A program made the translations under genes and the position numbers. The notes beneath the pieces were generated by a model. The model made no database searches and was not told where the DNA came from. It worked only from the letters and a program-made list of their open reading frames with translations. This document shows, in pieces, positions 1-64,000 of a DNA stretch of 64,000 nucleotides. How positions within the stretch are numbered: position 1 is the stretch's first letter; each line of letters opens with the position of its first letter. The stretch is from Mesonia profundi (lineage in GTDB: Bacteria > Bacteroidota > Bacteroidia > Flavobacteriales > Flavobacteriaceae), in assembly GCF_031085155.1 (NCBI RefSeq), contig NZ_JAVHUL010000008.1:1-64000 (forward strand), read 5' to 3'.

Positions 1-138
1 TTTTATAGCTAAAACAAGTTGCTGATTATCAGTAAGATGAACAACTTTTTTCTTTTAAATCATAATGCACAACGGGTAACCTCTATAATTTAATATATCC
101 TTTTTTATTCATAAATTCCAACACCTGTGAGGTCTCTC

Positions 139-236
139 TTGAAAATTATTTTTTCGAGATTGAGAGGTTTTCTATTTTAAACTGCTACTGTTTATCAAAT
201 AGTTGCAATTTAGCCTGGTTCATTAATGAACAACAA
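139..236 (+). repeat. Dispersed repeat family B, copy 1
   Basis: This stretch matches the segments at 10844-10972 and (reverse strand) 49541-49655. Shared blocks in order are TTGAAAATnATTTT, an A/G-rich spacer, TATTTTAAACTG, CTGnTTATC and AGTTnCAATT. This copy has lost most of the right end with the repeated GGTTCTT motifs, keeping only CTGGTTCATTAATG. It lies directly after the stop codon of the thioredoxin gene. A possible further fragment, CTGATTATCAGTA, is at about 22-34. Confidence 0.7.
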
Positions 237-554
237 TCATCGATAATACAACTTATACAAACGCTCAATTTGCTCGACAAAAATAGGAACACTCAAATTT
301 CCTCCTTTTCGGATGTATTCTTTCCCATCTATAAAAAATAACATGGTAGGAACTTGAAAAACCATATAGCTTGCGGCAATTTCGGGATGTTGTTGCGCAT
401 CTATGTTTAAAAAGCAAAGTTGAGGAAAATGCTCAATCAAAGCTTTCTCTAATTTTGGACGCAGGCTTTGGCAAACGCTGCAATGCGTTCCGCTAAAATA
501 GAGTAGGCTAGCTTCTCCTGTAGCGATTTGATTTTCAATCTTTTTTAAGTCCAT
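237..554 (-). CDS. Thioredoxin-family protein
   Basis: A 105-residue cytoplasmic protein with a single thioredoxin fold. The active-site motif CSVC (C25, C28) follows the usual hydrophobic beta strand (LLYFSGTHC), and the cis-proline segment FQVPTMLFF is present near residue 68. It probably acts as a dithiol-disulfide reductase. The motif is CSVC rather than the CGPC of housekeeping thioredoxin, so redox potential and partners may differ. There is no signal peptide. The length matches a minimal thioredoxin. It stands alone, and a dispersed repeat begins right at its stop codon. The family is clear; the specific substrate is unknown. Confidence 0.88.
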   Translation of the reverse strand: MDLKKIENQIATGEASLLYFSGTHCSVCQSLRPKLEKALIEHFPQLCFLNIDAQQHPEIAASYMVFQVPTMLFFIDGKEYIRKGGNLSVPIFVEQIERLYKLYYR

Positions 555-638
555 AAGTATAGCTTCAGGAAAAAGTAAAATTAGAAGATGCTTTCTTATT
601 CAAATTCATGTTTTTACATCATTATTTTTCAGATATTT

Positions 639-748
639 GCGTTAGCGATAGCAGCGGCATCCTCTATTTTTGCGATTCAGCAAAAAATGGAGATATAGCG
701 AATAGCGCGGCCTTCCCTCCCATTTTTTTTGGGAGGGAAGGAACGCCC
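639..748 (-). repeat. Two-hairpin dispersed element, family A copy 1
   Basis: Read on the minus strand it starts GGGCGTTCC and ends GCTATCGCTAACGC. Between these ends are two inverted repeats. The first is TTCCCTCCC pairing with GGGAGGGAA; the second is ATTTTTTGC pairing with GCAAAAAT. The same ends and layout occur at 23590, 23767 and 33333 with different stem sequences. It lies in front of the ABC-F gene, in the opposite orientation. Confidence 0.8.
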
Positions 749-775
749 AAATTAACTCAATAAAACAAAATTACA

Positions 776-2467
776 ATGGCAGATGATAAAAAGGTGATTT
801 TTTCCATGTCTGGACTCACCAAAACCTATAAGAATGCAAATACTCCGGTATTAAAAAATATCTACTTAAGCTTTTTCTATGGTGCGAAAATCGGGATTTT
901 AGGTCTTAACGGATCTGGAAAATCGACTTTGTTGAACATCATTGCAGGAAATGAAAAAAACTATCAAGGGGATGTGGTATTTTCTCCGGGTTACTCCGTA
1001 GGCTATTTAGAGCAAGAGCCTAAATTGGATGAAGATAAAACGGTGCTAGAAGTGGTTAAGGAAGGGGTAGCAGAAACCATGGTCGTTTTGGATGAATACA
1101 ACGCCATTAACGATCAGTTTGGATTGCCAGAAGTTTATGAAGATGCAGATAAAATGCAGAAACTGATGGACAAACAAGCGGCTTTGCAAGATAAAATTGA
1201 TGCGACGAACGCTTGGGAAATCGATACCAAATTAGAAATCGCGATGGATGCGTTAAGAACTCCGGAAGCCGATAAGAAAATTGGTTTACTTTCTGGAGGG
1301 GAACGCAGGCGAGTGGCTTTATGTCGTTTGTTATTGCAAGAACCAGATATCTTATTATTAGATGAGCCTACCAACCACTTGGATGCCGAATCTGTGCATT
1401 GGTTGGAACATCACTTGCAGCAATATAAAGGAACGGTAATCGCGGTAACACACGACCGTTATTTCTTGGATAATGTGGCGGGTTGGATTTTAGAATTGGA
1501 TCGCGGTGAAGGGATTCCTTGGAAAGGGAACTATTCTTCTTGGTTAGATCAAAAATCTAAGCGAATGGCACAAGAGCAGAAGTCGGCTTCTAAGCGTCAA
1601 AAAACTTTAGAGCGAGAGTTAGAATGGGTGAAAATGGCGCCTAAAGGAAGGCAAGCCAAGCAGAAAGCGCGTTTAAATAACTACGATAAGCTAATGAGCC
1701 AAGATCAAAAGCAAATGGACGAAAAGCTGGAGATCTACATTCCTAACGGTCCGCGTTTGGGTAATAATGTGATTGAAGCCCAGGGCGTAAGTAAAGCTTT
1801 TGGAGATAAGTTATTGTATGAAGATCTTAATTTTAAACTTCCGCAAGCAGGAATTGTAGGAATTATTGGCCCTAACGGAGCGGGTAAAACCACTATCTTT
1901 AAAATGATTATGGGCGAGGAAGCGCCAGATAAAGGAGAGTTTAAAGTAGGGGAGACGGCTAAGATCGCTTATGTAGACCAAAGTCATTCCAATATAGATC
2001 CTGAAAAAACCATTTGGCAAAACTTTAGTGATGAGCAAGATATGGTGATGATGGGTGGTAGAGAAGTAAATTCTAGAGCTTACTTAAGCCGATTTAACTT
2101 TAGCGGAAGTGAACAGAACAAGAAAGTGAATATGCTTTCTGGGGGAGAACGCAACCGTTTGCACTTAGCGATGACCTTAAAAGAAGAAGGAAACGTATTG
2201 CTACTGGATGAGCCTACCAACGATTTGGATGTAAATACGCTGCGAGCTTTGGAAGAAGGTTTGGAGAATTTTGCAGGATGTGGAGTAGTAATTTCTCACG
2301 ACCGTTGGTTCTTAGACAGGGTGTGTACGCATATTCTTGCTTTTGAAGGAGATTCTCAGGTGTATTTCTTTGAGGGAAGCTTCTCTGATTATGAAGAAAA
2401 TAAGAAGAAACGTTTGGGTGGCGATATCATGCCAACACGTATTAAGTATAAGAAGTTAACGCGTTAA
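776..2467 (+). CDS. ettA: ABC-F family ATPase, EttA type
   Basis: A 563-residue soluble protein with two ATP-binding cassettes and no membrane segments. Walker A motifs are GLNGSGKST (residues 43-51) and GPNGAGKTT (near 365). The signatures are LSGGERRRVALC and LSGGERNRLHLA, and both Walker B regions read LLDEPTN(H/D)LD. The linker between the cassettes (about 255-325) is rich in basic residues and matches the ABC-F P-site tRNA-interaction motif. Length and order fit EttA, the energy-dependent translational throttle that binds the ribosomal E site. It is followed by a strong bidirectional terminator. The ABC-F assignment is secure; EttA rather than another ABC-F member is the likely subtype. 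Confidence 0.92.
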   Translation: MADDKKVIFSMSGLTKTYKNANTPVLKNIYLSFFYGAKIGILGLNGSGKSTLLNIIAGNEKNYQGDVVFSPGYSVGYLEQEPKLDEDKTVLEVVKEGVAETMVVLDEYNAINDQFGLPEVYEDADKMQKLMDKQAALQDKIDATNAWEIDTKLEIAMDALRTPEADKKIGLLSGGERRRVALCRLLLQEPDILLLDEPTNHLDAESVHWLEHHLQQYKGTVIAVTHDRYFLDNVAGWILELDRGEGIPWKGNYSSWLDQKSKRMAQEQKSASKRQKTLERELEWVKMAPKGRQAKQKARLNNYDKLMSQDQKQMDEKLEIYIPNGPRLGNNVIEAQGVSKAFGDKLLYEDLNFKLPQAGIVGIIGPNGAGKTTIFKMIMGEEAPDKGEFKVGETAKIAYVDQSHSNIDPEKTIWQNFSDEQDMVMMGGREVNSRAYLSRFNFSGSEQNKKVNMLSGGERNRLHLAMTLKEEGNVLLLDEPTNDLDVNTLRALEEGLENFAGCGVVISHDRWFLDRVCTHILAFEGDSQVYFFEGSFSDYEENKKKRLGGDIMPTRIKYKKLTR

Positions 2468-2485
2468 GAAGTTCGTTTCTAATCA

Positions 2486-2525
2486 TCAAAAAAGGCTCTT
2501 GAAATATTTCAAGAGCCTTTTTTGA
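2486..2525. terminator. Bidirectional rho-independent terminator
   Basis: A perfect 40-base palindrome with stem AAAAAAGGCTCTTGAAA has an A tract on one side and a T tract on the other. It sits between the convergent ABC-F gene and the T9SS cargo gene, so it can end both transcripts. Confidence 0.93.
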
Positions 2526-2549
2526 TTTACAGCATATTTTTGCTGAAAC

Positions 2550-3464
2550 CTATTCTTTTAAAACTGTTTTACGGTACGTATTTTCGTTGGTATCTACTTT
2601 TAAAATATAAGTACCTTTTTCTAAGCTACTTAAATCTATGCTAGCATTAGCAATGCTTTTGCTGAATACGCTTTGTCCTGTCATAGAAATCACTTCTACG
2701 TGTTGAATTACTTCATGAGAAGGGAGGTCTATATGAATTTGATTTTTAACAGGATTAGGATAAGCTACCAAAGATTTTTTGTCTACTGCGGGAACACTTA
2801 GGTCTTCATGCGTAAGAATTATGTTGTCATAATAGGCATCTCCTCCATAGTTGTTATGCAACATATTAATACCCGAAACATCCAATTGAGAAAAATTAAC
2901 TCCCGTATAAACCAATTCGTTATTTATATAATAGGCTATCTCGCTAGAAGAAATTTCAACTTTTATAGTGTACCACTCATTGGCGTTCCAAGAAACATTT
3001 TCTATATAAGCAAAATCATAATCTTCACTAACAATAGCGTAAAACTGACCTTGATTTTCTACTCCAATTCCCATTACTGGTGTGAACTCCTCATTATTGA
3101 CTGCATAAGCGGTAAACTCAAAATCAGCGCCTAATTGTTCAGTTACCAAGATATCATAAGAAATGGTCAAATTTTCATAACTTAACGGATTGTCTAAGGC
3201 TTTAGCGGCACCAAAAATAGGTAGCCATTGGAAATCATAATCTGGTTCGTATGCATTTTTAAAAGAAAAGACGCCGTCTTGAGCTTGTTCATCAGAAATC
3301 ACTTGATTCGTTAGAATGCCATCGCTTCCTTCGGTTACTTCCCAATCATTCTGGGTATTAATATTTCCTAAAGTAAAGCCTTCGCTTTCTTCAAAAGAGA
3401 TGTTTTCTTGTGCAAAGACACTAAAACTTAAAGTCAATAATAATAATAAACTAATCTTCTTCAT
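2550..3464 (-). CDS. Secreted protein with type A T9SS sorting domain
   Basis: A 304-residue protein with a signal peptide (MKKISLLLLLTLSFSVFAQ). The central beta-rich region, about residues 20-220, resembles a LamG/concanavalin-like domain: an acidic N-terminal strand, NEWYTIKVEIS, INNELVYTG and YYDNIILTHE. After that comes the type A sorting domain (YPNPVKNQIHIDL ... GTYILKVDTNENTYRKTVLKE). It should be exported by Sec and T9SS and be released or anchored at the cell surface. A carbohydrate-binding role is possible but no catalytic site is visible. It follows the transketolase genes by 42 bases on the same strand. Confidence 0.85.
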   Translation of the reverse strand: MKKISLLLLLTLSFSVFAQENISFEESEGFTLGNINTQNDWEVTEGSDGILTNQVISDEQAQDGVFSFKNAYEPDYDFQWLPIFGAAKALDNPLSYENLTISYDILVTEQLGADFEFTAYAVNNEEFTPVMGIGVENQGQFYAIVSEDYDFAYIENVSWNANEWYTIKVEISSSEIAYYINNELVYTGVNFSQLDVSGINMLHNNYGGDAYYDNIILTHEDLSVPAVDKKSLVAYPNPVKNQIHIDLPSHEVIQHVEVISMTGQSVFSKSIANASIDLSSLEKGTYILKVDTNENTYRKTVLKE

Positions 3465-3506
3465 GTGTTCATTTTTTAAAACAGCTTCGTAAACGAGCTG
3501 CGGTAA

Positions 3507-4463
3507 TTATAGTTTTCTCTTCACTACTTTCTTAGTCGCTTTGATAATCGCATCGGCGTTAAGACCGTATTTTTCCATCAGTTGAGCTGGGGTTCCGCTT
3601 TCACCAAAGGTATCTTGGGTAGCGACAAACTCTTGTGGTGTAGGGTGATTTTCGGCTAATACTCTCGCAACGCTTTCGCCTAATCCGCCAAGGTAGTTAT
3701 GCTCTTCTGCAGTAACGACGCATCCGGTTTTCTTTACGGATTTTAAAATAGCCTCGTCGTCTAAAGGTTTGATGGTATGAATATTTATTACTTCCGCAGA
3801 AATTCCTGCTTCTTCTAGTTGTTCGGCGGCTTGAAGTGCTTCCCAAACTAAATGTCCCGTAGCTACAATCGTCACATCGGTTCCTTCGGTTAACTGAACC
3901 GCTTTCCCGATTTCAAATTTCTGATCTTCAGGCGTGAAATTGGCTACTTTTGGTCTTCCAAAACGAAGGTAAACAGGTCCGTCATAGTCTGCAATCGCTA
4001 GGGTTGCTGCTTTGGTTTGGTTGTAATCACACGTATTGATAACCGTCATTCCTGGCAACATTTTCATCAAGCCAAGATCTTCTAAAATTTGATGCGTCGC
4101 ACCGTCTTCCCCTAAGGTTACGCCGGCATGAGAAGCACAAATTTTTACATTCTTCCCAGAGTAAGCTACGCTTTGTCTAATTTGGTCATAAACTCTTCCG
4201 GTAGAAAAGTTGGCAAAAGTACCCGTGAACGGAATTTTTCCTCCAATCGTCATTCCTGCAGCCATACTAATCATATTGGCTTCGGCAATTCCTACTTGAA
4301 AAAAACGTTCGGGGTGATTTTCTTTAAAGGCATCCATTTTTAAGGAACCCGTTAAATCGGCACACAGCGCTACTACGTTTTCGTTCTTTTTTCCTAATTC
4401 TTCTAATCCTGCTCCAAAACCAGAGCGTGTATCTTTTTTACCTGAATCTGTATATTTTTTCAT
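3507..4463 (-). CDS. Transketolase, C-terminal subunit
   Basis: A 318-residue protein corresponding to the pyrimidine-binding and C-terminal domains of transketolase. The start matches the family (TRSGFGAGLEELGKKNENVVAL ... GIAEANMISMAAGM), with the conserved glutamate in GIAEANM that activates thiamine diphosphate. The end carries the regulatory-type domain (ATGHLVWEALQAAEQLE). It pairs with the upstream gene, 19 bases away, to form a split transketolase of the non-oxidative pentose phosphate pathway. The split arrangement is known in Bacteroidota, archaea and some other bacteria. A role with other ketose donors cannot be excluded. Confidence 0.93.
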   Translation of the reverse strand: MKKYTDSGKKDTRSGFGAGLEELGKKNENVVALCADLTGSLKMDAFKENHPERFFQVGIAEANMISMAAGMTIGGKIPFTGTFANFSTGRVYDQIRQSVAYSGKNVKICASHAGVTLGEDGATHQILEDLGLMKMLPGMTVINTCDYNQTKAATLAIADYDGPVYLRFGRPKVANFTPEDQKFEIGKAVQLTEGTDVTIVATGHLVWEALQAAEQLEEAGISAEVINIHTIKPLDDEAILKSVKKTGCVVTAEEHNYLGGLGESVARVLAENHPTPQEFVATQDTFGESGTPAQLMEKYGLNADAIIKATKKVVKRKL

Positions 4464-4482
4464 TTCGTGTGTGTTGTGTCGA

Positions 4483-5328
4483 TTAATAATCTCCTAGCGT
4501 TTCTGGATTTTGAGCTAAAGCAGTTTCTAATTGCTCGTCGTTAGGCGCTTTTCCGTGCCAAGCGTGGGTATGCATCATAAAATCTACGCCGTTCCCCATC
4601 ACAGTATGCAATAAAATACAAACCGGCTTTCCTTTTCCAGTTCTCGATTTAGCTTCTTTTAAGCCTTCTATCACTTGGGTGATGTCGTTTCCATCTTTTA
4701 CATCTAATACGTCCCAGCCAAAAGCTTCAAACTTTTCTCTTAGTTTTCCTAGCGGAAGAACATTATCTGTAGAACCGTCAATCTGTTGTCCGTTTACATC
4801 TACGGAAGAAATCAAGTTGTCTACTTTGTTTCCAGCAGCGTACATAATCGCTTCCCAGTTTTGACCTTCTTGCAGCTCGCCGTCACCGTGTAAAGAATAA
4901 ACGAGGTGAGTATCTTTATTTAATTTTTTAGTTTCGGCGGCACCAATGGCAGCCGACATCCCTTGTCCTAGTGATCCAGAAGCAATTCGTACTCCGGGTA
5001 AACCTTCGTGGGTGGTTGGATGTCCTTGCAAGCGAGAATCTAATAGTCTGAAGGTATTAAGCTCTTCTACTGGAAAAAATCCGCTTCTAGCGAGAACACT
5101 ATAAAATACGGGTGAAATATGTCCGTTAGATAAAAAGAAAAGATCTTCATTCTTTCCGTCCATCGTAAAATCTGTAGAATAATCCATCACTTCTTGATAA
5201 AGTGCCGTAAAAAATTCGGCACATCCAAGAGAGCCTCCGGGGTGTCCGCTATTTACTTTATGGACTTGTCTAAGAATATCCCTTCTTACTTGGGTTACAA
5301 AGTCTTCTAATTGTGCTGTGTTTGGCAT
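4483..5328 (-). CDS. Transketolase, N-terminal subunit
   Basis: A 281-residue thiamine-diphosphate-binding half of transketolase. Visible family segments are the substrate histidine region VNSGHPGGSLG, LSNGHISPVFYSVLA and the cofactor motif GDGELQEGQNWEA followed by DVNGQQIDG. It is co-transcribed with the C-terminal subunit. The ATG at 5328 follows a TACTTTTG -7 element (5357-5364, minus strand), so this gene opens the operon. Confidence 0.94.
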   Translation of the reverse strand: MPNTAQLEDFVTQVRRDILRQVHKVNSGHPGGSLGCAEFFTALYQEVMDYSTDFTMDGKNEDLFFLSNGHISPVFYSVLARSGFFPVEELNTFRLLDSRLQGHPTTHEGLPGVRIASGSLGQGMSAAIGAAETKKLNKDTHLVYSLHGDGELQEGQNWEAIMYAAGNKVDNLISSVDVNGQQIDGSTDNVLPLGKLREKFEAFGWDVLDVKDGNDITQVIEGLKEAKSRTGKGKPVCILLHTVMGNGVDFMMHTHAWHGKAPNDEQLETALAQNPETLGDY

Positions 5329-5356
5329 GATAAACGTTGTGTTAAATCGATTTCTG

Positions 5357-5364
5357 CAAAAGTA
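5357..5364 (-). promoter_or_regulatory. Promoter -7 element for split transketolase operon
   Basis: TACTTTTG on the minus strand fits the Bacteroidota -7 consensus TAnnTTTG and ends 28 bases before the transketolase ATG. No convincing -33 TTTG is visible at the usual distance. Confidence 0.55.
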
Positions 5365-5445
5365 ACCTTAATTAAAGGCTTTTAAAAGAAATTTAAAATG
5401 AATTATCAACCAAACCATGTGAAAAAACATGTATTCGTATCCGAA

Positions 5446-5507
5446 TAAGATGTTAGACCCGCCCGTACCGAAGCGGTACATTCGGGCGGGGCGCTTTTAG
5501 ATCATAG
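5446..5507 (+). repeat. Palindromic dispersed element, family D copy 1
   Basis: Within the 366-base gap between the transketolase operon and tgt. The ends are TAAGATGTTAGACCC and GCTTTTAGATCATAG. Inside is a GC-rich hairpin with nested stems: CCCGCCCG pairs with CGGGCGGG and GTACCG with CGGTAC. The reverse complement of both ends recurs at 54056-54127 around a different hairpin. Its GC content contrasts with the AT-rich surroundings. The rest of the gap holds only promoter elements. Confidence 0.78.
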
Positions 5508-5668
5508 AGGCTAGACCAAATAAATAATCTTTTTATTCTATCACAATTTCAAAGTAAAAATGGTTTAATAAAGCTTATTGTGCCTTACATCAAATTAGTT
5601 TTTCAGAAAGCTGTTAAATTTAATAATTGAAGTTATCTATTTTTCTTAAGTCATTGCGTAGAGTTGTT

Positions 5669-5676
5669 TATCTTTG
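5669..5676 (+). promoter_or_regulatory. Promoter -7 element for tgt
   Basis: TATCTTTG ends 18 bases before the tgt ATG and matches the Bacteroidota -7 consensus. A clear -33 element was not identified. Confidence 0.6.
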
Positions 5677-5694
5677 CCCCTTTGAAAAAGACAT

Positions 5695-6825
5695 ATGAAA
5701 TTTGATTTATTAGCCAAAGATAGTGGGAGTAAAGCCCGCGCTGGAGAAATAACCACCGCGCACGGAAAGATAGAAACCCCTATTTTTATGCCTGTTGGAA
5801 CCATAGGAACCGTAAAAGGAGTTCACCAAAGAGAGCTGAAAGAGGAGATTAATCCCGATATTATTTTGGGAAATACCTATCACCTTTATTTAAGACCTCA
5901 AATGGAAGTGCTTAAAAAAGCGGGTGGCTTGCATAAATTTATGAATTGGGACCGCAATATTTTAACCGATTCTGGCGGGTACCAAGTCTATTCTCTTTCG
6001 GCTAATCGAAAAATTAAAGAAGAAGGGGTAAAGTTTAAATCTCATATTGATGGGAGTTTACACTTTTTTACACCAGAAAACGTGATGGACGTACAGCGAA
6101 CTATTGGAGCCGATATTATCATGGCTTTTGATGAGTGTACGCCATATCCTTGTGATTATCGTTATGCCAAACGTTCTATGCATATGACGCATCGTTGGTT
6201 GGACCGTTGTATGGATCGTTTTAAAAATACGCCCCCGCTTTACGGATATGAGCAGAGTTTATTTCCCATTGTTCAAGGAAGCACCTATAAAGATTTAAGA
6301 GAACAGTCGGCAGAATATATTGCTAAGGCTGGCGCCGAAGGAAATGCGATTGGTGGACTTTCAGTAGGCGAACCTGCGGAAGAAATGTACGCCATGACCG
6401 AAGTGGTCACGGCTATTTTACCAGAAGATAAACCTAGGTACTTGATGGGCGTAGGGACACCCATTAATATTTTAGAAAATATTGCCTTGGGTGTAGATAT
6501 GTTCGACTGTGTGATGCCTACTCGTAATGCACGAAATGGAATGCTTTTTACCGCGCACGGTACCATTAATATTAAAAATAGAAAATGGTACGATGATTTT
6601 TCTCCTATAGATGAGATGGGAATGACATGGGTAGACACCGAATATTCTAAAGCTTACTTGAAGCATTTATTCTCTGTAAACGAAATGCTTGGCAAGCAAA
6701 TTGCTACCATACACAACCTAGGGTTTTACCTTTGGTTAACTCGAGAAGCCAGAAAGCATATTATTGCTGGAGACTTTAGGGAGTGGAAAGATAAAATGGT
6801 GAAACAAATGGATAAAAGGTTATAA
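5695..6825 (+). CDS. tgt: tRNA-guanine(34) transglycosylase
   Basis: A 376-residue queuosine-pathway enzyme that exchanges guanine 34 of GUN-anticodon tRNAs for preQ1. Family motifs are present: ILTDSGGYQVYSLS with the general-base aspartate, FDECTPYP, the nucleotide-binding GGLSVGE, and the nucleophile region FDCVMPTRNARNG. The C-terminal zinc site is altered. In E. coli Tgt the segment after INIRN has three cysteines (CxCxxC) plus a histidine. Here the aligned stretch SPIDEMGMTWVDTEYSKAYL has no cysteine, although LKHL keeps a histidine. Fold and catalytic residues are intact, so I expect an active enzyme without structural zinc. The lptF/G gene follows after one base. Confidence 0.93.
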   Translation: MKFDLLAKDSGSKARAGEITTAHGKIETPIFMPVGTIGTVKGVHQRELKEEINPDIILGNTYHLYLRPQMEVLKKAGGLHKFMNWDRNILTDSGGYQVYSLSANRKIKEEGVKFKSHIDGSLHFFTPENVMDVQRTIGADIIMAFDECTPYPCDYRYAKRSMHMTHRWLDRCMDRFKNTPPLYGYEQSLFPIVQGSTYKDLREQSAEYIAKAGAEGNAIGGLSVGEPAEEMYAMTEVVTAILPEDKPRYLMGVGTPINILENIALGVDMFDCVMPTRNARNGMLFTAHGTINIKNRKWYDDFSPIDEMGMTWVDTEYSKAYLKHLFSVNEMLGKQIATIHNLGFYLWLTREARKHIIAGDFREWKDKMVKQMDKRL

Positions 6826-6826
6826 G

Positions 6827-7906
6827 TTGAAAATATTAGATTGGTACATTCTGAAGCGCTATTTAGGAACGTTTTTTACGTTGCTGTTGCTGTTTATCCC
6901 TATTGGGATTACGGTAAATCTTGCTGAAAAGATTGATAAAATTTTAGCGAATGAAGTACCTTTTATAGAGGTAGCCTATTATTATGTAGACTTTACGATC
7001 TATTTTGCTAACCTTCTTTTTCCTATATTTTTATTCTTATCGGTGATTTTTTTCACCTCCAAGCTAGCCAACAATACGGAAATTATCGCCTTTTTAAGTT
7101 CGGGGGTATCATTTACCCGTTTTTTAAGACCTTATTTAATAGGAGCTACGATTATTTGTTTTGGAGCCTTAATAATGGGAATGTATTTGGCGCCAAGTGC
7201 CAGTCAAGGATTTAATGATTTTACCTATAAATACCTAAAACGAGGGAAGGGAGCAGCAGAAACGAAAGACGTTTTTAAACAAATTAATGACGACGAGTTT
7301 ATTTTTGCTACCAATTTTGATCCTAAAAATAGAACTGCCAGTAACTTTAGTCTAGAGCATTTTAAAGGGAATGTGCTTAAGTTTAAAATAAGTGCCAGTA
7401 GATTAAGCTTTAACCCTAAAGACTCTACCTATACCTTATCTAATTTCGAGAAAAGAATCGTAGGAGTTGATTCAGATGATGTGTTGATTCACAATAGAAA
7501 GTTGGATACCGTTTTGCCTTTTGAATTTGATGAACTTACTCCGGTTTCCTACATCGCTGAAACTAAGAATTTCACCGAGCTCAATGAATTTATAGCGCAA
7601 GAGAAAAAACGAGGTTCTGCTAATATCAATCGGTATAAAGTCGTGGCCTACAAACGATGGAGTTTACCGGTTTCGGCCTATATCCTAACGATTATTGCCG
7701 TAGCGGTTTCGGCGATGAAGCGAAGAGGAGGAATGGGAGTTAATTTAGCCATTGGGATTGCGATTGCTTTTGTCTTTGTATTTTTTGATAAAGTGTTTGG
7801 TACCATGGCCGAGAAATCTACGTTTTCCCCACTGATAGCCGTTTGGTTTCCCAATGTCTTTTTTGGGGTGCTCGCCTTTTTCTTACTGCGAAAAGCTAAA
7901 CGTTAA
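6827..7906 (+). CDS. LptF/LptG family permease
   Basis: A 359-residue inner-membrane protein of the LPS-export ABC transporter (LptB2FG). It has three N-terminal hydrophobic helices, a periplasmic domain at about residues 125-270 and three C-terminal helices starting near YKRWSLPVSAYILTI. The opening MKILDWYILKRYLGTF is typical. The start codon is TTG, one base after the tgt stop codon, so translation is probably coupled. Whether it is the LptF or LptG subunit cannot be decided from the sequence alone; the second subunit is not in the window. Confidence 0.9.
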   Translation: MKILDWYILKRYLGTFFTLLLLFIPIGITVNLAEKIDKILANEVPFIEVAYYYVDFTIYFANLLFPIFLFLSVIFFTSKLANNTEIIAFLSSGVSFTRFLRPYLIGATIICFGALIMGMYLAPSASQGFNDFTYKYLKRGKGAAETKDVFKQINDDEFIFATNFDPKNRTASNFSLEHFKGNVLKFKISASRLSFNPKDSTYTLSNFEKRIVGVDSDDVLIHNRKLDTVLPFEFDELTPVSYIAETKNFTELNEFIAQEKKRGSANINRYKVVAYKRWSLPVSAYILTIIAVAVSAMKRRGGMGVNLAIGIAIAFVFVFFDKVFGTMAEKSTFSPLIAVWFPNVFFGVLAFFLLRKAKR

Positions 7907-7968
7907 TTTTATAGAAGTTGCTACCTCTTCCGTAAAGCAAAAATCCACTTTAAATTAATAAATCTAAG

Positions 7969-8001
7969 TTGGATTACCCAAGCATAAGTTTTATATCTTT
8001 G
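7969..8001 (+). promoter_or_regulatory. accA promoter
   Basis: TTG at 7969-7971 and TATCTTTG at 7994-8001, separated by 22 bases, fit the Bacteroidota -33/-7 pattern. The -7 element ends 33 bases before the accA ATG. Confidence 0.65.
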
Positions 8002-8034
8002 TAGGCTATAAACTAATAAAAGCCATAACCCACT

Positions 8035-8988
8035 ATGGAATACTTAGAATTTGAAGCTCCCATCAAAGAGCTACAAGAACAATTTAATAAAGCTTGCGCC
8101 ATTGGTGTAGACAGTGATGTAGATGTAAGTGAAACCTGTAAGCAACTAGAGAAGAAATTAGCATCGACTAAGAAAGAAATATATAAAAACCTAACGGCTT
8201 GGCAACGGGTTCAACTATCGAGACATCCTAATAGACCTTATACCCTAGATTATATCAATGCCATTTGCGGAGAAACATTTTTAGAGCTTCACGGAGATCG
8301 AAATGTGGCAGATGATAAAGCAATGGTTGGTGGTTTAGGTAAAGTTGGGGATCAAAGTTTCATGATTTTAGGTCAGCAGAAAGGCTACAATACCAAAACT
8401 AGACAATACCGTAATTTTGGTATGGCCAACCCAGAAGGTTATCGCAAAGCACTACGCTTAATGAAGTCTGCGGAAAAATTTGGAGTTCCTGTAGTGACAT
8501 TTATTGATACGCCTGGTGCTTATCCTGGTTTAGAAGCTGAAGAACGCGGACAAGGAGAAGCAATTGCTAGGAATATTATAGAAATGACTCGCTTAAAAGT
8601 GCCTATCATCGTCATCGTGATTGGAGAAGGAGCAAGTGGAGGAGCTTTAGGAATAGGCGTAGGAGATAAAGTGATGATGTTAGAAAACTCTTGGTATTCT
8701 GTAATTTCTCCAGAAAACTGTTCTTCTATTTTATGGAGAAGTTGGGATCACAAAGAACAAGCAGCTGAAGCATTGAAACTCACCGCCACCGATGCTAAGA
8801 AACTTAAAGTAATCGATACGATTATCAAGGAACCTTTAGGAGGAGCGCACAGCAATCGAGAAGAAATGTTTAAAACCTTAAAAAAGGTAATTATTAAATC
8901 TCATGAGGAATTAAAAAACTTATCACCAAAAGAATTGGTGGATGCGAGGATGGAAAAATATTCCTCTATGGGAGTCTTTAAAGGTTAG
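8035..8988 (+). CDS. accA: Acetyl-CoA carboxylase carboxyltransferase subunit alpha
   Basis: A 317-residue protein of normal AccA length. It carries the carboxyltransferase crotonase-like core, including [38 protein letters not shown] and [18 protein letters not shown]. With AccD it transfers the carboxyl group from biotin to acetyl-CoA, giving malonyl-CoA for fatty acid synthesis. The N-terminal helical segment ([13 protein letters not shown]) is typical. It has its own promoter and a downstream terminator, so it is probably monocistronic. accD, accB and accC are not in this window. Confidence 0.97.
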
Positions 8989-9011
8989 CAGCACTTAATC
9001 TTACAAATACA

Positions 9012-9041
9012 AAATCCGAAGCTGTTTGTTTCGGATTTTTT
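9012..9041 (+). terminator. Terminator after accA
   Basis: Stem AAATCCGAA pairs with TTCGGATTT across a short loop, followed by a run of T. Confidence 0.85.
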
Positions 9042-9154
9042 TGTGGTTATCAACAAAAATATTAAGTTATGAACAGGTCAATTGTTCATAACCTGTGAAC
9101 TAAGCAAATCACAAAAAGAGCGTTTTTCATTAACATTTTTTTTACATTCGTACT

Positions 9155-10708
9155 ATGGAGAAAGTAAAACAAAGTCGAGCATATTCTGCACCAAAAAGTA
9201 ATATTATTCAGTTAGAGAAGGGAAAACTTCCTCCGCAAGCGGTTGAATTAGAGGAGGTTGTAATTGGAGCGATGATGATCGATAAAAAAGGGGTAGATGA
9301 AGTGATCGACATCTTACACCCCGATGTTTTCTATAAAGACGCTCATAAATACATCTTCGAAGCGATCTTTCAACTCTTTGAAAATAGCGAACCAGTCGAC
9401 TTATTAACGGTTTCTAGTCAATTAAAGAAGGACGGAAAGTTAGAAGTGAGTGGAGGCGATTATTATTTGATTCAACTCACTCAAAAAGTGTCTTCTTCAG
9501 CACATATTGAATTTCATGCTAGGATTATTTTACAGAAATATATTCAGCGTAGCTTGATTAAAATCTCTAGTGAAATCATCGAAGATTCTTACGATGAAAG
9601 TACCGATGTTTTTGATTTATTGGATAAAGCAGAATCTAAACTCTATGAAGTAACCCAAGGAAATATTAAACGTTCTTCAGAAACCGCACAGAGTTTGGTG
9701 ATTCAAGCTAAAAAGCGAATTGAAGACATTTCTAATAAAGAAGGTTTAAGCGGAATCCCTTCAGGCTTTGATAAATTAGATCAGTTAACTTCGGGATGGC
9801 AGCCCAGCGATTTAATTATTGTGGCGGCAAGACCAGGTATGGGAAAAACAGCTTTGACCTTATCTATGGCGAGAAATATTGCGGTGGGTCAAAATATTCC
9901 GGTGGCTTTCTTCTCTTGTGAGATGTCTTCGGTACAATTAATCACCCGTTTAATTTCTTCGGAAACCGGACTTTCTTCAGAAAAATTAAGAACCGGAAAC
10001 CTAGAAACTCACGAGTGGGAACAGCTGAACGTAAAAGTAAAAGGTTTAGAGAAAGCCCCTTTATTTATTGATGATACGCCATCGCTTTCCATTTTCGATT
10101 TACGTGCAAAAGCAAGACGTTTGGCTTCTCAACACGGGATTAAACTTATCGTGATTGATTACTTACAGTTGATGACCGCAGGAGGTTCGCAAAAAGGAGG
10201 AAATAGGGAACAAGAAATTTCGACGATTTCACGTAACCTAAAAGCCTTAGCGAAAGAATTAAATGTTCCCGTAATCGCACTTTCCCAGCTATCGCGTGCA
10301 GTAGAAACAAGAGGAGGGAGCAAACGTCCTTTACTTTCAGATTTAAGGGAATCTGGAGCGATCGAGCAGGATGCCGATATTGTATCGTTTATTTACCGAC
10401 CAGAATATTACAAAATTGATGAGTGGGATGATGACGAACAATCGCCAACCGAGGGACAAGCCGAGTTTATTATTGCCAAGCACCGTAATGGTGGTTTGGA
10501 GAGCATTCGCCTTAAATTTATTGGTAATCTTGGTAAGTTTGATAACTTAGACCAGTTTGATTATCCTTCAGAGATTCCTTCTAAGATGAATCAAGATGAT
10601 AATGATAAAGAAGGTTTTGATCCACAAAATTTCCCTTCCGCAGAAGATGCTTTTGGTTCTTCGTCGCCTAATTTAAAGCAAAGCGGGGAAGATGATGTGC
10701 CTTTTTAA
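9155..10708 (+). CDS. dnaB: Replicative DNA helicase DnaB
   Basis: A 517-residue hexameric helicase. The N-terminal DnaB domain (about 25-130) begins PPQAVELEEVVIGAMM. The RecA-like motor has Walker A ARPGMGKTA, VIDYLQLM as Walker B, LSQLSRAVE and the arginine-finger region DLRESGAIEQDADIV. The C-terminal tail is acidic and low-complexity, ending EDDVPF, which resembles an SSB-type acidic tail. No intein is present. A TACATTCG -7-like element (9143-9150) precedes the ATG. It unwinds DNA at the fork and loads primase. Confidence 0.97.
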   Translation: MEKVKQSRAYSAPKSNIIQLEKGKLPPQAVELEEVVIGAMMIDKKGVDEVIDILHPDVFYKDAHKYIFEAIFQLFENSEPVDLLTVSSQLKKDGKLEVSGGDYYLIQLTQKVSSSAHIEFHARIILQKYIQRSLIKISSEIIEDSYDESTDVFDLLDKAESKLYEVTQGNIKRSSETAQSLVIQAKKRIEDISNKEGLSGIPSGFDKLDQLTSGWQPSDLIIVAARPGMGKTALTLSMARNIAVGQNIPVAFFSCEMSSVQLITRLISSETGLSSEKLRTGNLETHEWEQLNVKVKGLEKAPLFIDDTPSLSIFDLRAKARRLASQHGIKLIVIDYLQLMTAGGSQKGGNREQEISTISRNLKALAKELNVPVIALSQLSRAVETRGGSKRPLLSDLRESGAIEQDADIVSFIYRPEYYKIDEWDDDEQSPTEGQAEFIIAKHRNGGLESIRLKFIGNLGKFDNLDQFDYPSEIPSKMNQDDNDKEGFDPQNFPSAEDAFGSSSPNLKQSGEDDVPF

Positions 10709-10756
10709 AAAGACACTTTATGTCTAGATTTCTAAATAATAATACTTATTTTTCTT

Positions 10757-10795
10757 TAGTGTCCGGTTAAAAATTATGTAAAGTGGGTGAGTCCT
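10757..10795 (+). other. Possible solo insertion-sequence end
   Basis: The segment reads TAGTGTCCGGTTAAAAATT followed by ATGTAAAGTGGGTG. It resembles, from memory, the terminal sequence of some Bacteroidota insertion sequences. No transposase or second end is nearby, so at most it is a remnant. The call is weak. Confidence 0.2.
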
Positions 10796-10843
10796 TTATA
10801 TTTATGAAATCCAACAAGATTTTAAAATAGATGTCTTGCATTT

Positions 10844-10972
10844 TTGAAAATGATTTTATCGAGAGTGAGAGCGTATTTTTATATTAAAAGACTCCTGTTT
10901 ATCAATTAGTTACAATTAAGTCTTGATTCTTGGTTCTAAAAGCGTAGGGTCTTGGTTCTTTATTGTACAATA
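10844..10972 (+). repeat. Dispersed repeat family B, copy 2
   Basis: The fullest copy with 49541-49655. It begins TTGAAAATGATTTTATC, then has CTCCTGTTTATCAATTAG, TACAATTAAGTCTTG and repeated TTGGTTCT motifs, ending GGTTCTTTATTG. It lies after dnaB and ends 17 bases before the next gene, so it may form part of that gene's leader. Confidence 0.78.
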
Positions 10973-10988
10973 ATGCTTATTTTTAGGT

Positions 10989-12251
10989 ATGAAGAAAATA
11001 CTTTTATTAGCCTTTGTGAGCTTGTTTTTTTCGATGGAATCTTTCGCGTCTTACGTGTTGATTCCTATGGATGCCGAGACACAGAAAAATCACCTTAAAG
11101 CATACGGAATTACCTATTGGATTCTCGCCAAGCAACAAAAGGTAAAGTGGCTACTCAATTATAGAGGAGGTTCTTTTTTAATGTCTGATACCGATGCTTT
11201 ACGGAAAGAATGTCAGATTCGCGGCGTTTCATTTGAGTTGCTGAGTGACGCTAAAGCGGAATCGATTTTAGCTCAAATTGAAAGTCCGTCTCAAAATATG
11301 GACGCAGTCGTGCTAGAGAAAGCCCCAAAAATTGCAGTTTACTCTCCGAGTGGAAATGCACCTTGGGATGATGCAGTCACCATGGTACTTACTTATGCCG
11401 AAATTCCTTATGAAACCATTTATGACAAAGAAGTTTTGGAAGATGAGCTGTTGTTGTATGATTGGTTGCACTTGCACCATGAAGATTTTACAGGTCAATA
11501 TGGGAAGTTTTACAAGCGTTATCGAGCAACCCCTTGGTATATTGAAGAAAAGAAAAATGCTGAAAATCTAACTAAAGAATTAGGCTACCAAAAAGTATCT
11601 GAAGAGAAATTAGACGTCGCTTTAAAAATTAGAAATTATGTAGTGGGAGGCGGATTCATGTTTGCGATGTGTAGCGCTACCGATAGTTTTGATATCGCCC
11701 TTTCTGCAGAAGACGTAGATATTTGTGAACCTATGTTTGATGGTGATGCCAGCGATCCTGGTTATCAAAGCAAGATAGATTTCTCGAAGACCTTTGCATT
11801 TACCGATTTTATACTGGAAAGAAGTCCGATGGTTTATGAGTTTTCCTCTATAGATATGACGACCAAGCGAAATATTCCTAGAGAAATCGATTACTTTACG
11901 TTAATGAATTTTTCTGCTAAATGGGACCCTGTGCCTACGATGCTTTGTCAAAACCATACCTCTTTAGTAAAAGGCTTTATGGGACAAACTACTTCTTTTG
12001 ACAGGCAAACCATTAAAGCTAATGTTTTGGTGATGGGAGAAAATAAAGCCAATCAAGAAGCCAGGTACATCCACGGAATTAAAGGAAAAGGTTTTTTTAC
12101 CTTTTATGGCGGGCACGATCCAGAAGATTACCAGCATAAAGTAGGAGACCCCAAGACCGAGCTTTCGCTTCATCCTACTTCCCCAGGCTACCGACTTATT
12201 TTAAATAATGTTTTATTTCCTGCAGCAAAAAAGAAGAAGCAGAAAACCTAG
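10989..12251 (+). CDS. Secreted glutamine-amidotransferase-fold protein, function unknown
   Basis: A 420-residue protein with a Sec signal peptide (MKKILLLAFVSLFFSMESFAS). Residues 110-390 look like a class I amidotransferase or ThuA-like fold: KIAVYSPSG, DWLHLHHEDFTG, then the elbow-like GGGFMFAMCSATDSFD, and the late histidine motifs GHDPEDYQH and LHPTSPGYR. Homologues next to dnaB in Flavobacteriaceae are, as I recall, often labelled asparagine synthetase B. No N-terminal nucleophile cysteine or synthetase P-loop motif is visible, so that label looks wrong. A periplasmic role is implied by the signal peptide. Confidence 0.7.
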   Translation: MKKILLLAFVSLFFSMESFASYVLIPMDAETQKNHLKAYGITYWILAKQQKVKWLLNYRGGSFLMSDTDALRKECQIRGVSFELLSDAKAESILAQIESPSQNMDAVVLEKAPKIAVYSPSGNAPWDDAVTMVLTYAEIPYETIYDKEVLEDELLLYDWLHLHHEDFTGQYGKFYKRYRATPWYIEEKKNAENLTKELGYQKVSEEKLDVALKIRNYVVGGGFMFAMCSATDSFDIALSAEDVDICEPMFDGDASDPGYQSKIDFSKTFAFTDFILERSPMVYEFSSIDMTTKRNIPREIDYFTLMNFSAKWDPVPTMLCQNHTSLVKGFMGQTTSFDRQTIKANVLVMGENKANQEARYIHGIKGKGFFTFYGGHDPEDYQHKVGDPKTELSLHPTSPGYRLILNNVLFPAAKKKKQKT

Positions 12252-12279
12252 ATTTTAATTAAGTTCAGCTTCTATGATC

Positions 12280-13248
12280 TTAATCAGACTTCGCAGGTAT
12301 TTTATAGAATTCTTTATCGGGTAAGACTAGAATCTCTACGCGTCTATTTTTCTGCTTATTTTTTTCAGAATTATTTTCTACAATAGGTTCACGTTCCCCG
12401 TATGATTCTGCTTTGTAGGTGTATTCTCCCTTTCCTTCTAAGATTTGATGCAGGTAAGATTCTACAGCTTTCGCCCGATTCATTCCCAACGTATAATTAT
12501 AGGCATCATCAGCATCGCTATCGGTATGACCAGAGATGATGATTTCGGCTTTGGGAATTTGAACTATAACGTCTTTAAATTCTTCTAGTTTTTCTAAAGC
12601 GGTTTGTTTTAAATCGTACTTATCGGTATCAAACAACAAATTGGCTTCCACATTAAGCTTTAAAACAGCTCCTACAGTTCCAATGGCATCTATGTCGGCT
12701 CCGGCAGTAGGGCCGCTACAAAAGGAAGCTAAATCGGTTATCCGAACATAATAATAAATCGCTTCTTCTTCCTTGGGAATGTTAGCACGAACAATATCTA
12801 TGGCAGAATTGCCACCATCTACTCTCCCAATATTGATCCATTTTTTATTATCACTAGAAATCTCTACTTTAAAAGATTCAATAGAAGGTCCTATTTCGAA
12901 GAAGTATAAATCCGGTCCCTCTATATCAATAAAACCATTGTCTTTAAAAACAGCAGTCATTTGTCCTTGACAGCCTAGAGAAACGTAAGATTGGTCTAAA
13001 TACTTTTCATAATCAGGTTCTCCTATGGCCGCTAAGGGGTCGCTATATTTGGGTAAAGCTTTTGGGTTTCCTTCTTTAAAATCGATGATGGTATCGGCAA
13101 AGGATACATTACCTAAGGGGATAAAAACTTCTGAATGGTCTTTTAAACGGTAGTACTTCTTAAACTTGATTAAGTTGACAGAGATTTGGGCACTAGCAGT
13201 CAAGGCAATCAAAAAGATAGGAATAATAAATAGAATGGATTTGCGCAT
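12280..13248 (-). CDS. OmpA-family outer-membrane protein
   Basis: A 322-residue protein. It has a signal peptide (MRKSILFIIPIFLIALTASA) and a central beta-sandwich resembling a discoidin/F5-F8 type domain (EISSDNKKWINIGRVDGG, YYYVRITDLA). A C-terminal OmpA peptidoglycan-binding domain follows from about residue 200 (LLFDTDKYDLKQTALEKL, IISGHTDSDADDAYN, NRAKAVESYL, KNRRVEILV). It probably links the outer membrane to peptidoglycan. It converges with the preceding + strand gene. The OmpA domain is certain; the ligand of the central domain is unknown. Confidence 0.88.
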   Translation of the reverse strand: MRKSILFIIPIFLIALTASAQISVNLIKFKKYYRLKDHSEVFIPLGNVSFADTIIDFKEGNPKALPKYSDPLAAIGEPDYEKYLDQSYVSLGCQGQMTAVFKDNGFIDIEGPDLYFFEIGPSIESFKVEISSDNKKWINIGRVDGGNSAIDIVRANIPKEEEAIYYYVRITDLASFCSGPTAGADIDAIGTVGAVLKLNVEANLLFDTDKYDLKQTALEKLEEFKDVIVQIPKAEIIISGHTDSDADDAYNYTLGMNRAKAVESYLHQILEGKGEYTYKAESYGEREPIVENNSEKNKQKNRRVEILVLPDKEFYKIPAKSD

Positions 13249-13389
13249 ATATAAAGATCATTGATGTCTAGCCAAGGCTAACGAATAAACAATTTAAATA
13301 TGTTTTGATAAGTTAAAAAATGAAAATAGAAAATTACGCCAATAAGAATTAGTAAAAAAGATTACTAGCGACACTTCTGTATAAAAGTA

Positions 13390-13420
13390 AAAAAACCTTC
13401 TCTTTTAGAGAAGGTTTTTA
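13390..13420 (-). terminator. Terminator after rplT
   Basis: Stem AAAAACCTTCTC pairs with GAGAAGGTTTTT across TTTTA, just after the rplT stop codon on the minus strand. It ends the thrS-infC-rpmI-rplT operon. Confidence 0.88.
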
Positions 13421-13448
13421 ATATAAGAGAGACAAATGGGTTGCAAAT

Positions 13449-13793
13449 TTATTTTACTTTCTCAATTACGGCTTTAAAAGCCTCTGGGTGGTTCATCGCT
13501 AAATCGGCTAAAACCTTACGGTTTAATTCGATTCCACTAGCTTTCGCTTTTCCCATAAATTGAGAATATGACATTCCGTGCATACGAGCACCAGCATTAA
13601 TACGGGTAATCCATAAAGTACGGAAGTTTCTTTTCTTTGCTTTACGGTCTCTATAAGCATATAACATTGCTTTGTCCACCGCGTTTTTTGCTACTGTCCA
13701 AACGTTTTTACGACGTCCAAAGTAACCTTTTGCTTGCTTCATCACCTTTTTTCTTCTGGCTCTTGAAGCTACTGAATTTACTGATCTTGGCAT
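13449..13793 (-). CDS. rplT: 50S ribosomal protein bL20
   Basis: A 114-residue basic protein matching bL20 ([50 protein letters not shown]). It binds 23S rRNA early in 50S assembly. In other bacteria bL20 also represses its own operon, but the Bacteroidota leader mechanism is unknown. It is last in the thrS-infC-rpmI-rplT cluster. Confidence 0.98.
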
Positions 13794-13894
13794 AATCTTA
13801 TTGTTTTTGTAGTAGGCGATTCATGGTTAAGATGAATTCTTTGTAAGGCCTAACTCCAGGGTTATTAAATTGGTTTAACCAATTAAACGAACAA

Positions 13895-14092
13895 TTACTT
13901 TAAACGTAATTGAAGTTTAATGTTATTCTCATCTGCTTTATGTACTAAAGTAGAATGAGTTAATGCAAGCTTACGTTTTTTAGACTTCTTGGTTAAGATA
14001 TGACTTTTAAACGCGTGCTTTCTTTTAATCTTTCCAGTACCTGTAAGCTTAAAACGCTTTTTAGCACTAGATTTGGTTTTCATTTTAGGCAT
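13895..14092 (-). CDS. rpmI: 50S ribosomal protein bL35
   Basis: A 65-residue strongly basic protein matching bL35 ([37 protein letters not shown]). It lies between infC and rplT, the usual order. The 101-base gap to rplT is larger than the 55-base gap to infC and could hold a control site, but no clear hairpin was recognised. Confidence 0.97.
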
Positions 14093-14147
14093 AATATCCT
14101 TAGGTTTTATTTATCTCTCTATATAATCTTGACTTCTACTTTAGAAG

Positions 14148-14705
14148 TTATTTTGCTTTTTTAGGAGCGATGAACATCGTCATACGCTTCCCTTCTAATT
14201 TAGGCATTTGTTCTACTTTACCAACTTCCTCTAAATCTTGAGCTAAACGAAGTAATAAAATTTCTCCTTGATCTTTAAATACAATAGAACGCCCTTTAAA
14301 GAAAACATATGCTTTAAGTTTTGCGCCTTCTTCTAAGAATTTTTTTCCGTGATTCTTCTTAAATTCATAATCATGGTCATCTGTATTAGGACCAAAACGA
14401 ATTTCTTTAACCACCACTTTAGAAGCTTTTGCCTTTAAACTCTTTTCTCTTTTCTTTTGTTCGTAAAGGAATTTCTTATAATCCATTGCTTTTGCAACGG
14501 GTGGTTTAGCATTTGGCGAAATTTCTACCAAATCTACACCCAATTCTTCAGCCAGGGCTAATGCTTTCTTAATGGGATATACTCCCATTTCTACATTATC
14601 ACCGACTAAACGAACTTCTTCTGCGCGAATTTTTCCGTTAATTCTATGCGGATCTTCCTTAATTTCTCTTAAAGGTTTTCTGGATCTTTTTCTACGTATT
14701 GCTAT
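14148..14705 (-). CDS. infC: Translation initiation factor IF-3, AUA start
   Basis: IF-3 of 185 residues when extended upstream of the first ATG (14588). The frame stays open for 39 more codons and encodes family-typical sequence: [20 protein letters not shown], then [16 protein letters not shown]. No ATG, GTG or TTG fits the family N-terminus. The codon before AIRR, at 14703-14705, is ATA, giving the familiar flavobacterial MAIR opening. infC usually starts with a rare codon (AUU in E. coli) so that IF-3 can repress itself. The gap to thrS is 17 bases, with no Shine-Dalgarno sequence. The gene is certain; the exact start is likely but unproven. Confidence 0.88.
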
Positions 14706-14722
14706 GGCTCTATAATTTTAAA

Positions 14723-16669
14723 TTAAACTTCAAATGTTTTTAGGGTAGAAGCAATTTCCCCTTTTATGATTTCGGCAAATTTTTCTACGCTCATGGCGCC
14801 TAAATCTTCGCCCCCATGTTTACGTACAGAAACTGTGCCGTCTTTTTCTTCTTGTTCTCCTACAATCAACATAAATGGGAGTTTATCCATTTCGGCTTCC
14901 CGAATCTTTTTACCCATCGTTTCGCTTCTGTCATCGATACGGGCGCGAATTTCGTTATTTTCTAGCAAATTTAAAACTTTTTGGGTATATTTTTCGTACT
15001 TCTCACTTAAAGACAAGATAATAGCCTGCTCAGGCATCAACCAAAGTGGGAAATTTCCTCCCGTATGTTCTAATAGAATAGCGATAAAACGTTCCATACT
15101 TCCAAAAGGCGCACGGTGAATCATCACAGGTCTGTGAAGTTCATTGTCACTCCCTTTATAAGTAAGTTCAAAGCGCTCTGGTAAGTTATAATCTACCTGA
15201 ATTGTTCCTAATTGCCAGCTTCTGCCTAAAGCATCCTTCACCATAAAATCTAGTTTAGGACCGTAAAATGCAGCTTCGCCAGTTTCTACTACATAATTGA
15301 GTTCTTTTTCTTGAGTTGCATTAAGAATGGCTTTTTCTGCCTTCTCCCAATTCTCATCAGAACCAATATATTTTTCTTTATTCTCTGGATCTCTTAACGA
15401 AACCTGCGCGGTAAAGTTTTCAAAACCTAAAGAACCAAAAACGTATAATACCAAATCGATTACTTTCTTGAACTCCTCATCTAATTGGTCTGGAGTACAA
15501 AAAATATGTGCATCATCTTGTGTAAACCCACGAACACGAGTTAAACCGTGTAATTCGCCACTTTGCTCATAACGGTAAACCGTACCAAATTCAGCAAAAC
15601 GCTTTGGTAAATCTTTATACGACCAAGGAGAAGCATTGTAAATCTCACAGTGATGCGGACAGTTCATCGGTTTTAATAAAAACTCTTCTCCTTCGTGTGG
15701 AGTTTTGATAGGCTGAAAGCTGTCTTCTCCATATTTTGCATAGTGTCCCGAAGTTTCATAAAGTTCCTTCTGACCAATATGCGGAGTAACCACCATTTCA
15801 TAACCTGCCTTCTTTTGCGCTTTTTTTAAGAAATCCTCTAAGCGCTCGCGCAAAGCAGCTCCTCTAGGTAGCCATAATGGCAGACCCTGACCTACTTTTT
15901 GAGAAAAGGTAAAGAGTTGTAATTCTTTTCCTAGTTTTCTATGATCTCTTTTCTTCGCTTCTTCAAGAAGCTCTAAATATTCTTTTAATTCTTTTTGCTT
16001 GGGAAATGAAATTCCATAAACTCGGGTAAGTTGAGGGTTATTTTCATCACCTCGCCAATAAGCTCCGGCAACGCTCATCACTTTTACAGCCTTAATAATT
16101 CCGGTGTTGGGAATGTGGCCACCACGACATAAATCTGAAAAGGAATCGTGATCACAAAAAGTAATCTCTCCATCGGTTAAATTTTCTATTAATTCAACTT
16201 TAAAAGGGTTGTCTTCTTTTTTGTAGAAGGCTAAGGCATCATCTTTAGAAACCTCACGCATAGAAAACTCATGTTTTCCACGAGATATTTCGATCATTTT
16301 ATCTTCAATCTTCTTAAAATCATTGTCAGATATTTTATCCTCGCCAAAATCTACATCATAATAGAAGCCATTGTCAATGGCAGGACCAATGGTAAGTTTG
16401 GCACCTGGATATAATTCTTGAATAGCTTGCGCCAAAACGTGGGCAGAACTGTGCCAAAAGGCTTTCTTGCCTTGGTCGTCCTTCCATGTGTATAAAATTA
16501 AGGAACCATCTTGAGATAATGAAGTTTTGGTTTCAACAGTGGTGCCGTTAAAACTAGCTGAAATTACATTTCTCGCTAAACCTTCACTAATGCTCTTGGC
16601 CACATCTAAAACTGTAGTGCCACTCTCAAATTCTTTTATACTGCCGTCTGGTAAAGTTATCTTAATCAT
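14723..16669 (-). CDS. thrS: Threonine--tRNA ligase
   Basis: A 648-residue class II synthetase. The TGS domain is first ([20 protein letters not shown]), then the editing domain with [11 protein letters not shown], then the core with GGHIPNTG, motif 2 around [20 protein letters not shown] and motif 3 [21 protein letters not shown] carries the zinc-binding cysteine. The anticodon-binding domain closes the protein. It charges tRNA-Thr. It is the first gene of thrS-infC-rpmI-rplT and has a promoter at 16688-16717. No T-box leader is seen; the 5' gap is only 62 bases. Confidence 0.98.
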
Positions 16670-16687
16670 ATCAAAAATTTAATCTTG

Positions 16688-16717
16688 CAAAGATAAAGCT
16701 ATCTGCGGTCTTTACAA
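16688..16717 (-). promoter_or_regulatory. Promoter of the thrS-infC-rpmI-rplT operon
   Basis: On the minus strand TTG (16717-16715) and TATCTTTG (16695-16688) are 19 bases apart. The -7 element ends 18 bases before the thrS ATG. Confidence 0.65.
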
Positions 16718-16731
16718 TACTCTAAGTTTTA

Positions 16732-17553
16732 TTATTTTTTTATTTCTATGCTTCTGGTGGGAGCTGTAAAGAAATCTTTATTTCTTTTGGTAAAATTTAC
16801 ATTAGAAACCGTACCATTTCCAATAGGTTCCCCGTAAACTCCTTTCTCTTCACTCCAATTATAAAAAGTCCATTCTTTGGCAAAAGCAACTTGTTTGACG
16901 CTAAAATAGTTGTTGTATACAATCGCATGCGGATTTTCTTCCGCCGTAGCGAAATCTTCTCCAAGGGTAACAATGTAGGCTGCAGCTTTTAATAACTTCG
17001 TGTTTTGATCTGCATACACAATATACCAATCGTCTGGGGCGTCGCCCGTTTTTTCCGCAAATGTCAGCTTTGCAGTGTCATAAGAAATATCATCGATTTT
17101 TCTCTCCTGAAGTTCTTCCCACTGGGTGCCAGGATCTGTTAATTTAAAAGGTAAACTGAAGAAATAGGCCCAAGTGAACATATCAAATCTTGCTTTCTCA
17201 TAATTGTTTTCTTTTGGGAAAAGCGAAACCTTCTCGCCGTCATATATTAAAATACTACCATCACTTTTTTCAACTTTGATTTTACTAGAGTTGGTAAGCA
17301 TGGTGATTTTAGCCTTCATTTTTTCTTCTCCAAAGCTTAAGTCCAGATTAAACTGTACCATCTCTTGCTTCTTAAAGTTCGAAATCTGGTGACTTCTTTC
17401 TATCGATTTCGCAAATTTTACTTCGGGAGTGGATTCTTTTTTAGGCTCTTTTTTGGTGGTTTCTACAGATTTTTTGTTGGGAGTTTCTTTTTTTTCTTCT
17501 TGGCAGGCCAAGGTGAAAATTGAGATGCATAGAAGGAGAATAATTTTTTTCAT
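16732..17553 (-). CDS. Lipoprotein, DUF6503-like
   Basis: A 273-residue predicted lipoprotein. The signal peptide ends in the lipobox FTLAC, followed by a charged Lys/Glu-rich linker (about 20-45). The remainder is beta-rich and reminiscent of LolA-like or outer-membrane-lipoprotein-sorting folds: FNLDLSFGEEKMKAKITM, GSILIYDGEKV, WYIVYADQNTKLLKAA. The DUF6503 assignment is from memory of similar flavobacterial proteins. It may bind a lipid or lipoprotein, but this is inference. It stands between thrS and htpG on the same strand. Confidence 0.65.
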   Translation of the reverse strand: MKKIILLLCISIFTLACQEEKKETPNKKSVETTKKEPKKESTPEVKFAKSIERSHQISNFKKQEMVQFNLDLSFGEEKMKAKITMLTNSSKIKVEKSDGSILIYDGEKVSLFPKENNYEKARFDMFTWAYFFSLPFKLTDPGTQWEELQERKIDDISYDTAKLTFAEKTGDAPDDWYIVYADQNTKLLKAAAYIVTLGEDFATAEENPHAIVYNNYFSVKQVAFAKEWTFYNWSEEKGVYGEPIGNGTVSNVNFTKRNKDFFTAPTRSIEIKK

Positions 17554-17584
17554 AAGAGGATATTTCTGCTAAAATAATAAAATA

Positions 17585-17620
17585 AAAACCACCTTTCACA
17601 AGATTGCGAAGGTGGTTTTT
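17585..17620 (-). terminator. Terminator after htpG
   Basis: AAAACCACCTT pairs with AAGGTGGTTTT across a 13-base loop, directly after the htpG stop codon on the minus strand. Confidence 0.85.
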
Positions 17621-17643
17621 ACAAGTTTTATCTTTTCACTAAA

Positions 17644-19530
17644 TTATTTAATCATATCAAAACTTCGTTTAACAAAGCTTGTCAACTCTTCTCCTTTTAA
17701 AAGGTTTTGAGAAAGTCTGGCTAAGTCTAAAGATTGTTTGATCAATGCACCTTGACCTTTTTCTTCTGTATTTAGAATGGTAGAAATTAGTGGATGGTTC
17801 GTATTCACCACCAAGTTGTACATTTCTGGCATATTGCCCATTCCAAACATTCCACCGCCGCCGCCGGTTTGCTGCATTTCCTTCATTCTTCGCATAAACT
17901 CAGGCTGCGTGATGATTAATGGTGCTGCAGAACTGTCCATCGCTTCTAATTGGACAGTGTAACTTTCTTTAGGAACCACTTTTTCGAAATCGGTTTTTAG
18001 TTTTTCTTTCTCTTCTTCAGAAAGTTTAGACGTTTCTTCTTCATCTTTCTTGATAAGATTGTTGATGTGATCGCTATCTACACGTACAAAAGAGATGTTT
18101 TCTTTAGAAGATTCTAATTTCTGAATTAAATGCGGAACAATAGGAGAGTCGAGTAATAAAACTTCGTATCCTTTTGTTTTTGCAGCTTCGATATAACTGT
18201 GTTGCTCGTCTTTATTGGAAGCGTAAAGAATCACCATTTTCCCATCTTTATCGGTTTGGTTGTCTTTAATTTTCTCCTGAAGCTCCTCGTAAGTAAAGTA
18301 ATTGTCATCTACCGTTGGGTACAAGGCAAACTTATCTGCTTTATCAAAGAACTTATCTTCAGAGAGCATTCCGTATTCAATCACTACTTTAATGTCGTTC
18401 CATTTCTTTTCGAAATCTTCACGGTTCTCATTAAATAGAGATTTTAATTTATCGGCTACTTTACGAGTGATGTAGCTCGAGATTTTTTTCACCGCGCCAT
18501 CTGCTTGCAAATAAGAACGCGACACGTTTAACGGGATGTCTGGAGAATCAATTACTCCGCGCAGCATCGTTAAAAATTCGGGTACAATTCCTTCTACATT
18601 ATCGGTTACAAAAACCTGATTTTGATACAACTGGATTTTATCTTGTTGCATCGTCATATTATTACTCAATTTTGGGAAGTATAAAATCCCCGTTAAATTG
18701 AATGGATAATCTACATTTAAATGAATGTGGAAAAGCGGCTCCTCCATTTGCATAGGGTAGAGTTCGCGGTAAAAACTATTGTAATCCTCATCCTCTAATT
18801 CTGTGGGTTGCTTCGTCCAAGCAGGATTTGGATTGTTGATGATGTTATCTACCGTTACTTTTTTCGCTTCTTCCTCTTCTGGAGCATCTTCTGCTTTAGG
18901 AAGCTCTTTTTCTTTCGTTCCAAATTTAATAGGAACCGGCATAAATTTATTGTACTTGCTTAAAAGCTCTCCAATTTTGCTTTCTTCTAAAAATTCCTTT
19001 TCATCGTCATTAATGTGAAGAATAACTTCAGAACCGCGTTCTTTTCTATCGGCTTCTTCAATGGTAAAATCGGTGGTTCCTTCGCAAATCCAATGTGCTG
19101 CAGGTTCGTCTTTGTAAGATTTGGTAATGATTTCCACTTTATTGGCTACCATAAAAGCCGAGTAGAATCCAAGTCCGAAGTGACCAATAATCCCGCTATC
19201 TTTAGCAGAATCTTTATACTTTTCTAAAAACTCTTCCGCTCCAGAAAAAGCCACCTGGTTAATGTATTTTTCTACCTCTTCTTTGGTCATCCCAATTCCG
19301 TGGTCAATGATGTGAAGCTTCTGGTTTTCCTTATCTATTTTTACTTCAATCGTAGGGTTTCCGTATTCAACGTCTGTTTCTCCAATATTGGTAAGATGCT
19401 TTAACTTTAAGGTAGCATCGGTTGCATTAGAAATTAATTCGCGCAAGAAGATTTCATGGTCACTGTAAAGAAATTTCTTAATTAGGGGAAAAATGTTCTC
19501 TACTGAAACATTAATTTTTCCTGTTGCCAT
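17644..19530 (-). CDS. htpG: Molecular chaperone HtpG (Hsp90)
   Basis: A 628-residue Hsp90. The N-terminal GHKL ATPase shows FLRELISNATDATLKL, IDHGIGMTKEEV and IGHFGLGFYSAFMV. The middle domain has the catalytic-loop arginine in VSRSYLQAD, and a C-terminal dimerisation domain completes it. A loop with Gly-rich sequence (TGGGGGMFGMGN) lies in the C-terminal domain. It refolds proteins after stress. A palindrome GACA-N3-TGGC at 19603-19613 matches sites in front of hsp20 and may control both genes. Confidence 0.97.
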   Translation of the reverse strand: MATGKINVSVENIFPLIKKFLYSDHEIFLRELISNATDATLKLKHLTNIGETDVEYGNPTIEVKIDKENQKLHIIDHGIGMTKEEVEKYINQVAFSGAEEFLEKYKDSAKDSGIIGHFGLGFYSAFMVANKVEIITKSYKDEPAAHWICEGTTDFTIEEADRKERGSEVILHINDDEKEFLEESKIGELLSKYNKFMPVPIKFGTKEKELPKAEDAPEEEEAKKVTVDNIINNPNPAWTKQPTELEDEDYNSFYRELYPMQMEEPLFHIHLNVDYPFNLTGILYFPKLSNNMTMQQDKIQLYQNQVFVTDNVEGIVPEFLTMLRGVIDSPDIPLNVSRSYLQADGAVKKISSYITRKVADKLKSLFNENREDFEKKWNDIKVVIEYGMLSEDKFFDKADKFALYPTVDDNYFTYEELQEKIKDNQTDKDGKMVILYASNKDEQHSYIEAAKTKGYEVLLLDSPIVPHLIQKLESSKENISFVRVDSDHINNLIKKDEEETSKLSEEEKEKLKTDFEKVVPKESYTVQLEAMDSSAAPLIITQPEFMRRMKEMQQTGGGGGMFGMGNMPEMYNLVVNTNHPLISTILNTEEKGQGALIKQSLDLARLSQNLLKGEELTSFVKRSFDMIK

Positions 19531-19601
19531 ATCTATAGTTTTTTATTTAAAAATTGTTTTCTGTTTTCTCTATGTCAAATAAAATACCAATAGCATAAAA
19601 A

Positions 19602-19614
19602 TGACAAACTGGCA
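19602..19614. promoter_or_regulatory. Candidate heat-shock operator upstream of htpG
   Basis: TGACAAACTGGCA is a near-palindrome (TGACA, three bases, TGgCA) ending 72 bases before the htpG ATG. The same pattern occurs twice before hsp20. One base departs from the perfect inverted repeat. Confidence 0.5.
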
Positions 19615-19730
19615 TATTTCAATAAGTATCAGAATTTTTTACTGCGGAAGCTTTCCTGTTTCCTAAGCGTAAGCATGAAGCATTTAGAACGTCTAAACGA
19701 ATTAATTATTTAACAAAGCTTTGTTTAATG

Positions 19731-19765
19731 TTTGTAGAATAAGCTTATACAAAAACTTATCTTTG
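19731..19765 (+). promoter_or_regulatory. Promoter of the TetR-like/AarF operon
   Basis: TTTG at 19731-19734 and TATCTTTG at 19758-19765, spaced by 23 bases. The -7 element ends 17 bases before the regulator ATG. Confidence 0.65.
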
Positions 19766-19782
19766 AATCAAATATTTCAATT

Positions 19783-20475
19783 ATGGAAAAGAAGAAATCA
19801 ACTCCCAATAAGAAAACAGCCCCTAAAAAGAAAGTCACGAAAATGACTGCCGATAAATGGATTTCCAATTTTATGGAATACGTGTTGGAGGAGGAAGAAA
19901 TTCCAAAATCGGTATATAAGTTTGCGAAAGAAAATAAATCTACTGAGGAAGAATTTTACCAGTCTTTTGGAAGCTTAGAAGCGATACAAAAAGAAATTTG
20001 GAATCAATTTTACCTTAAAAGTATTCAACTCATGGCAGTAAGTCCAGAGGTAGATTCGTTTAGCAGTAGAGACAAGATGCTTACTTTCTTCTTTACATTC
20101 TTCGAAATGCTTACTGCAAATAGAAGTTATGTATTGTTTATGCTGAATAGAAATGAGAGTACTTTAAAGAATTTAGAACAGCTAAAAGGCTTACGAAAAA
20201 ATGTGAAAGACTTTGCTAAAGGTTTAATCGCAGATGATAATGCCGAAAAAAATATAAAAATACTTCAAAAGAACAAAACTGTTTTTTCTGAAGGAGCTTG
20301 GTTGCAAACTATGTTTTTACTGAAGTTCTGGATGGATGACAATTCTCCTCAATTTGAAAAAACAGATGTTGCCATAGAAAAATCGGTAAATACTATTTTT
20401 GATGTGTTTGATAATACGCCTTTAGAAGGAATATTGGATTTTGGGAAATTTCTTTTTAAAGAAAAAATGGCATAA
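19783..20475 (+). CDS. TetR-family-like regulator
   Basis: A 230-residue protein with a Lys-rich N-terminal tail (about 1-22) followed by a divergent TetR helix-turn-helix. KSVYKFAKENKSTEEEFYQSFGSLEAIQKEIW has the TetR pattern of two short helices then a phenylalanine/serine-containing recognition segment. The remaining all-helical part matches a TetR C-terminal ligand domain. The kinase gene begins 55 bases downstream and is probably in the same operon. DNA binding is inferred; the recognition helix is weak, so it could have lost DNA binding and become an accessory helical protein. Confidence 0.65.
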   Translation: MEKKKSTPNKKTAPKKKVTKMTADKWISNFMEYVLEEEEIPKSVYKFAKENKSTEEEFYQSFGSLEAIQKEIWNQFYLKSIQLMAVSPEVDSFSSRDKMLTFFFTFFEMLTANRSYVLFMLNRNESTLKNLEQLKGLRKNVKDFAKGLIADDNAEKNIKILQKNKTVFSEGAWLQTMFLLKFWMDDNSPQFEKTDVAIEKSVNTIFDVFDNTPLEGILDFGKFLFKEKMA

Positions 20476-20530
20476 TAAGATTCCAATTTAATTAGTGTTT
20501 AGCTCGTAGCTAGTAGAAAAAAATAAACCT

Positions 20531-21850
20531 GTGAAATCAATAGATAAAATACCCGTAGGGAAAATTGGTAGAACTACCGAAATGGTTAAAACCGGTGTGA
20601 AAATTGGTGGTAACTATTTAAAATATTACAGTAAAAAGGCTTTTGATAAAGACCTGAACAGAGATCAATTGGATGAGGACAATGCAGGCGATATCTACGA
20701 TGGACTTAAAAACCTAAAAGGAAGCGCGCTTAAAGTAGCGCAAATGCTTTCTATGGAAAAAAGCTTATTGCCCAGCGCTTATGTAGAGAAATTTAGCTTG
20801 GCGCAGTTTAGTGTGCCGCCACTTTCGGCGCCATTGGTGAGAAAAACCTTTAAAAAGTACCAAGGAGGTTACCCCGAAGAATTATATGATACATTTACTC
20901 CCGAATCCATTAATGCTGCAAGCATTGGGCAGGTACACCAAGCAACAAAAGATGGGAAAAAACTTGCGGTGAAAATTCAATACCCTGGAGTGGCAGAAAG
21001 TATCAGTTCAGACTTGGCGATGGTAAAACCTATTGCCACAAGAATGTTTAACCTTCAAGGAAGTGATTCCGATAAGTATTTTAAAGAAGTAGAAGGGAAG
21101 CTCATCGAAGAAACCGACTATATTTTGGAAGTGGAGCAAAGCAAATACATTTCTACAGCTTGTGCTAAAATTGAAGGCTTGCGTTTTCCTAAATATTATG
21201 AAGATCTATCAAGTGAGAAAATCATTACGATGGACTGGATGGAAGGTCAGCATCTAAGTGAATTTACCAAGGGTGATTTTACAAAAGAAGAAGGAGACAA
21301 GTTGGGACAAGCGCTTTGGGATTTTTATATGTACCAAATGCACGAGTTAAAAGCAGTGCACGCAGATCCGCATCCTGGAAACTTCTTGGTAGATAAAGAA
21401 AGGAATCTTATTGCTATCGATTTTGGTTGTATTAAGCAAGTGCCAGAAGAGTTTTACATTCCTTATTTTGAGTTGGCAGTACCCAAAAATATCAATAATA
21501 AAGAATTCTTTTTAGAAAAGTTATACGAATTAGAAATTCTTAGAGAAGATGATTCCGATAAGGAAATTGATTATTTTTCTACCTTATTTTATGAAATGTT
21601 GAGCTTATTTACGAGTCCGTTTCACGGAGATACGTTCGATTTTTCTAACGAAGAATTTTGGAATAAGATAACCGCTTTAAGCGAAAAATATAGCAAAGAT
21701 ACCGAGTTGCGCAAAATGAATGGAAACCGTGGAAGCAAACACTTTTTATACATTAATAGAACATTCTTTGGTCTGTATAATTTGCTTCACGATTTAGAGG
21801 CAGAAATAGACACAAAACAGTATAAAAAATATTGCGATAATAAAGAATAA
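20531..21850 (+). CDS. AarF/UbiB (ABC1) family atypical kinase
   Basis: A 439-residue protein kinase-like protein. Motifs seen are INAASIGQVHQA (alanine-rich nucleotide loop), LAVKIQYPGV with the ATP lysine, HADPHPGNFLVD (catalytic loop) and AIDFGCIKQ (metal-binding DFG). The signature KxGQ reads KVAQ here (SALKVAQMLSME), replacing the glycine by alanine. Family members support quinone or isoprenoid-lipid metabolism. The start codon is GTG. It is paired with the TetR-like gene, an arrangement I recall from other Flavobacteriaceae. The substrate is unknown. Confidence 0.87.
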   Translation: MKSIDKIPVGKIGRTTEMVKTGVKIGGNYLKYYSKKAFDKDLNRDQLDEDNAGDIYDGLKNLKGSALKVAQMLSMEKSLLPSAYVEKFSLAQFSVPPLSAPLVRKTFKKYQGGYPEELYDTFTPESINAASIGQVHQATKDGKKLAVKIQYPGVAESISSDLAMVKPIATRMFNLQGSDSDKYFKEVEGKLIEETDYILEVEQSKYISTACAKIEGLRFPKYYEDLSSEKIITMDWMEGQHLSEFTKGDFTKEEGDKLGQALWDFYMYQMHELKAVHADPHPGNFLVDKERNLIAIDFGCIKQVPEEFYIPYFELAVPKNINNKEFFLEKLYELEILREDDSDKEIDYFSTLFYEMLSLFTSPFHGDTFDFSNEEFWNKITALSEKYSKDTELRKMNGNRGSKHFLYINRTFFGLYNLLHDLEAEIDTKQYKKYCDNKE

Positions 21851-21865
21851 TATGAAGTCTTAGTT

Positions 21866-21942
21866 GTCATTCAGATTGGAGCCAGCGGAATGAAGAATCT
21901 CTTTCTTTGGATCAGAATGATTTCTCCTATGTGGGAATGACA
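21866..21942. repeat. GTCATT-type dispersed repeat, family C divergent copy
   Basis: Begins GTTGTCATTC and ends GGGAATGACAGT, so the two ends are inverted repeats, and it contains GAAGAATCTC. It resembles the units at 43310 and 43459. It lies after the kinase gene stop codon and before that gene's terminator. Confidence 0.6.
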
Positions 21943-22000
21943 GTATAAAAATATTTAAGGTAACTAGTTTTTTAAACTAGTTGATTGGTTAGTTAGTAGT

Positions 22001-22030
22001 GCAGGCTCCGTAAAAAGAGCCTGCTTTTTT
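22001..22030 (+). terminator. Terminator after the AarF kinase gene
   Basis: GCAGGCTC pairs with GAGCCTGC across CGTAAAAA and is followed by six T. The 18 bases before it (21981-21998) are nearly identical to those before the terminator after hsp20. Confidence 0.85.
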
Positions 22031-22149
22031 ATTATGCACGCATACATTATGAAAGCTATAATCGCTTGATAAAACCCAATAATATGTATATTGCTTCCGC
22101 AGATAGAGCTTCAATGCCTATCTATTCAACCTTAATTTAAAAGAAAAAT

Positions 22150-23160
22150 ATGTTATATCAATCTAAAATTGCGGGATTGGGAAGTTATGTTCCAGAGAAT
22201 GTTGTAAGTAATGAAGATCTTTCTAAAGTGATGGACACCAATGATGAGTGGATCCAAGAAAGAACCGGAATTCAAGAAAGAAGACACATCAAAAAAGGCG
22301 ATGGCAATTCTACCGCAGTGATGGGAATGAAAGCTGCAAAAATCGCTTTAGAGCGCGCAAAAATTGATAAAGACGATATCGATTTAATCGTGTTTGCCAC
22401 CTTAAGTCCAGATTATTATTTCCCGGGTTGTGGCGTGCAGGTGCAAGAAATGTTGGGCATAGATACGTGTCCGGCTTTAGATGTAAGAAATCAATGTAGC
22501 GGTTTTATTTACGGACTCTCGGTAGCCGACCAATTTATTAAAACCGGAATGTATAAAAATGTACTTCTTATAGGAAGTGAAAACCATAGCGGCGGATTGG
22601 ATATGACGACACGCGGACGTAGCGTTTCGGTGATTTTTGGAGATGGAGCAGGAGCAGCGGTTTTAACACGGAGTGATGATAAAGGACAAGGGATTCTTTC
22701 TACGCACTTACATTCTGAAGGGAAACATGCCTTAGAACTTTCTTTAAAAGGGCCAAGTACGATGCACTGGGTGCCAGAACTTATAGAGGAAAACCCGCAA
22801 GAAGACATTCCGTATTATCCTTATATGAACGGGCAATTTGTATTTAAAAATGCAGTTCAGCGCTTTTCCGAAGTAATTATGGAGGGTTTAAAAGAAAACC
22901 AATTGGAAGTAGGCGATATTGATATGCTTATTCCGCATCAAGCGAACTTAAGAATTTCTCAATTTATACAGAAGAAATTTAAACTAACCGACGATCAAGT
23001 GTACAACAACATCCAAAAGTATGGTAATACTACGGCCGCATCGATTCCTATTGCGTTAACCGAAGCTTGGGAACAAGGAAAAATTAAAGAGGGAGACCAT
23101 GTAGTTTTAGCTGCTTTCGGTAGCGGATTCACTTGGGGTAGTGCCATCATAAAGTGGTAA
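22150..23160 (+). CDS. 3-oxoacyl-ACP synthase III family protein (FabH-like)
   Basis: A 336-residue thiolase-fold condensing enzyme with the FabH catalytic triad. The cysteine is in VRNQCSGFIYG (C116), the histidine in IPHQANLRI (H263) and the asparagine in YGNTTAASIP (N293). It would condense an acyl-CoA with malonyl-ACP. The QCSGF context and the insert around LHSEGKHALEL suggest a FabH paralogue rather than the initiating enzyme, since housekeeping FabH normally has ACxGF. It stands alone with its own terminator. Substrate length or branching is not predictable here. Confidence 0.88.
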   Translation: MLYQSKIAGLGSYVPENVVSNEDLSKVMDTNDEWIQERTGIQERRHIKKGDGNSTAVMGMKAAKIALERAKIDKDDIDLIVFATLSPDYYFPGCGVQVQEMLGIDTCPALDVRNQCSGFIYGLSVADQFIKTGMYKNVLLIGSENHSGGLDMTTRGRSVSVIFGDGAGAAVLTRSDDKGQGILSTHLHSEGKHALELSLKGPSTMHWVPELIEENPQEDIPYYPYMNGQFVFKNAVQRFSEVIMEGLKENQLEVGDIDMLIPHQANLRISQFIQKKFKLTDDQVYNNIQKYGNTTAASIPIALTEAWEQGKIKEGDHVVLAAFGSGFTWGSAIIKW

Positions 23161-23166
23161 AAAGAG

Positions 23167-23197
23167 AAAACCCTTGATGCTTACATCAAGGGTTTTT
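23167..23197 (+). terminator. Terminator after the FabH-like gene
   Basis: A 13-base-pair stem AAAACCCTTGATG with a CTTA loop is followed by T residues, seven bases past the stop codon. Confidence 0.92.
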
Positions 23198-23270
23198 ATT
23201 TTGAGTTTCGTTAGGTTCTTATTTTAAAGGCTAATTCAAATAAATTACCAACATACTTCTACTATATAAG

Positions 23271-23418
23271 ACGACGTTTTTTTAAAAACGTTGTATCAAA
23301 ACTTATTTTTAACATTTTGATAACGAGGAGTTCACTTAAAAATAATCCCGTTATTTTCACAACGGGATCATTTACTTTAATCAATACCTCACTAACCATA
23401 ACTACGGTATTGATTAAA
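23271..23418. other. Cluster of four consecutive hairpins
   Basis: Within 148 bases of non-coding DNA are four inverted repeats. ACGACGTTTTT pairs with AAAAACGTTGT (23271-23294). TATCAAAA pairs with TTTTGATA (23294-23322). ATCCCGTT pairs with AACGGGAT (23345-23368). TTTAATCAATACC pairs with GGTATTGATTAAA (23376-23418). No ORF crosses the region. It could be a small structured RNA, a short mobile element or stacked terminators. Confidence 0.5.
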
Positions 23419-23589
23419 TACTCAACTAAATAAAACAACTGTCTCTACCTTAATGACGAAAGGAAATCTCCTGCGTTGCAAGCTATATTTGTTTTAACAA
23501 GACTTTAGGATTTTCCACAACAAGATAATTGCTAATGCCTTGAAATTGAAGTGTTTTTATTTTTGGTAAGATTGAAGCTCTTATGGGTT

Positions 23590-23675
23590 GGGCGTTTCCC
23601 TAGCGGGTCAGGCTTTCCATTTCAATCTTTTGGCTCGTTCCTCACCAAAAGGATTTCCACTGCAATCCCTAACGC
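23590..23675 (+). repeat. Two-hairpin dispersed element, family A copy 2
   Basis: Starts GGGCGTTTCC and ends GCAATCCCTAACGC. Hairpin one is short (CCC pairs with GGG around TAGC), followed by CAGGCTTTCC. Hairpin two pairs CTTTTGG with CCAAAAG. It lies in the 803-base gap (23161-23963) which otherwise holds a terminator, the hairpin cluster and copy 3. Confidence 0.8.
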
Positions 23676-23766
23676 AAATAGAAAGAATACGAAGAAAATA
23701 ACTCTTTAGAGATAAGAATAGGAGATAGTCATGGTTTCTTTTTATCTTGAAGTAGAAAAGAAAAAA

Positions 23767-23849
23767 GGGCGTTTTATTATCGCTATTTTGAAGTAATGAT
23801 GGTATTATTCGTGCCTCATAAAAAGGATTTTCATTGCAATCCTTAACGC
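23767..23849 (+). repeat. Two-hairpin dispersed element, family A copy 3 (degenerate)
   Basis: Starts GGGCGTTTTATTATCG and ends GCAATCCTTAACGC, 91 bases after the end of copy 2. The second hairpin is reduced to ATGAnGG pairing with CCnCAT-like bases, and the first is lost. It looks like a decayed neighbour of copy 2. Confidence 0.65.
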
Positions 23850-23963
23850 AAATAGAAATAGAAAATGAAAAAAAAATCTTGAAAGGTTAACTTCTCATTG
23901 AGGGTTTGCACCAGAAATATTAATTCTAGACGAGAGTATTCGTACGAATAGGATTATTTATTT

Positions 23964-24392
23964 TTAAAGCTCAGAATTTGATTTTTCTTTGTGTTCTTTT
24001 ATTAAAGAATCACCTAAATAAATATTCACAATAAAATAATCAAAAGATTTTTTATTTAGGATTTCCTCATCAGATATTCTCTTCGAGAAGTTAATCTTTT
24101 CTTCTAAAAACTTTTCATCAACCTTGAGTTTTTTTGGATACTCTAAATTTAGAGTAAGATTTTGGTCAGATATAAACTCACCATTTATAAAACCACTTTT
24201 AAAGCTCCAGTTTAATTCTACATCTTCAGCTTCCTGAAACTTATTGATAATATTTTCTTTATTAGATTTGTATTTAGGAACCTTGACTTCTGTATTATCA
24301 CCTATACAAGACATCATAAATAGAATCATAATTAGTAAAAGGCAATTTCTAAATATTATGTTACAGTTCGTTAAATGGGATAGTAGTTTCAT
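23964..24392 (-). CDS. Small orphan lipoprotein, function unknown
   Basis: A 142-residue protein with a hydrophobic N-terminal helix ending in the lipobox LFMMSC, so it is probably lipid-anchored. The rest is charged and AT-rich in codon use, with alternating strands (VELNWSFKSGFINGEF, NLTLNLEYPKKLKV). I recognise no family. It stands alone next to the repeat-rich island, and its codon use is more AT-rich than its neighbours, which suggests recent arrival or weak constraint. The start was taken at 24392 to include the basic residue before the hydrophobic stretch. Confidence 0.6.
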   Translation of the reverse strand: MKLLSHLTNCNIIFRNCLLLIMILFMMSCIGDNTEVKVPKYKSNKENIINKFQEAEDVELNWSFKSGFINGEFISDQNLTLNLEYPKKLKVDEKFLEEKINFSKRISDEEILNKKSFDYFIVNIYLGDSLIKEHKEKSNSEL

Positions 24393-24479
24393 TATTTTAA
24401 ATTAGATTTAATGTTTTAAATTTAATATAAATTTATTTTTCTTTCTGACAATTTAAAATAAGAAATGTTACACATTATA

Positions 24480-24845
24480 ATGGAAAATAAAAAAACCCTA
24501 GTGATAGGAGCCTCTTTAAAGGAAGATCGCTATTCCAATATTGCCATTCATAGATTAACTTCTAACCATATAGAAACCCTAGCCATTGGATTGCGCACAG
24601 GAGAAGTAGAAGACGTAACTATAGAAACCGAGCATAAAGATTTTAAAGACATTCATACCGTCACTTTATACCTGAATCCAAAGCGTCAAGAAGCGTATTA
24701 CGATTATATTATAGGGCTAAAACCACAACGTGTTATTTTTAATCCAGGAACAGAAAACCCCGAATTTTACGACAAGCTAAAAAAAGCAGGAATAGAAGTA
24801 GAAGTGGCGTGTACCTTGGTGTTACTTTCTACGAATCAATACTAG
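24480..24845 (+). CDS. CoA-binding domain protein
   Basis: A 121-residue Rossmann-fold protein (start at the second ATG, 24480; an in-frame ATG at 24465 would add five residues). The glycine-rich loop [17 protein letters not shown] and the segment [12 protein letters not shown] match the CoA_binding_2/YccU family. That family binds CoA or related nucleotides, and no enzyme activity is established for it. Its last 24 bases overlap the end of the convergent symporter gene. Confidence 0.85.
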
Positions 24846-26279
24846 ACCTATAAAGGTAATGGCGCCGTTAACGATTAATAATTCATAATTAAAGTGGTAT
24901 CCTCCAATATATTCTGGAGGAATGCTACCAAGTGCATAGGTGATGACAACCGAGATTAACGAAACCAACCATACCCATTTATCCTTAATTTGAATTTTAG
25001 TAAAAATCCCGAAGGTGAATAAGCCCAATAAAGGTCCGTAGGTGTAAGAAGCTGCTTTAAGTAGCAAATCGATGACACTGCTGTCTAATAAATATTTAAA
25101 AGCAACAATTACCAAGATCAATAGTACACTTATTCCTAAGTGTACTTTCTTTCTTAATCCTTTTTGAGATATCGCTTTCTTCTTTTTAATATCCAAAAAG
25201 TCGACACAAAAACTGGTGGTGAGAGAAGTTAAGGCACTGTCGGCGCTAGAATAGGCGGCGGCAATTAATCCCAAGATAAAGATGATTCCAAGGCCAATTC
25301 CCATATTTCCGTTAAGGGCAATTTCGGGGAATAAGAGGTCTGTTTTTTCTTTTCCGTCAAGCATCGGAATGGCGATTCCATTTTGTTCGGCGTAGATAAA
25401 GAGTAAAGCTCCTAAGAATAAGAACACGATATTAACGGGGACAAATACAAAACTATAAGACAGCATATTTTTTTGAGCGTCTTTTAAGCTTTTACACGTC
25501 AGGTTTTTTTGCATCATATCTTGATCTAAACCTGTCATACAAATGGTGATGAACATTCCGCCAAAGAAAGATTTCCAAAAGTAATCTTTGGCTAAAAAAT
25601 CATCGGTAAAGAAGGTTTTGGTGTAGGGTTGTAAAGCTTCCGCAGAAAAGAAATCATTAAAGCTCCAATTTAATTCTCCCGTGATAAAGTAAATCGCCAC
25701 GCCAACTGAACTCAGCATAAACAAGGTTTGCAGGGTGTCTGTCCATACAATGGTTTTAATTCCGCCTCGAGCGGTATAAATCCAAATCAAGGCGATAGAA
25801 ATCACAACGGTAAGAATAAAAGGAACGCCCCAACTTTCAAAAACAAAATATTGAAGCACTGTGGCCACCAAAAACAACCGAAACGAAGCGCCTAAAACTC
25901 TGGAGACGAAGAAGAAAAAAGCTCCGGTTTTATAGCTTACATTTCCAAAACGCTCCTTTAGGTATTCATAAATTGAGGTAACATTGAGTCGGTAATAAAG
26001 TGGAAGTAAAACAAAAGTAATCACCAAATACCCCACCAAATACCCCATAACGACTTGCATGTAACTAAACTGCGAATCTTTAACCCAGCCGGGGACAGAG
26101 ATAAAAGTGACGCCAGATAGCGAGGCACCTACCATCCCAAAAGCGACTACATACCAAGGAGATTTTCCTTCGGCTTTAAAAAAGGCCTCATTAGAATCAT
26201 CTTTTCCCGTAAAATAGGAGATAAGCATTAATACCCCAAAATATGCGGCAACGAGGATGAGGATGGTAATGGGTTCCAT
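24822..26279 (-). CDS. Sodium:solute symporter (SSS family)
   Basis: A 485-residue inner-membrane protein with about 13 hydrophobic segments. SSS features include [11 protein letters not shown] near the N-terminus, the conserved [13 protein letters not shown] region and the sodium-site stretch [17 protein letters not shown]. The soluble N-terminal segment [21 protein letters not shown] precedes the second helix. It would import a small organic solute or sugar with sodium. The substrate cannot be inferred; no catabolic operon is attached. It overlaps the CoA-binding gene tail-to-tail. Confidence 0.9.
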
Positions 26280-26342
26280 AATTTACAATAAAAGTTGAGT
26301 TGCAAACTTAAGGATTAATCAAATAGTTGAATATAATTATGC

Positions 26343-26350
26343 TATTTTTG
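26343..26350 (+). promoter_or_regulatory. recR -7 element, probably leaderless
   Basis: TATTTTTG ends five bases before the recR ATG (26356). With a Bacteroidota start site about seven bases after the -7 element, the mRNA would begin at or near the start codon. Confidence 0.5.
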
Positions 26351-26355
26351 TGCCT

Positions 26356-26976
26356 ATGGATTTTTCATCAAAATTATTAGAAAAGGCAGTAGAGGAAATG
26401 GCACAGCTTCCGGGAATCGGAAAACGCACCGCGCTCCGTTTGGTACTTCATTTATTGAAGCAACCAGAAGAGCAAACCTTGCACCTTTCTAAAGCTTTAA
26501 TCGACTTAAAAACCGAAGTTAATTTTTGTAAAAACTGTCACAATGTAAGCGACCAAGAGATTTGTGAGATTTGCGCCAGTGCCAACCGCGATAAAAGAAT
26601 AGTTTGCGTGGTAGAAGATGTGAGGGATGTGATGGCGATAGAAAACACCAGCCAGTATAAAGGCGTTTATCATGTATTGGGAGGAAAAATAAGTCCGATG
26701 GATGGGATTGGCCCTAGTCAGTTAAACATAGAATCGCTGATACAAAAAGTACATGGCAAAGAGATTGACGAGATTATTTTTGCCCTTTCGAGCACGATGG
26801 AAGGCGATACCACCAATTTTTACATTTATAGACAAATAGAAGCAGAAGATATTATCACTTCTACGATTGCTCGCGGAATTGGCGTAGGAGACGAGTTAGA
26901 ATATGCCGATGAAATCACGCTTGGAAGAAGTATTTTACATCGTATTCCGTTTGAAAGTTCACTAAAAAACTCTTAA
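26356..26976 (+). CDS. recR: Recombination mediator RecR
   Basis: A 206-residue protein starting [20 protein letters not shown]. The upstream GTG (26350) lies inside the promoter and is rejected. It has the N-terminal helix-hairpin-helix ([12 protein letters not shown]), a four-cysteine zinc finger ([16 protein letters not shown]) and the Toprim domain ([14 protein letters not shown]). With RecO it helps RecA load at single-strand gaps. The glycosyltransferase gene starts three bases after its stop. Confidence 0.96.
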
Positions 26977-26979
26977 GCT

Positions 26980-28089
26980 TTGGAGCTATCCATAATTATC
27001 CTGAATTACAAGGTACCCTATCACCTTATGTTGTGCTTAGATAGTGTACAAAAAGCTATTGCAAAACTAGATGCTGAAGTAATTGTAGTAGATAATAATT
27101 CGCAAGATGAAAGCGCTGCGATGGTGAGCGAACACTTTCCAGAAGTGAAACTAATCGAAAATCCAGTGAACTCTGGCTTTAGTAAAGGAAACAATCTAGG
27201 CGTTGCCCAAGCTAAAGGCAAATACATTTGTTTATTGAATCCAGATACCGTAGTTGGCGAGCAATGTTTTAAAAACTTTTTAACGTATGCTAGACTTAAC
27301 AAGGATCTAGGTGCGATGGGACCTCGATTAATTGATGGTTTAGGGGAATTTTTACCAGAAAGTAAACGAAATGTTCCTGTTCCGATTATTGCTTTAAAAA
27401 AGATTATCGGAATAAAAAAGAGTTATTATTCATCGGTACATTTTGCTAAACACGGGGCGATAGAGGTTTTGGTGGGTGCTTTTATGATGATGCGTAAAGA
27501 TAGATACTTAGAAGTAGGTGGCTTAGATGAAGATTACTTTATGTACGGCGAGGATATAGATTTGAGTTATAAATTTTTAAAAGCAGGTTATCAAAACTAT
27601 TATTTAGGAACCGAGCGGGTGTTGCATTTTAAGGGAGAGAGTTCTCCCAAAGATGAGGTGTATAGAGAACGTTTTTTTGGTGCGATGCACATTTTTTATC
27701 AAAAACATTTTAAAAATTCTCTAGCTTGGTTGGTAAAGCCTACGCTTAGTTTGGCGGGTTTTCTTTACGGAATTAAACCAGATTCAAAAGAAAAAAAGTC
27801 TACGATTAAACAAGTTTTATTGATAGGAGCAACCCCCGGTTTACAACGTGAAATGGGAAAGAAATTTGATATACCCATTCATGCCGCCGATAAAAAACTA
27901 GTCATGAAAAAGGCTTTTGGGCACAGTTTATTTGTGTTAAATGCAGAAAAATTGACTTACGAAGAAATTCTATATTTGATGAACACGCAAAAGAATAAAT
28001 ACAATAATTTTAGAATTAAACCCACGGGATTTTCGTTTGTATTGGGTAGCGATTCGAGTACGACACAGGGTCAAATGATAAAATTTTAA
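26980..28089 (+). CDS. Family 2 glycosyltransferase
   Basis: A 369-residue GT-A enzyme with TTG start, coupled to recR. The family core shows SIIILNYKVPYHLMLCLDS, VIVVDNNSQDES, the metal-site region LLNPDTVVG and a late acceptor region GGLDEDYFMYGEDIDLSYK (rhamnosyltransferase-like ED motif). An additional 90-residue C-terminal segment after KPDSKEKKST does not look like GT2 sequence and ends in GSDSSTTQGQM. It probably builds a surface polysaccharide or LPS core, but no polysaccharide cluster is adjacent. Donor and acceptor are unknown. Confidence 0.88.
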   Translation: MELSIIILNYKVPYHLMLCLDSVQKAIAKLDAEVIVVDNNSQDESAAMVSEHFPEVKLIENPVNSGFSKGNNLGVAQAKGKYICLLNPDTVVGEQCFKNFLTYARLNKDLGAMGPRLIDGLGEFLPESKRNVPVPIIALKKIIGIKKSYYSSVHFAKHGAIEVLVGAFMMMRKDRYLEVGGLDEDYFMYGEDIDLSYKFLKAGYQNYYLGTERVLHFKGESSPKDEVYRERFFGAMHIFYQKHFKNSLAWLVKPTLSLAGFLYGIKPDSKEKKSTIKQVLLIGATPGLQREMGKKFDIPIHAADKKLVMKKAFGHSLFVLNAEKLTYEEILYLMNTQKNKYNNFRIKPTGFSFVLGSDSSTTQGQMIKF

Positions 28090-28165
28090 AAAATGACTAT
28101 TCAAGTAGACTAATTTTGAGTAAATTCGCAACCAAATTAAAAAAATACACTTTTAGGTTATAGAT

Positions 28166-29476
28166 ATGGCAAAATTTGAATTAAAACTTCCCAAAATGGG
28201 GGAGAGCGTAGCAGAAGCAACCATTACCAATTGGCTAAAAGAAGTTGGTGATACCATCGAAGAAGATGAAGCGGTTTTAGAAATTGCTACCGACAAAGTG
28301 GATAGTGAAGTGCCTAGTGAAGTAGAAGGAACCCTAGTTGAAATGCTATTTGGTCCAGATGATGTGGTGAAAGTAGGACAAACTATCGCTATTATAGAAA
28401 CCGATGGCGATGCGCCAGCAGCTGCTCCAACAACTTCTAGCGAAGATAAAGAGCCGGCAAGCATTCAAGATGCAGAAAATAGAGTAACCCAAGCCAGAGA
28501 AGCAGTAGTTTCTCAAGGTTTTTCATCTAGCGATCGTTTTTATTCTCCTTTAGTGAAGAGTATTGCAAAAGAAGAAAACATTGGTTTAGAGGAGTTAGAG
28601 TCTATTCAAGGAACAGGAAAAGAAGCTCGAGTTACTAAAAAAGACATCTTAGACTTTGTTGAGAATAGAGGTAAAACTCAAACTGCAAGTCAGCCCGTTG
28701 CGGCAAATAAAGCTTCCGCGGAAGCAAAACCAGCTCAACCTGCTGCTGCACCCGTGAGTGTGAATGGAGAAGATGAGGTCATAGAAATGACTAGAATGGG
28801 GAAAATGATTTCTCATCATATGGTGAATAGTGTTCAAACTTCGGCTCACGTTCAATCTTTTATTGAGGTGGATGTAACCAAAATTTGGAACTGGAGAAAG
28901 AGAGTGAAAGATGAATTCCAAAGAAAAGAAGGCGAGAAAATTACGTTTACGCCTATCTTTATGGAAGCGGTGGCAAAAGCCATTAAAGATTTCCCTATGA
29001 TCAATATCGCGTTAGACGGAGATAAGATTATTAAGAGAAAAAATATTAACCTTGGGATGGCTGCAGCTTTACCAAACGGGGATTTAATTGTTCCTGTAAT
29101 TAAAAATGCAGATCGTCTTAACCTCGTAGGAATGTCTAAAGCGGTAAATGATTTGGCAGGTCGTGCGAGAAACGGTAAATTAAAACCAGACGATACGCAA
29201 GGCGGAACTTATACGGTAACTAACGTGGGAACCTTTGGAAGTATTATGGGAACCCCAATTATCAATCAGCCTCAAGTTGCAATTTTAGCACTAGGAGCAA
29301 TTCGTAAAGTCCCTGCAGTGGTAGAAACACCAGACGGAGACTTTATAGGAATTAGGTATAAAATGTTCTTATCACACAGTTACGATCACCGTGTAGTAAA
29401 CGGGGCTCTTGGAGGACAATTTGTGCAACGCGTGGCGCAATATCTAGAATCTTTTGACGATTCAAGAACGGTTTAA
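28166..29476 (+). CDS. 2-oxoacid dehydrogenase E2 (dihydrolipoamide acyltransferase)
   Basis: A 436-residue E2 subunit. There is one lipoyl domain with K44 in EIATDKVDSEVP, an Ala/Pro-rich linker, an E1/E3-binding domain (FYSPLVKSIAKEENIGL) and the acyltransferase core to the end. The catalytic motif usually HxxxDG reads HRVVNG (SYDHRVVNGALGG), with Asn for Asp. It could serve a branched-chain oxoacid, pyruvate or 2-oxoglutarate complex; E1 and E3 are not in the window. The gene contains a GCTTCCGCGGAAGC palindrome at 28712-28725. Confidence 0.9.
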   Translation: MAKFELKLPKMGESVAEATITNWLKEVGDTIEEDEAVLEIATDKVDSEVPSEVEGTLVEMLFGPDDVVKVGQTIAIIETDGDAPAAAPTTSSEDKEPASIQDAENRVTQAREAVVSQGFSSSDRFYSPLVKSIAKEENIGLEELESIQGTGKEARVTKKDILDFVENRGKTQTASQPVAANKASAEAKPAQPAAAPVSVNGEDEVIEMTRMGKMISHHMVNSVQTSAHVQSFIEVDVTKIWNWRKRVKDEFQRKEGEKITFTPIFMEAVAKAIKDFPMINIALDGDKIIKRKNINLGMAAALPNGDLIVPVIKNADRLNLVGMSKAVNDLAGRARNGKLKPDDTQGGTYTVTNVGTFGSIMGTPIINQPQVAILALGAIRKVPAVVETPDGDFIGIRYKMFLSHSYDHRVVNGALGGQFVQRVAQYLESFDDSRTV

Positions 29477-29498
29477 TCCGTAAAGGATAATTTAAAAG

Positions 29499-29527
29499 AA
29501 AGTCCGGACTAAGTTTCGGACTTTTTT
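29499..29527 (+). terminator. Terminator after the E2 gene
   Basis: AAAGTCCG pairs with CGGACTTT and is followed by a T run. Confidence 0.85.
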
Positions 29528-29549
29528 TATAAAATAATTCGGTATATAG

Positions 29550-29557
29550 TATCTTTG
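29550..29557 (+). promoter_or_regulatory. Promoter -7 element for exonuclease operon
   Basis: TATCTTTG ends 14 bases before the exonuclease ATG. It probably drives the run of five to six genes that follows, up to cinA. Confidence 0.55.
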
Positions 29558-29571
29558 CAAAAATCTTCTAC

Positions 29572-30348
29572 ATGAAATTAAATTTAACCAAACCTATTTG
29601 TTTCTTCGATTTAGAAACTACAGGAACCAATATTGCGAAAGACAGAATCGTAGAAATAGCTATACTTAAAGTTTTTCCTAACGGAAATAAAGAGAGTTAT
29701 ACTTGGCGTGTGAATCCTGAAATGCCTATTCCTGCTGAAGTCACAAAAATTCACGGCATAAGCTACGATGATATTAAAGAGGAGCCTACCTTTAAAGATC
29801 TTTCTAAAAAGATTTATGAAATGATTAAGGGTTGTGATTTAGGAGGGTATAATAGCAACCGTTTTGATATTCCGCTTTTAGCGGAAGAATTTTTACGAGC
29901 AGAAATAGATTTTGATATTAAAAGTGCTTTGGCGGTAGACGTGCAAACCATTTTTCATAAAAAAGAAAAACGAACTTTAGAAGCGGCTTATAAATTCTAT
30001 TGCGATAAAGACTTAACGAATGCGCATTCCGCAGAAGCAGATACCAATGCTACTTTTGAAGTTTTAGAGTCGCAATTAGACCGATACCCAGATTTGGAAA
30101 ACGATATGAAGTGGCTGGCAGAATTTAGCGCTCATAAAAAATTTGTAGACTTTGCAGGTTTTATCGCTTACAATAAAAAGGGAGAAGAAGTGTTTTCTTT
30201 TGGTAAGCATCGTGGAAAATTAGTGGAAGATGTTTTTGAAAAGGAACCTGGTTATTACGGTTGGATTCAAAATGCAGACTTTCCTTTGTACACTAAAAAA
30301 GTACTGACAGTGATTAAGCTTAAAAAACTATCAGATAAATTGAACTAG
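29572..30348 (+). CDS. DnaQ-family 3'-5' exonuclease with ExoX-like C-terminal domain
   Basis: A 258-residue DEDDh exonuclease. Exo I is FDLETTGTN, Exo II GYNSNRFDIPLL and Exo III HSAEADTNATFEVL, so all four acidic residues and the histidine are present. Residues about 190-240 (EVFSFGKHRGKLVEDVFEK and YYGWIQNADFP) form a small domain resembling the DUF3820/ExoX-like C-terminal module. The same module stands alone at 53646-53885. It probably acts in DNA repair or proofreading. FAH begins six bases downstream. Confidence 0.9.
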   Translation: MKLNLTKPICFFDLETTGTNIAKDRIVEIAILKVFPNGNKESYTWRVNPEMPIPAEVTKIHGISYDDIKEEPTFKDLSKKIYEMIKGCDLGGYNSNRFDIPLLAEEFLRAEIDFDIKSALAVDVQTIFHKKEKRTLEAAYKFYCDKDLTNAHSAEADTNATFEVLESQLDRYPDLENDMKWLAEFSAHKKFVDFAGFIAYNKKGEEVFSFGKHRGKLVEDVFEKEPGYYGWIQNADFPLYTKKVLTVIKLKKLSDKLN

Positions 30349-30354
30349 TGCTTT

Positions 30355-30969
30355 ATGAAGATCATTTGCATTGGAAGAAATTATGCGGAGCATATTGAGG
30401 AATTAGAGAATGAAAGACCCACAGAGCCTGTCATCTTTCTAAAACCTGATACCGCCGTTCTTTTAAAAAAGCAACCTTTCTTTATTCCAGATTTTTCTCA
30501 AGACGTTCACTATGAAGTAGAGCTTTTGGTGAAAATCAGTAAAGTAGGGAAATATATTCAGCCCAAATTTGCTCATAAGTACTATGATGAAATAGGCCTA
30601 GGAATAGATTTTACGGCGAGAGATTTGCAATCTCAATTAAAAGAAAAGGGTCTGCCTTGGGAAAAAGCGAAAGCTTTTGATGGGGCTGCGGTAATTGGAG
30701 AAAAGTGGTTTCCTAAGGATCAATTTCAGAATCTTCAGAACCTAAATTTTTCCTTAGAAAAGAACGGAGAAGTCGTTCAAAAAGGAAATACCAAGCACAT
30801 GCTCTATCAAATTGATGAAATAATCGGATATGTGTCAGAATTCTTCACTTTAAAAATTGGAGATGTTATTTTTACCGGTACTCCAAAAGGAGTTGGCAGC
30901 GTAAAAACCAATGATGTTTTAAATGGGTTCATTGAAAAGGAGTCTGTTTTTCAAATTAAGATAAAGTAA
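30355..30969 (+). CDS. Fumarylacetoacetate hydrolase family protein
   Basis: A 204-residue FAH-domain protein (IICIGRNYAEHIEEL, PVIFLKPDTA, metal-binding VHYEVELLVKI, TGTPKGVGSV). Short FAH proteins often hydrolyse acylpyruvates or decarboxylate oxaloacetate. The E-x-E metal site is visible. It is the second gene of a tight operon; its stop codon overlaps the next ATG as TAATG. The exact substrate is uncertain. Confidence 0.9.
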   Translation: MKIICIGRNYAEHIEELENERPTEPVIFLKPDTAVLLKKQPFFIPDFSQDVHYEVELLVKISKVGKYIQPKFAHKYYDEIGLGIDFTARDLQSQLKEKGLPWEKAKAFDGAAVIGEKWFPKDQFQNLQNLNFSLEKNGEVVQKGNTKHMLYQIDEIIGYVSEFFTLKIGDVIFTGTPKGVGSVKTNDVLNGFIEKESVFQIKIK

Positions 30970-31310
30970 TGAAAATATACGATTTACAGCAAGTTAATGA
31001 AATGGCTGGCGGTGATGAAGAATTTGTAAAGGAAATTGTAAAAGCCTTTCTAGAAGAACTTCCGCCAGATGTAGCGCTTTTGAGAGAGGCTGTGGAGAAC
31101 AATAACCCAGAATTGGCTTATAGTTTTGCACATAAAATGAAACCTAACCTGCAAATATTTGGGTTAGAGTTGTCAGAAAATATCAAGAATTTAGAATCAT
31201 GGTCTAAAGAAGCTAGAGACCGAGAAGAGATTTTAGAAGATGTAGTTTACATAGAAGAAAGAGTTTTCTTAGCTTGCGAAGCCTTTAAAAAAGACTTTAA
31301 TATTTCATGA
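30969..31310 (+). CDS. Hpt domain phosphotransfer protein
   Basis: A 113-residue all-helical protein with the histidine phosphotransfer motif [12 protein letters not shown] (H55, K57). It would carry a phosphoryl group between a hybrid kinase and a response regulator, but no such partners are in the window. It overlaps FAH upstream (TAATG) and cinA downstream (ATGA), so all three are translated together. The orphan location in a metabolic operon is unusual. Confidence 0.87.
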
Positions 31311-32551
31311 TTGCAGAAATAATAACCATTGGAGACGAAATTTTAATAGGTCAGATTGTTGATACGAATTCTGCCTATATAGCCAAGAAACTAAATCATA
31401 TAGGAGTAGATGTAGGTCAGATTACTTCTATTCAAGACACCTCAGAGCACATTAAGTTAAGCCTATCTTTAGCTGCTAAGAGAGCAAATATTATAATTAT
31501 TACGGGAGGTTTGGGGCCAACCAATGATGATTTAACCAAGAAGACCTTATGTGACTATTTTAAGGATACTTACGTGGTTAATGAGAGTGTTCTCGCTCAT
31601 GTAGAAGAATTATTCAAGGAACACATCAGTACGCCTATCTCCCAATTAAATAGAGATCAAGCCTTAATTCCGTCTAAAGCTATCGCGCTCAACAATCAGT
31701 ATGGGACAGCACCAGGAATGTGGTTTGATGAGAACGGAGTGGTGTATATTTCTTTACCAGGAGTTCCTTATGAGATGAAAGCATTGATAGAGGATGAGGT
31801 GTTACCAAGACTTCAGCAACGATTTGAAAGACCTCATATTTTACATAAAACCGTTTTAACTTATGGCGTGGGGGAGAGTGCGATCGCAGAAAAAATCGAG
31901 GCCTGGGAGAATGCGCTGCCTTCGCATATTAAATTGGCTTACTTGCCTAGTTTAGGACGAGTGAGACTGCGATTAAGCGCTAGAGGAAAGGAAAAACAGT
32001 TTTTACAAGACAGTATTGATTCAGAAATAGAAAAGCTTCAAGACCTCATAGGGGATATCATGAAGGGTTTTGAAGAAGAGGCTACTTTAGAAGAACAAAT
32101 CGCTCAAGCCTTTGTGCATCATCAAAAAACCTTGGTAACGGCAGAGAGTTGTACGGGAGGAGAAATAGCCTCGAGATTCACAGCGATTCCTGGAGCTTCT
32201 AAATACTTTATAGGAAGTATAGTCACTTATGCTACCAGTAGTAAAAATGATGTATTAGGTATTCCAGAAACGCTTATTGAAGAGCATAGTGTGGTGAGTG
32301 AAGATATCACGCTGCAAATGGCTATAAGAGCAAGGAAAATGTTTAAGGCAGATATGGCAATCGCAACCACAGGAAATGCGGGGCCTACAAAAGGGGATAG
32401 TGAAGCAGAAATAGGAACGGTGTATATTGCACTAGTAAGCGAAACGGAAGAGAAGGTATACCATTTTAACTTCGGGAATCTACGAGAAAAAGTGATTGAA
32501 AAAGCGGTAATAAAGGCGCAAGAAATCCTTTTAGATTATTTTTCTAAATAA
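31307..32551 (+). CDS. cinA: CinA-family nicotinamide-nucleotide amidohydrolase/ADP-ribose pyrophosphatase
   Basis: A 414-residue two-domain protein. The N-terminal molybdopterin-binding-like domain ([35 protein letters not shown]) is the COG1058 part. The C-terminal PncC domain ([38 protein letters not shown]) removes the amide from nicotinamide mononucleotide. Together they recycle NMN and damaged pyridine nucleotides. It closes the FAH-Hpt-CinA operon. Confidence 0.95.
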
Positions 32552-32643
32552 TCTTTATTTTTTCTGTAGATATTGTTGGAGATTAGATTAAAATGCCTTT
32601 AATTTGCAATCTGTTTTGAAATAACGAGAAAAGATTAGAAAAA

Positions 32644-32883
32644 ATGTCAAGAGTTTGTGAACTTACGGGTAAGAAAGCGATGGTTGGAAACAATGTTTCC
32701 CACGCTATGAATAAAACTAAGCGTAAATTTAACGCCAATTTAGTTAAAAAACGTTTTTATATACCAGAAGAGGATAAGTGGGTAACTTTAAAAGTATCGA
32801 CTTCCGCATTAAAAAACATTAATAAAAAAGGAATCTCTGCTGTGATCAAAGAAGCAAGAGAAAAAGGATTCTTAAAAAAGTAA
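32644..32883 (+). CDS. rpmB: 50S ribosomal protein bL28
   Basis: A 79-residue protein matching bL28 (MSRVCELTGKKAMVGNNVSH, NKTKRKFNANL). Only one cysteine is present, so it is the zinc-free type. It opens the rpmB-rpmG-DUF4295 cluster. Confidence 0.98.
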   Translation: MSRVCELTGKKAMVGNNVSHAMNKTKRKFNANLVKKRFYIPEEDKWVTLKVSTSALKNINKKGISAVIKEAREKGFLKK

Positions 32884-32907
32884 TCTCACCTTTAATATCT
32901 TAGAGCA

Positions 32908-33090
32908 ATGGCAAAAAGAGGAAATAGAGTTCAAGTAATATTAGAATGCACAGAGCATAAGACATCTGGTAAACCAGGTACGTCTAGATATATTACCACA
33001 AAAAATAAAAAGAATACACCGGATAGAATGGAGTTAAAGAAATTTAACCCAATTCTTAATAAAATGACGGTTCATAAAGAGATAAAGTAA
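32908..33090 (+). CDS. rpmG: 50S ribosomal protein bL33
   Basis: A 60-residue protein matching bL33 ([40 protein letters not shown]). It lacks the two CxxC pairs of the zinc form. It sits between rpmB and the DUF4295 gene, six bases before the latter. Confidence 0.98.
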
Positions 33091-33096
33091 TAAGTT

Positions 33097-33249
33097 ATGG
33101 CAAAGAAATCGGTAGCATCGTTACAGACAGGATCAAAGAGGCTAAGTAAAGCGATTAAAATGGTGAAATCTCCAAAATCTGGAGCATACACTTTTGAAGA
33201 AGCTATTATGGCACCAGAAGAAGTAAAGGATTATTTCGATAAGAAATAA
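33097..33249 (+). CDS. DUF4295 small basic protein (likely ribosomal bL38)
   Basis: A 50-residue ORF starting MAKKSVASLQTGSKRLSKAI and ending APEEVKDYFDKK. It follows rpmG by six bases and has a lysine-rich first half and an acidic second half. It is the DUF4295 family, which I know only from Bacteroidota. From memory, a Bacteroidota-specific ribosomal protein named bL38 was found in the Flavobacterium johnsoniae ribosome, and I think it is this family. Location in a ribosomal-protein cluster supports that, but the identity is from recall. Confidence 0.85.
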   Translation: MAKKSVASLQTGSKRLSKAIKMVKSPKSGAYTFEEAIMAPEEVKDYFDKK

Positions 33250-33268
33250 CTACTTATAGAAAATAAGC

Positions 33269-33302
33269 AAGCCGTTTCGATTCTTCGAGACGGCTTTTTT
33301 GT
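33269..33302 (+). terminator. Terminator after the rpmB-rpmG-DUF4295 cluster
   Basis: AAGCCGTTTCGA pairs with TTCGAGACGGCTT with one mismatch and is followed by T residues. Confidence 0.87.
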
Positions 33303-33309
33303 TTTTGTG

Positions 33310-33317
33310 TATATTTG
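33310..33317 (+). promoter_or_regulatory. Promoter -7 element for ftsY
   Basis: TATATTTG fits TAnnTTTG and is followed by about 140 bases before the ftsY ATG. That leader contains a complete family A two-hairpin element. Confidence 0.5.
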
Positions 33318-33332
33318 CAGAACAATTAATTT

Positions 33333-33443
33333 GGGCGTTTCCTTCATATTTCCAGAAAAACTGGAAATATGGAGGCCGGGCTATCGGCAGTCGCTTCCCG
33401 ATTCTTATCGGGAGAGCTCCAACAATGCCTCTATCCCTAACGC
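33333..33443 (+). repeat. Two-hairpin dispersed element, family A copy 4
   Basis: Starts GGGCGTTTCC and ends CTATCCCTAACGC. Hairpin one pairs CATATTTCCAG with CTGGAAATATG around AAAAA; hairpin two pairs TCCCGAT with ATCGGGA around TCTT. Between them is CCGGGCTATCGGCAGTCGC. It lies between the probable ftsY promoter and the ftsY start codon, so it would be transcribed in the leader. Confidence 0.85.
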
Positions 33444-33458
33444 ACACAAGTATAGCGT

Positions 33459-34418
33459 ATGAGTTTTTTTAAAAAAATTTTTTCAAAAGAAAAAAAAGAA
33501 ACCTTAGATAAAGGTTTAGAGAAGTCAAAGGAGAACTTCTTTGGTAAATTAAGTAAAGCCGTTGCCGGAAAATCTAAGGTAGACGATGAGGTTTTAGATG
33601 ACCTAGAGGAGGTATTGGTAGCGAGTGATGTTGGGGTAAAAACGACCATTAAAATTATTGATCGTATTGAAGCGCGCGTAGCTAAAGATAAATACCTGGG
33701 TACCTCAGAGCTGGATGTTATCTTAAGAGAAGAAATCGCTGGTTTACTGAGTGAGTCTGGTTCTGGAGAGCAAGAAGAATTAACTATTGCTTCCAAGAAA
33801 CCATACGTTATTATGGTGGTAGGAGTTAATGGCGTAGGAAAAACAACTACTATTGGAAAGTTAGCGCATCAGTTTAAATCTCAAGGAAAGAAAGTGGTTT
33901 TAGGTGCCGGCGATACCTTTCGAGCTGCGGCTATAGATCAGCTTCAAATTTGGGCAGATCGGGTAGATGTTCCTATCATAAAACAAAAAATGGGAAGTGA
34001 TCCTGCTTCTGTAGCTTTTGATACCGTACAAAGCGGTGTAAAGATGGATGCCGATGTGGTGATTATCGATACCGCCGGAAGACTTCATAATAAAGTTAAT
34101 TTAATGAATGAGCTTTCTAAAATAAAGCGTGTGATGCAGAAGGTAATTCCAGATGCCCCCCATGAAGTTTTATTGGTATTAGATGGTTCTACAGGACAAA
34201 ACGCTTTTGAACAAGCTAAACAATTTACAGCGGCGACCGAGGTAACTTCTTTGGCGGTCACTAAATTAGATGGTACGGCAAAAGGCGGCGTGGTAATTGG
34301 AATTAGCGACCAGTTTAAAATTCCTGTCAAATACATTGGCGTAGGAGAAGGAATTGAAGATTTACAAATTTTCAATAAAATAGAGTTTGTCGATTCTTTC
34401 TTTAAGAAAACAATCTAA
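33459..34418 (+). CDS. ftsY: Signal recognition particle receptor FtsY
   Basis: A 319-residue SRP GTPase. The N-terminal part is short and charged (KKIFSKEKKETLDKGLEKSK), then the NG domain: GVNGVGKTTTIGKLA (G1), DTFRAAAIDQL, DTAGRLHNK (G3), TKLDGTAKGG (G4) and GVGEGIEDL (G5). It receives SRP-ribosome complexes at the membrane. The A domain is short compared with E. coli. A family A repeat occupies most of its leader. Confidence 0.97.
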   Translation: MSFFKKIFSKEKKETLDKGLEKSKENFFGKLSKAVAGKSKVDDEVLDDLEEVLVASDVGVKTTIKIIDRIEARVAKDKYLGTSELDVILREEIAGLLSESGSGEQEELTIASKKPYVIMVVGVNGVGKTTTIGKLAHQFKSQGKKVVLGAGDTFRAAAIDQLQIWADRVDVPIIKQKMGSDPASVAFDTVQSGVKMDADVVIIDTAGRLHNKVNLMNELSKIKRVMQKVIPDAPHEVLLVLDGSTGQNAFEQAKQFTAATEVTSLAVTKLDGTAKGGVVIGISDQFKIPVKYIGVGEGIEDLQIFNKIEFVDSFFKKTI

Positions 34419-34434
34419 AAACGAATTAAAAACA

Positions 34435-34474
34435 AAAGCCGTTTCAAGACCTTATATTTTGAAGCGGTTTTTTT
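34435..34474 (+). terminator. Terminator after ftsY
   Basis: An imperfect stem of AAGCCGTTTCAA with TTGAAGCGGTTT is followed by T residues. Confidence 0.75.
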
Positions 34475-34655
34475 GTTTGCATCGTGTCAAAATCATAGAG
34501 CCTTTAATAATACCATTTTAAATACCTAATGTCGCATTAAGAAATTGAACTACTTTATGTTTATTTTTTACTAAAAATCAAACATAAAAGAAACGATTTA
34601 ATTGCGACATGATCTGTTTAATTTGGTATAGACCTATAAAGTCTTAAAAGCTTCG

Positions 34656-34663
34656 TATCTTTG
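34656..34663 (+). promoter_or_regulatory. Promoter -7 element for rimO
   Basis: TATCTTTG ends 19 bases before the rimO ATG. Confidence 0.6.
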
Positions 34664-34682
34664 CACACATTTTTAAAAGGCT

Positions 34683-35987
34683 ATGAGAACAAAATCACTT
34701 AAGAAGAATAAGATCAACGTTGTAACATTGGGTTGTAGTAAGAATATTTATGATTCTGAAGTCTTGATGGGACAGCTTAAAGCCAATAAAAAAGACGTAG
34801 TTCACGAAGAAGAAGGGAACATTGTTGTGATTAATACCTGCGGATTTATCGATAACGCCAAAGAGCAATCGGTGAATACCATTCTAGAATACGCTCAGAA
34901 GAAAGAAGATGGGATTGTAGATAAGGTTTTTGTGACGGGATGTCTTTCGGAACGTTATAAACCCGATTTACAAAAAGAAATTCCTAATGTAGACCAGTAT
35001 TTTGGTACTACCGAAATGCCTGCTTTACTCAAAGCTTTAGGAGCCGATTATAAGCACGAGCTTTTGGGAGAGCGAGTAATGACTACTCCAAAAAATTATG
35101 CTTTCTTGAAAATTGCGGAAGGTTGCGACCGTCCGTGTTCTTTTTGCGCCATTCCTTTAATGCGTGGCGGACATAAATCTACCCCAATTGAGCAATTGGT
35201 AAAAGAAGCCCAAGGCTTAGCTAGAGACGGTGTAAAAGAATTGATTCTTATAGCTCAAGATTTAACCTATTACGGTTTAGATATTTATAAAAAAAGAGCC
35301 TTGGCTGGTTTGCTTCGGGAGTTGGTAAAAGTAGAAGGAATTGAGTGGATTCGCTTGCATTATGCCTTTCCTACGGGTTTCCCAGAAGATGTGCTCGATG
35401 TGATTAATGAAGAACCTAAGGTGTGTAACTACATCGATATTCCGCTGCAGCACATTTCAGATGATTTATTAAAGTCGATGCGTCGTGGAACCACCCATAA
35501 AAAAACTACTGATTTAATTCATAAATTCCGAGAAATCGTTCCTCAAATGGCGATTAGAACGACGCTTATTGTTGGATATCCCGGGGAGACTCAAGCTCAT
35601 TTCCAGGAATTAAAAGACTGGATCAAAGAAATGCGTTTTGAGCGTTTAGGTGCCTTTACCTATTCTCACGAAGAAAATACCCACGCTTATAATTTGGTAG
35701 ATGACGTGCCCGAAGATGTGAAGCAAGAACGTGCCAATGAGATTATGGAAATACAATCTCAAATCTCTTGGGAACTAAATCAGCAAAAAATAGGGAAGAC
35801 ATTTAAATGTGTAATCGACCGTAAAGAAGGAAACTATTTTGTAGGTAGAACCGAATTTGATTCTCCAGATGTAGATAATGAAGTTTTGATTGATGCTTCT
35901 AAACACTACTTAAAAACAGGTGATTTTGCACAGATAAAAATAAATGAAGCCGAAGATTTTGATTTGTATGGCGAGCCTGTAGCATAA
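34683..35987 (+). CDS. rimO: Ribosomal protein uS12 methylthiotransferase RimO
   Basis: A 434-residue radical-SAM enzyme. The N-terminal UPF0004 domain carries cysteines in VTLGCSKNIYDSE, NTCGFID and TGCLSERY for the auxiliary iron-sulfur cluster. The radical-SAM motif is CDRPCSFCAIP (CxxxCxxC), and a C-terminal TRAM domain follows near KTFKCVIDRKEGNY. It adds a methylthio group to an aspartate of uS12. It is monocistronic, with a promoter and strong terminator. Confidence 0.96.
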   Translation: MRTKSLKKNKINVVTLGCSKNIYDSEVLMGQLKANKKDVVHEEEGNIVVINTCGFIDNAKEQSVNTILEYAQKKEDGIVDKVFVTGCLSERYKPDLQKEIPNVDQYFGTTEMPALLKALGADYKHELLGERVMTTPKNYAFLKIAEGCDRPCSFCAIPLMRGGHKSTPIEQLVKEAQGLARDGVKELILIAQDLTYYGLDIYKKRALAGLLRELVKVEGIEWIRLHYAFPTGFPEDVLDVINEEPKVCNYIDIPLQHISDDLLKSMRRGTTHKKTTDLIHKFREIVPQMAIRTTLIVGYPGETQAHFQELKDWIKEMRFERLGAFTYSHEENTHAYNLVDDVPEDVKQERANEIMEIQSQISWELNQQKIGKTFKCVIDRKEGNYFVGRTEFDSPDVDNEVLIDASKHYLKTGDFAQIKINEAEDFDLYGEPVA

Positions 35988-36010
35988 TTTTTTTTAGCTT
36001 ATAACTTATT

Positions 36011-36060
36011 TAATGCTGTTTATTTACTTTCTTAACGTAAATAAACAGCATTATTTTTTT
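36011..36060 (+). terminator. Terminator after rimO
   Basis: A 17-base-pair perfect stem TAATGCTGTTTATTTAC with its complement across a nine-base loop, then a T run. Confidence 0.92.
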
Positions 36061-36311
36061 GTATATCTTTTTGGTGTTTAATCCAATAATAGTTGCGATG
36101 TTAACTTGAAAGACTCAAGATAAGCTAGTCGAGACACCTTTCTTTAATCTTCCGACTGCCTACTTTGGTAAGAACGTGCACTCTTTGAAAATCTCCAGAG
36201 CGACAAAAATTAACTTTAGGAATGAAAATAGATTTATAATTCGTTTTTAAGCATAAAGAAGGTGAAATCGTCTTTAACTAAAAATTAGTATAAAAAAACG
36301 CTTGACAAATG
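36061..36311. other. Non-coding stretch before bshC
   Basis: Apart from the terminator and the bshC -7 element, the 353-base gap 35988-36340 shows no ORF, repeat or RNA gene that I recognise. It is slightly less AT-rich at about 36120-36200. Confidence 0.5.
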
Positions 36312-36319
36312 TATCTTTG
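36312..36319 (+). promoter_or_regulatory. Promoter -7 element for bshC
   Basis: TATCTTTG ends 21 bases before the bshC ATG; a nearby TTGACA is too close to be the -33 element. Confidence 0.5.
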
Positions 36320-36340
36320 TGAGCATAAGATTTTTATTCT

Positions 36341-37939
36341 ATGGCCGATTGTATTGCTTATCAAGACACGAACTACTTTTCTTCCTTCATGACAGATTAC
36401 CTCGCTCAAAAGGAATCTTTAACCGACTTTTACGAGCATTTTCCCAAGTTGGAAAATTTTAAAAAGCAAGTCGACTTAAAACAAGAAAACTATTCGGTTT
36501 CCACAAGGAAGGTATTGGTCAGTAGTCTTAGGGAGCAGTATAAAGACACTCAGATTTCGGCGAAAAGCCAAGAGAATATTGAGCTTTTAACCCAAGAAAA
36601 TACATTTACCATTACGACAGGTCATCAATTGAACCTGTTTACCGGTCCGCTTTATTTTTTATATAAGATTATTTCTACCATCAACTTAACGGAAGAATTA
36701 AAAGAGCGCTATCCAGGGCAAAACTTTGTTCCTATATATTGGATGGCAACGGAAGATCACGATTTTGAAGAAATCAACTTCTTTAATTTTGAACAGCATA
36801 AAATACAATGGAATAAAGAAGCAAGCGGAGCTGTAGGAGACTTACCTACGGAAGGTTTGGAGGAAGTTTTTAAAAAATTTAGCATCTTATTGAACGATTC
36901 AGAGCAATCGGCTCATCTAAAATCTTTGTTTAAAAAAGCTTATCTAGAGCATCATAACCTAACTGAAGCGACCCGTTATCTTGCCAATGAACTTTTTGGA
37001 ATTTATGGTTTAATTATCCTTGACGGAAATGATGCTGCGCTAAAAAAAGAACTTTCTCCCTATGTAAAAAATGAACTCTTGCATCAAATTTCTTCAGAAG
37101 AAGTAGGGGAGACTTCAAAAAAAATAAACGAGTTAGGGTATAAGATTCAAGTGAATCCGCGTGAAATCAACTTATTTTACCTCAAAGAAAACCTTCGCGA
37201 ACGTATTATTAAAGAGGATGAATATTACATCGTTCACGAAACTAATATCCGCTTTACGGAAGAAGAAATCATAACCGAATTAGATAATTATCCCGAGCGT
37301 TTTTCTCCTAATGTAATCATGAGGCCTTTGTATGAAGAGGTGGTTTTGCCTAATCTTTGTTATATTGGCGGCGGAGGCGAATTGGCATATTGGATGCAGT
37401 TGAAATCTTATTTCCGTAAAGAAAAAGTAAGCTTTCCCATTTTATTATTAAGAAACTCGGCGCTTCTGATGTCTGAGAAGCAAATTCAGAAAACAAAGAA
37501 ACTAGGCTTGAGTTTTAAAGATTTATTCTTAAAGCAAGAGAATTTAATCAGCAAACGAACCAAAGAGATTTCAGCTATTGAAATTGATTTTTCAGCTCAA
37601 AAAGAACAGCTTCAGCAACAATTTAAAGATATGTATGCGTTGGCTCAACAAACCGACAAGTCTTTTTATGGAGCAGTTGCTGCGCAAGAAAAAAAACAAC
37701 TCAACGGTTTAGATCATTTAGAAAAACGTTTGTTGAAAGCACAGAAAAGAAAATTAAAAGATGAATTGCAGCGCGTGGTTCATATACAAGATGAAGTTTT
37801 TCCGCATCAAAGTTTACAAGAACGAAGCATTAATTTTAGTGAATTTTATCAAACCTACGGGCAAGATTTAATTCCGAAGCTTAAAAAGGAATTAAAACCT
37901 TTAGATTTGCAGTTTTCCATCATCAGCTTAACCGAATAG
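36341..37939 (+). CDS. bshC: Bacillithiol biosynthesis cysteine-adding enzyme BshC
   Basis: A 532-residue protein matching BshC. Family segments include FTITTGHQLNLFTGPLYFLY near the N-terminus, PIYWMATEDHDFEEINF, a central Rossmann-like core (PRYLEEVVLPNL-type PNLCYIGGGGELAYWMQL) and a coiled-coil C-terminal part (about 385-480). It attaches cysteine to glucosamine-malate to complete bacillithiol, a low-molecular-weight thiol in Bacillota and many Bacteroidota. A PLP decarboxylase follows 35 bases later. No other bsh gene is in the window. Confidence 0.93.
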   Translation: MADCIAYQDTNYFSSFMTDYLAQKESLTDFYEHFPKLENFKKQVDLKQENYSVSTRKVLVSSLREQYKDTQISAKSQENIELLTQENTFTITTGHQLNLFTGPLYFLYKIISTINLTEELKERYPGQNFVPIYWMATEDHDFEEINFFNFEQHKIQWNKEASGAVGDLPTEGLEEVFKKFSILLNDSEQSAHLKSLFKKAYLEHHNLTEATRYLANELFGIYGLIILDGNDAALKKELSPYVKNELLHQISSEEVGETSKKINELGYKIQVNPREINLFYLKENLRERIIKEDEYYIVHETNIRFTEEEIITELDNYPERFSPNVIMRPLYEEVVLPNLCYIGGGGELAYWMQLKSYFRKEKVSFPILLLRNSALLMSEKQIQKTKKLGLSFKDLFLKQENLISKRTKEISAIEIDFSAQKEQLQQQFKDMYALAQQTDKSFYGAVAAQEKKQLNGLDHLEKRLLKAQKRKLKDELQRVVHIQDEVFPHQSLQERSINFSEFYQTYGQDLIPKLKKELKPLDLQFSIISLTE

Positions 37940-37974
37940 CAAATTCTCGTTTCGCAACAAAAAAATAGACCCTT

Positions 37975-39363
37975 ATGAAAAGTATGCACTCCATTGATAT
38001 CAGTACGGTAGAAATGACCTTAGATATCATGAAATATGCCATTAATCGAATTTCTAATACTTCCCCAGATTTGGGTTCTCCAAAAAAGGAAGAAGATCTT
38101 TTGGCTATCGTGGGTGAAACCGTGACCAAAGATGGAATTGGCGGCGAGAAAGCGTTTCATATGTTTCGGGATGTCCTGGCAAAAGCAACAGTGCCCGTAG
38201 ATCATCCTCGGCATTTAGCTTTTGTACCGGCAGCGCCTACCAAAGCAGCGGTATTGTTTGATTTGGTGACTTCTGCAGCGAGTATTCACGGTGCGTACTG
38301 GATGACTGGTGGTGGCGGAATTTTTTGCGAAAACCAAGCCATGAAATGGCTGGTTTCTTTAACTGGTTTGCCCGAAGGAGCCTTTGGCGTATTTACCAGT
38401 GGGGGAACAGCAGCCAACTTATCGGCTATGATTGCAGCACGGGAAGCTTGGCGCGAAAAAGAGGAAGAAAACAAAGCCTTTAAAGCATTATTAATTACTT
38501 CTAGCGGCGCGCATTCTTCCGTAAAGTCTATGGCAAATGTGATGGATGCGGATATTGTAATTGTAGATGACGATGATGAAGACCGTTTAACGGGAAAATG
38601 GTTACAAAACACCATTGATAACTTAGGGGTAATTGATAGAAAGCGTTTGTTTGCTGTGGTCGCCACGGGAGGAACTACGAATGCAGGAATTATCGACGAA
38701 CTCGACTCGGTTGCCGATGTCTGCAAAAAAGAAAATCTTTGGTTTCACGTAGATGCCGCTTATGGAGGAGGCGCGTTGGCAGCTCCTTCGGTGAGGGATT
38801 TATTTATAGGAATAGAACGTGCCGACAGCATTACTATAGATCCTCATAAATGGATGTTCTCACCCTATGATTGCGGTGCTGTGATTTATAAGGATATAGA
38901 ACTTGCCAAAAATGCACACTCCCAGAAAGGAGCTTATTTAGACATTTTTAAAGATGAAGGAGCGCAAGGTTTTAATCCCTCAGATTATCAAATTCAATTA
39001 ACACGACGCTTACGCGGATTGCCACTTTGGTTTTCTTTAGCGATGCACGGCACCCAAAAATACACCGAAGCCATAGAAAGAGGCTTGGAGCTTGCTCAAA
39101 ATGCAGCTAAGCAAATAGAAGCAGCGCCACACTTAGAGTTGGTGCGAGAACCTAGTTTATCTTGTGTCTTGTTTAGAAGAAAAGGTTGGAGTCCCGATGA
39201 TTATAGAGATTGGACTTATGAAAATCACAAAGCAGGTTTAGCCTTAGTAACCCCTACGAAGTGGACTAAAAATGAACATTCAGAAACCATTTCTCGTTTT
39301 TGTTTTATCAATCCAGATACCGACGAAGAAGACATTAAAGAAATTTTAGCTTCTATGGAATAA
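37975..39363 (+). CDS. PLP-dependent aromatic/glutamate decarboxylase-family protein
   Basis: A 462-residue group II decarboxylase. PLP motifs are GGTAANLSAMIAAR, HVDAAYGGGALA with the PLP aspartate, and the Schiff-base lysine in SITIDPHKWMF (K292). Related proteins decarboxylate glutamate, aspartate, diaminobutyrate or aromatic amino acids. HPRHLAFVPAAPTKAAV and ASIHGAYWMTGGGG look typical of the family. The substrate cannot be assigned. It is 35 bases after bshC and may be co-transcribed. Confidence 0.87.
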   Translation: MKSMHSIDISTVEMTLDIMKYAINRISNTSPDLGSPKKEEDLLAIVGETVTKDGIGGEKAFHMFRDVLAKATVPVDHPRHLAFVPAAPTKAAVLFDLVTSAASIHGAYWMTGGGGIFCENQAMKWLVSLTGLPEGAFGVFTSGGTAANLSAMIAAREAWREKEEENKAFKALLITSSGAHSSVKSMANVMDADIVIVDDDDEDRLTGKWLQNTIDNLGVIDRKRLFAVVATGGTTNAGIIDELDSVADVCKKENLWFHVDAAYGGGALAAPSVRDLFIGIERADSITIDPHKWMFSPYDCGAVIYKDIELAKNAHSQKGAYLDIFKDEGAQGFNPSDYQIQLTRRLRGLPLWFSLAMHGTQKYTEAIERGLELAQNAAKQIEAAPHLELVREPSLSCVLFRRKGWSPDDYRDWTYENHKAGLALVTPTKWTKNEHSETISRFCFINPDTDEEDIKEILASME

Positions 39364-39424
39364 CGAAGAATTATTTTCTTCCGTTTTTCTAAATGAAAAG
39401 CAGCATAATTTTAACTCAAATTAT

Positions 39425-39432
39425 TACTTTTG
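39425..39432 (+). promoter_or_regulatory. guaA -7 element, probably leaderless
   Basis: TACTTTTG ends three bases before the guaA ATG (39436), so the transcript probably begins at or just inside the start codon. The TTG at 39430 lies in the promoter and is rejected as a start. Confidence 0.5.
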
Positions 39433-39435
39433 CCT

Positions 39436-40965
39436 ATGCAAAACAACGTACTTATTTTAGATTTCGGGTCGCAGTATACTCAACTTATAGCAAGAAGAGT
39501 TAGAGAGTTAAATATCTACTGCGAAATACATCCCTTCAACAAGATTCCAGAAAACGTAGAAACGTTTAAAGCGGTCATTCTTTCGGGAAGTCCTTTTTCG
39601 GTTCGTAATGAAGATGCTCCGCATCCAGATCTATCCAAGATTAGAGGAAAAGTGCCTCTGCTTGCGGTATGTTATGGGGCGCAATATTTAGCTCACTTTC
39701 ATGGAGGAAAAGTAGAGCCTTCAGAAACTAGGGAATATGGAAGAGCCAACTTGTCTATTATTAAAGATAAGGAGCGTCTTTTTGAAGCGATTACTGAAAA
39801 TTCTCAAGTTTGGATGTCTCATAGTGATACCATAAAGGAATTGCCAGAAAATGGCGTTCGTTTAGCAAGTACGCAAGATGTGTTAAATGCAGCGTACCGA
39901 ATTGAAGGAGAAGAAACTTTTGCGATTCAGTTTCATCCAGAAGTATATCATTCTACCGATGGGAAACAATTACTAGAAAATTTCTTGGTAAAAATTGCTA
40001 AAGTAAAGCAGGAGTGGACACCAGGAGCTTTTGTAGATAATACTGTTGCAGAGCTGAAAGAAAAAATAGGAGACGATAAAGTAGTATTAGGATTAAGTGG
40101 CGGAGTAGATTCTACCGTTGCCGCAGTATTGCTTCATAAAGCGATAGGCAAAAACCTATACTGTATTTTTGTGAATAACGGTTTGCTGCGTAAGAATGAG
40201 TTTGATAGCGTTTTGGACCAATATAAAGATATGGGTCTTAACGTAAAAGGAGTAGATTCTTCGGCACGTTTCTTGGATGCGCTTGCAGGGAAGAGCGATC
40301 CAGAAGAAAAACGAAAAACTATAGGTCGCGTATTTATCGAAGTGTTTGATGATGAAGCTCACTTATTAGACGATGTGAAATTTTTAGCGCAAGGAACCAT
40401 TTATCCAGATGTGATTGAATCTATTTCCGTTAACGGACCTTCCGCAACCATAAAATCACATCATAATGTAGGCGGTTTACCCGATTTCATGAAATTAAAA
40501 GTGGTGGAACCTTTACGTATGTTGTTTAAAGATGAAGTACGAAGAGTTGGAGCCGAAATGGGAATAGATCCTGAACTTTTAGGAAGACATCCTTTTCCAG
40601 GTCCGGGGTTAGCCATTCGTATTTTGGGAGATATTACGCCAGAGAAAGTAAGAGTATTGCAAGAAGTAGATCATATTTTTATTCAAGGATTAAAAGACTG
40701 GATGTTATACGATAAAGTATGGCAAGCGGGAGCAATTTTACTTCCTATAAATTCGGTTGGTGTAATGGGAGATGAAAGAACCTATGAAAAGGTAGTAGCA
40801 TTGAGAGCGGTAGAATCTACTGATGGAATGACGGCAGATTGGGTGAATTTACCTTATGATTTCCTACAAAAAATATCAAACACTATAATAAATAGAGTTA
40901 AAGGCGTTAATAGAGTAGTGTATGATATAAGCTCTAAGCCACCAGCAACCATTGAGTGGGAATAA
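39436..40965 (+). CDS. guaA: GMP synthase (glutamine-hydrolysing)
   Basis: A 509-residue two-domain enzyme. The class I amidotransferase has cysteine C79 in LAVCYGAQY and the histidine-glutamate pair in FHPEVYH. The ATP-pyrophosphatase has the P-loop [16 protein letters not shown], and the dimerisation domain ends with [10 protein letters not shown]. It aminates XMP to GMP. It starts at [17 protein letters not shown]. The LysM gene follows 16 bases later. Confidence 0.97.
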
Positions 40966-40981
40966 ATATAAAAACGAGTAG

Positions 40982-42898
40982 ATGAAAAAATTAGTTCAAG
41001 TTTTATTGGTATGTGTAGGAATTTTCCAATGGGGATATGCACAAGGATATAAAACACATAAAGTACAAAAAGGAGAAACTGTAGAAAGTATTGCTCAAAC
41101 GTATAAGATTTCTGAAGCCTCTATTTACAGACTCAATCCAGATGCTAAAGGCAAACGATTGTCTTCTTCTGCCGTTTTAGTAATTCCAACCGAAGAGGTA
41201 GTTCCTACTTCAGAAGAAGGGAGTTCAGTTACCTTTAAGCAATATCGTGTAAAAAGCAAAGAAACGCTTTATAGTCTGGCTAAAACCAATGACATCTCGA
41301 TAGAAGAAATCAAAAAATACAATCCCTATTTAAAAAATGAAGAATTGGGAGAAGACGACTTGATTAAAATTCCTATTTTTAGAGAAAAGAAAAAAGTAAT
41401 TGATTTTAATGAGTCTTTAAGTGAGTCTTCTTTTAGCAATGTGATTCATATTGTTTTACCCAAAGAAACCAAGTATGGGATCTCAAAAAAATATGGATTA
41501 AGTGTGGAGCAATTGGATGAATTGAATCCTGGAGTTTTGCAATTAAAAGCAGGACAGTTGCTTAAGATTGTCAATAAAAATAAAAAAGCAGTAGAGAGTC
41601 AACCAGACGCTAATTTGGATGCTCGTTTTCAGATGTATAAAGTACAACCCAAGGAAACTTTCTATAGTCTTACCAGACGTTTCCAGGTATCTAAAGATTC
41701 TTTAGTAGCTTGGAATCCTCAATTAGAAAAAGAAGGCTTACAAGCAGGAATGAGTATTAAAATTCCTAAAAAAGCTAAAGAACTAACGCCGTCTAACAAT
41801 GCTGAAAAAATAGATTTTGAGCAAATGATCACTAATCATAACCGAAAGAAAATTGCGGTTATGCTTCCACTTAGTTTGCAGAAATTTGGAGAAAGTACGG
41901 ATAAGGAGGAACAACTTAAAAGTGATAAAGTACTAAGAATTGCATTAGATTTTTATAGCGGAGTTCAAGAAGCGATCGATAAAGCAGAAGAGCTAGGTGT
42001 TTATGTAGACGCTAAAATTTACGATACACAACGAAGTAAATCTAAAGTGAGTGAGATCATCTCTAAAAATGATTTTTCTGATACTCAGGTTGTGATTGGA
42101 CCATTATTAACTTCTAATATAGAAGAGGCTTCTCGCTTATTAAATAAGAAAAATGTACCGATTTTGTCTCCCTTAACTAGCGGAGATCTTAAAGGGTATG
42201 GTAATCTTATTCAAACTCGCCCTTCTGACCTGATGATGGAGCAAGTTTTAATTACTTATTTGGATAGCTTAAAGCAAGGGAAGAACATCTTGATCTTAGC
42301 AGATAAAAAACATCAATTTATTAAAGATAAATTGACTTATACCATTCCCGAAACTAGAGTAATCACGCAGCGAAGAGCAGATTATTTACAACAGTCAGAC
42401 TTAACGAATTTATTAGATAAGAATAGAGAGAATTGGGTTGTGATTGAAGCAGATGATGTGGCTTTGGTAACCAATAGCTCTTCTTATTTAAATGCACTTT
42501 CTAAGCGGTATGATATTAGAGTGTTTACTTCCAATAAAAACGATACGTTTGAAAATGAAGTGCCAAATCAATATTTAACCAATTTAAAGTTTACATATAC
42601 TTCCATTTCTAAAGAGTATCAAAAGGAGCCCTTAAGTGAATTTGTAGAGACTTATAAAGAAAATTATGGAGTGATTCCCAATAAATATGCGGTTAGAGGT
42701 TATGATACAACTTTAGATGTCATCTTAAGACTGGCTGCAGCCGATGATTTTTATGAATCTTTAAGCATTGAGGGAACTTCAGAATATATTGAGAATAAAT
42801 TTAGCTATCATAAAAAAATGATTGGTGGGTTTTATAACGATGCTGTTTATCTAATGCAATACCAAGAAAATCTTGAACTTAAAGTTTTAAACGATTAA
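40982..42898 (+). CDS. LysM repeats fused to a type 1 periplasmic-binding domain
   Basis: A 638-residue exported protein with a signal peptide ending WGYAQ. Four LysM domains follow, around residues 22-67, 83-130, 153-200 and 215-260 (HKVQKGETVESIAQTYKIS, YRVKSKETLYSLAKTNDIS, IVLPKETKYGISKKYGLS, YKVQPKETFYSLTRRFQVS). The rest, from KIAVMLPLSLQKFGES, is a Leu/Ile/Val-type binding-protein fold. It would attach to peptidoglycan in the periplasm and sense or bind a ligand, perhaps wall fragments. This architecture recalls LpoA-like proteins that activate penicillin-binding proteins. The OsmC gene follows two bases downstream. Confidence 0.88.
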   Translation: MKKLVQVLLVCVGIFQWGYAQGYKTHKVQKGETVESIAQTYKISEASIYRLNPDAKGKRLSSSAVLVIPTEEVVPTSEEGSSVTFKQYRVKSKETLYSLAKTNDISIEEIKKYNPYLKNEELGEDDLIKIPIFREKKKVIDFNESLSESSFSNVIHIVLPKETKYGISKKYGLSVEQLDELNPGVLQLKAGQLLKIVNKNKKAVESQPDANLDARFQMYKVQPKETFYSLTRRFQVSKDSLVAWNPQLEKEGLQAGMSIKIPKKAKELTPSNNAEKIDFEQMITNHNRKKIAVMLPLSLQKFGESTDKEEQLKSDKVLRIALDFYSGVQEAIDKAEELGVYVDAKIYDTQRSKSKVSEIISKNDFSDTQVVIGPLLTSNIEEASRLLNKKNVPILSPLTSGDLKGYGNLIQTRPSDLMMEQVLITYLDSLKQGKNILILADKKHQFIKDKLTYTIPETRVITQRRADYLQQSDLTNLLDKNRENWVVIEADDVALVTNSSSYLNALSKRYDIRVFTSNKNDTFENEVPNQYLTNLKFTYTSISKEYQKEPLSEFVETYKENYGVIPNKYAVRGYDTTLDVILRLAAADDFYESLSIEGTSEYIENKFSYHKKMIGGFYNDAVYLMQYQENLELKVLND

Positions 42899-42900
42899 AT

Positions 42901-43308
42901 ATGATCACTTCTAACATAGTTTACCAAGGAAATCTAAGAGTTAAAAACACACACCTTAAAAGTGGAAATACCTTTTTAACCGATGCTCCAACCGATAATA
43001 AAGGAAAAGGAGAAGCGTTCTCTCCAACCGATACGGTGGCTACCGCTTTAGCAAGTTGTATGATGACTATCATGGGGATTTTAGCCGAAAGAGAAGAAAT
43101 CAATTTAGTAAATACAGAAGCAAATATCACCAAAACCATGGCTTCTGATCCACGCCGAATTTCTAAAATTGAAGTGCAGTTTACTTTTCCTGAAAATTAT
43201 GAAGACAAGACTAAAAAGAAACTTGAAAAAGCAGCTTTAACTTGCCCTGTATTACAGAGTCTTCATCCAGATATCGAAAAAGATATTCAGTTTATATATC
43301 CTTCTTAA
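42901..43308 (+). CDS. OsmC-family peroxide-reducing protein
   Basis: A 135-residue OsmC/Ohr-like protein. The two catalytic cysteines are in ALASCMMTIMG and ALTCPVLQSLHP, with the conserved glutamate in the helix between. It reduces organic hydroperoxides or acts in sulfur metabolism. It is translationally close to the LysM gene and has no distinct promoter that I can see. The Ohr versus OsmC-like subgroup was not resolved. Confidence 0.9.
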   Translation: MITSNIVYQGNLRVKNTHLKSGNTFLTDAPTDNKGKGEAFSPTDTVATALASCMMTIMGILAEREEINLVNTEANITKTMASDPRRISKIEVQFTFPENYEDKTKKKLEKAALTCPVLQSLHPDIEKDIQFIYPS

Positions 43309-43309
43309 G

Positions 43310-43410
43310 TTGTCATTTCGAAGAATGAGAAATCTCATTCTTTTTAGTTCTATGTAAAAGATTCCTCGGTAGTTCCTGCCCTAACGTTCGGGCGAGCCTC
43401 TTTCGGAATG
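43310..43410 (+). repeat. GTCATTTCGA dispersed repeat, family C unit 1
   Basis: Begins TTGTCATTTCGAAGAATGAG, continues GAAATCTCATTCTTTTTAG and ends CGGGCGAGCCTCTTTCGGA. It is about 75-80 percent like unit 2 (43459-43557). Between them, GTCATTTTGGGCTCG with TTTCAGCATC (43430-43447) looks like the start of a third, related unit. Confidence 0.8.
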
Positions 43411-43458
43411 TCAATCACTTGTCATTTTGGGCTCGTTTCAGCATCTTTTTTATTCGTG

Positions 43459-43557
43459 TTGTCATTTCGAAGAAGGAGAAATCTCATACTTTTTAGTTCA
43501 ATCCAAAATATTCCCCGGTCTTTCCCAGCCTTACGTTAGGGCGAGCCTCTTTCGGAA
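43459..43557 (+). repeat. GTCATTTCGA dispersed repeat, family C unit 2
   Basis: Begins TTGTCATTTCGAAGAAGGAG and ends AGGGCGAGCCTCTTTCGGA, 13 bases before the stop codon of the nitronate monooxygenase gene. The gap 43309-43569 is almost wholly occupied by these units. Confidence 0.8.
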
Positions 43558-43569
43558 AAACACTAAAGT

Positions 43570-44517
43570 CTAAAAAACAAACTTCTCTTTCTGCACTACT
43601 TCGTGAAACTCGGTGATAATCTCTTCAACAATTTTAGCAGCAGGTTTGATCTCGTTAATCAAGCCACTTATCTGACCTATTTCTAGTTCTCCTTCTTCCA
43701 AATCGCCTTCAAACATTCCCTTTTTAGCTCGGGCTCTTCCTAAAAGACCTATTAAATCTTCTTTGCTAGGTTGCTTGGTGTAAAGTTCCATCACATCGTG
43801 GAAAAATTTATTTTTTAATAAACGTACAGGTGCTAATTCTTTTAAGGTAAGTTGGGTTTCCCCTTCCTGTGCTTTTACCACCATCTCTTTAAAATTTTGA
43901 TGCGAAGAAGCTTCAGGGGAAGCGACAAACCTGCTTCCAATTTGTACGGCATCTGCGCCCAAAATCATGGCGGCAAGCATTCCTCTTCCGGTAGCAATTC
44001 CTCCCGCTGCAATCAACGGGATACTTAATTTTTCTTTAACCATTGGGATCAAGGTAAACGTAGTTGTTTCTTCTCGACCATTATGTCCGCCGGCTTCAAA
44101 ACCTTCCGCTACGACGGCATCCACTCCGGCAGCTTCCGCTTTAAGCGCAAATTTTACGCTACTTACCACGTGTACTACTTTTATTCCTTTTTCTTTTAAA
44201 GTGGAAGTCCAAGTCTTAGGATTCCCTGCCGAAGTAAAAACAATTTCTACGCCTTCTTCTATGATAATTTTCATAATCTCTTCCAGATTAGGGTAGAGCA
44301 TAGGTACGTTGACTGCAAAAGGTTTACTGGTGGCTTTTTTACATTTAATGATGTGTTCCCTTAAAATTTCGGGATACATAGATCCCGCTCCTAGAATCCC
44401 TAAACCTCCGGCGTTGCTTACCGCACTGGCAAGTTTCCAACCGCTGGCCCAGATCATTCCGGCTTGTATTAAAGGGTATTTAATATTAAAAAGTGATGTA
44501 ATTTTATTGGTATGCAT
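43570..44517 (-). CDS. Nitronate monooxygenase / FabK-like flavoprotein
   Basis: A 315-residue TIM-barrel flavoenzyme. Motifs are PLIQAGMIWASG, SNAGGLGILGAGSM, EGFEAGGHNG, PLIAAGGIATGRGM and GADAVQIGSRF, typical of 2-nitropropane dioxygenase proteins. It would use FMN to oxidise alkyl nitronates. The FabK enoyl-ACP reductase belongs to the same superfamily and cannot be excluded. Its ATG overlaps the S8 peptidase stop by one base, so it ends that operon. Confidence 0.88.
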   Translation of the reverse strand: MHTNKITSLFNIKYPLIQAGMIWASGWKLASAVSNAGGLGILGAGSMYPEILREHIIKCKKATSKPFAVNVPMLYPNLEEIMKIIIEEGVEIVFTSAGNPKTWTSTLKEKGIKVVHVVSSVKFALKAEAAGVDAVVAEGFEAGGHNGREETTTFTLIPMVKEKLSIPLIAAGGIATGRGMLAAMILGADAVQIGSRFVASPEASSHQNFKEMVVKAQEGETQLTLKELAPVRLLKNKFFHDVMELYTKQPSKEDLIGLLGRARAKKGMFEGDLEEGELEIGQISGLINEIKPAAKIVEEIITEFHEVVQKEKFVF

Positions 44518-46118
44518 TATTCTTTTATGATTTTTAGCGTTTGTTCCTGACTTCCTTTTGTAATGTGTAAAAGGTACATTCCTTTGGCAAAAGGCGTCAT
44601 ATCAATATGCTTGGTGTTCTTGCTTTCTAAGACTTTCTCGCCTAACAAATTATACATTCTTAGCGTATTCGCTTCCGCGGAAGCGTAACTTAAATAAAGA
44701 TTGTTTGTAGTAGGGTTGGGGTAAGCTATCGTAGTATTTTTTTGATGCTCGTCTATGGAAAGCACCTCTTGCAAAGCGACCGAAAAATTGGGAATCCCAT
44801 AACCTATTTCGGTGTTAGGATTGTTGTAGCGTGAGGCAGATTCCCGTACAATCTGCATAATTTCTAGATTGGTTTTTTGGGGATTGGCCTGCCATAAACT
44901 GGCAATTGCGCCGGTCATAATGGGGGCGGCAAAAGAAGTTCCGTTAGAGAAAGTCACGCTGCCATCGGGATCAATTATTGCAGCTCCAGCCCCTTGTGCT
45001 GCCACATCTGGCTTTACACGTCCGTCTGCTGAAGGCCCAACAGAGCTAAACGAAGCATAATCTCCGTTTTGATCTACGGCGCCAATGCTGAGAACATTTC
45101 CGTCTGCAGGCGCGTTAATAATAGGAAAACTTGCATCTTGACCGGTATTTCCTGCGGCGTTAACCACTAAAATTCCTTTTTCTACGGCAATATTTGCTCC
45201 TTTGGTGATGAACGTGGTGTTGCCATCCATATTTTGAGGCGTATAATTATAGTCGGGATTATCAAAAGTATAATACCCCAGCGAAGAGTTGATGAGATCT
45301 ACGCCCAAACTATCGGCTCTTTCGGCGGCTTCTACCCAATAGGTTTCTTCTAAAGGAGTTTCAGCATAGGCATCTTCGGTTCTAAACAAATAAAAAGAAG
45401 CCTCAGGAGAAGTTCCCACAAATTGATTGTTGAGAAAACCGACCATATCAGAAAGTACTTTTGCTCCGTGATTGTGTGAATTAGGATCGGCAAAATTAGT
45501 AGACCTTGCGACAAAATCATAGCCTCCCAGCAAACGATTGTCTTGGTTTAAATCTGCAAAGCCAGGATTGCTAAGCACATTAGGAAAACCAGAATCTAAA
45601 ACCGCGACGAGCATTCCGCTACCGGTGAAATCATTTTGATGCAGGTTTTCTACTTGCATCATAGTGATTTGATTGCTGCTAGCACCATAGCTGTAATTGG
45701 CATTCACCTCAAATTTTTGATTGAATATGGCTTCATCCTGATTTTGATTGGATTTAGCGTTAAGCATATCATTTGCAAAGACAATATCTTGTACAAAGCT
45801 TAAATTAGTAAGGTTATTAATTTGCTGAATACTTCCTAAAACATGTACGCAATTGAACCATTTAGACTTTGCTTTTACCGTAATCCCTGTTTGGTTTTTA
45901 ATGCTGCTGATGTAGGTTTCATTTACAGGTACATCTCTAGCATCAATAGTGGTTTGGTGAAGATTTTTTCTGGCAATGGCTCGCGGACTGAGAATAGTAC
46001 TGGGATTATTAATCGCTGTTTGCACATTGGGTTTGTCTGTAAAATAAACCCACGCGTGTTCTTGTGCTTGACTCCAAAAACTAATCAGCATTAAAGCTCC
46101 TAGAATACAATTTTTCAT
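44517..46118 (-). CDS. Secreted S8 subtilisin-family peptidase, T9SS type A
   Basis: A 533-residue protease with a signal peptide (MKNCILGALMLISFWSQAQ). The triad is Asp in VAVLDSGFP, His in SHNHGAKVLSDMVG and Ser in NGTSFAAPIMTGAIASL, with the oxyanion Asn in VVNAAGN. A type A sorting domain ends the protein (YPNPTTNNLYLSY ... LLHITKGSQEQTLKIIKE). It should be secreted through T9SS. A palindrome GCTTCCGCGGAAGC at 44671-44684 lies in the C-terminal coding region. The neighbouring genes mnmA and NMO are probably in the same operon. Confidence 0.93.
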   Translation of the reverse strand: MKNCILGALMLISFWSQAQEHAWVYFTDKPNVQTAINNPSTILSPRAIARKNLHQTTIDARDVPVNETYISSIKNQTGITVKAKSKWFNCVHVLGSIQQINNLTNLSFVQDIVFANDMLNAKSNQNQDEAIFNQKFEVNANYSYGASSNQITMMQVENLHQNDFTGSGMLVAVLDSGFPNVLSNPGFADLNQDNRLLGGYDFVARSTNFADPNSHNHGAKVLSDMVGFLNNQFVGTSPEASFYLFRTEDAYAETPLEETYWVEAAERADSLGVDLINSSLGYYTFDNPDYNYTPQNMDGNTTFITKGANIAVEKGILVVNAAGNTGQDASFPIINAPADGNVLSIGAVDQNGDYASFSSVGPSADGRVKPDVAAQGAGAAIIDPDGSVTFSNGTSFAAPIMTGAIASLWQANPQKTNLEIMQIVRESASRYNNPNTEIGYGIPNFSVALQEVLSIDEHQKNTTIAYPNPTTNNLYLSYASAEANTLRMYNLLGEKVLESKNTKHIDMTPFAKGMYLLHITKGSQEQTLKIIKE

Positions 46119-46129
46119 TTTCTTTAAAG

Positions 46130-47311
46130 TTAAGAAATTACACCCGAACCGAGTAATTCATCTTCATGATACCAAGCTACAAATTGCCCTTCCATAATGG
46201 CGGTTTGAGGTTCGTCAAAAATGACATATAAACCTTGCTCTTCTTGATATAAGGTTGCTTTCTCTAAAGTTTGGCGGTAACGTATTCTTGCTTTAGTTTC
46301 TAATTGAGCGCCAACTGGCAGTCGTAAATCTTCTCGAACCCAATGCACTTCGTCTTGGGCTACAAAAAGTCCTTTTCTTAAAAGTCCGGGATGATTTTTT
46401 CCTTGTCCTGTATAAATAACATTTTCGTTAACATCGGTTTCGATGACAAAAAGAGGCTCCGGAGTTCCACCAACACCCAAACCTTTACGCTGACCTTTGG
46501 TGAAATAGTGGGCGCCATTGTGCGTTCCTACATTTTTTCCTTGGTTGGCAGTATACATATACTTTTCTGATAAATGGGTTAGAGAAGTATCTTGTTTATT
46601 ATTAGAATGATAAATAGGATCCTGCGCATCAATCTCTACGATCGTTCCATCTTTAGGCTGAAGTTTTTGCTGAAGAAAATCGGGTAAACGAACTTTTCCT
46701 ATAAAACATAATCCCTGAGAGTCTTTTTTACCTGCCGTCACCAATTCTTGTTGGGTGGCAATTTCACGGACTTCACTTTTTTGTAAATCCCCAATAGGGA
46801 ATAAGGTTTTCGCAAGTTGTTCTTGCGAAAGCTGACATAAGAAATAAGACTGATCCTTATTCTTATCCATTCCCGCTAATAATTGGTAGGTAGTTTCTCC
46901 GTCTTTTTCAAACTCTCCTTTTCTACAATAATGTCCTGTCGCGACATAATCTGCTCCTAAAGAAAGCGCGATTTTCATAAAGACATCAAACTTTATTTCA
47001 CGGTTGCAAAGTACATCGGGGTTGGGTGTTCTTCCTTTTCCGTATTCATCGAACATATAATCAACAATACGTTCTTTATATTCTTCGCTTAAATCTACGG
47101 TTTGAAAAGGGATATTTAATTTTTCGGCTACCAACATCGCATCATTGCTATCATCTAGCCAAGGACATTCATCGCTAATGGTCACCGAGTCATCGTGCCA
47201 ATTTTTCATAAATAAGCCAATAACCTCGTAACCTTGTTCTTTGAGGAGGTAAGCGGTAACACTAGAGTCTACACCGCCACTTAATCCTACTACCACTCTT
47301 TGTTTACTCAC
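46130..47311 (-). CDS. mnmA: tRNA 2-thiouridylase MnmA
   Basis: An ATP-pyrophosphatase that thiolates wobble U34 of tRNA-Lys, Glu and Gln. It has the P-loop [19 protein letters not shown], an active-site cysteine in [12 protein letters not shown] and another in GLCFIGKVR. The start was taken as GTG at 47311, giving [21 protein letters not shown] at 47332 is in frame but forms part of the -7 element TATTTTTG. YwqK lies upstream and S8 downstream. The start call is moderate, the gene certain. Confidence 0.94.
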
Positions 47312-47329
47312 AGTTTCATTTTTAAGTTG

Positions 47330-47337
47330 CAAAAATA
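47330..47337 (-). promoter_or_regulatory. Candidate internal promoter -7 element for mnmA
   Basis: TATTTTTG on the minus strand lies at the 3' side of the YwqK gene and 18 bases before the chosen mnmA start codon. Confidence 0.4.
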
Positions 47338-47344
47338 AGAAATT

Positions 47345-48073
47345 TTAGTCGGTTTGTTTTTTCTTTACTTTCAATAGAGGCTTAGGTAAAGGATAAGTGA
47401 TGGTTTGCACCAGTTTTCCTTCATCATAAAACTTCCAAACCCCGTCTTTTAAACCTTTCTTATAATTCCCTTCACTCAGCAAGTCACCTGCTTTATCGTA
47501 AATTTTGGTAACTCCATGAAGTTCATTGTTCTTGTAGGTATAATACTGTAAAACTTGCTTGTCTTTTAAGTAAATAATCTGTGGTCCGTTTAACTTGCCT
47601 TCTTTATAAGTTTCTTCTTGAGCTAAAGTTCCGTCGGGTAAATAGGTTTTTTTTACACCATTCAACTGATTATTTTTATAGTTCTCAATCATCATGAGTT
47701 CTTGTTTTTCATTTTGATGATAATAACGCCAAGTTCCTTCTCTTTTTTTGCCAATCATCGTTCCCTCACTTACAGTGCCGCCTTTTTTGGTGTAATACGT
47801 AATATGTACAGAGTCGTTTTTGGTATTGTATTTTTTTGTGGCTACAGGTTGATTGTAGCTTCCTTCCTTATAAAATTTGAAAAGGCCTATTTCTTTGCCA
47901 TGTTCAAAAGTACCTTCATAGCGTTTTTGAGTGCTGCCTTCAAATTTTTTCATCCACTTCCCGTGGCGATTTCCTTGCGCGTCGGTTTGGTTGTATTTCT
48001 CGGTTTGGGCATAATTCTTAATTCCGAACATCGAAATGCATAGCAGAACTAAAAAAAATCTTTGAGTTTTCAT
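47345..48073 (-). CDS. MORN-repeat protein, YwqK-like
   Basis: A 242-residue exported protein (signal peptide MKTQRFFLVLLCISMFGIKN). It has about six MORN-type repeats of the form GxxxGxWxxY, for example GNRHGKWMKKFEG, GKEIGLFKFYKEG, GKKREGTWRYYHQNEK, NGPQIIYLKD, NGVTKIY-like and GLKDGVWKFYDEG. Databases label such proteins YwqK family antitoxin, but no toxin partner is adjacent and the signal peptide argues for a periplasmic or surface role. Function is unknown. It starts the minus-strand run with mnmA. Confidence 0.75.
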   Translation of the reverse strand: MKTQRFFLVLLCISMFGIKNYAQTEKYNQTDAQGNRHGKWMKKFEGSTQKRYEGTFEHGKEIGLFKFYKEGSYNQPVATKKYNTKNDSVHITYYTKKGGTVSEGTMIGKKREGTWRYYHQNEKQELMMIENYKNNQLNGVKKTYLPDGTLAQEETYKEGKLNGPQIIYLKDKQVLQYYTYKNNELHGVTKIYDKAGDLLSEGNYKKGLKDGVWKFYDEGKLVQTITYPLPKPLLKVKKKQTD

Positions 48074-48121
48074 GAATGATGGTTTTTGTATATTGGGCTT
48101 AAATAAAAACCTAAACCCTAG

Positions 48122-49513
48122 ATGAATTATTCTATGTCAAAATTAACAAAAATACTGCCAGTTTTATTGTTTGCGTGTGTTCTTTTTTCTTGTCAAGATG
48201 ATGATGATAATGACAATGTGATAGAGGGAAATAACTCTATAATCAACTATTTACAAAAAAATGACCAATACAGTAGCATTGCTGCAGTAGTTGTAAAAGC
48301 TGGTTATGAAGGAACTTTAGATGGAAATTCGGGAGTGTATACCTTTTTTGCGCCAGATAATGAGGCGATGAATCTTTATTTTTCTACCCAAGGAATCTCT
48401 GGCGTAGAAGCTTTATCTCAAGAAGAAGTGCAGCAATTGGTGAACTATCACCTTCTATTAACTCCAAATAAAGAAGAAAATTTTATTACGGGCTACTTAA
48501 AAACCAATGCGAAAAAAGTGCTGAATGATTCGGTGAATTATAATTTAGATCTCTTTGTGGACACAGAGCAAGAATTGATCTTTAATGCGCAAACCAAGAT
48601 TTCTTTTCCAGATATAGAGGTAGATAATGGCGTTTTACACGGAATTGATCACGTATTGAATCCGCCAAGCGTATCCGATTTCATGCAAATCGATACCCGA
48701 TTACAAGCTTATTATGACGAACTAACAACTGAAAATTTAATCACTGAAATTGATTCCGAAGAGGATAAAACCATCTTTGCTCCTTTGGGTGTTGAATTGG
48801 AAGCCTTTTTAAACAATCAAAGTTTTACTACTTCAGAAAAAGAGAATTTCTTAAAAAACCACCTCATAGAAGGCTTCTTTGTAACCGATTTTCTAAAAAC
48901 AGGTTATCTAAAAAACAAGGCGACCGCTTTTAATAATGAAGCTATAGATACTTATTTTAATCTTAATCTAGGTTTATTGCTTAATGGAAGCAGCAGTATT
49001 GTACAGCAAGATGTTATTGCCACCAACGGCGTGATTCATATTCTAGACAGCGTATTAGAAGTGCCTACTTTAGCTAACTTTATTAATGCAGATATAGATT
49101 TAGTGAACTTCAAAACCGCTTTAATTAGAGATGATCAATTGTTAGAAGATTATATAAACAGGCTGACGAGTACAAATGGGGGAGAGGTTCCATTTACGGT
49201 TTTTGGACCTTTAAATACTGCTTTCGATTCGGCCTTATTGGAGCTTTTTCCAGAGCAAAATGCAACTTTAGAAGATATAGATACTGCTACTTTAACTTCT
49301 ATATTAAACAACCATATCGTAACGAATAATGCTTTTACCTTAGACAATCTGCCTTCAAATGTAAACACTTTGGAAGGTCAGTTGCAAGTTACTAAAACAG
49401 ATAGCACGTTTACTTTAACCGACGCACAACTGCGTACCTCGAATTCTGTAAGAGTCGATATCCAAGCTAAAAACGGACTTTTACATAAGGTAGATACGTT
49501 GTTGTTGCCATAG
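48122..49513 (+). CDS. Fasciclin-domain lipoprotein with three FAS1 repeats
   Basis: A 463-residue surface lipoprotein: signal peptide with lipobox VLFSC, then an acidic stretch (QDDDDNDN). Three FAS1 domains cover about residues 37-180, 182-316 and 318-462. Each ends in a related H2-box segment: NGVLHGIDHVLNPP, NGVIHILDSVLEVP and NGLLHKVDTLLLP. FAS1 proteins mediate cell adhesion. The ATG at 48134 (MSKLTK) is an alternative start. It is alone on the + strand, with the dispersed repeat B3 downstream. Confidence 0.88.
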   Translation: MNYSMSKLTKILPVLLFACVLFSCQDDDDNDNVIEGNNSIINYLQKNDQYSSIAAVVVKAGYEGTLDGNSGVYTFFAPDNEAMNLYFSTQGISGVEALSQEEVQQLVNYHLLLTPNKEENFITGYLKTNAKKVLNDSVNYNLDLFVDTEQELIFNAQTKISFPDIEVDNGVLHGIDHVLNPPSVSDFMQIDTRLQAYYDELTTENLITEIDSEEDKTIFAPLGVELEAFLNNQSFTTSEKENFLKNHLIEGFFVTDFLKTGYLKNKATAFNNEAIDTYFNLNLGLLLNGSSSIVQQDVIATNGVIHILDSVLEVPTLANFINADIDLVNFKTALIRDDQLLEDYINRLTSTNGGEVPFTVFGPLNTAFDSALLELFPEQNATLEDIDTATLTSILNNHIVTNNAFTLDNLPSNVNTLEGQLQVTKTDSTFTLTDAQLRTSNSVRVDIQAKNGLLHKVDTLLLP

Positions 49514-49540
49514 TCAAGGAATTTTTAGTTTAGATATGTT

Positions 49541-49655
49541 GCTATGCAATAAAGAACCAGGAGACAAGAACCAAGACTTAATTGTAACTCATCGATAATC
49601 AGTAACAGTTTAAAATAAAGCATTTCTTCGCTTTTGATAAAATCATTTTCAACAA
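49541..49655 (-). repeat. Dispersed repeat family B, copy 3
   Basis: Reverse-strand copy. Read on the minus strand it has TTGAAAATGATTTTATC, TATTTTAAACTGTTACTG, ATTATCGATGAGTTACAAT, TAAGTCTTGGTTCTTG and GGTTCTTTATTGCATAGC. The 408-base gap 49514-49921 contains this copy and the yidC terminator; the remaining part is AT-rich with no further feature. Confidence 0.78.
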
Positions 49656-49866
49656 AGTAAGGTATTCATTCCTAATTTTTCTTAGAAATCATATTTTAAA
49701 AAGATTCATATAACTTTATAATGATTTAAGCGGATAAAAAGGATTGGAATAGTGAGAACTAAAAACAGTCGAAAAACAGGTGGAAAAGTAATTTAACAAC
49801 GAGACTATTTATTTCATTTGGTGTTGTATGTGTCATCAAGTATTTAGAATGCTAAAAAGCTAATGC

Positions 49867-49901
49867 TAAAAAAAGCTCTTGGAATCCCAAGAGCTTTTTT
49901 T
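49867..49901 (-). terminator. Terminator after yidC
   Basis: AAAAAAGCTCTTGG pairs with CCAAGAGCTTTTTT, 20 bases past the yidC stop codon on the minus strand. Confidence 0.88.
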
Positions 49902-49921
49902 ATATCTATAAGTGGTGGAAA

Positions 49922-51766
49922 TTACTTCTTAGCTTTCTTTTGCTCTTCGGCTTGTTCCATCATTTCTTGCATCTTTCTAGAAAACTTGTTTTGCTTTTTA
50001 GGCTTCTTCTTGTTCTCTTGGATTTTTGCGTGAATCCTATCCTCATCAATAATGAAGTTTTTGATCACCAACATAATTCCTATTGTAATTAAGTTAGAAG
50101 TTAGGTAATATAAAGATAATCCACTCGCAAAATTGTTGAAAAACACCAACATAAATAATGGAGATAGATACATAATAAACTTCATATTAGGCATTCCGGG
50201 TTGAGACTGCTGCATACTCTGCCCTGTCGTCATCGTCATATAAATAAAGATAGCAATAGAAGCAAGAATAGGGAAAAGGCTTACGTGGTCTCCATAAAAC
50301 GGAATGTTAAACGGCAATTCTGCAATCACATCATAGCTCGATAAATCATCTGCCCATAAAAATCCTTTCTGGCGAATTCCGAAAGCACTTGGAAAAAAGT
50401 TAAATAAGGCGTAGAATACAGGAATTTGCATCAAAGCGGGCAAACAACCAGCCATAGGACTAGCGCCAGCTTTACTGTACAGCTTCATGGTTTCTTGCTG
50501 CTTCTTCATCGCATTGTCCTTGTACTTTTCATTTAGCTCATTAATTTCTGGTTTTAGAACCTTCATTTTTGCTTGAGAAACGTACTGCTTGTATTGAACC
50601 GGAGAAAGTAAAAGCTTCACACTAATGGTTAAGAAGATAATAGCAATTCCGGCAGGTAAAAATCCGCTAAGGAGATTAAAGAAAGGCATGATAAAGTATT
50701 GGTTAATCCAACCAAAAATTCCCCATCCTAAAGGAACCACTTCCTCTATATTGCGATCGTAAGATTTCAGTACTTTAAAATCGGTAGGTCCATAATACCA
50801 ATCCATCGTTTCATTAAACTCTCCCCCTTTTAGTTGTAAAGGCACAGAAGCCCAAAATTCTTTGGTAAACGTAGTATCTACTTCTTCATCTTGAACAAGA
50901 TTTTTTGAAACAAATTTAGCACTTTCAAAAGGAGCATCCGTTAATAGAATGGAGTTAAAGAAATGTTGCTTAAAAGCAATCCAAGAAATTTGTTTGCTGT
51001 TTTCTTCTGCAGTATCTCCTTGTCCCGTATAATCGTCTTTACCATCTTCGTATTCCCATTTAATTTCGGTATACTTATTTTCATAAGAAATACTTTTGGC
51101 GTGGCGATAGGCTTTTAGCTTCCAGTCTAATTGAATATTTCCTTTTTGAATAACGTCAGACAATCCGTTAGAACGAATAGCAAAGTCAAACATATAATCA
51201 TCTGGCTTTAATTCGTAATAGTATTCTAGGTAATCATTTTCCGATACTTTTAATTTCATCGATAAAGAAGAACCATCTTCAGAAATGCTTGGCTCAAAAA
51301 ACATGTCTTCCGTAGCGATAGAGCGGTTATCTTGCGTGGTAAAGTTTAGGTTTAAAGATCCATTCCCATCCTTGATAATATAAATAGGTAAAGAATCGTA
51401 AGTTTTAAACTGTTTAAGCTTTGCCTCTACAATTTGTCCTCCTTTATTGCTTATTTTTAAGGCTAGCACCTCATTTTCTAAGGTGGTAATATTTTCTTTG
51501 GCAGAAGGAAGGGTAGAAGAATAACCAAAAGCTCCTAGTTTTTCTTTCGCCTGTGCAATCCCTAAAGAATCGTTTGCAGACGTTGGAGTATTAGGGATAA
51601 TTTCATTTTGCGGAGTTACAGCTTCAACACTCTCTTGCTTTTCTGGTGTCCCTACTTCTTTTACTTCTGTAGTTTCGTCTTGATTGTAATAGAGCATCCA
51701 TAGTAAAACGGCTCCAATTAAGAAAAACCCGATGAGGGAATTTAGGTCAAATTTTTTATTATCCAT
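49922..51766 (-). CDS. yidC: Membrane protein insertase YidC
   Basis: A 614-residue Oxa1-family insertase. Residues 1-25 form the first membrane helix; about 50-350 form the periplasmic beta-sandwich domain. The conserved core begins FFNLLSGFLPAGIAIIFLTISV with the conserved basic/hydrophilic segment LLLSPVQYKQYVSQAKMKVLKPEI and later helices. A charged tail (QENKKKPKKQNKFSRKMQEM) follows. It inserts proteins into the inner membrane. It lies 153 bases downstream of pyrG on the same strand. Confidence 0.96.
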   Translation of the reverse strand: MDNKKFDLNSLIGFFLIGAVLLWMLYYNQDETTEVKEVGTPEKQESVEAVTPQNEIIPNTPTSANDSLGIAQAKEKLGAFGYSSTLPSAKENITTLENEVLALKISNKGGQIVEAKLKQFKTYDSLPIYIIKDGNGSLNLNFTTQDNRSIATEDMFFEPSISEDGSSLSMKLKVSENDYLEYYYELKPDDYMFDFAIRSNGLSDVIQKGNIQLDWKLKAYRHAKSISYENKYTEIKWEYEDGKDDYTGQGDTAEENSKQISWIAFKQHFFNSILLTDAPFESAKFVSKNLVQDEEVDTTFTKEFWASVPLQLKGGEFNETMDWYYGPTDFKVLKSYDRNIEEVVPLGWGIFGWINQYFIMPFFNLLSGFLPAGIAIIFLTISVKLLLSPVQYKQYVSQAKMKVLKPEINELNEKYKDNAMKKQQETMKLYSKAGASPMAGCLPALMQIPVFYALFNFFPSAFGIRQKGFLWADDLSSYDVIAELPFNIPFYGDHVSLFPILASIAIFIYMTMTTGQSMQQSQPGMPNMKFIMYLSPLFMLVFFNNFASGLSLYYLTSNLITIGIMLVIKNFIIDEDRIHAKIQENKKKPKKQNKFSRKMQEMMEQAEEQKKAKK

Positions 51767-51919
51767 AAAATTGTTTCAATGATCAAGTCGACTTATAACT
51801 TGAATATCTATTTAAATCAGCGTGCAAAAATCTTAAATTTCCTTGACAACACGCATTTATTTTGTTTATTTTTTTATTTCAAAAAAAGAACCACTTATCC
51901 GTCGCAAGACAAGATGACA

Positions 51920-53587
<1,668 letters not shown>

Positions 53588-53645
53588 TTATCTCATATTT
53601 AGAGAAGAAATAAAGAAATTGCTAAACAATTTAGCAAGTCAGTTT

Positions 53646-53885
53646 TTATAGCGGTTTTGGGTATTTTCTGCGGATTTCTTTTAGCATTCCTTCCAGACCG
53701 TTAATTTTAAATTCGTGTACGGCTTTTAGCTGTTTGCCTAACGAGTTTTCTGGAAATCCTTTTTGTGAAAACCAAGTGTAATAAGGTTCTGGAATATCAG
53801 ACAAATACCAATTTTTGTATTTGCCAAAATACATTCTTGCGTAGGCTAATTTTACTAAGTCTTTTGGTTCTAGTCCTGGAATCAT
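53646..53885 (-). CDS. DUF3820 family protein
   Basis: A 79-residue protein of a small all-helical/loop family: FGKYKNWYLSDIPEPYY, TWFSQKGFPENSLGKQL. The pattern FGK(x)n L-x-D-x-P-x-x-Y-x-W-F matches the C-terminal domain of the exonuclease at 29572. Its role is unknown; a nucleic-acid-binding or nuclease-associated role is inferred. It is 61 bases upstream of the pyrG promoter region, on the same strand. Confidence 0.85.
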   Translation of the reverse strand: MIPGLEPKDLVKLAYARMYFGKYKNWYLSDIPEPYYTWFSQKGFPENSLGKQLKAVHEFKINGLEGMLKEIRRKYPKPL

Positions 53886-54055
53886 GACGACAAATGTAGT
53901 GAAAACATGATATACCTATCTAAAGAAAATTATTAGCTTCTGGTTAAAACTTTAAAAATGGCAGTTTTTATTTATGGAATGGGGAGCCAATGTATTTATA
54001 GAATTAGACTTTACTTTTTACGTTAGATTGATAGTTATGAAATTAAATCTAATTT

Positions 54056-54127
54056 CTATGATCTAAAAGCACCCGTTCGAAAGAGTTCTTACCCGAACGC
54101 TGCGACGAGGACGGGTCTAACATCTTA
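54056..54127 (-). repeat. Palindromic dispersed element, family D copy 2
   Basis: Starts CTATGATCTAAAAGCACCCG and ends GACGGGTCTAACATCTTA on the + strand. The ends are the reverse complement of copy 1 at 5446-5507. The inner hairpin differs: it includes CCCGTTCG with CGAACGC-like bases and a longer loop. It lies in the 296-base gap before the carotenoid-type gene. Confidence 0.78.
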
Positions 54128-54181
54128 GTCGGGCAGGACTAAAAGAAAAAATAATCTTGTATCTTTCAAAAAAAATAAAGC

Positions 54182-55831
54182 GTGTACGATGTAATTGTAA
54201 TCGGTTCTGGTGCTGGAGGTTTAACCAGCGCAATCTGCTTAGCAGAACGAGGGAAAAAAGTTTTGATATTAGAAAAACATGAGGTTCCTGGAGGTTGGTG
54301 TCACAGCTTTTACGTGAACGGCCAACGGCACAGCCCCGGTCTACATTATATAGGTCTTTTAGGAGAGGGCGAATCTACCAGCGATTTGTATAAAAGCCTA
54401 GGGATTGCCAACGATCTTACTTTTTTTAGAATGCATAACGAGGCTTACGAGCGATGTCATTTAGGCGAGCATCAATTTGATTATCCCAATAGTTACGATA
54501 GATTAACAGCAAAACTGATTGCCCGTTTTCCGGAAGAAAAAAAAGGAATTCTAAAAGTGATGGAGCTTATAGAAAAGGTGAATGCTCAAATTATGTTGAT
54601 TCCTAAACTAAATGGTTTTTGGGATCATGTTTTAATTCCGTTTAGAACTAAAGAAATGGGAAAATACGGACTGTTTAGTTTGGAAAAAGTTCTTAAGAAA
54701 TTTATTAAAGATCCAATTCTACGTAATATACTTTCGGTGCAATGTGGCGATCATGCGCTTGCACCTAGTAAAGCACCTTTTCCGTTTCATTGCGCTTTAA
54801 TGGGGCATTATAAAAATGGAGGTTATTACCCAATGGGAGGAGGCGGAGCCTTGGTAAAAGCAAATACCAACCGACTTAAAGCTTTGGGGGCCGAAATAAG
54901 AACTAAAAGTGGCGTAGAAAGAATTCTTCTGGAAGAGAATAAAGCGGTTGGAGTAGTGTTGGAGAATGGAGAGCAGCTTTTTGCGCAAACGATTATAAGC
55001 AATGCAGATCCGCATACCACGTATCAAAAGTTAGTGGGAGAAGAAAATTTGAATAAAAAACTGCAAAAGAAACTTTCTAAAACCAGTTATTCGCTCACTT
55101 CGCTCATTCTTTTTTTGACCGTAGATACAGATGTCACCAAATACGGAATGCATAGCGGAAATATTTGGCGATTTACCCAACTAGATATTGATAAAGCTTT
55201 AAGCGGAAGTATTAAAACTCCCTTATTAGAATTGGAAGAATTCCCCGGAATGTTCATTAGCTGTAGTAGCTTAAAAGACCCGACGAGTTTTGATGGAAAG
55301 CATCATAATTTTGAAGTGGTTACTTTAATAGACTATGAGCAGTTTAAACCTTATGAACAGTTGGATGAGGAAAGAAATGAAGCTTATCAACAATTTAAAA
55401 GGAGCTTGTGCGATTTATTCATGGTTTCTTTAGAAAATGAATTTCCGGGAATTAAGGATCACGTGGTACATACCGATTTAGGAACTCCGTTAACCAATGA
55501 ATATTACGTTAATACCACTCGGGGTAATATTTATGGAACAGAGAAAAGCTTAAGACAAATAGGTCCGTTTGCTTTTAAGACACAAACACCCTTTGAAAAT
55601 CTTTATCTTACTGGAGCAAGTGTTTTATCACACGGGGTAGCGGGAGCAGCTCATGCCGGAGTGACTACGGCTGCAAAAATTTTGGGAGAACGCCCAGAAG
55701 AATTGCTTCAGGTGAAACCAGATCAAAAACTTAGGGTGCTGGAAGCCGAAGATGATACACTTTGGCCAGAAGATATAAAGAGAAAAATAGCTTTAAAACA
55801 GAAGAAATTCCGCGAAAGCGAAAAGATTTAA
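54182..55831 (+). CDS. FAD-dependent carotenoid/phytoene desaturase-like oxidoreductase
   Basis: A 549-residue protein with GTG start. The N-terminal dinucleotide-binding motif is VIVIGSGAGGLTSAICLAERG, followed by EKHEVPGGWCHSF, and the C-terminal FAD segment is LYLTGASVLSHGVAGAAHAG. This is the CrtI/CrtISO/retinol-saturase superfamily. The motif PGGWCHSF and the length match the carotenoid-isomerase or saturase-like group better than bacterial phytoene desaturase. No crt cluster is present, so a carotenoid role is inference. A retinol-saturase-like role is equally possible. Confidence 0.82.
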   Translation: MYDVIVIGSGAGGLTSAICLAERGKKVLILEKHEVPGGWCHSFYVNGQRHSPGLHYIGLLGEGESTSDLYKSLGIANDLTFFRMHNEAYERCHLGEHQFDYPNSYDRLTAKLIARFPEEKKGILKVMELIEKVNAQIMLIPKLNGFWDHVLIPFRTKEMGKYGLFSLEKVLKKFIKDPILRNILSVQCGDHALAPSKAPFPFHCALMGHYKNGGYYPMGGGGALVKANTNRLKALGAEIRTKSGVERILLEENKAVGVVLENGEQLFAQTIISNADPHTTYQKLVGEENLNKKLQKKLSKTSYSLTSLILFLTVDTDVTKYGMHSGNIWRFTQLDIDKALSGSIKTPLLELEEFPGMFISCSSLKDPTSFDGKHHNFEVVTLIDYEQFKPYEQLDEERNEAYQQFKRSLCDLFMVSLENEFPGIKDHVVHTDLGTPLTNEYYVNTTRGNIYGTEKSLRQIGPFAFKTQTPFENLYLTGASVLSHGVAGAAHAGVTTAAKILGERPEELLQVKPDQKLRVLEAEDDTLWPEDIKRKIALKQKKFRESEKI

Positions 55832-55882
55832 AAGGATTTATAAAAATAAATACACATTTAATACTTCTTTACGGAAATATTA

Positions 55883-55913
55883 TTGGTACTCATTATTACA
55901 TTTGTTACTTTTG
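55883..55913 (+). promoter_or_regulatory. sucC promoter
   Basis: TTG at 55883-55885 and TACTTTTG at 55906-55913 are 20 bases apart, and the -7 element ends 33 bases before the sucC ATG. Confidence 0.65.
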
Positions 55914-55946
55914 CGAATCAAATTGAACTTCTAGAAAAACCTGATT

Positions 55947-57140
55947 ATGAATTTACACGAATATCAAGGAAAAGAAATATTAAATAGTTTTGGCGTAAGA
56001 ATTCAACGAGGAATCGTTGCAAGCACACCAGAAGAAGCAGTTAGCGCTGCAAAAAAATTAACCGAAGAAACGGGAACTGGATGGCATGTGATTAAAGCAC
56101 AGGTACATGCAGGTGGACGTGGAAAAGGTGGTGGTGTAAAACTTGCCAAAAATCTACAAGAAGTAGAGAAAATTGCAGGAGAGATTCTTGGAATGCATTT
56201 GGTGACTCCACAAACTTCGGCTGAAGGAAAATTAGTAAATCAGGTTTTAATTACAGAAGATGTATATTATCCTGGTGACAACGAGCCAGAGGAATATTAT
56301 ATGTCTGTGCTTTTAAATAGAGCCAATGGTAGAAACATGATTATGTATTCTACAGAAGGAGGAATGGATATTGAAACCGTTGCCGAGGAAACTCCGCATT
56401 TAATCTTTACGGAAGAAATTGATCCTGCAACAGGAATTTTACCTTTTCAGGCTAGAAAAATCGCTTTCAACTTAGGATTATCTGGTGCAGCTTTTAAAGA
56501 TATGACCAAATTCGTTACGGCACTTTATACGGCTTACGATAAATCTGATTCTTCTTTATTTGAAATTAACCCCGTGTTAAAGACAAGTGATGATAAGATT
56601 ATGGCGGTAGATGCAAAAGTATCTATTGATGATAATGCTTTATTCCGTCATAAAGATTACGAAGCAATGCGTGATGACCGCGAGGAAAACCCAACGGAAG
56701 TAGAAGCAAGAAAAGCTGGCTTAAGTTATGTGGACCTTGACGGAAACGTAGGTTGTATGGTAAACGGAGCTGGTTTAGCGATGGCAACAATGGATCTTAT
56801 TAAGTTTGCAGGTGGTGAGCCGGCTAACTTCTTAGATGTTGGAGGAACAGCAGATGCCAAACGTGTGGAAGAAGCTTTCCGCTTGATCTTAAAAGATGAA
56901 AAAGTAGAAGCTATTTTGATTAACATCTTTGGAGGTATTGTTCGTTGTGACCGTGTGGCACAAGGAGTTGTAGACGCATACAAAAATATGGGAGACGCTA
57001 TTAATGTGCCTATAATCGTTCGCTTACAAGGAACTAATGCAGACATCGCAAAAGAATTAATCGACAACAGTGGCCTTAATGTAGAGAGTGCCGTAGAGTT
57101 TAAAGAAGCTGCAGATAAAGTACAAAAAGTATTAGCATAA
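55947..57140 (+). CDS. sucC: Succinate--CoA ligase (ADP-forming) subunit beta
   Basis: A 397-residue ATP-grasp subunit (MNLHEYQGKEILNSFGVRIQ, KAQVHAGGRGKGGGVKLAKN, EINPVLKTSDDKIMAVDAKV, NIFGGIVRCDRVAQGVVDAY). It joins succinate and CoA in the TCA cycle with SucD. sucD is not downstream; the gene has its own terminator. The histidine-phosphate partner residues are on SucD, so they cannot be checked here. Confidence 0.97.
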   Translation: MNLHEYQGKEILNSFGVRIQRGIVASTPEEAVSAAKKLTEETGTGWHVIKAQVHAGGRGKGGGVKLAKNLQEVEKIAGEILGMHLVTPQTSAEGKLVNQVLITEDVYYPGDNEPEEYYMSVLLNRANGRNMIMYSTEGGMDIETVAEETPHLIFTEEIDPATGILPFQARKIAFNLGLSGAAFKDMTKFVTALYTAYDKSDSSLFEINPVLKTSDDKIMAVDAKVSIDDNALFRHKDYEAMRDDREENPTEVEARKAGLSYVDLDGNVGCMVNGAGLAMATMDLIKFAGGEPANFLDVGGTADAKRVEEAFRLILKDEKVEAILINIFGGIVRCDRVAQGVVDAYKNMGDAINVPIIVRLQGTNADIAKELIDNSGLNVESAVEFKEAADKVQKVLA

Positions 57141-57162
57141 TTGCTACTGACTTATAGATAAC

Positions 57163-57191
57163 AAAAAACCCGCTTTGTAGCGGGTTTTTTT
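57163..57191 (+). terminator. Terminator after sucC
   Basis: AAAAACCCGCT pairs with AGCGGGTTTTT across TTGT and is followed by T residues. Confidence 0.92.
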
Positions 57192-57244
57192 ATGGGTTAT
57201 TCTAAACTATATTTTCTAAAGTAATGAAGTTGGCAGAATATAAT

Positions 57245-57517
57245 TTATTTATTTGGTGAGTTTTTATCTTTGGAAGTCTTGTCTTGTTTTGGAGGCATGG
57301 GGCCACGCAAGTGAATGATAAGACCGTTAAGGAAATTCCTTAAAAATTGATCTCCGCATTCTACATACTTAGGGTGATCTTCTTTTCTAAAAATGGCGTT
57401 TAGCTCACTTTTAGTAACCTTAAAATCTACTAGTTCAAAGATTTTAATAATATCATCATCACGAAATTTATGTGCTACGCGTAATTTTTTAAAAGTGTCG
57501 TTGTTGGTTAATCCCAT
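57245..57517 (-). CDS. DUF1456 single-domain protein (YehS-like)
   Basis: A 90-residue protein with one DUF1456 repeat (MGLTNNDTFKKLRVAHKFRD, IFRKEDHPKYVECGDQFLRN). Typical YehS proteins, about 155 residues, carry two repeats, so this is a half-length form. A basic tail (PKQDKTSKDKNSPNK) follows. Function is unknown. It is followed 33 bases before its start by nothing recognisable. The next gene on the minus strand is DUF2254. Confidence 0.82.
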   Translation of the reverse strand: MGLTNNDTFKKLRVAHKFRDDDIIKIFELVDFKVTKSELNAIFRKEDHPKYVECGDQFLRNFLNGLIIHLRGPMPPKQDKTSKDKNSPNK

Positions 57518-57550
57518 AATTTTATTTTATATAAAAGCAAAAATACATGA

Positions 57551-58846
57551 TTACTCACGTTTATTGGGTAAACTTTTGTAAAGTTGTTCTATACGACGCT
57601 TATCTTCTTCATTTTCTACATTAGCGGTAGCATCATCGTATAGGTATTTTGCTTCGCTAATGAGGCTATTGTGGTAATGATCATTGTTAGTTTGTTGTAA
57701 TAAAAGGTATTTAATCATAATGAATAGCTTTTGCACACAAGTCATATCATGTTTGCAATAGGTGCGGTAACTCACCATAACTTGATACATCAGTTCACTA
57801 AAGTTTATGGTGTTGATATAAATTAAAGATTTATCTTCATTGGTAATAATGGTATCGTCATTCTTCTGAAGCCGAATTGCAAACAATTCTGTCAAGTAAT
57901 CTATGGTATTAATGGCGGTGCCGGGGTCATTTATCCCTGGAGACATCGCTTTGATGCCTATTTCTGTGATTTGTTTGAAGGCTAAAGCATAATTATCATC
58001 AACAATTTCGCCTTGCGCAAAGTTAAAATTAGATAAGATTTCTTCTACTAATTCTTTGTCGATTGCTTTACTGGCTTTGATTATTGGGATTTCTTTTAAA
58101 ACAAAAGCTCCTGGAATAGGGATAATTTTAAGCTGGAGATCATTTTCTTTACAAATATTGATCAAATTGGCCGCAGCAAAAGTTTGAAGGTATCCTGTTT
58201 CTTTACTCCCGTACTCTTTCCAATCGCTAGTGTCTGGAAAACTAGGAGATTCTTTTTTTTCTTTTTCAATTAATCGAATCATTCTAGTTTTGGCTTTCGA
58301 GTAAATTCCCTCTAAGATGCTATTTACTTGAATGGATTTAGAAATGGAGTGAATAAAGTATAAGAAAGAGAAAAAACATAAAACCGTCAACGCAATTCCT
58401 ATTAATACTGAAAAGCCAGGAAGTTGATATTTATCGGTTTCCTTGGGGTTGATTCCTACCAAGGTAAATGTATTGTATAGAATAGTAGCAAGATACATTC
58501 CCAATACATATTGATGATTCCGCTTAGAAATTAAGCCAGGAAGTACTCTGGGAGAAAAATTACTAGAAGCTTGATTCAATAAAACCATTACCATGGAAAA
58601 GCTAAATACCATAATAGAAATGATTCCTCCCGTTAAAAAACTAAGTAAAGTTTTAGCGGTATCAGCGTTATTAATTACCAATGGAGGTGCATGCTCTATC
58701 ACAAAAGCCGAAATTCCTTTATCCTCCAAATAAAGCATAAGCATGGCAAAATTAAAACCCAAAAAACTGAGTAAAGCGGGGTAAAAAGCAATGTTGTCTT
58801 CTATGCTATGGAAGAAGCTTTTAATTTTAATGTAGAATGATTTCAT
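57551..58846 (-). CDS. DUF2254 membrane protein
   Basis: A 431-residue protein with four N-terminal membrane helices: about residues 18-38, 63-83, 112-125 and 140-160. A large soluble C-terminal region follows, including ALAFKQITEIGIKAMSPGIND, typical of DUF2254. Its function is not established. The start codon is ATG, with the charged segment MKSFYIKIKSFFHSIEDN. It converges with the promoter region of hsp20, so hsp20 and this gene share a 195-base divergent gap that holds the candidate heat-shock operators. Confidence 0.85.
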   Translation of the reverse strand: MKSFYIKIKSFFHSIEDNIAFYPALLSFLGFNFAMLMLYLEDKGISAFVIEHAPPLVINNADTAKTLLSFLTGGIISIMVFSFSMVMVLLNQASSNFSPRVLPGLISKRNHQYVLGMYLATILYNTFTLVGINPKETDKYQLPGFSVLIGIALTVLCFFSFLYFIHSISKSIQVNSILEGIYSKAKTRMIRLIEKEKKESPSFPDTSDWKEYGSKETGYLQTFAAANLINICKENDLQLKIIPIPGAFVLKEIPIIKASKAIDKELVEEILSNFNFAQGEIVDDNYALAFKQITEIGIKAMSPGINDPGTAINTIDYLTELFAIRLQKNDDTIITNEDKSLIYINTINFSELMYQVMVSYRTYCKHDMTCVQKLFIMIKYLLLQQTNNDHYHNSLISEAKYLYDDATANVENEEDKRRIEQLYKSLPNKRE

Positions 58847-58923
58847 GTGTAGGTTTGAACTTCCAAAATACTAAGCTTTTTCTAGACAAAGTCTTAATAA
58901 ATACAAAAATTTAAAATAAATAT

Positions 58924-58936
58924 CGACAAAATGTCA
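58924..58936. promoter_or_regulatory. Candidate heat-shock operator 1 upstream of hsp20
   Basis: CGACAAAATGTCA is an inverted repeat GACA, three bases, TGTC. Its centre is 32 bases from the centre of operator 2, about three helical turns. The same pattern precedes htpG. Confidence 0.55.
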
Positions 58937-58955
58937 GGCAGCATTCGTTAGGTGT

Positions 58956-58968
58956 AGACAGAATGTCA
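58956..58968. promoter_or_regulatory. Candidate heat-shock operator 2 upstream of hsp20
   Basis: AGACAGAATGTCA has the same GACA-N3-TGTC form as operator 1. It ends 74 bases before the hsp20 ATG and 10 bases before the probable -33 element. Confidence 0.55.
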
Positions 58969-58978
58969 TTTGTTTTTA

Positions 58979-59007
58979 TTTGGTACTCAAATTGAAATAT
59001 ACTTTTC
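58979..59007 (+). promoter_or_regulatory. hsp20 promoter
   Basis: TTTG at 58979-58982 and TACTTTTC at 59000-59007 are 17 bases apart; the -7 element differs from consensus only in its last base. The operators lie just upstream, a position suited to an activator or to a repressor acting by looping. Confidence 0.5.
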
Positions 59008-59041
59008 AAATAATTAAAATAACCATTAAAAATATATAGTT

Positions 59042-59479
59042 ATGAGTTTAGTAAAAAGAACAGAGAATTGGTTACCATCTACTTTTGATGATCTGTTGAA
59101 GACAGATTGGTTGGGAGAAACTTCTAATGTGAATAATATAGGAGTTAGTATTCCTGCAGTGAATATTAAAGAAAGTGAGGATAATTTTTTGGTAGAGGTT
59201 GCGGCTCCCGGAAAAGGCAAAGAAGATTTTAATATCGAGTTAAACCATGATGTGTTAACGATTTCTTCTGAAAACAAAAAAGAAAACAAAGAGGACGAAA
59301 AAGGAAAATTTACCCGTAGGGAATTTAGTTACCATACGTTTAAGAGAGCCTTTAGTTTGCCTGAAACAGTAGATCATAAAAAGATTAATGCCTCTTATGA
59401 ACGTGGGGTTTTGTTGATCAATTTACCTAAAAAAGAAGAAGCTAAAGTGCAACCCAAAAGGTTGATAGAGATTTCTTAA
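59042..59479 (+). CDS. Hsp20/alpha-crystallin small heat-shock protein
   Basis: A 145-residue chaperone. The alpha-crystallin domain spans about residues 35-135: FLVEVAAPGKGKEDFNIELN, DVLTISSEN, the dimer-loop region YHTFKRAFSLPETVD and the conserved ASYERGVLLINLPKK. The N-terminal arm is short. It holds unfolding proteins under stress. Two GACA-N3-TGTC palindromes upstream suggest stress control shared with htpG. A terminator hairpin follows. Confidence 0.96.
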   Translation: MSLVKRTENWLPSTFDDLLKTDWLGETSNVNNIGVSIPAVNIKESEDNFLVEVAAPGKGKEDFNIELNHDVLTISSENKKENKEDEKGKFTRREFSYHTFKRAFSLPETVDHKKINASYERGVLLINLPKKEEAKVQPKRLIEIS

Positions 59480-59518
59480 GGAAACTCTTATTTCATAGTG
59501 TTGATTAGTTAGTTAGTA

Positions 59519-59548
59519 AAAACTCCTTGTTAAAGCAAGGAGCTTTTA
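59519..59548. terminator. Terminator between hsp20 and SMR gene
   Basis: CTCCTTG pairs with CAAGGAG, with T residues on one side and A residues on the other. It lies between convergent genes and is preceded by TTGATTAGTTAGTTAGTA (59501-59518). Confidence 0.75.
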
Positions 59549-59557
59549 TGTTTACGG

Positions 59558-59881
59558 TCAAGAAACCATTTTTAAGCCAATAATACTTATGATTAAAGTA
59601 GTGATAAAAAAAATGCGCCAAAATGTAGCGGGTTCTTGAAAGTAAAAAATACCCAGTAAAACAGTACCCACGGCACCAATTCCTGTCCATACTGCATAGG
59701 CAGTTCCAATAGGTAAATGCTGAGTGCTTTTTACCAATAGCACCATACTAATAGTAAGACAGACTATAAAAGAGCCATACCACATGAAGGAAGCATTACC
59801 GGTTAGCTCTTTTGCTTTTCCTAGCGAGAAGGCGAAACCCACTTCAAATAATCCTGCGATGATCAATAGAATCCAATTCAC
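59558..59881 (-). CDS. SMR-family small multidrug/guanidinium exporter
   Basis: A 107-residue membrane protein with four helices. The proton-binding glutamate is E13 in IIAGLFEVGFA, and the third-helix segment is LPIGTAYAVWTGIGAVGTVL. These resemble SugE/Gdx guanidinium exporters more than EmrE. The protein forms an antiparallel dimer in the inner membrane. It follows uvrB by two bases on the same strand, so it is probably co-transcribed with it. No guanidine riboswitch was seen. Confidence 0.88.
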   Translation of the reverse strand: MNWILLIIAGLFEVGFAFSLGKAKELTGNASFMWYGSFIVCLTISMVLLVKSTQHLPIGTAYAVWTGIGAVGTVLLGIFYFQEPATFWRIFFITTLIISIIGLKMVS

Positions 59882-59883
59882 GT

Positions 59884-61893
59884 TTAGTCTTGCTTTTCTT
59901 TCTTTAATTTCTCTTGTAACATTTTAATCTCATCCCTTAGCTGCGCTGCCGTCATAAAGTCTAATTCTTTGGCCGCAGCTTCCATTCCTTTGCGCACTTT
60001 ACGAATGCGATCTTCTAATTGATTCTCTGTAAAGTAAGTCACTTCTTCTTCGGCAGCTTTTAAACTGGATGCTTTTTCAAATTTGTAAGGCTCTATTTTC
60101 TTACCAGCCAAAGCACTATCTAAAGATTTATTTAATGCTGTTGGCGTGATGTTGTGTTTGGTGTTGTAATTAATCTGTTTCGTTCTTCTGTACTCGGTTT
60201 CATCGATGGTTTTTTGCATGCTTTTGGTGATTTTATCGGCATACATAATCGCTCTTCCTTCCAAGTGCCTTGCAGCTCTACCAATGGTTTGCGTTAACGA
60301 ACGCGCACTTCTTAAAAAACCTTCTTTATCGGCGTCTAAGATAGCGACCAAAGAGACTTCAGGTAAATCTAGACCTTCTCGTAATAAATTGACACCTATC
60401 AACACATCAAAAATACCTTTTCGTAAGTCGTGCATAATTTCTACCCGTTCTAAGGTATCAATATCACTATGTATGTAGCGACAACGAATATCGATTCTGC
60501 TTAAGTATTTGGTCAGTTCTTCCGCCATTCGCTTTGTTAATGTGGTGACCAAGATTCGCTGGTCTTTTTCTACTCGAATTTGAATTTCTTCGATTAAATC
60601 ATCAATTTGATTAAGACTAGGACGCACTTCAATAATGGGATCCAACAATCCTGTGGGTCTAATTATTTGTTCTACATAAACGCCATCGGTTTTTTGAAGT
60701 TCATAATCTGCTGGGGTAGCACTTACATAAATCACTTGATTTTGAAGCGCTTCAAATTCTTCAGACTTTAATGGGCGGTTGTCCATCGCAGCGGGAAGTC
60801 TGAATCCGTATTCTACCAAATTTTCCTTACGGCTACGATCTCCCCCATACATCGCTCCAGTTTGTGGAATGGTGACGTGACTTTCATCTACAATCATCAA
60901 ATAATCGTCGGGGAAATAATCTAATAGACAGAAAGGACGTGTGCCTGGCAACCTCCCATCTAAATACCTAGAGTAGTTTTCAATCCCCGAGCAATACCCC
61001 AATTCCCGAATCATTTCCAAATCAAAATTGGTGCGTTCTTCCAAACGTTTTGCTTCTAGCGGTTTTCCAATCTCTTGAAAGTAATTTACTTGCTTTCCTA
61101 AATCCAAACTAATTTGATCGATAGCGCCATTTAAGACATCTGGCGAGGTCACAAACATATTCGCAGGATATATATTTAGGCGATCGTATTTTTCAAGAAT
61201 TTCATTGGTTTTTACATCAAAAGACTCAATTTCTTCAATTTCATCCCCAAAAAAATGAACGCGGAAAGCATCATCGGCGTAGCTAGGGAAAATATCTATG
61301 GTATCTCCTTTAATTCTGAAATTACCGTGCTGAAATTCCGCTTCGGTTCTCGCATATAAACTTTGTACCAAGCGATGTAATAATTTGGTTCTAGAAATCT
61401 CTTGATCTTTTTCAATAGAAATCACATTCTTCTTGAATTCTACTGGGTTTCCAATACCGTATAAACAACTTACCGAAGCAACCACAATCACATCCCGTCT
61501 CCCCGAAAGTAGGGAAGAAGTAGTGCTTAAACGCAATTTTTCAATTTCGTCGTTGATGGATAAATCTTTTTCTATATAGGTTCCTGAAGAGGGAATAAAA
61601 GCTTCCGGTTGGTAGTAATCGTAATAGGAAACAAAATATTCTACCGCATTATCTGGAAAGAAGGCTTTAAACTCGGAGTATAATTGTGCCGCCAGCGTTT
61701 TATTATGCGCCAAAACTAGCGTAGGACGCTCTACTTTCTCGATGACATTGGCAACGGTAAAGGTTTTTCCAGAACCGGTAACGCCAAGCAAAGTTTGGTA
61801 ACGTTCGTTACTATTGATTCCCTCTGTCAATTTTTTAATTGCTTGAGGTTGATCTCCCGTTGGTTTATAATCAGATTTTAAATTGAATTTCAT
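59884..61893 (-). CDS. uvrB: Excinuclease ABC subunit UvrB
   Basis: A 669-residue helicase-like subunit of nucleotide-excision repair. Walker A is [17 protein letters not shown], the beta-hairpin region is [20 protein letters not shown], and helicase motifs include [13 protein letters not shown] and [20 protein letters not shown]. The C-terminal UVR domain ([20 protein letters not shown]) binds UvrC. It lies upstream of the SMR gene. Its 3' end nearly abuts that gene. Confidence 0.98.
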
Positions 61894-61960
61894 GTCGCAA
61901 ATTTAATTCCGCTTGACGGAAATCTTGAGTTAACTGATAAAAGATAAATTTACTTAAAAC

Positions 61961-64000
61961 CTATCGCTTTAAGGTAAAATGTGACTTAAAATTATAGCCG
62001 TCTAAGAGTTCTATTCTAAACCAGTATTCGTTAGAGGGCAGTTTTTTTCCGTTATAGAAACCGTCCCAAGAATCGTATGGAGAAAGCACCTGAAGCATTT
62101 TGCCAAACCGATCAAAAATAACAATTCTCTTGGTGAGTCGGTTACCTCTATCTGTTCCTAACAATCTCCACGTATCATTTATCCCGTCTTGATTGGGCGT
62201 AAAAAACTTCATATAACCAATCACATAAATCTCTTTAGAACTAATTCCGCAGCCATTTTTATCTTTTACATAAATGGTCTGTTTGCCAGGTTTTACATCA
62301 AAAATAGGATTCGTAGTATACGGTCCACTACTAGTATTAATAGCGTAAGTGTAATCTCCGATTCCTGAAGCTATGATTTCTAGTTGGTAATCTTCAAAAT
62401 CTCCAATAAGATTATGAGAAATAATCGCCTTTTCGGAAGCAATTACCGTAATGCTATTCGTCACAGAACACGAATACGTAAGACCGTTTATTTGAATTTG
62501 TTGAGTGATACTCACTTCGTATGTTCCCGCTTCAGAAACTGTAATTTCTGGCGTGGTTGCTCCGTTATCCCATAAAAAGCTATAATTGTTAGGGTTTCCA
62601 ATAACTCCAGAATTGATCTCTACTGAGTTTTCTTCGCCGCAAAAGGAAAAAGAGGTGTTTTCTTCCAATGACGGAGTGGGGGCTTGATCTAAAATAACCT
62701 CCACAATTCCTTGGCAGCCTAATGGGGTTTCTGCTCTGGCATAAATAGATTTTGGAAGTTCGGTTTTTAAAATTTCTATACTCGTGTTGAAAGGGTTTTC
62801 TTGGGTAATGGCATTTTCCGCAGTAGCGAAAAAATCAGCATAAAGATTACTAATTCCAATTTCATTTTCCAATAGTGGAATGGCATTGTTTAAATTGAAA
62901 ACAATCGATTCTCCCACCGCACATTCTACAAAACGTACCGGATTGTACTGTCCTGAAGGTGTAGACAATGTGATTTCTATAATTCTAGAACACCCGCGTT
63001 GCGTTTCTATTCTTGCAAAAATAACCTGATTGGGAGTCGTGTTTTCAAAAGCAGAAGGATTGGGAATGGGATTGATCTCATTTTCGGCGGCATTTTGAGA
63101 AAGGTAATATCCTCCAAGGGCGTACAAGGGATTGTTGTTGGTAAAGGTATTGTTGTTGCTGCTCAAATCATAAATTGTAAGTCCGTCGTTATCATCATCG
63201 CACTCACTAATGGTCCTATTAACGATATTAGAAAAATCGGCATAGGCGATTACAATTTCATCTTCTGCGGTGCAGCCATTTCCATAATCTAAAATTACTT
63301 TGTAAGTCCCAGCAGCATCTATCGTGTAATTGATTTCATTTTGACCTTGGGCAAGAATGATTTCATTTCCATTGGTGTCTACCTCTAGCCACGTATAGTT
63401 TTGTGGGGTATTTCCGTTATCGGAAAGCTGTAGATTGTAGATTTCGCCTTCACAAAGTGCATTTTCGCGAGTGATGTCGGCGCCCAAATCTGCACCAATA
63501 TTAAAACTACCTCCTTCTAAAAATACCGCAGAATCGTAGCGGTAATTTTGTTCATCGGCAATAATAAGTTTGATGTGATAAGTGGTATTTTGAACCACGG
63601 CAGCGGTTGCGGTTAGTGCTTTGGTTTGACCGTTAAAATTAATAGGAACATTGGTATCATTAAAGGAGCCAAAATACTGTTCGTTCTCGGCATCACAAGA
63701 ACCCGGAATTTCTGGATGCACCGTAGTCACCTGCACAGGAATATTGGTTCCCGGAACTACGGCGATATTAGTGTAGTTTCCGCCTTGAGGTTTAATTAAA
63801 AACGCAAAAACATCTGAATAAATACAGGTACTAGAATCGTTTTCTTGATATTCTTCTGAAGCAAAAATGTACCTAAATTGGATGATATTCGCATTGGGAG
63901 TAAAATCGAACTCTAAAATCGTTGCGTTGGTGGTATTGGATACGCCTAGAATATCTTCTAAATCTTGATCGCCTCCCCATCCCGGCGCGTTATCGTCACT
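61961..64000 (-). CDS. T9SS type B adhesin with choice-of-anchor L domain (5' end outside window)
   Basis: The frame stays open from 61961 to the window end, so the gene is cut at its 5' side; at least 679 residues are visible. The beginning (NATILEFDFTPNANIIQFRY, IFASEEYQENDSSTCIYSD) matches the choice-of-anchor L domain. PKD/Ig-like beta domains follow (FSFCGEENSVEINSGVI, SYSCSVTNSITVIA). The end is the gliding-motility C-terminal domain, type B sorting signal: FFTPNQDGINDTW, VIFDRFGKML, YDSWDGFYNGK. It is probably a large surface adhesin exported by T9SS. The internal GTG at 63736 is not the start. Confidence 0.92.
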   Translation of the reverse strand, partial: SDDNAPGWGGDQDLEDILGVSNTTNATILEFDFTPNANIIQFRYIFASEEYQENDSSTCIYSDVFAFLIKPQGGNYTNIAVVPGTNIPVQVTTVHPEIPGSCDAENEQYFGSFNDTNVPINFNGQTKALTATAAVVQNTTYHIKLIIADEQNYRYDSAVFLEGGSFNIGADLGADITRENALCEGEIYNLQLSDNGNTPQNYTWLEVDTNGNEIILAQGQNEINYTIDAAGTYKVILDYGNGCTAEDEIVIAYADFSNIVNRTISECDDDNDGLTIYDLSSNNNTFTNNNPLYALGGYYLSQNAAENEINPIPNPSAFENTTPNQVIFARIETQRGCSRIIEITLSTPSGQYNPVRFVECAVGESIVFNLNNAIPLLENEIGISNLYADFFATAENAITQENPFNTSIEILKTELPKSIYARAETPLGCQGIVEVILDQAPTPSLEENTSFSFCGEENSVEINSGVIGNPNNYSFLWDNGATTPEITVSEAGTYEVSITQQIQINGLTYSCSVTNSITVIASEKAIISHNLIGDFEDYQLEIIASGIGDYTYAINTSSGPYTTNPIFDVKPGKQTIYVKDKNGCGISSKEIYVIGYMKFFTPNQDGINDTWRLLGTDRGNRLTKRIVIFDRFGKMLQVLSPYDSWDGFYNGKKLPSNEYWFRIELLDGYNFKSHFTLKR

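Follow-up and report, generated by a model that had tools for sequence, protein, structure and literature searches.

GACA-N3-TGTC as the probable enhancer of a sigma-54 protein-quality-control regulon in Mesonia profundi and its relatives

The palindrome GACA-N3-TGTC that precedes the chaperone genes hsp20 and htpG of Mesonia profundi is, we judge with good confidence, the enhancer of a sigma-54 protein-quality-control regulon, most likely read by a 418-aa enhancer-binding protein (EBP); binding, activation and signal are inferred. Little is known of how flavobacteria and their relatives induce chaperones. Sigma-54 promoters before chaperone genes are already on record, so sigma-54 control as such is not new, and the parts of that study available to us leave both the activator and its DNA site open (PMC9723704).

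Palindromes and sigma-54 promoters at hsp20 and htpG

The window (the whole stretch of 64,000 nucleotides analysed here) had been described in a first-pass annotation as carrying two copies of the palindrome before hsp20 and a third, with one mismatch, before htpG. The sequences and coordinates of the hsp20 pair were re-read in the window and are correct, as are those of the htpG copy. The features are given below, with gene identities from Pfam and NCBIfam; position numbering takes the GG of the sigma-54 promoter as -25/-24, and R1 and R2 are the search profiles described further on.

58925..58935, + strand: distal palindrome GACAAAATGTC before hsp20, centre about -77
58957..58967, + strand: proximal palindrome GACAGAATGTC before hsp20, centre about -45
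58982..58995, + strand: sigma-54-type promoter of hsp20, GG (58982-58983)-N10-GA (58994-58995), 14 bp past the proximal palindrome
59042..59479, + strand: hsp20, 145 aa (PF00011)
19603..19613, - strand: palindrome GCCAGTTTGTC before htpG, genome rank 2 (R1) and rank 1 (R2)
19575..19588, - strand: sigma-54-type promoter of htpG, GG (19588-19587)-N10-GA (19576-19575), 14 bp past the palindrome
17644..19530, - strand: htpG, 628 aa (PF00183)
51908..51918, - strand: tentative palindrome GTCATCTTGTC before yidC, 15 bp before GG-N10-GA (51892-51879)
49922..51766, - strand: yidC, 614 aa

A DUF2254 gene (57551-58846) lies divergent from hsp20.

Absent from the first-pass annotation is the sigma-54 -24/-12 element (GG-N10-GA) that follows the proximal copy by 14 bp at both hsp20 and htpG; both promoters end in GA instead of GC. 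An element of the GG-N10-GC kind, or one like it, is present before hsp20, htpG and dnaK (with GA) and before grpE (with GC), and is kept in relatives. In 80 named loci, the closest of which are mostly from Mesonia, the DNA before hsp20 contains the palindrome, usually twice, followed by GG-N8-TTG with C, A or T next; judged from its sequence, this conserved element is a putative sigma-54 promoter with the GG-N10-GC geometry. A sigma-A promoter for hsp20 was considered and rejected, since the conservation of GG-N10-GC in relatives fits sigma-54 better. Promoter and palindrome occur together at 82 of 84 hsp20 loci (the 80 named, that of M. profundi and three others), with a spacer of 14 bp in 65 of the 82, of 24-26 bp in nine and of other lengths in eight. 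The 24-26 bp spacers, about one helical turn longer, belong to eight Mucilaginibacter loci and one Bacteroidetes MAG. A second palindrome with at least six of the eight letters lies 32 bp away in 64 loci of the 84-locus set and 31 bp away in 11. The two misses are the Siphonobacter loci (L078, L080), in which palindromes are present and no recognisable promoter was found. The reading of hsp20 upstream regions left out the minus-strand loci L092-L096, L098, L099, L101 and L104-L106.

The first-pass annotation had inferred from the shared palindrome a candidate heat-shock operator. A shared control site stands, but enhancer (upstream activating sequence) is the more fitting term because a sigma-54 promoter follows each proximal copy, and induction by heat is only inferred. 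The CIRCE operator of HrcA has 9-bp inverted repeats and a 9-bp spacer, a description that GACA-N3-TGTC does not meet, as its arms are 4-5 bp and its spacer is 3 bp. One criterion for an enhancer, an inverted repeat that precedes a sigma-54 promoter and frequently comes paired, is fulfilled by the palindrome; the criterion of a remote position reached by DNA looping is not met, given centres at about -45 and about -77, counted from the GG. Because remote binding with DNA looping is called typical of EBPs, in the part of the source available (PMC7175178), the sites described here would be a proximal variant. That the proximal site, at about -45, is nearer than the typical remote position counts against our preferred explanation.

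Copy number of the palindrome

One alternative is chance: AT-rich DNA may by accident have placed a short palindrome before two chaperone genes, and the copy numbers alone would not dispose of this explanation. The exact 11-mer GACANNNTGTC has two copies in the window against 0.25 expected, both before hsp20, and none of 100 shuffles of the window reaches two. The looser NGACANNNTGKCA has three copies against 0.39 expected, and at least three are reached in five of 100 shuffles, so a window with three loose copies is only slightly out of the ordinary. Nor is the bare 11-mer enriched genome-wide (3.08 Mb, 76 contigs), with nine sites against 16 for the reversed control. Six of the nine fall inside ORFs of a mechanical listing, and the three outside, two before hsp20 and one before dnaK, all precede chaperone genes. 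The significance of the palindrome rests on its position, spacing and conservation, and copy number contributes none. Against chance stand the family-wide conservation with near-fixed geometry and the top genome-wide ranks obtained from models free of the genome's own sites, and we give this explanation next to no credence.

The regulon in M. profundi

Two profiles were used to search the genome. R1 was built from 65 hsp20 sites, all from other genomes (six of 71 were dropped as out of register or weak), and R2 from 31 foreign sites before hsp20, htpG, grpE and clpB (three of 34 were dropped because the spacer was not 14 bp); 150 of 3803 candidates were scored with R1 and 150 of 4164 with R2. 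R1 places hsp20 first (E = 5.8e-7) and htpG second (1.2e-4). The next two matches (0.105 and 0.142) overlap ORFs and look unrelated to chaperones, and grpE-dnaJ is fifth (0.24). With R2, the first three ranks are htpG (1.8e-7), hsp20 (9.2e-6) and grpE-dnaJ (2.4e-5), and the next match is at 0.18. Weaker matches in this genome were inspected for R1 (L123, L124, L126, L127, L131) and not for R2.

The first-pass annotation had proposed a scan of groES, dnaK, clpB and lon, and the outcome is divided. Upstream of dnaK the layout is GACAACCTGTC-N14-GG-N10-GA, although it scores just 8.9 bits with R2. The clpB gene, at 11.2 bits, has a degenerate palindrome pair, 32 bp apart and 13 bp before GG-N10-GA, where relatives have clear pairs. 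No clear palindrome site was seen before groES in the scan of this genome, though the candidate EBP gene adjoins it; by a looser measure (GG-N10-G), groES sites occur in 13 of 15 relatives, all two-EBP genomes (see below), against six of 611 other ORFs in the control. A sigma-54-like element GGCATAGGAATTGT precedes lon (L009, about 250-280), and no palindrome with more than four of the eight letters was found by eye at the usual distance from it.

In the secG-groES gap of M. profundi (L119:8643-8790, - strand), groES is preceded by a hairpin that has a T run and carries GACAAGATGGC in one of its arms. Several relatives have a comparable hairpin here, followed by a half-degenerate palindrome and a GGCAYA element before groES.

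Within the window, the layout occurs before three of the 45 ATG-start ORFs of at least 120 aa, namely hsp20, htpG and yidC. The yidC site (51879-51918, - strand) sits between pyrG and yidC, and was not recovered as a full site by R2. One other genome, of another genus (L176), has a yidC site, and its gene is 43% identical to that of M. profundi over 335 aligned positions. The yidC gene may belong to the regulon.

Conservation across the family

The first scan of relatives used a position-weight model trained on hsp20, and it passed 20 of 25 htpG, six of 30 clpB and one of 30 dnaK regions. It was replaced by a looser consensus count (six or more of the eight palindrome letters and, 13-16 bp further on, GG-N9-TG, all no more than 250 bp from the start). 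This choice was made once the upstream sequences had been viewed and was therefore informed by the data; shuffles and other ORFs were scored by the same count as controls. The sets for dnaK, htpG and clpB consist of the best 30 of 40 genomes per gene, with M. profundi included. By this count, the layout is present before dnaK in 30/30, htpG in 29/30 and clpB in 29/30 of those best 30 of 40 genomes. Within 200 bp, the corresponding figures, again for the best 30 of 40, are 30/30, 28/29 and 28/30. One htpG start was not found at 200 bp, and at 250 bp the start was assumed at 1501 in four loci. For hsp20, 64 of the 80 named loci have the layout within 200 bp; among the 16 without it are the long-spacer group and loci with weak sites.

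The controls are low. Shuffled sequences over the hsp20, htpG, clpB and dnaK sets give the layout in 5/3380 cases. Among other ORFs of the fetched loci, mechanical ORFs included, the figure is 2/611; seven of 616 had scored, and five of these were hsp20, htpG or clpB genes missed by the filter and were removed. A smaller control set gave one of 87 (L329), which is dnaK itself at a contig edge. The rarity of the layout before other ORFs supports the earlier inference that the chaperone genes are under common control via a shared palindrome, and the check for its conservation in relatives finds it kept before dnaK, htpG, clpB and hsp20 in the family.

One of the two control ORFs with the layout is of separate interest. 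In L343 (about 413-450, miaB strand), GACAACTTGAC lies 13 bp before GG-N10-GT, before the miaB gene of a miaB-EBP operon, and might reflect autoregulation of the EBP in that genome.

The sites fall into two classes, tandem and single, as a second copy is near-universal at hsp20 and clpB and rare at htpG and dnaK. A second palindrome with at least five of the eight letters lies 31-33 bp upstream at 64/64 hsp20 and 27/28 clpB sites, and at 2/28 htpG and 2/30 dnaK sites; at control offsets the counts are 4/320, 2/132, 13/140 and 8/150, respectively.

Across 60 family genomes, R1 finds a match at E 0.05 or better in 42 and none in 18, and the 21 best matches all lie before hsp20, htpG, grpE or clpB. 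Neighbourhoods were read for 49 R1 matches outside M. profundi (29 loci returned and 20 fetched). These include 27 before the same four genes, one before yidC and one between clpB and a divergent gene, while 20 look unrelated. Sites before grpE are present in M. profundi and three other genomes.

The candidate activator

The rpoN domain (PF04552) occurs once in the M. profundi genome (E = 1.5e-51) and is found in 60/60 family genomes. Four EBPs with strong PF00158 matches are encoded in M. profundi: one receiver-AAA+ protein without a helix-turn-helix (HTH), two receiver-AAA+-HTH proteins, and one 418-aa AAA+-HTH protein without a receiver. The last, our candidate (G000:C2, L109), matches the PF00158 AAA+ domain with E = 2.6e-67 and the Fis-type HTH PF02954 with E = 3.1e-12. 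The GAFTGA loop is present in the candidate and in 15 of 16 relatives, the remaining one having GSFTGA, and the HTH is nearly invariant among the 17 sequences. The linker that joins the AAA+ lid to the HTH is about 110 residues long and includes a strongly conserved block (about 277-303); no Pfam domain covers this block in the L109 protein, where it may dock a partner. The predicted structure (mean pLDDT 61.6) is too weak for use beyond the HTH.

Genomes with few EBPs narrow the choice. Exactly two EBPs (PF00158, E 1e-30) are encoded in 16 of the 60 family genomes, and in 16/16 one of them is the 418-aa AAA+-HTH type, with 71-84% identity over its length. The second is matched over the AAA+ part only, also in 16/16; in all 14 loci read, its chain stops after the AAA+ lid and its loop is G[A/S]FTSA, which is also the loop of the M. 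profundi copy. For G052 and G053 the second EBP is represented by match rows only, with frames of 390 and 400 aa. The 418-aa type is, therefore, the sole EBP with a recognised DNA-binding domain in the two-EBP genomes, which makes it the likely binder of the palindrome. Its gene lies in miaB-EBP-lptE-TPR-secG in 16/16, with groES-groEL next in 15/16 in the stretch fetched.

Of the 16 two-EBP genomes, 15 have one or more chaperone genes preceded by a site. Sites before htpG, clpB, dnaK or hsp20 occur in G021, G030, G044, G048, G049, G050, G052 and G053, and a grpE site in G060. Six further genomes have a site before groES only, by the looser measure, and their htpG, clpB, dnaK, hsp20 and grpE genes were not read. 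Seven two-EBP genomes have no R1 match (G048, G061, G062, G064, G066, G067 and G069), although G048 has sites that were read directly. In G065 no groES site was found, and its three weak R1 matches were left unread.

The regulator that had been left unidentified is thus narrowed, by inference, to one EBP. Fis-type HTH dimers hold their recognition helices close together, and the compact palindrome, with half-site centres 7 bp apart, fits such a dimer. Binding by a two-component EBP with an HTH is a far weaker proposition. Both proteins of this kind, L108 and L110, are present in M. profundi with receiver, AAA+ and HTH_8 domains, but neither type occurs in the 16 two-EBP genomes, 15 of which have a chaperone site, which disfavours them unless another protein took over; in addition, the loop of L110 is GSFTGA. 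We therefore regard this possibility as very improbable.

Somewhat more room must be left for an arrangement in which the palindrome is bound by a different regulator (a repressor or co-activator from another family), while sigma-54 is activated by a site-independent EBP such as the receiver-AAA+ protein of about 390 aa without an HTH. That protein is present in all 16 two-EBP genomes, and EBPs without a DNA-binding domain do exist according to the part of the literature source available (PMC7175178). Its loop, however, is not GAFTGA in any of the copies read. The sites lie upstream of the promoter, not across it as one would expect for a repressor, and the near-fixed spacings (14 bp, or about one turn more, to the promoter and 31-33 bp between copies) fit an activator on one face of the DNA. 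This arrangement is unlikely in our estimation. Our preferred explanation, for its part, has no binding, expression or mutant data behind it, and a protein other than an EBP could bind the palindrome. Also weighing against it are the missing palindromes at lon and at the groES of M. profundi, the low R2 scores of dnaK and clpB, the Siphonobacter loci without a recognisable promoter, the 18 family genomes without an R1 match, and G065, in which no chaperone site was read.

The receiver-AAA+ protein without an HTH (L107, L203-L216) is itself widespread, with G[A/S]FTSA in place of GAFTGA.

Relation to known systems

PspF, the phage-shock EBP of stress genes, has an N-terminal AAA+ domain, no receiver and a Fis-type HTH at its end. 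The candidate resembles this layout, with matches in the PDB, but differs in its linker of about 110 residues with the conserved block and in its identified cluster neighbours, which are other than pspA. It scores 273.9 bits against the PspF equivalog (NCBIfam TIGR02974), below the cut-off of 443.55. HsfA of Myxococcus is a sigma-54 EBP that drives the heat-shock gene lonD. The pairing of an EBP with a heat-shock gene is shared, but HsfA is a two-component response regulator, whereas the candidate has no receiver and its putative targets are core chaperones. The QseF/GlrR site, TGTC-N10-GACA, is also bound by an EBP and has the same four bases inverted, with half-sites oppositely arranged and a different spacing.

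In Flavobacterium psychrophilum, sigma-54 (SM4) starts have been mapped before groESL, lon, dnaK, grpE-dnaJ, htpG, skp and clpB, and the likeness to the present case lies in the -24/-12 elements before chaperone genes; the parts of that source covered, which exclude the supplements, describe no motif upstream of the promoters, do not decide among three PF00158 proteins as activators, and lack hsp20 in the printed selection of promoters (PMC9723704). Predicted sigma-54 promoters are enriched before GroEL, IbpA-family Hsp20, GroES, GrpE, DnaJ and DnaK genes in Bacteroidota and Planctomycetota, but these predictions concern promoters only: the main text, as far as it was available, does not contain 'UAS' or 'upstream activat' and names no activator for chaperone genes (PMC12316311). 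The hrcA-grpE-dnaK operon of Chlamydia trachomatis is likewise a chaperone operon with a sigma-54 promoter, in tandem with a sigma-66 promoter; according to the part of the source available, that housekeeping promoter is under HrcA and the activator is the two-component AtoC, whereas the EBP proposed here has no receiver (PMC8762339). A literature search with spelled forms of the palindrome returned a single match, an Acidithiobacillus quorum-sensing study, as far as the searched text extends. Neither the enhancer nor a chaperone-activator role of the candidate EBP was found in a literature search that did not extend to most subscription journals and supplements.

A model of chaperone control

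In the mechanism that we propose, the most likely activator is the 418-aa AAA+-HTH protein without a receiver that is encoded in miaB-EBP-lptE-TPR-secG-groES-groEL. It would dock on one copy of the palindrome (htpG, grpE-dnaJ, dnaK) or on two, about 32 bp or three helical turns apart (hsp20, clpB). In either case it would share one face of the DNA with the sigma-54 holoenzyme, which is presumed to be bound about 14 bp downstream of the palindrome at GG-N10-G[C/A]. From this position the EBP could reach sigma-54 with little or no looping, and ATP hydrolysis by its AAA+ domain would open the promoter. As the EBP has no recognised sensor domain, its control must come from a partner or from changes in its own level. 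Other heat-shock regulators are released from chaperone binding, and by analogy we guess that this EBP may be switched by such relief. The signal would be unfolded-protein or envelope stress, perhaps sensed as relief from chaperone inhibition, and heat as a signal for the regulon is likewise an inference.

A broader proposal is that the main heat-shock circuit of the Bacteroidota relies on a single sigma-54 activator that lacks a receiver and whose gene neighbours groESL and lptE, and on no repressor or heat-shock sigma factor (the analysis did not look for rpoH or hrcA). This activator would act through promoter-proximal, helically phased GACA-N3-TGTC sites, with chaperone titration as the likely switch. 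Its targets would be hsp20, clpB, dnaK, grpE-dnaJ, htpG and groES, and perhaps yidC. We hold the case for this larger claim to be evenly balanced. The present analysis contributes an enhancer sequence, a near-fixed geometry and a single candidate activator, which together turn the control of chaperones in these bacteria into a testable question. If the proposal is true, a core stress regulon is under sigma-54 control by way of an enhancer that lies unusually close to the promoter.
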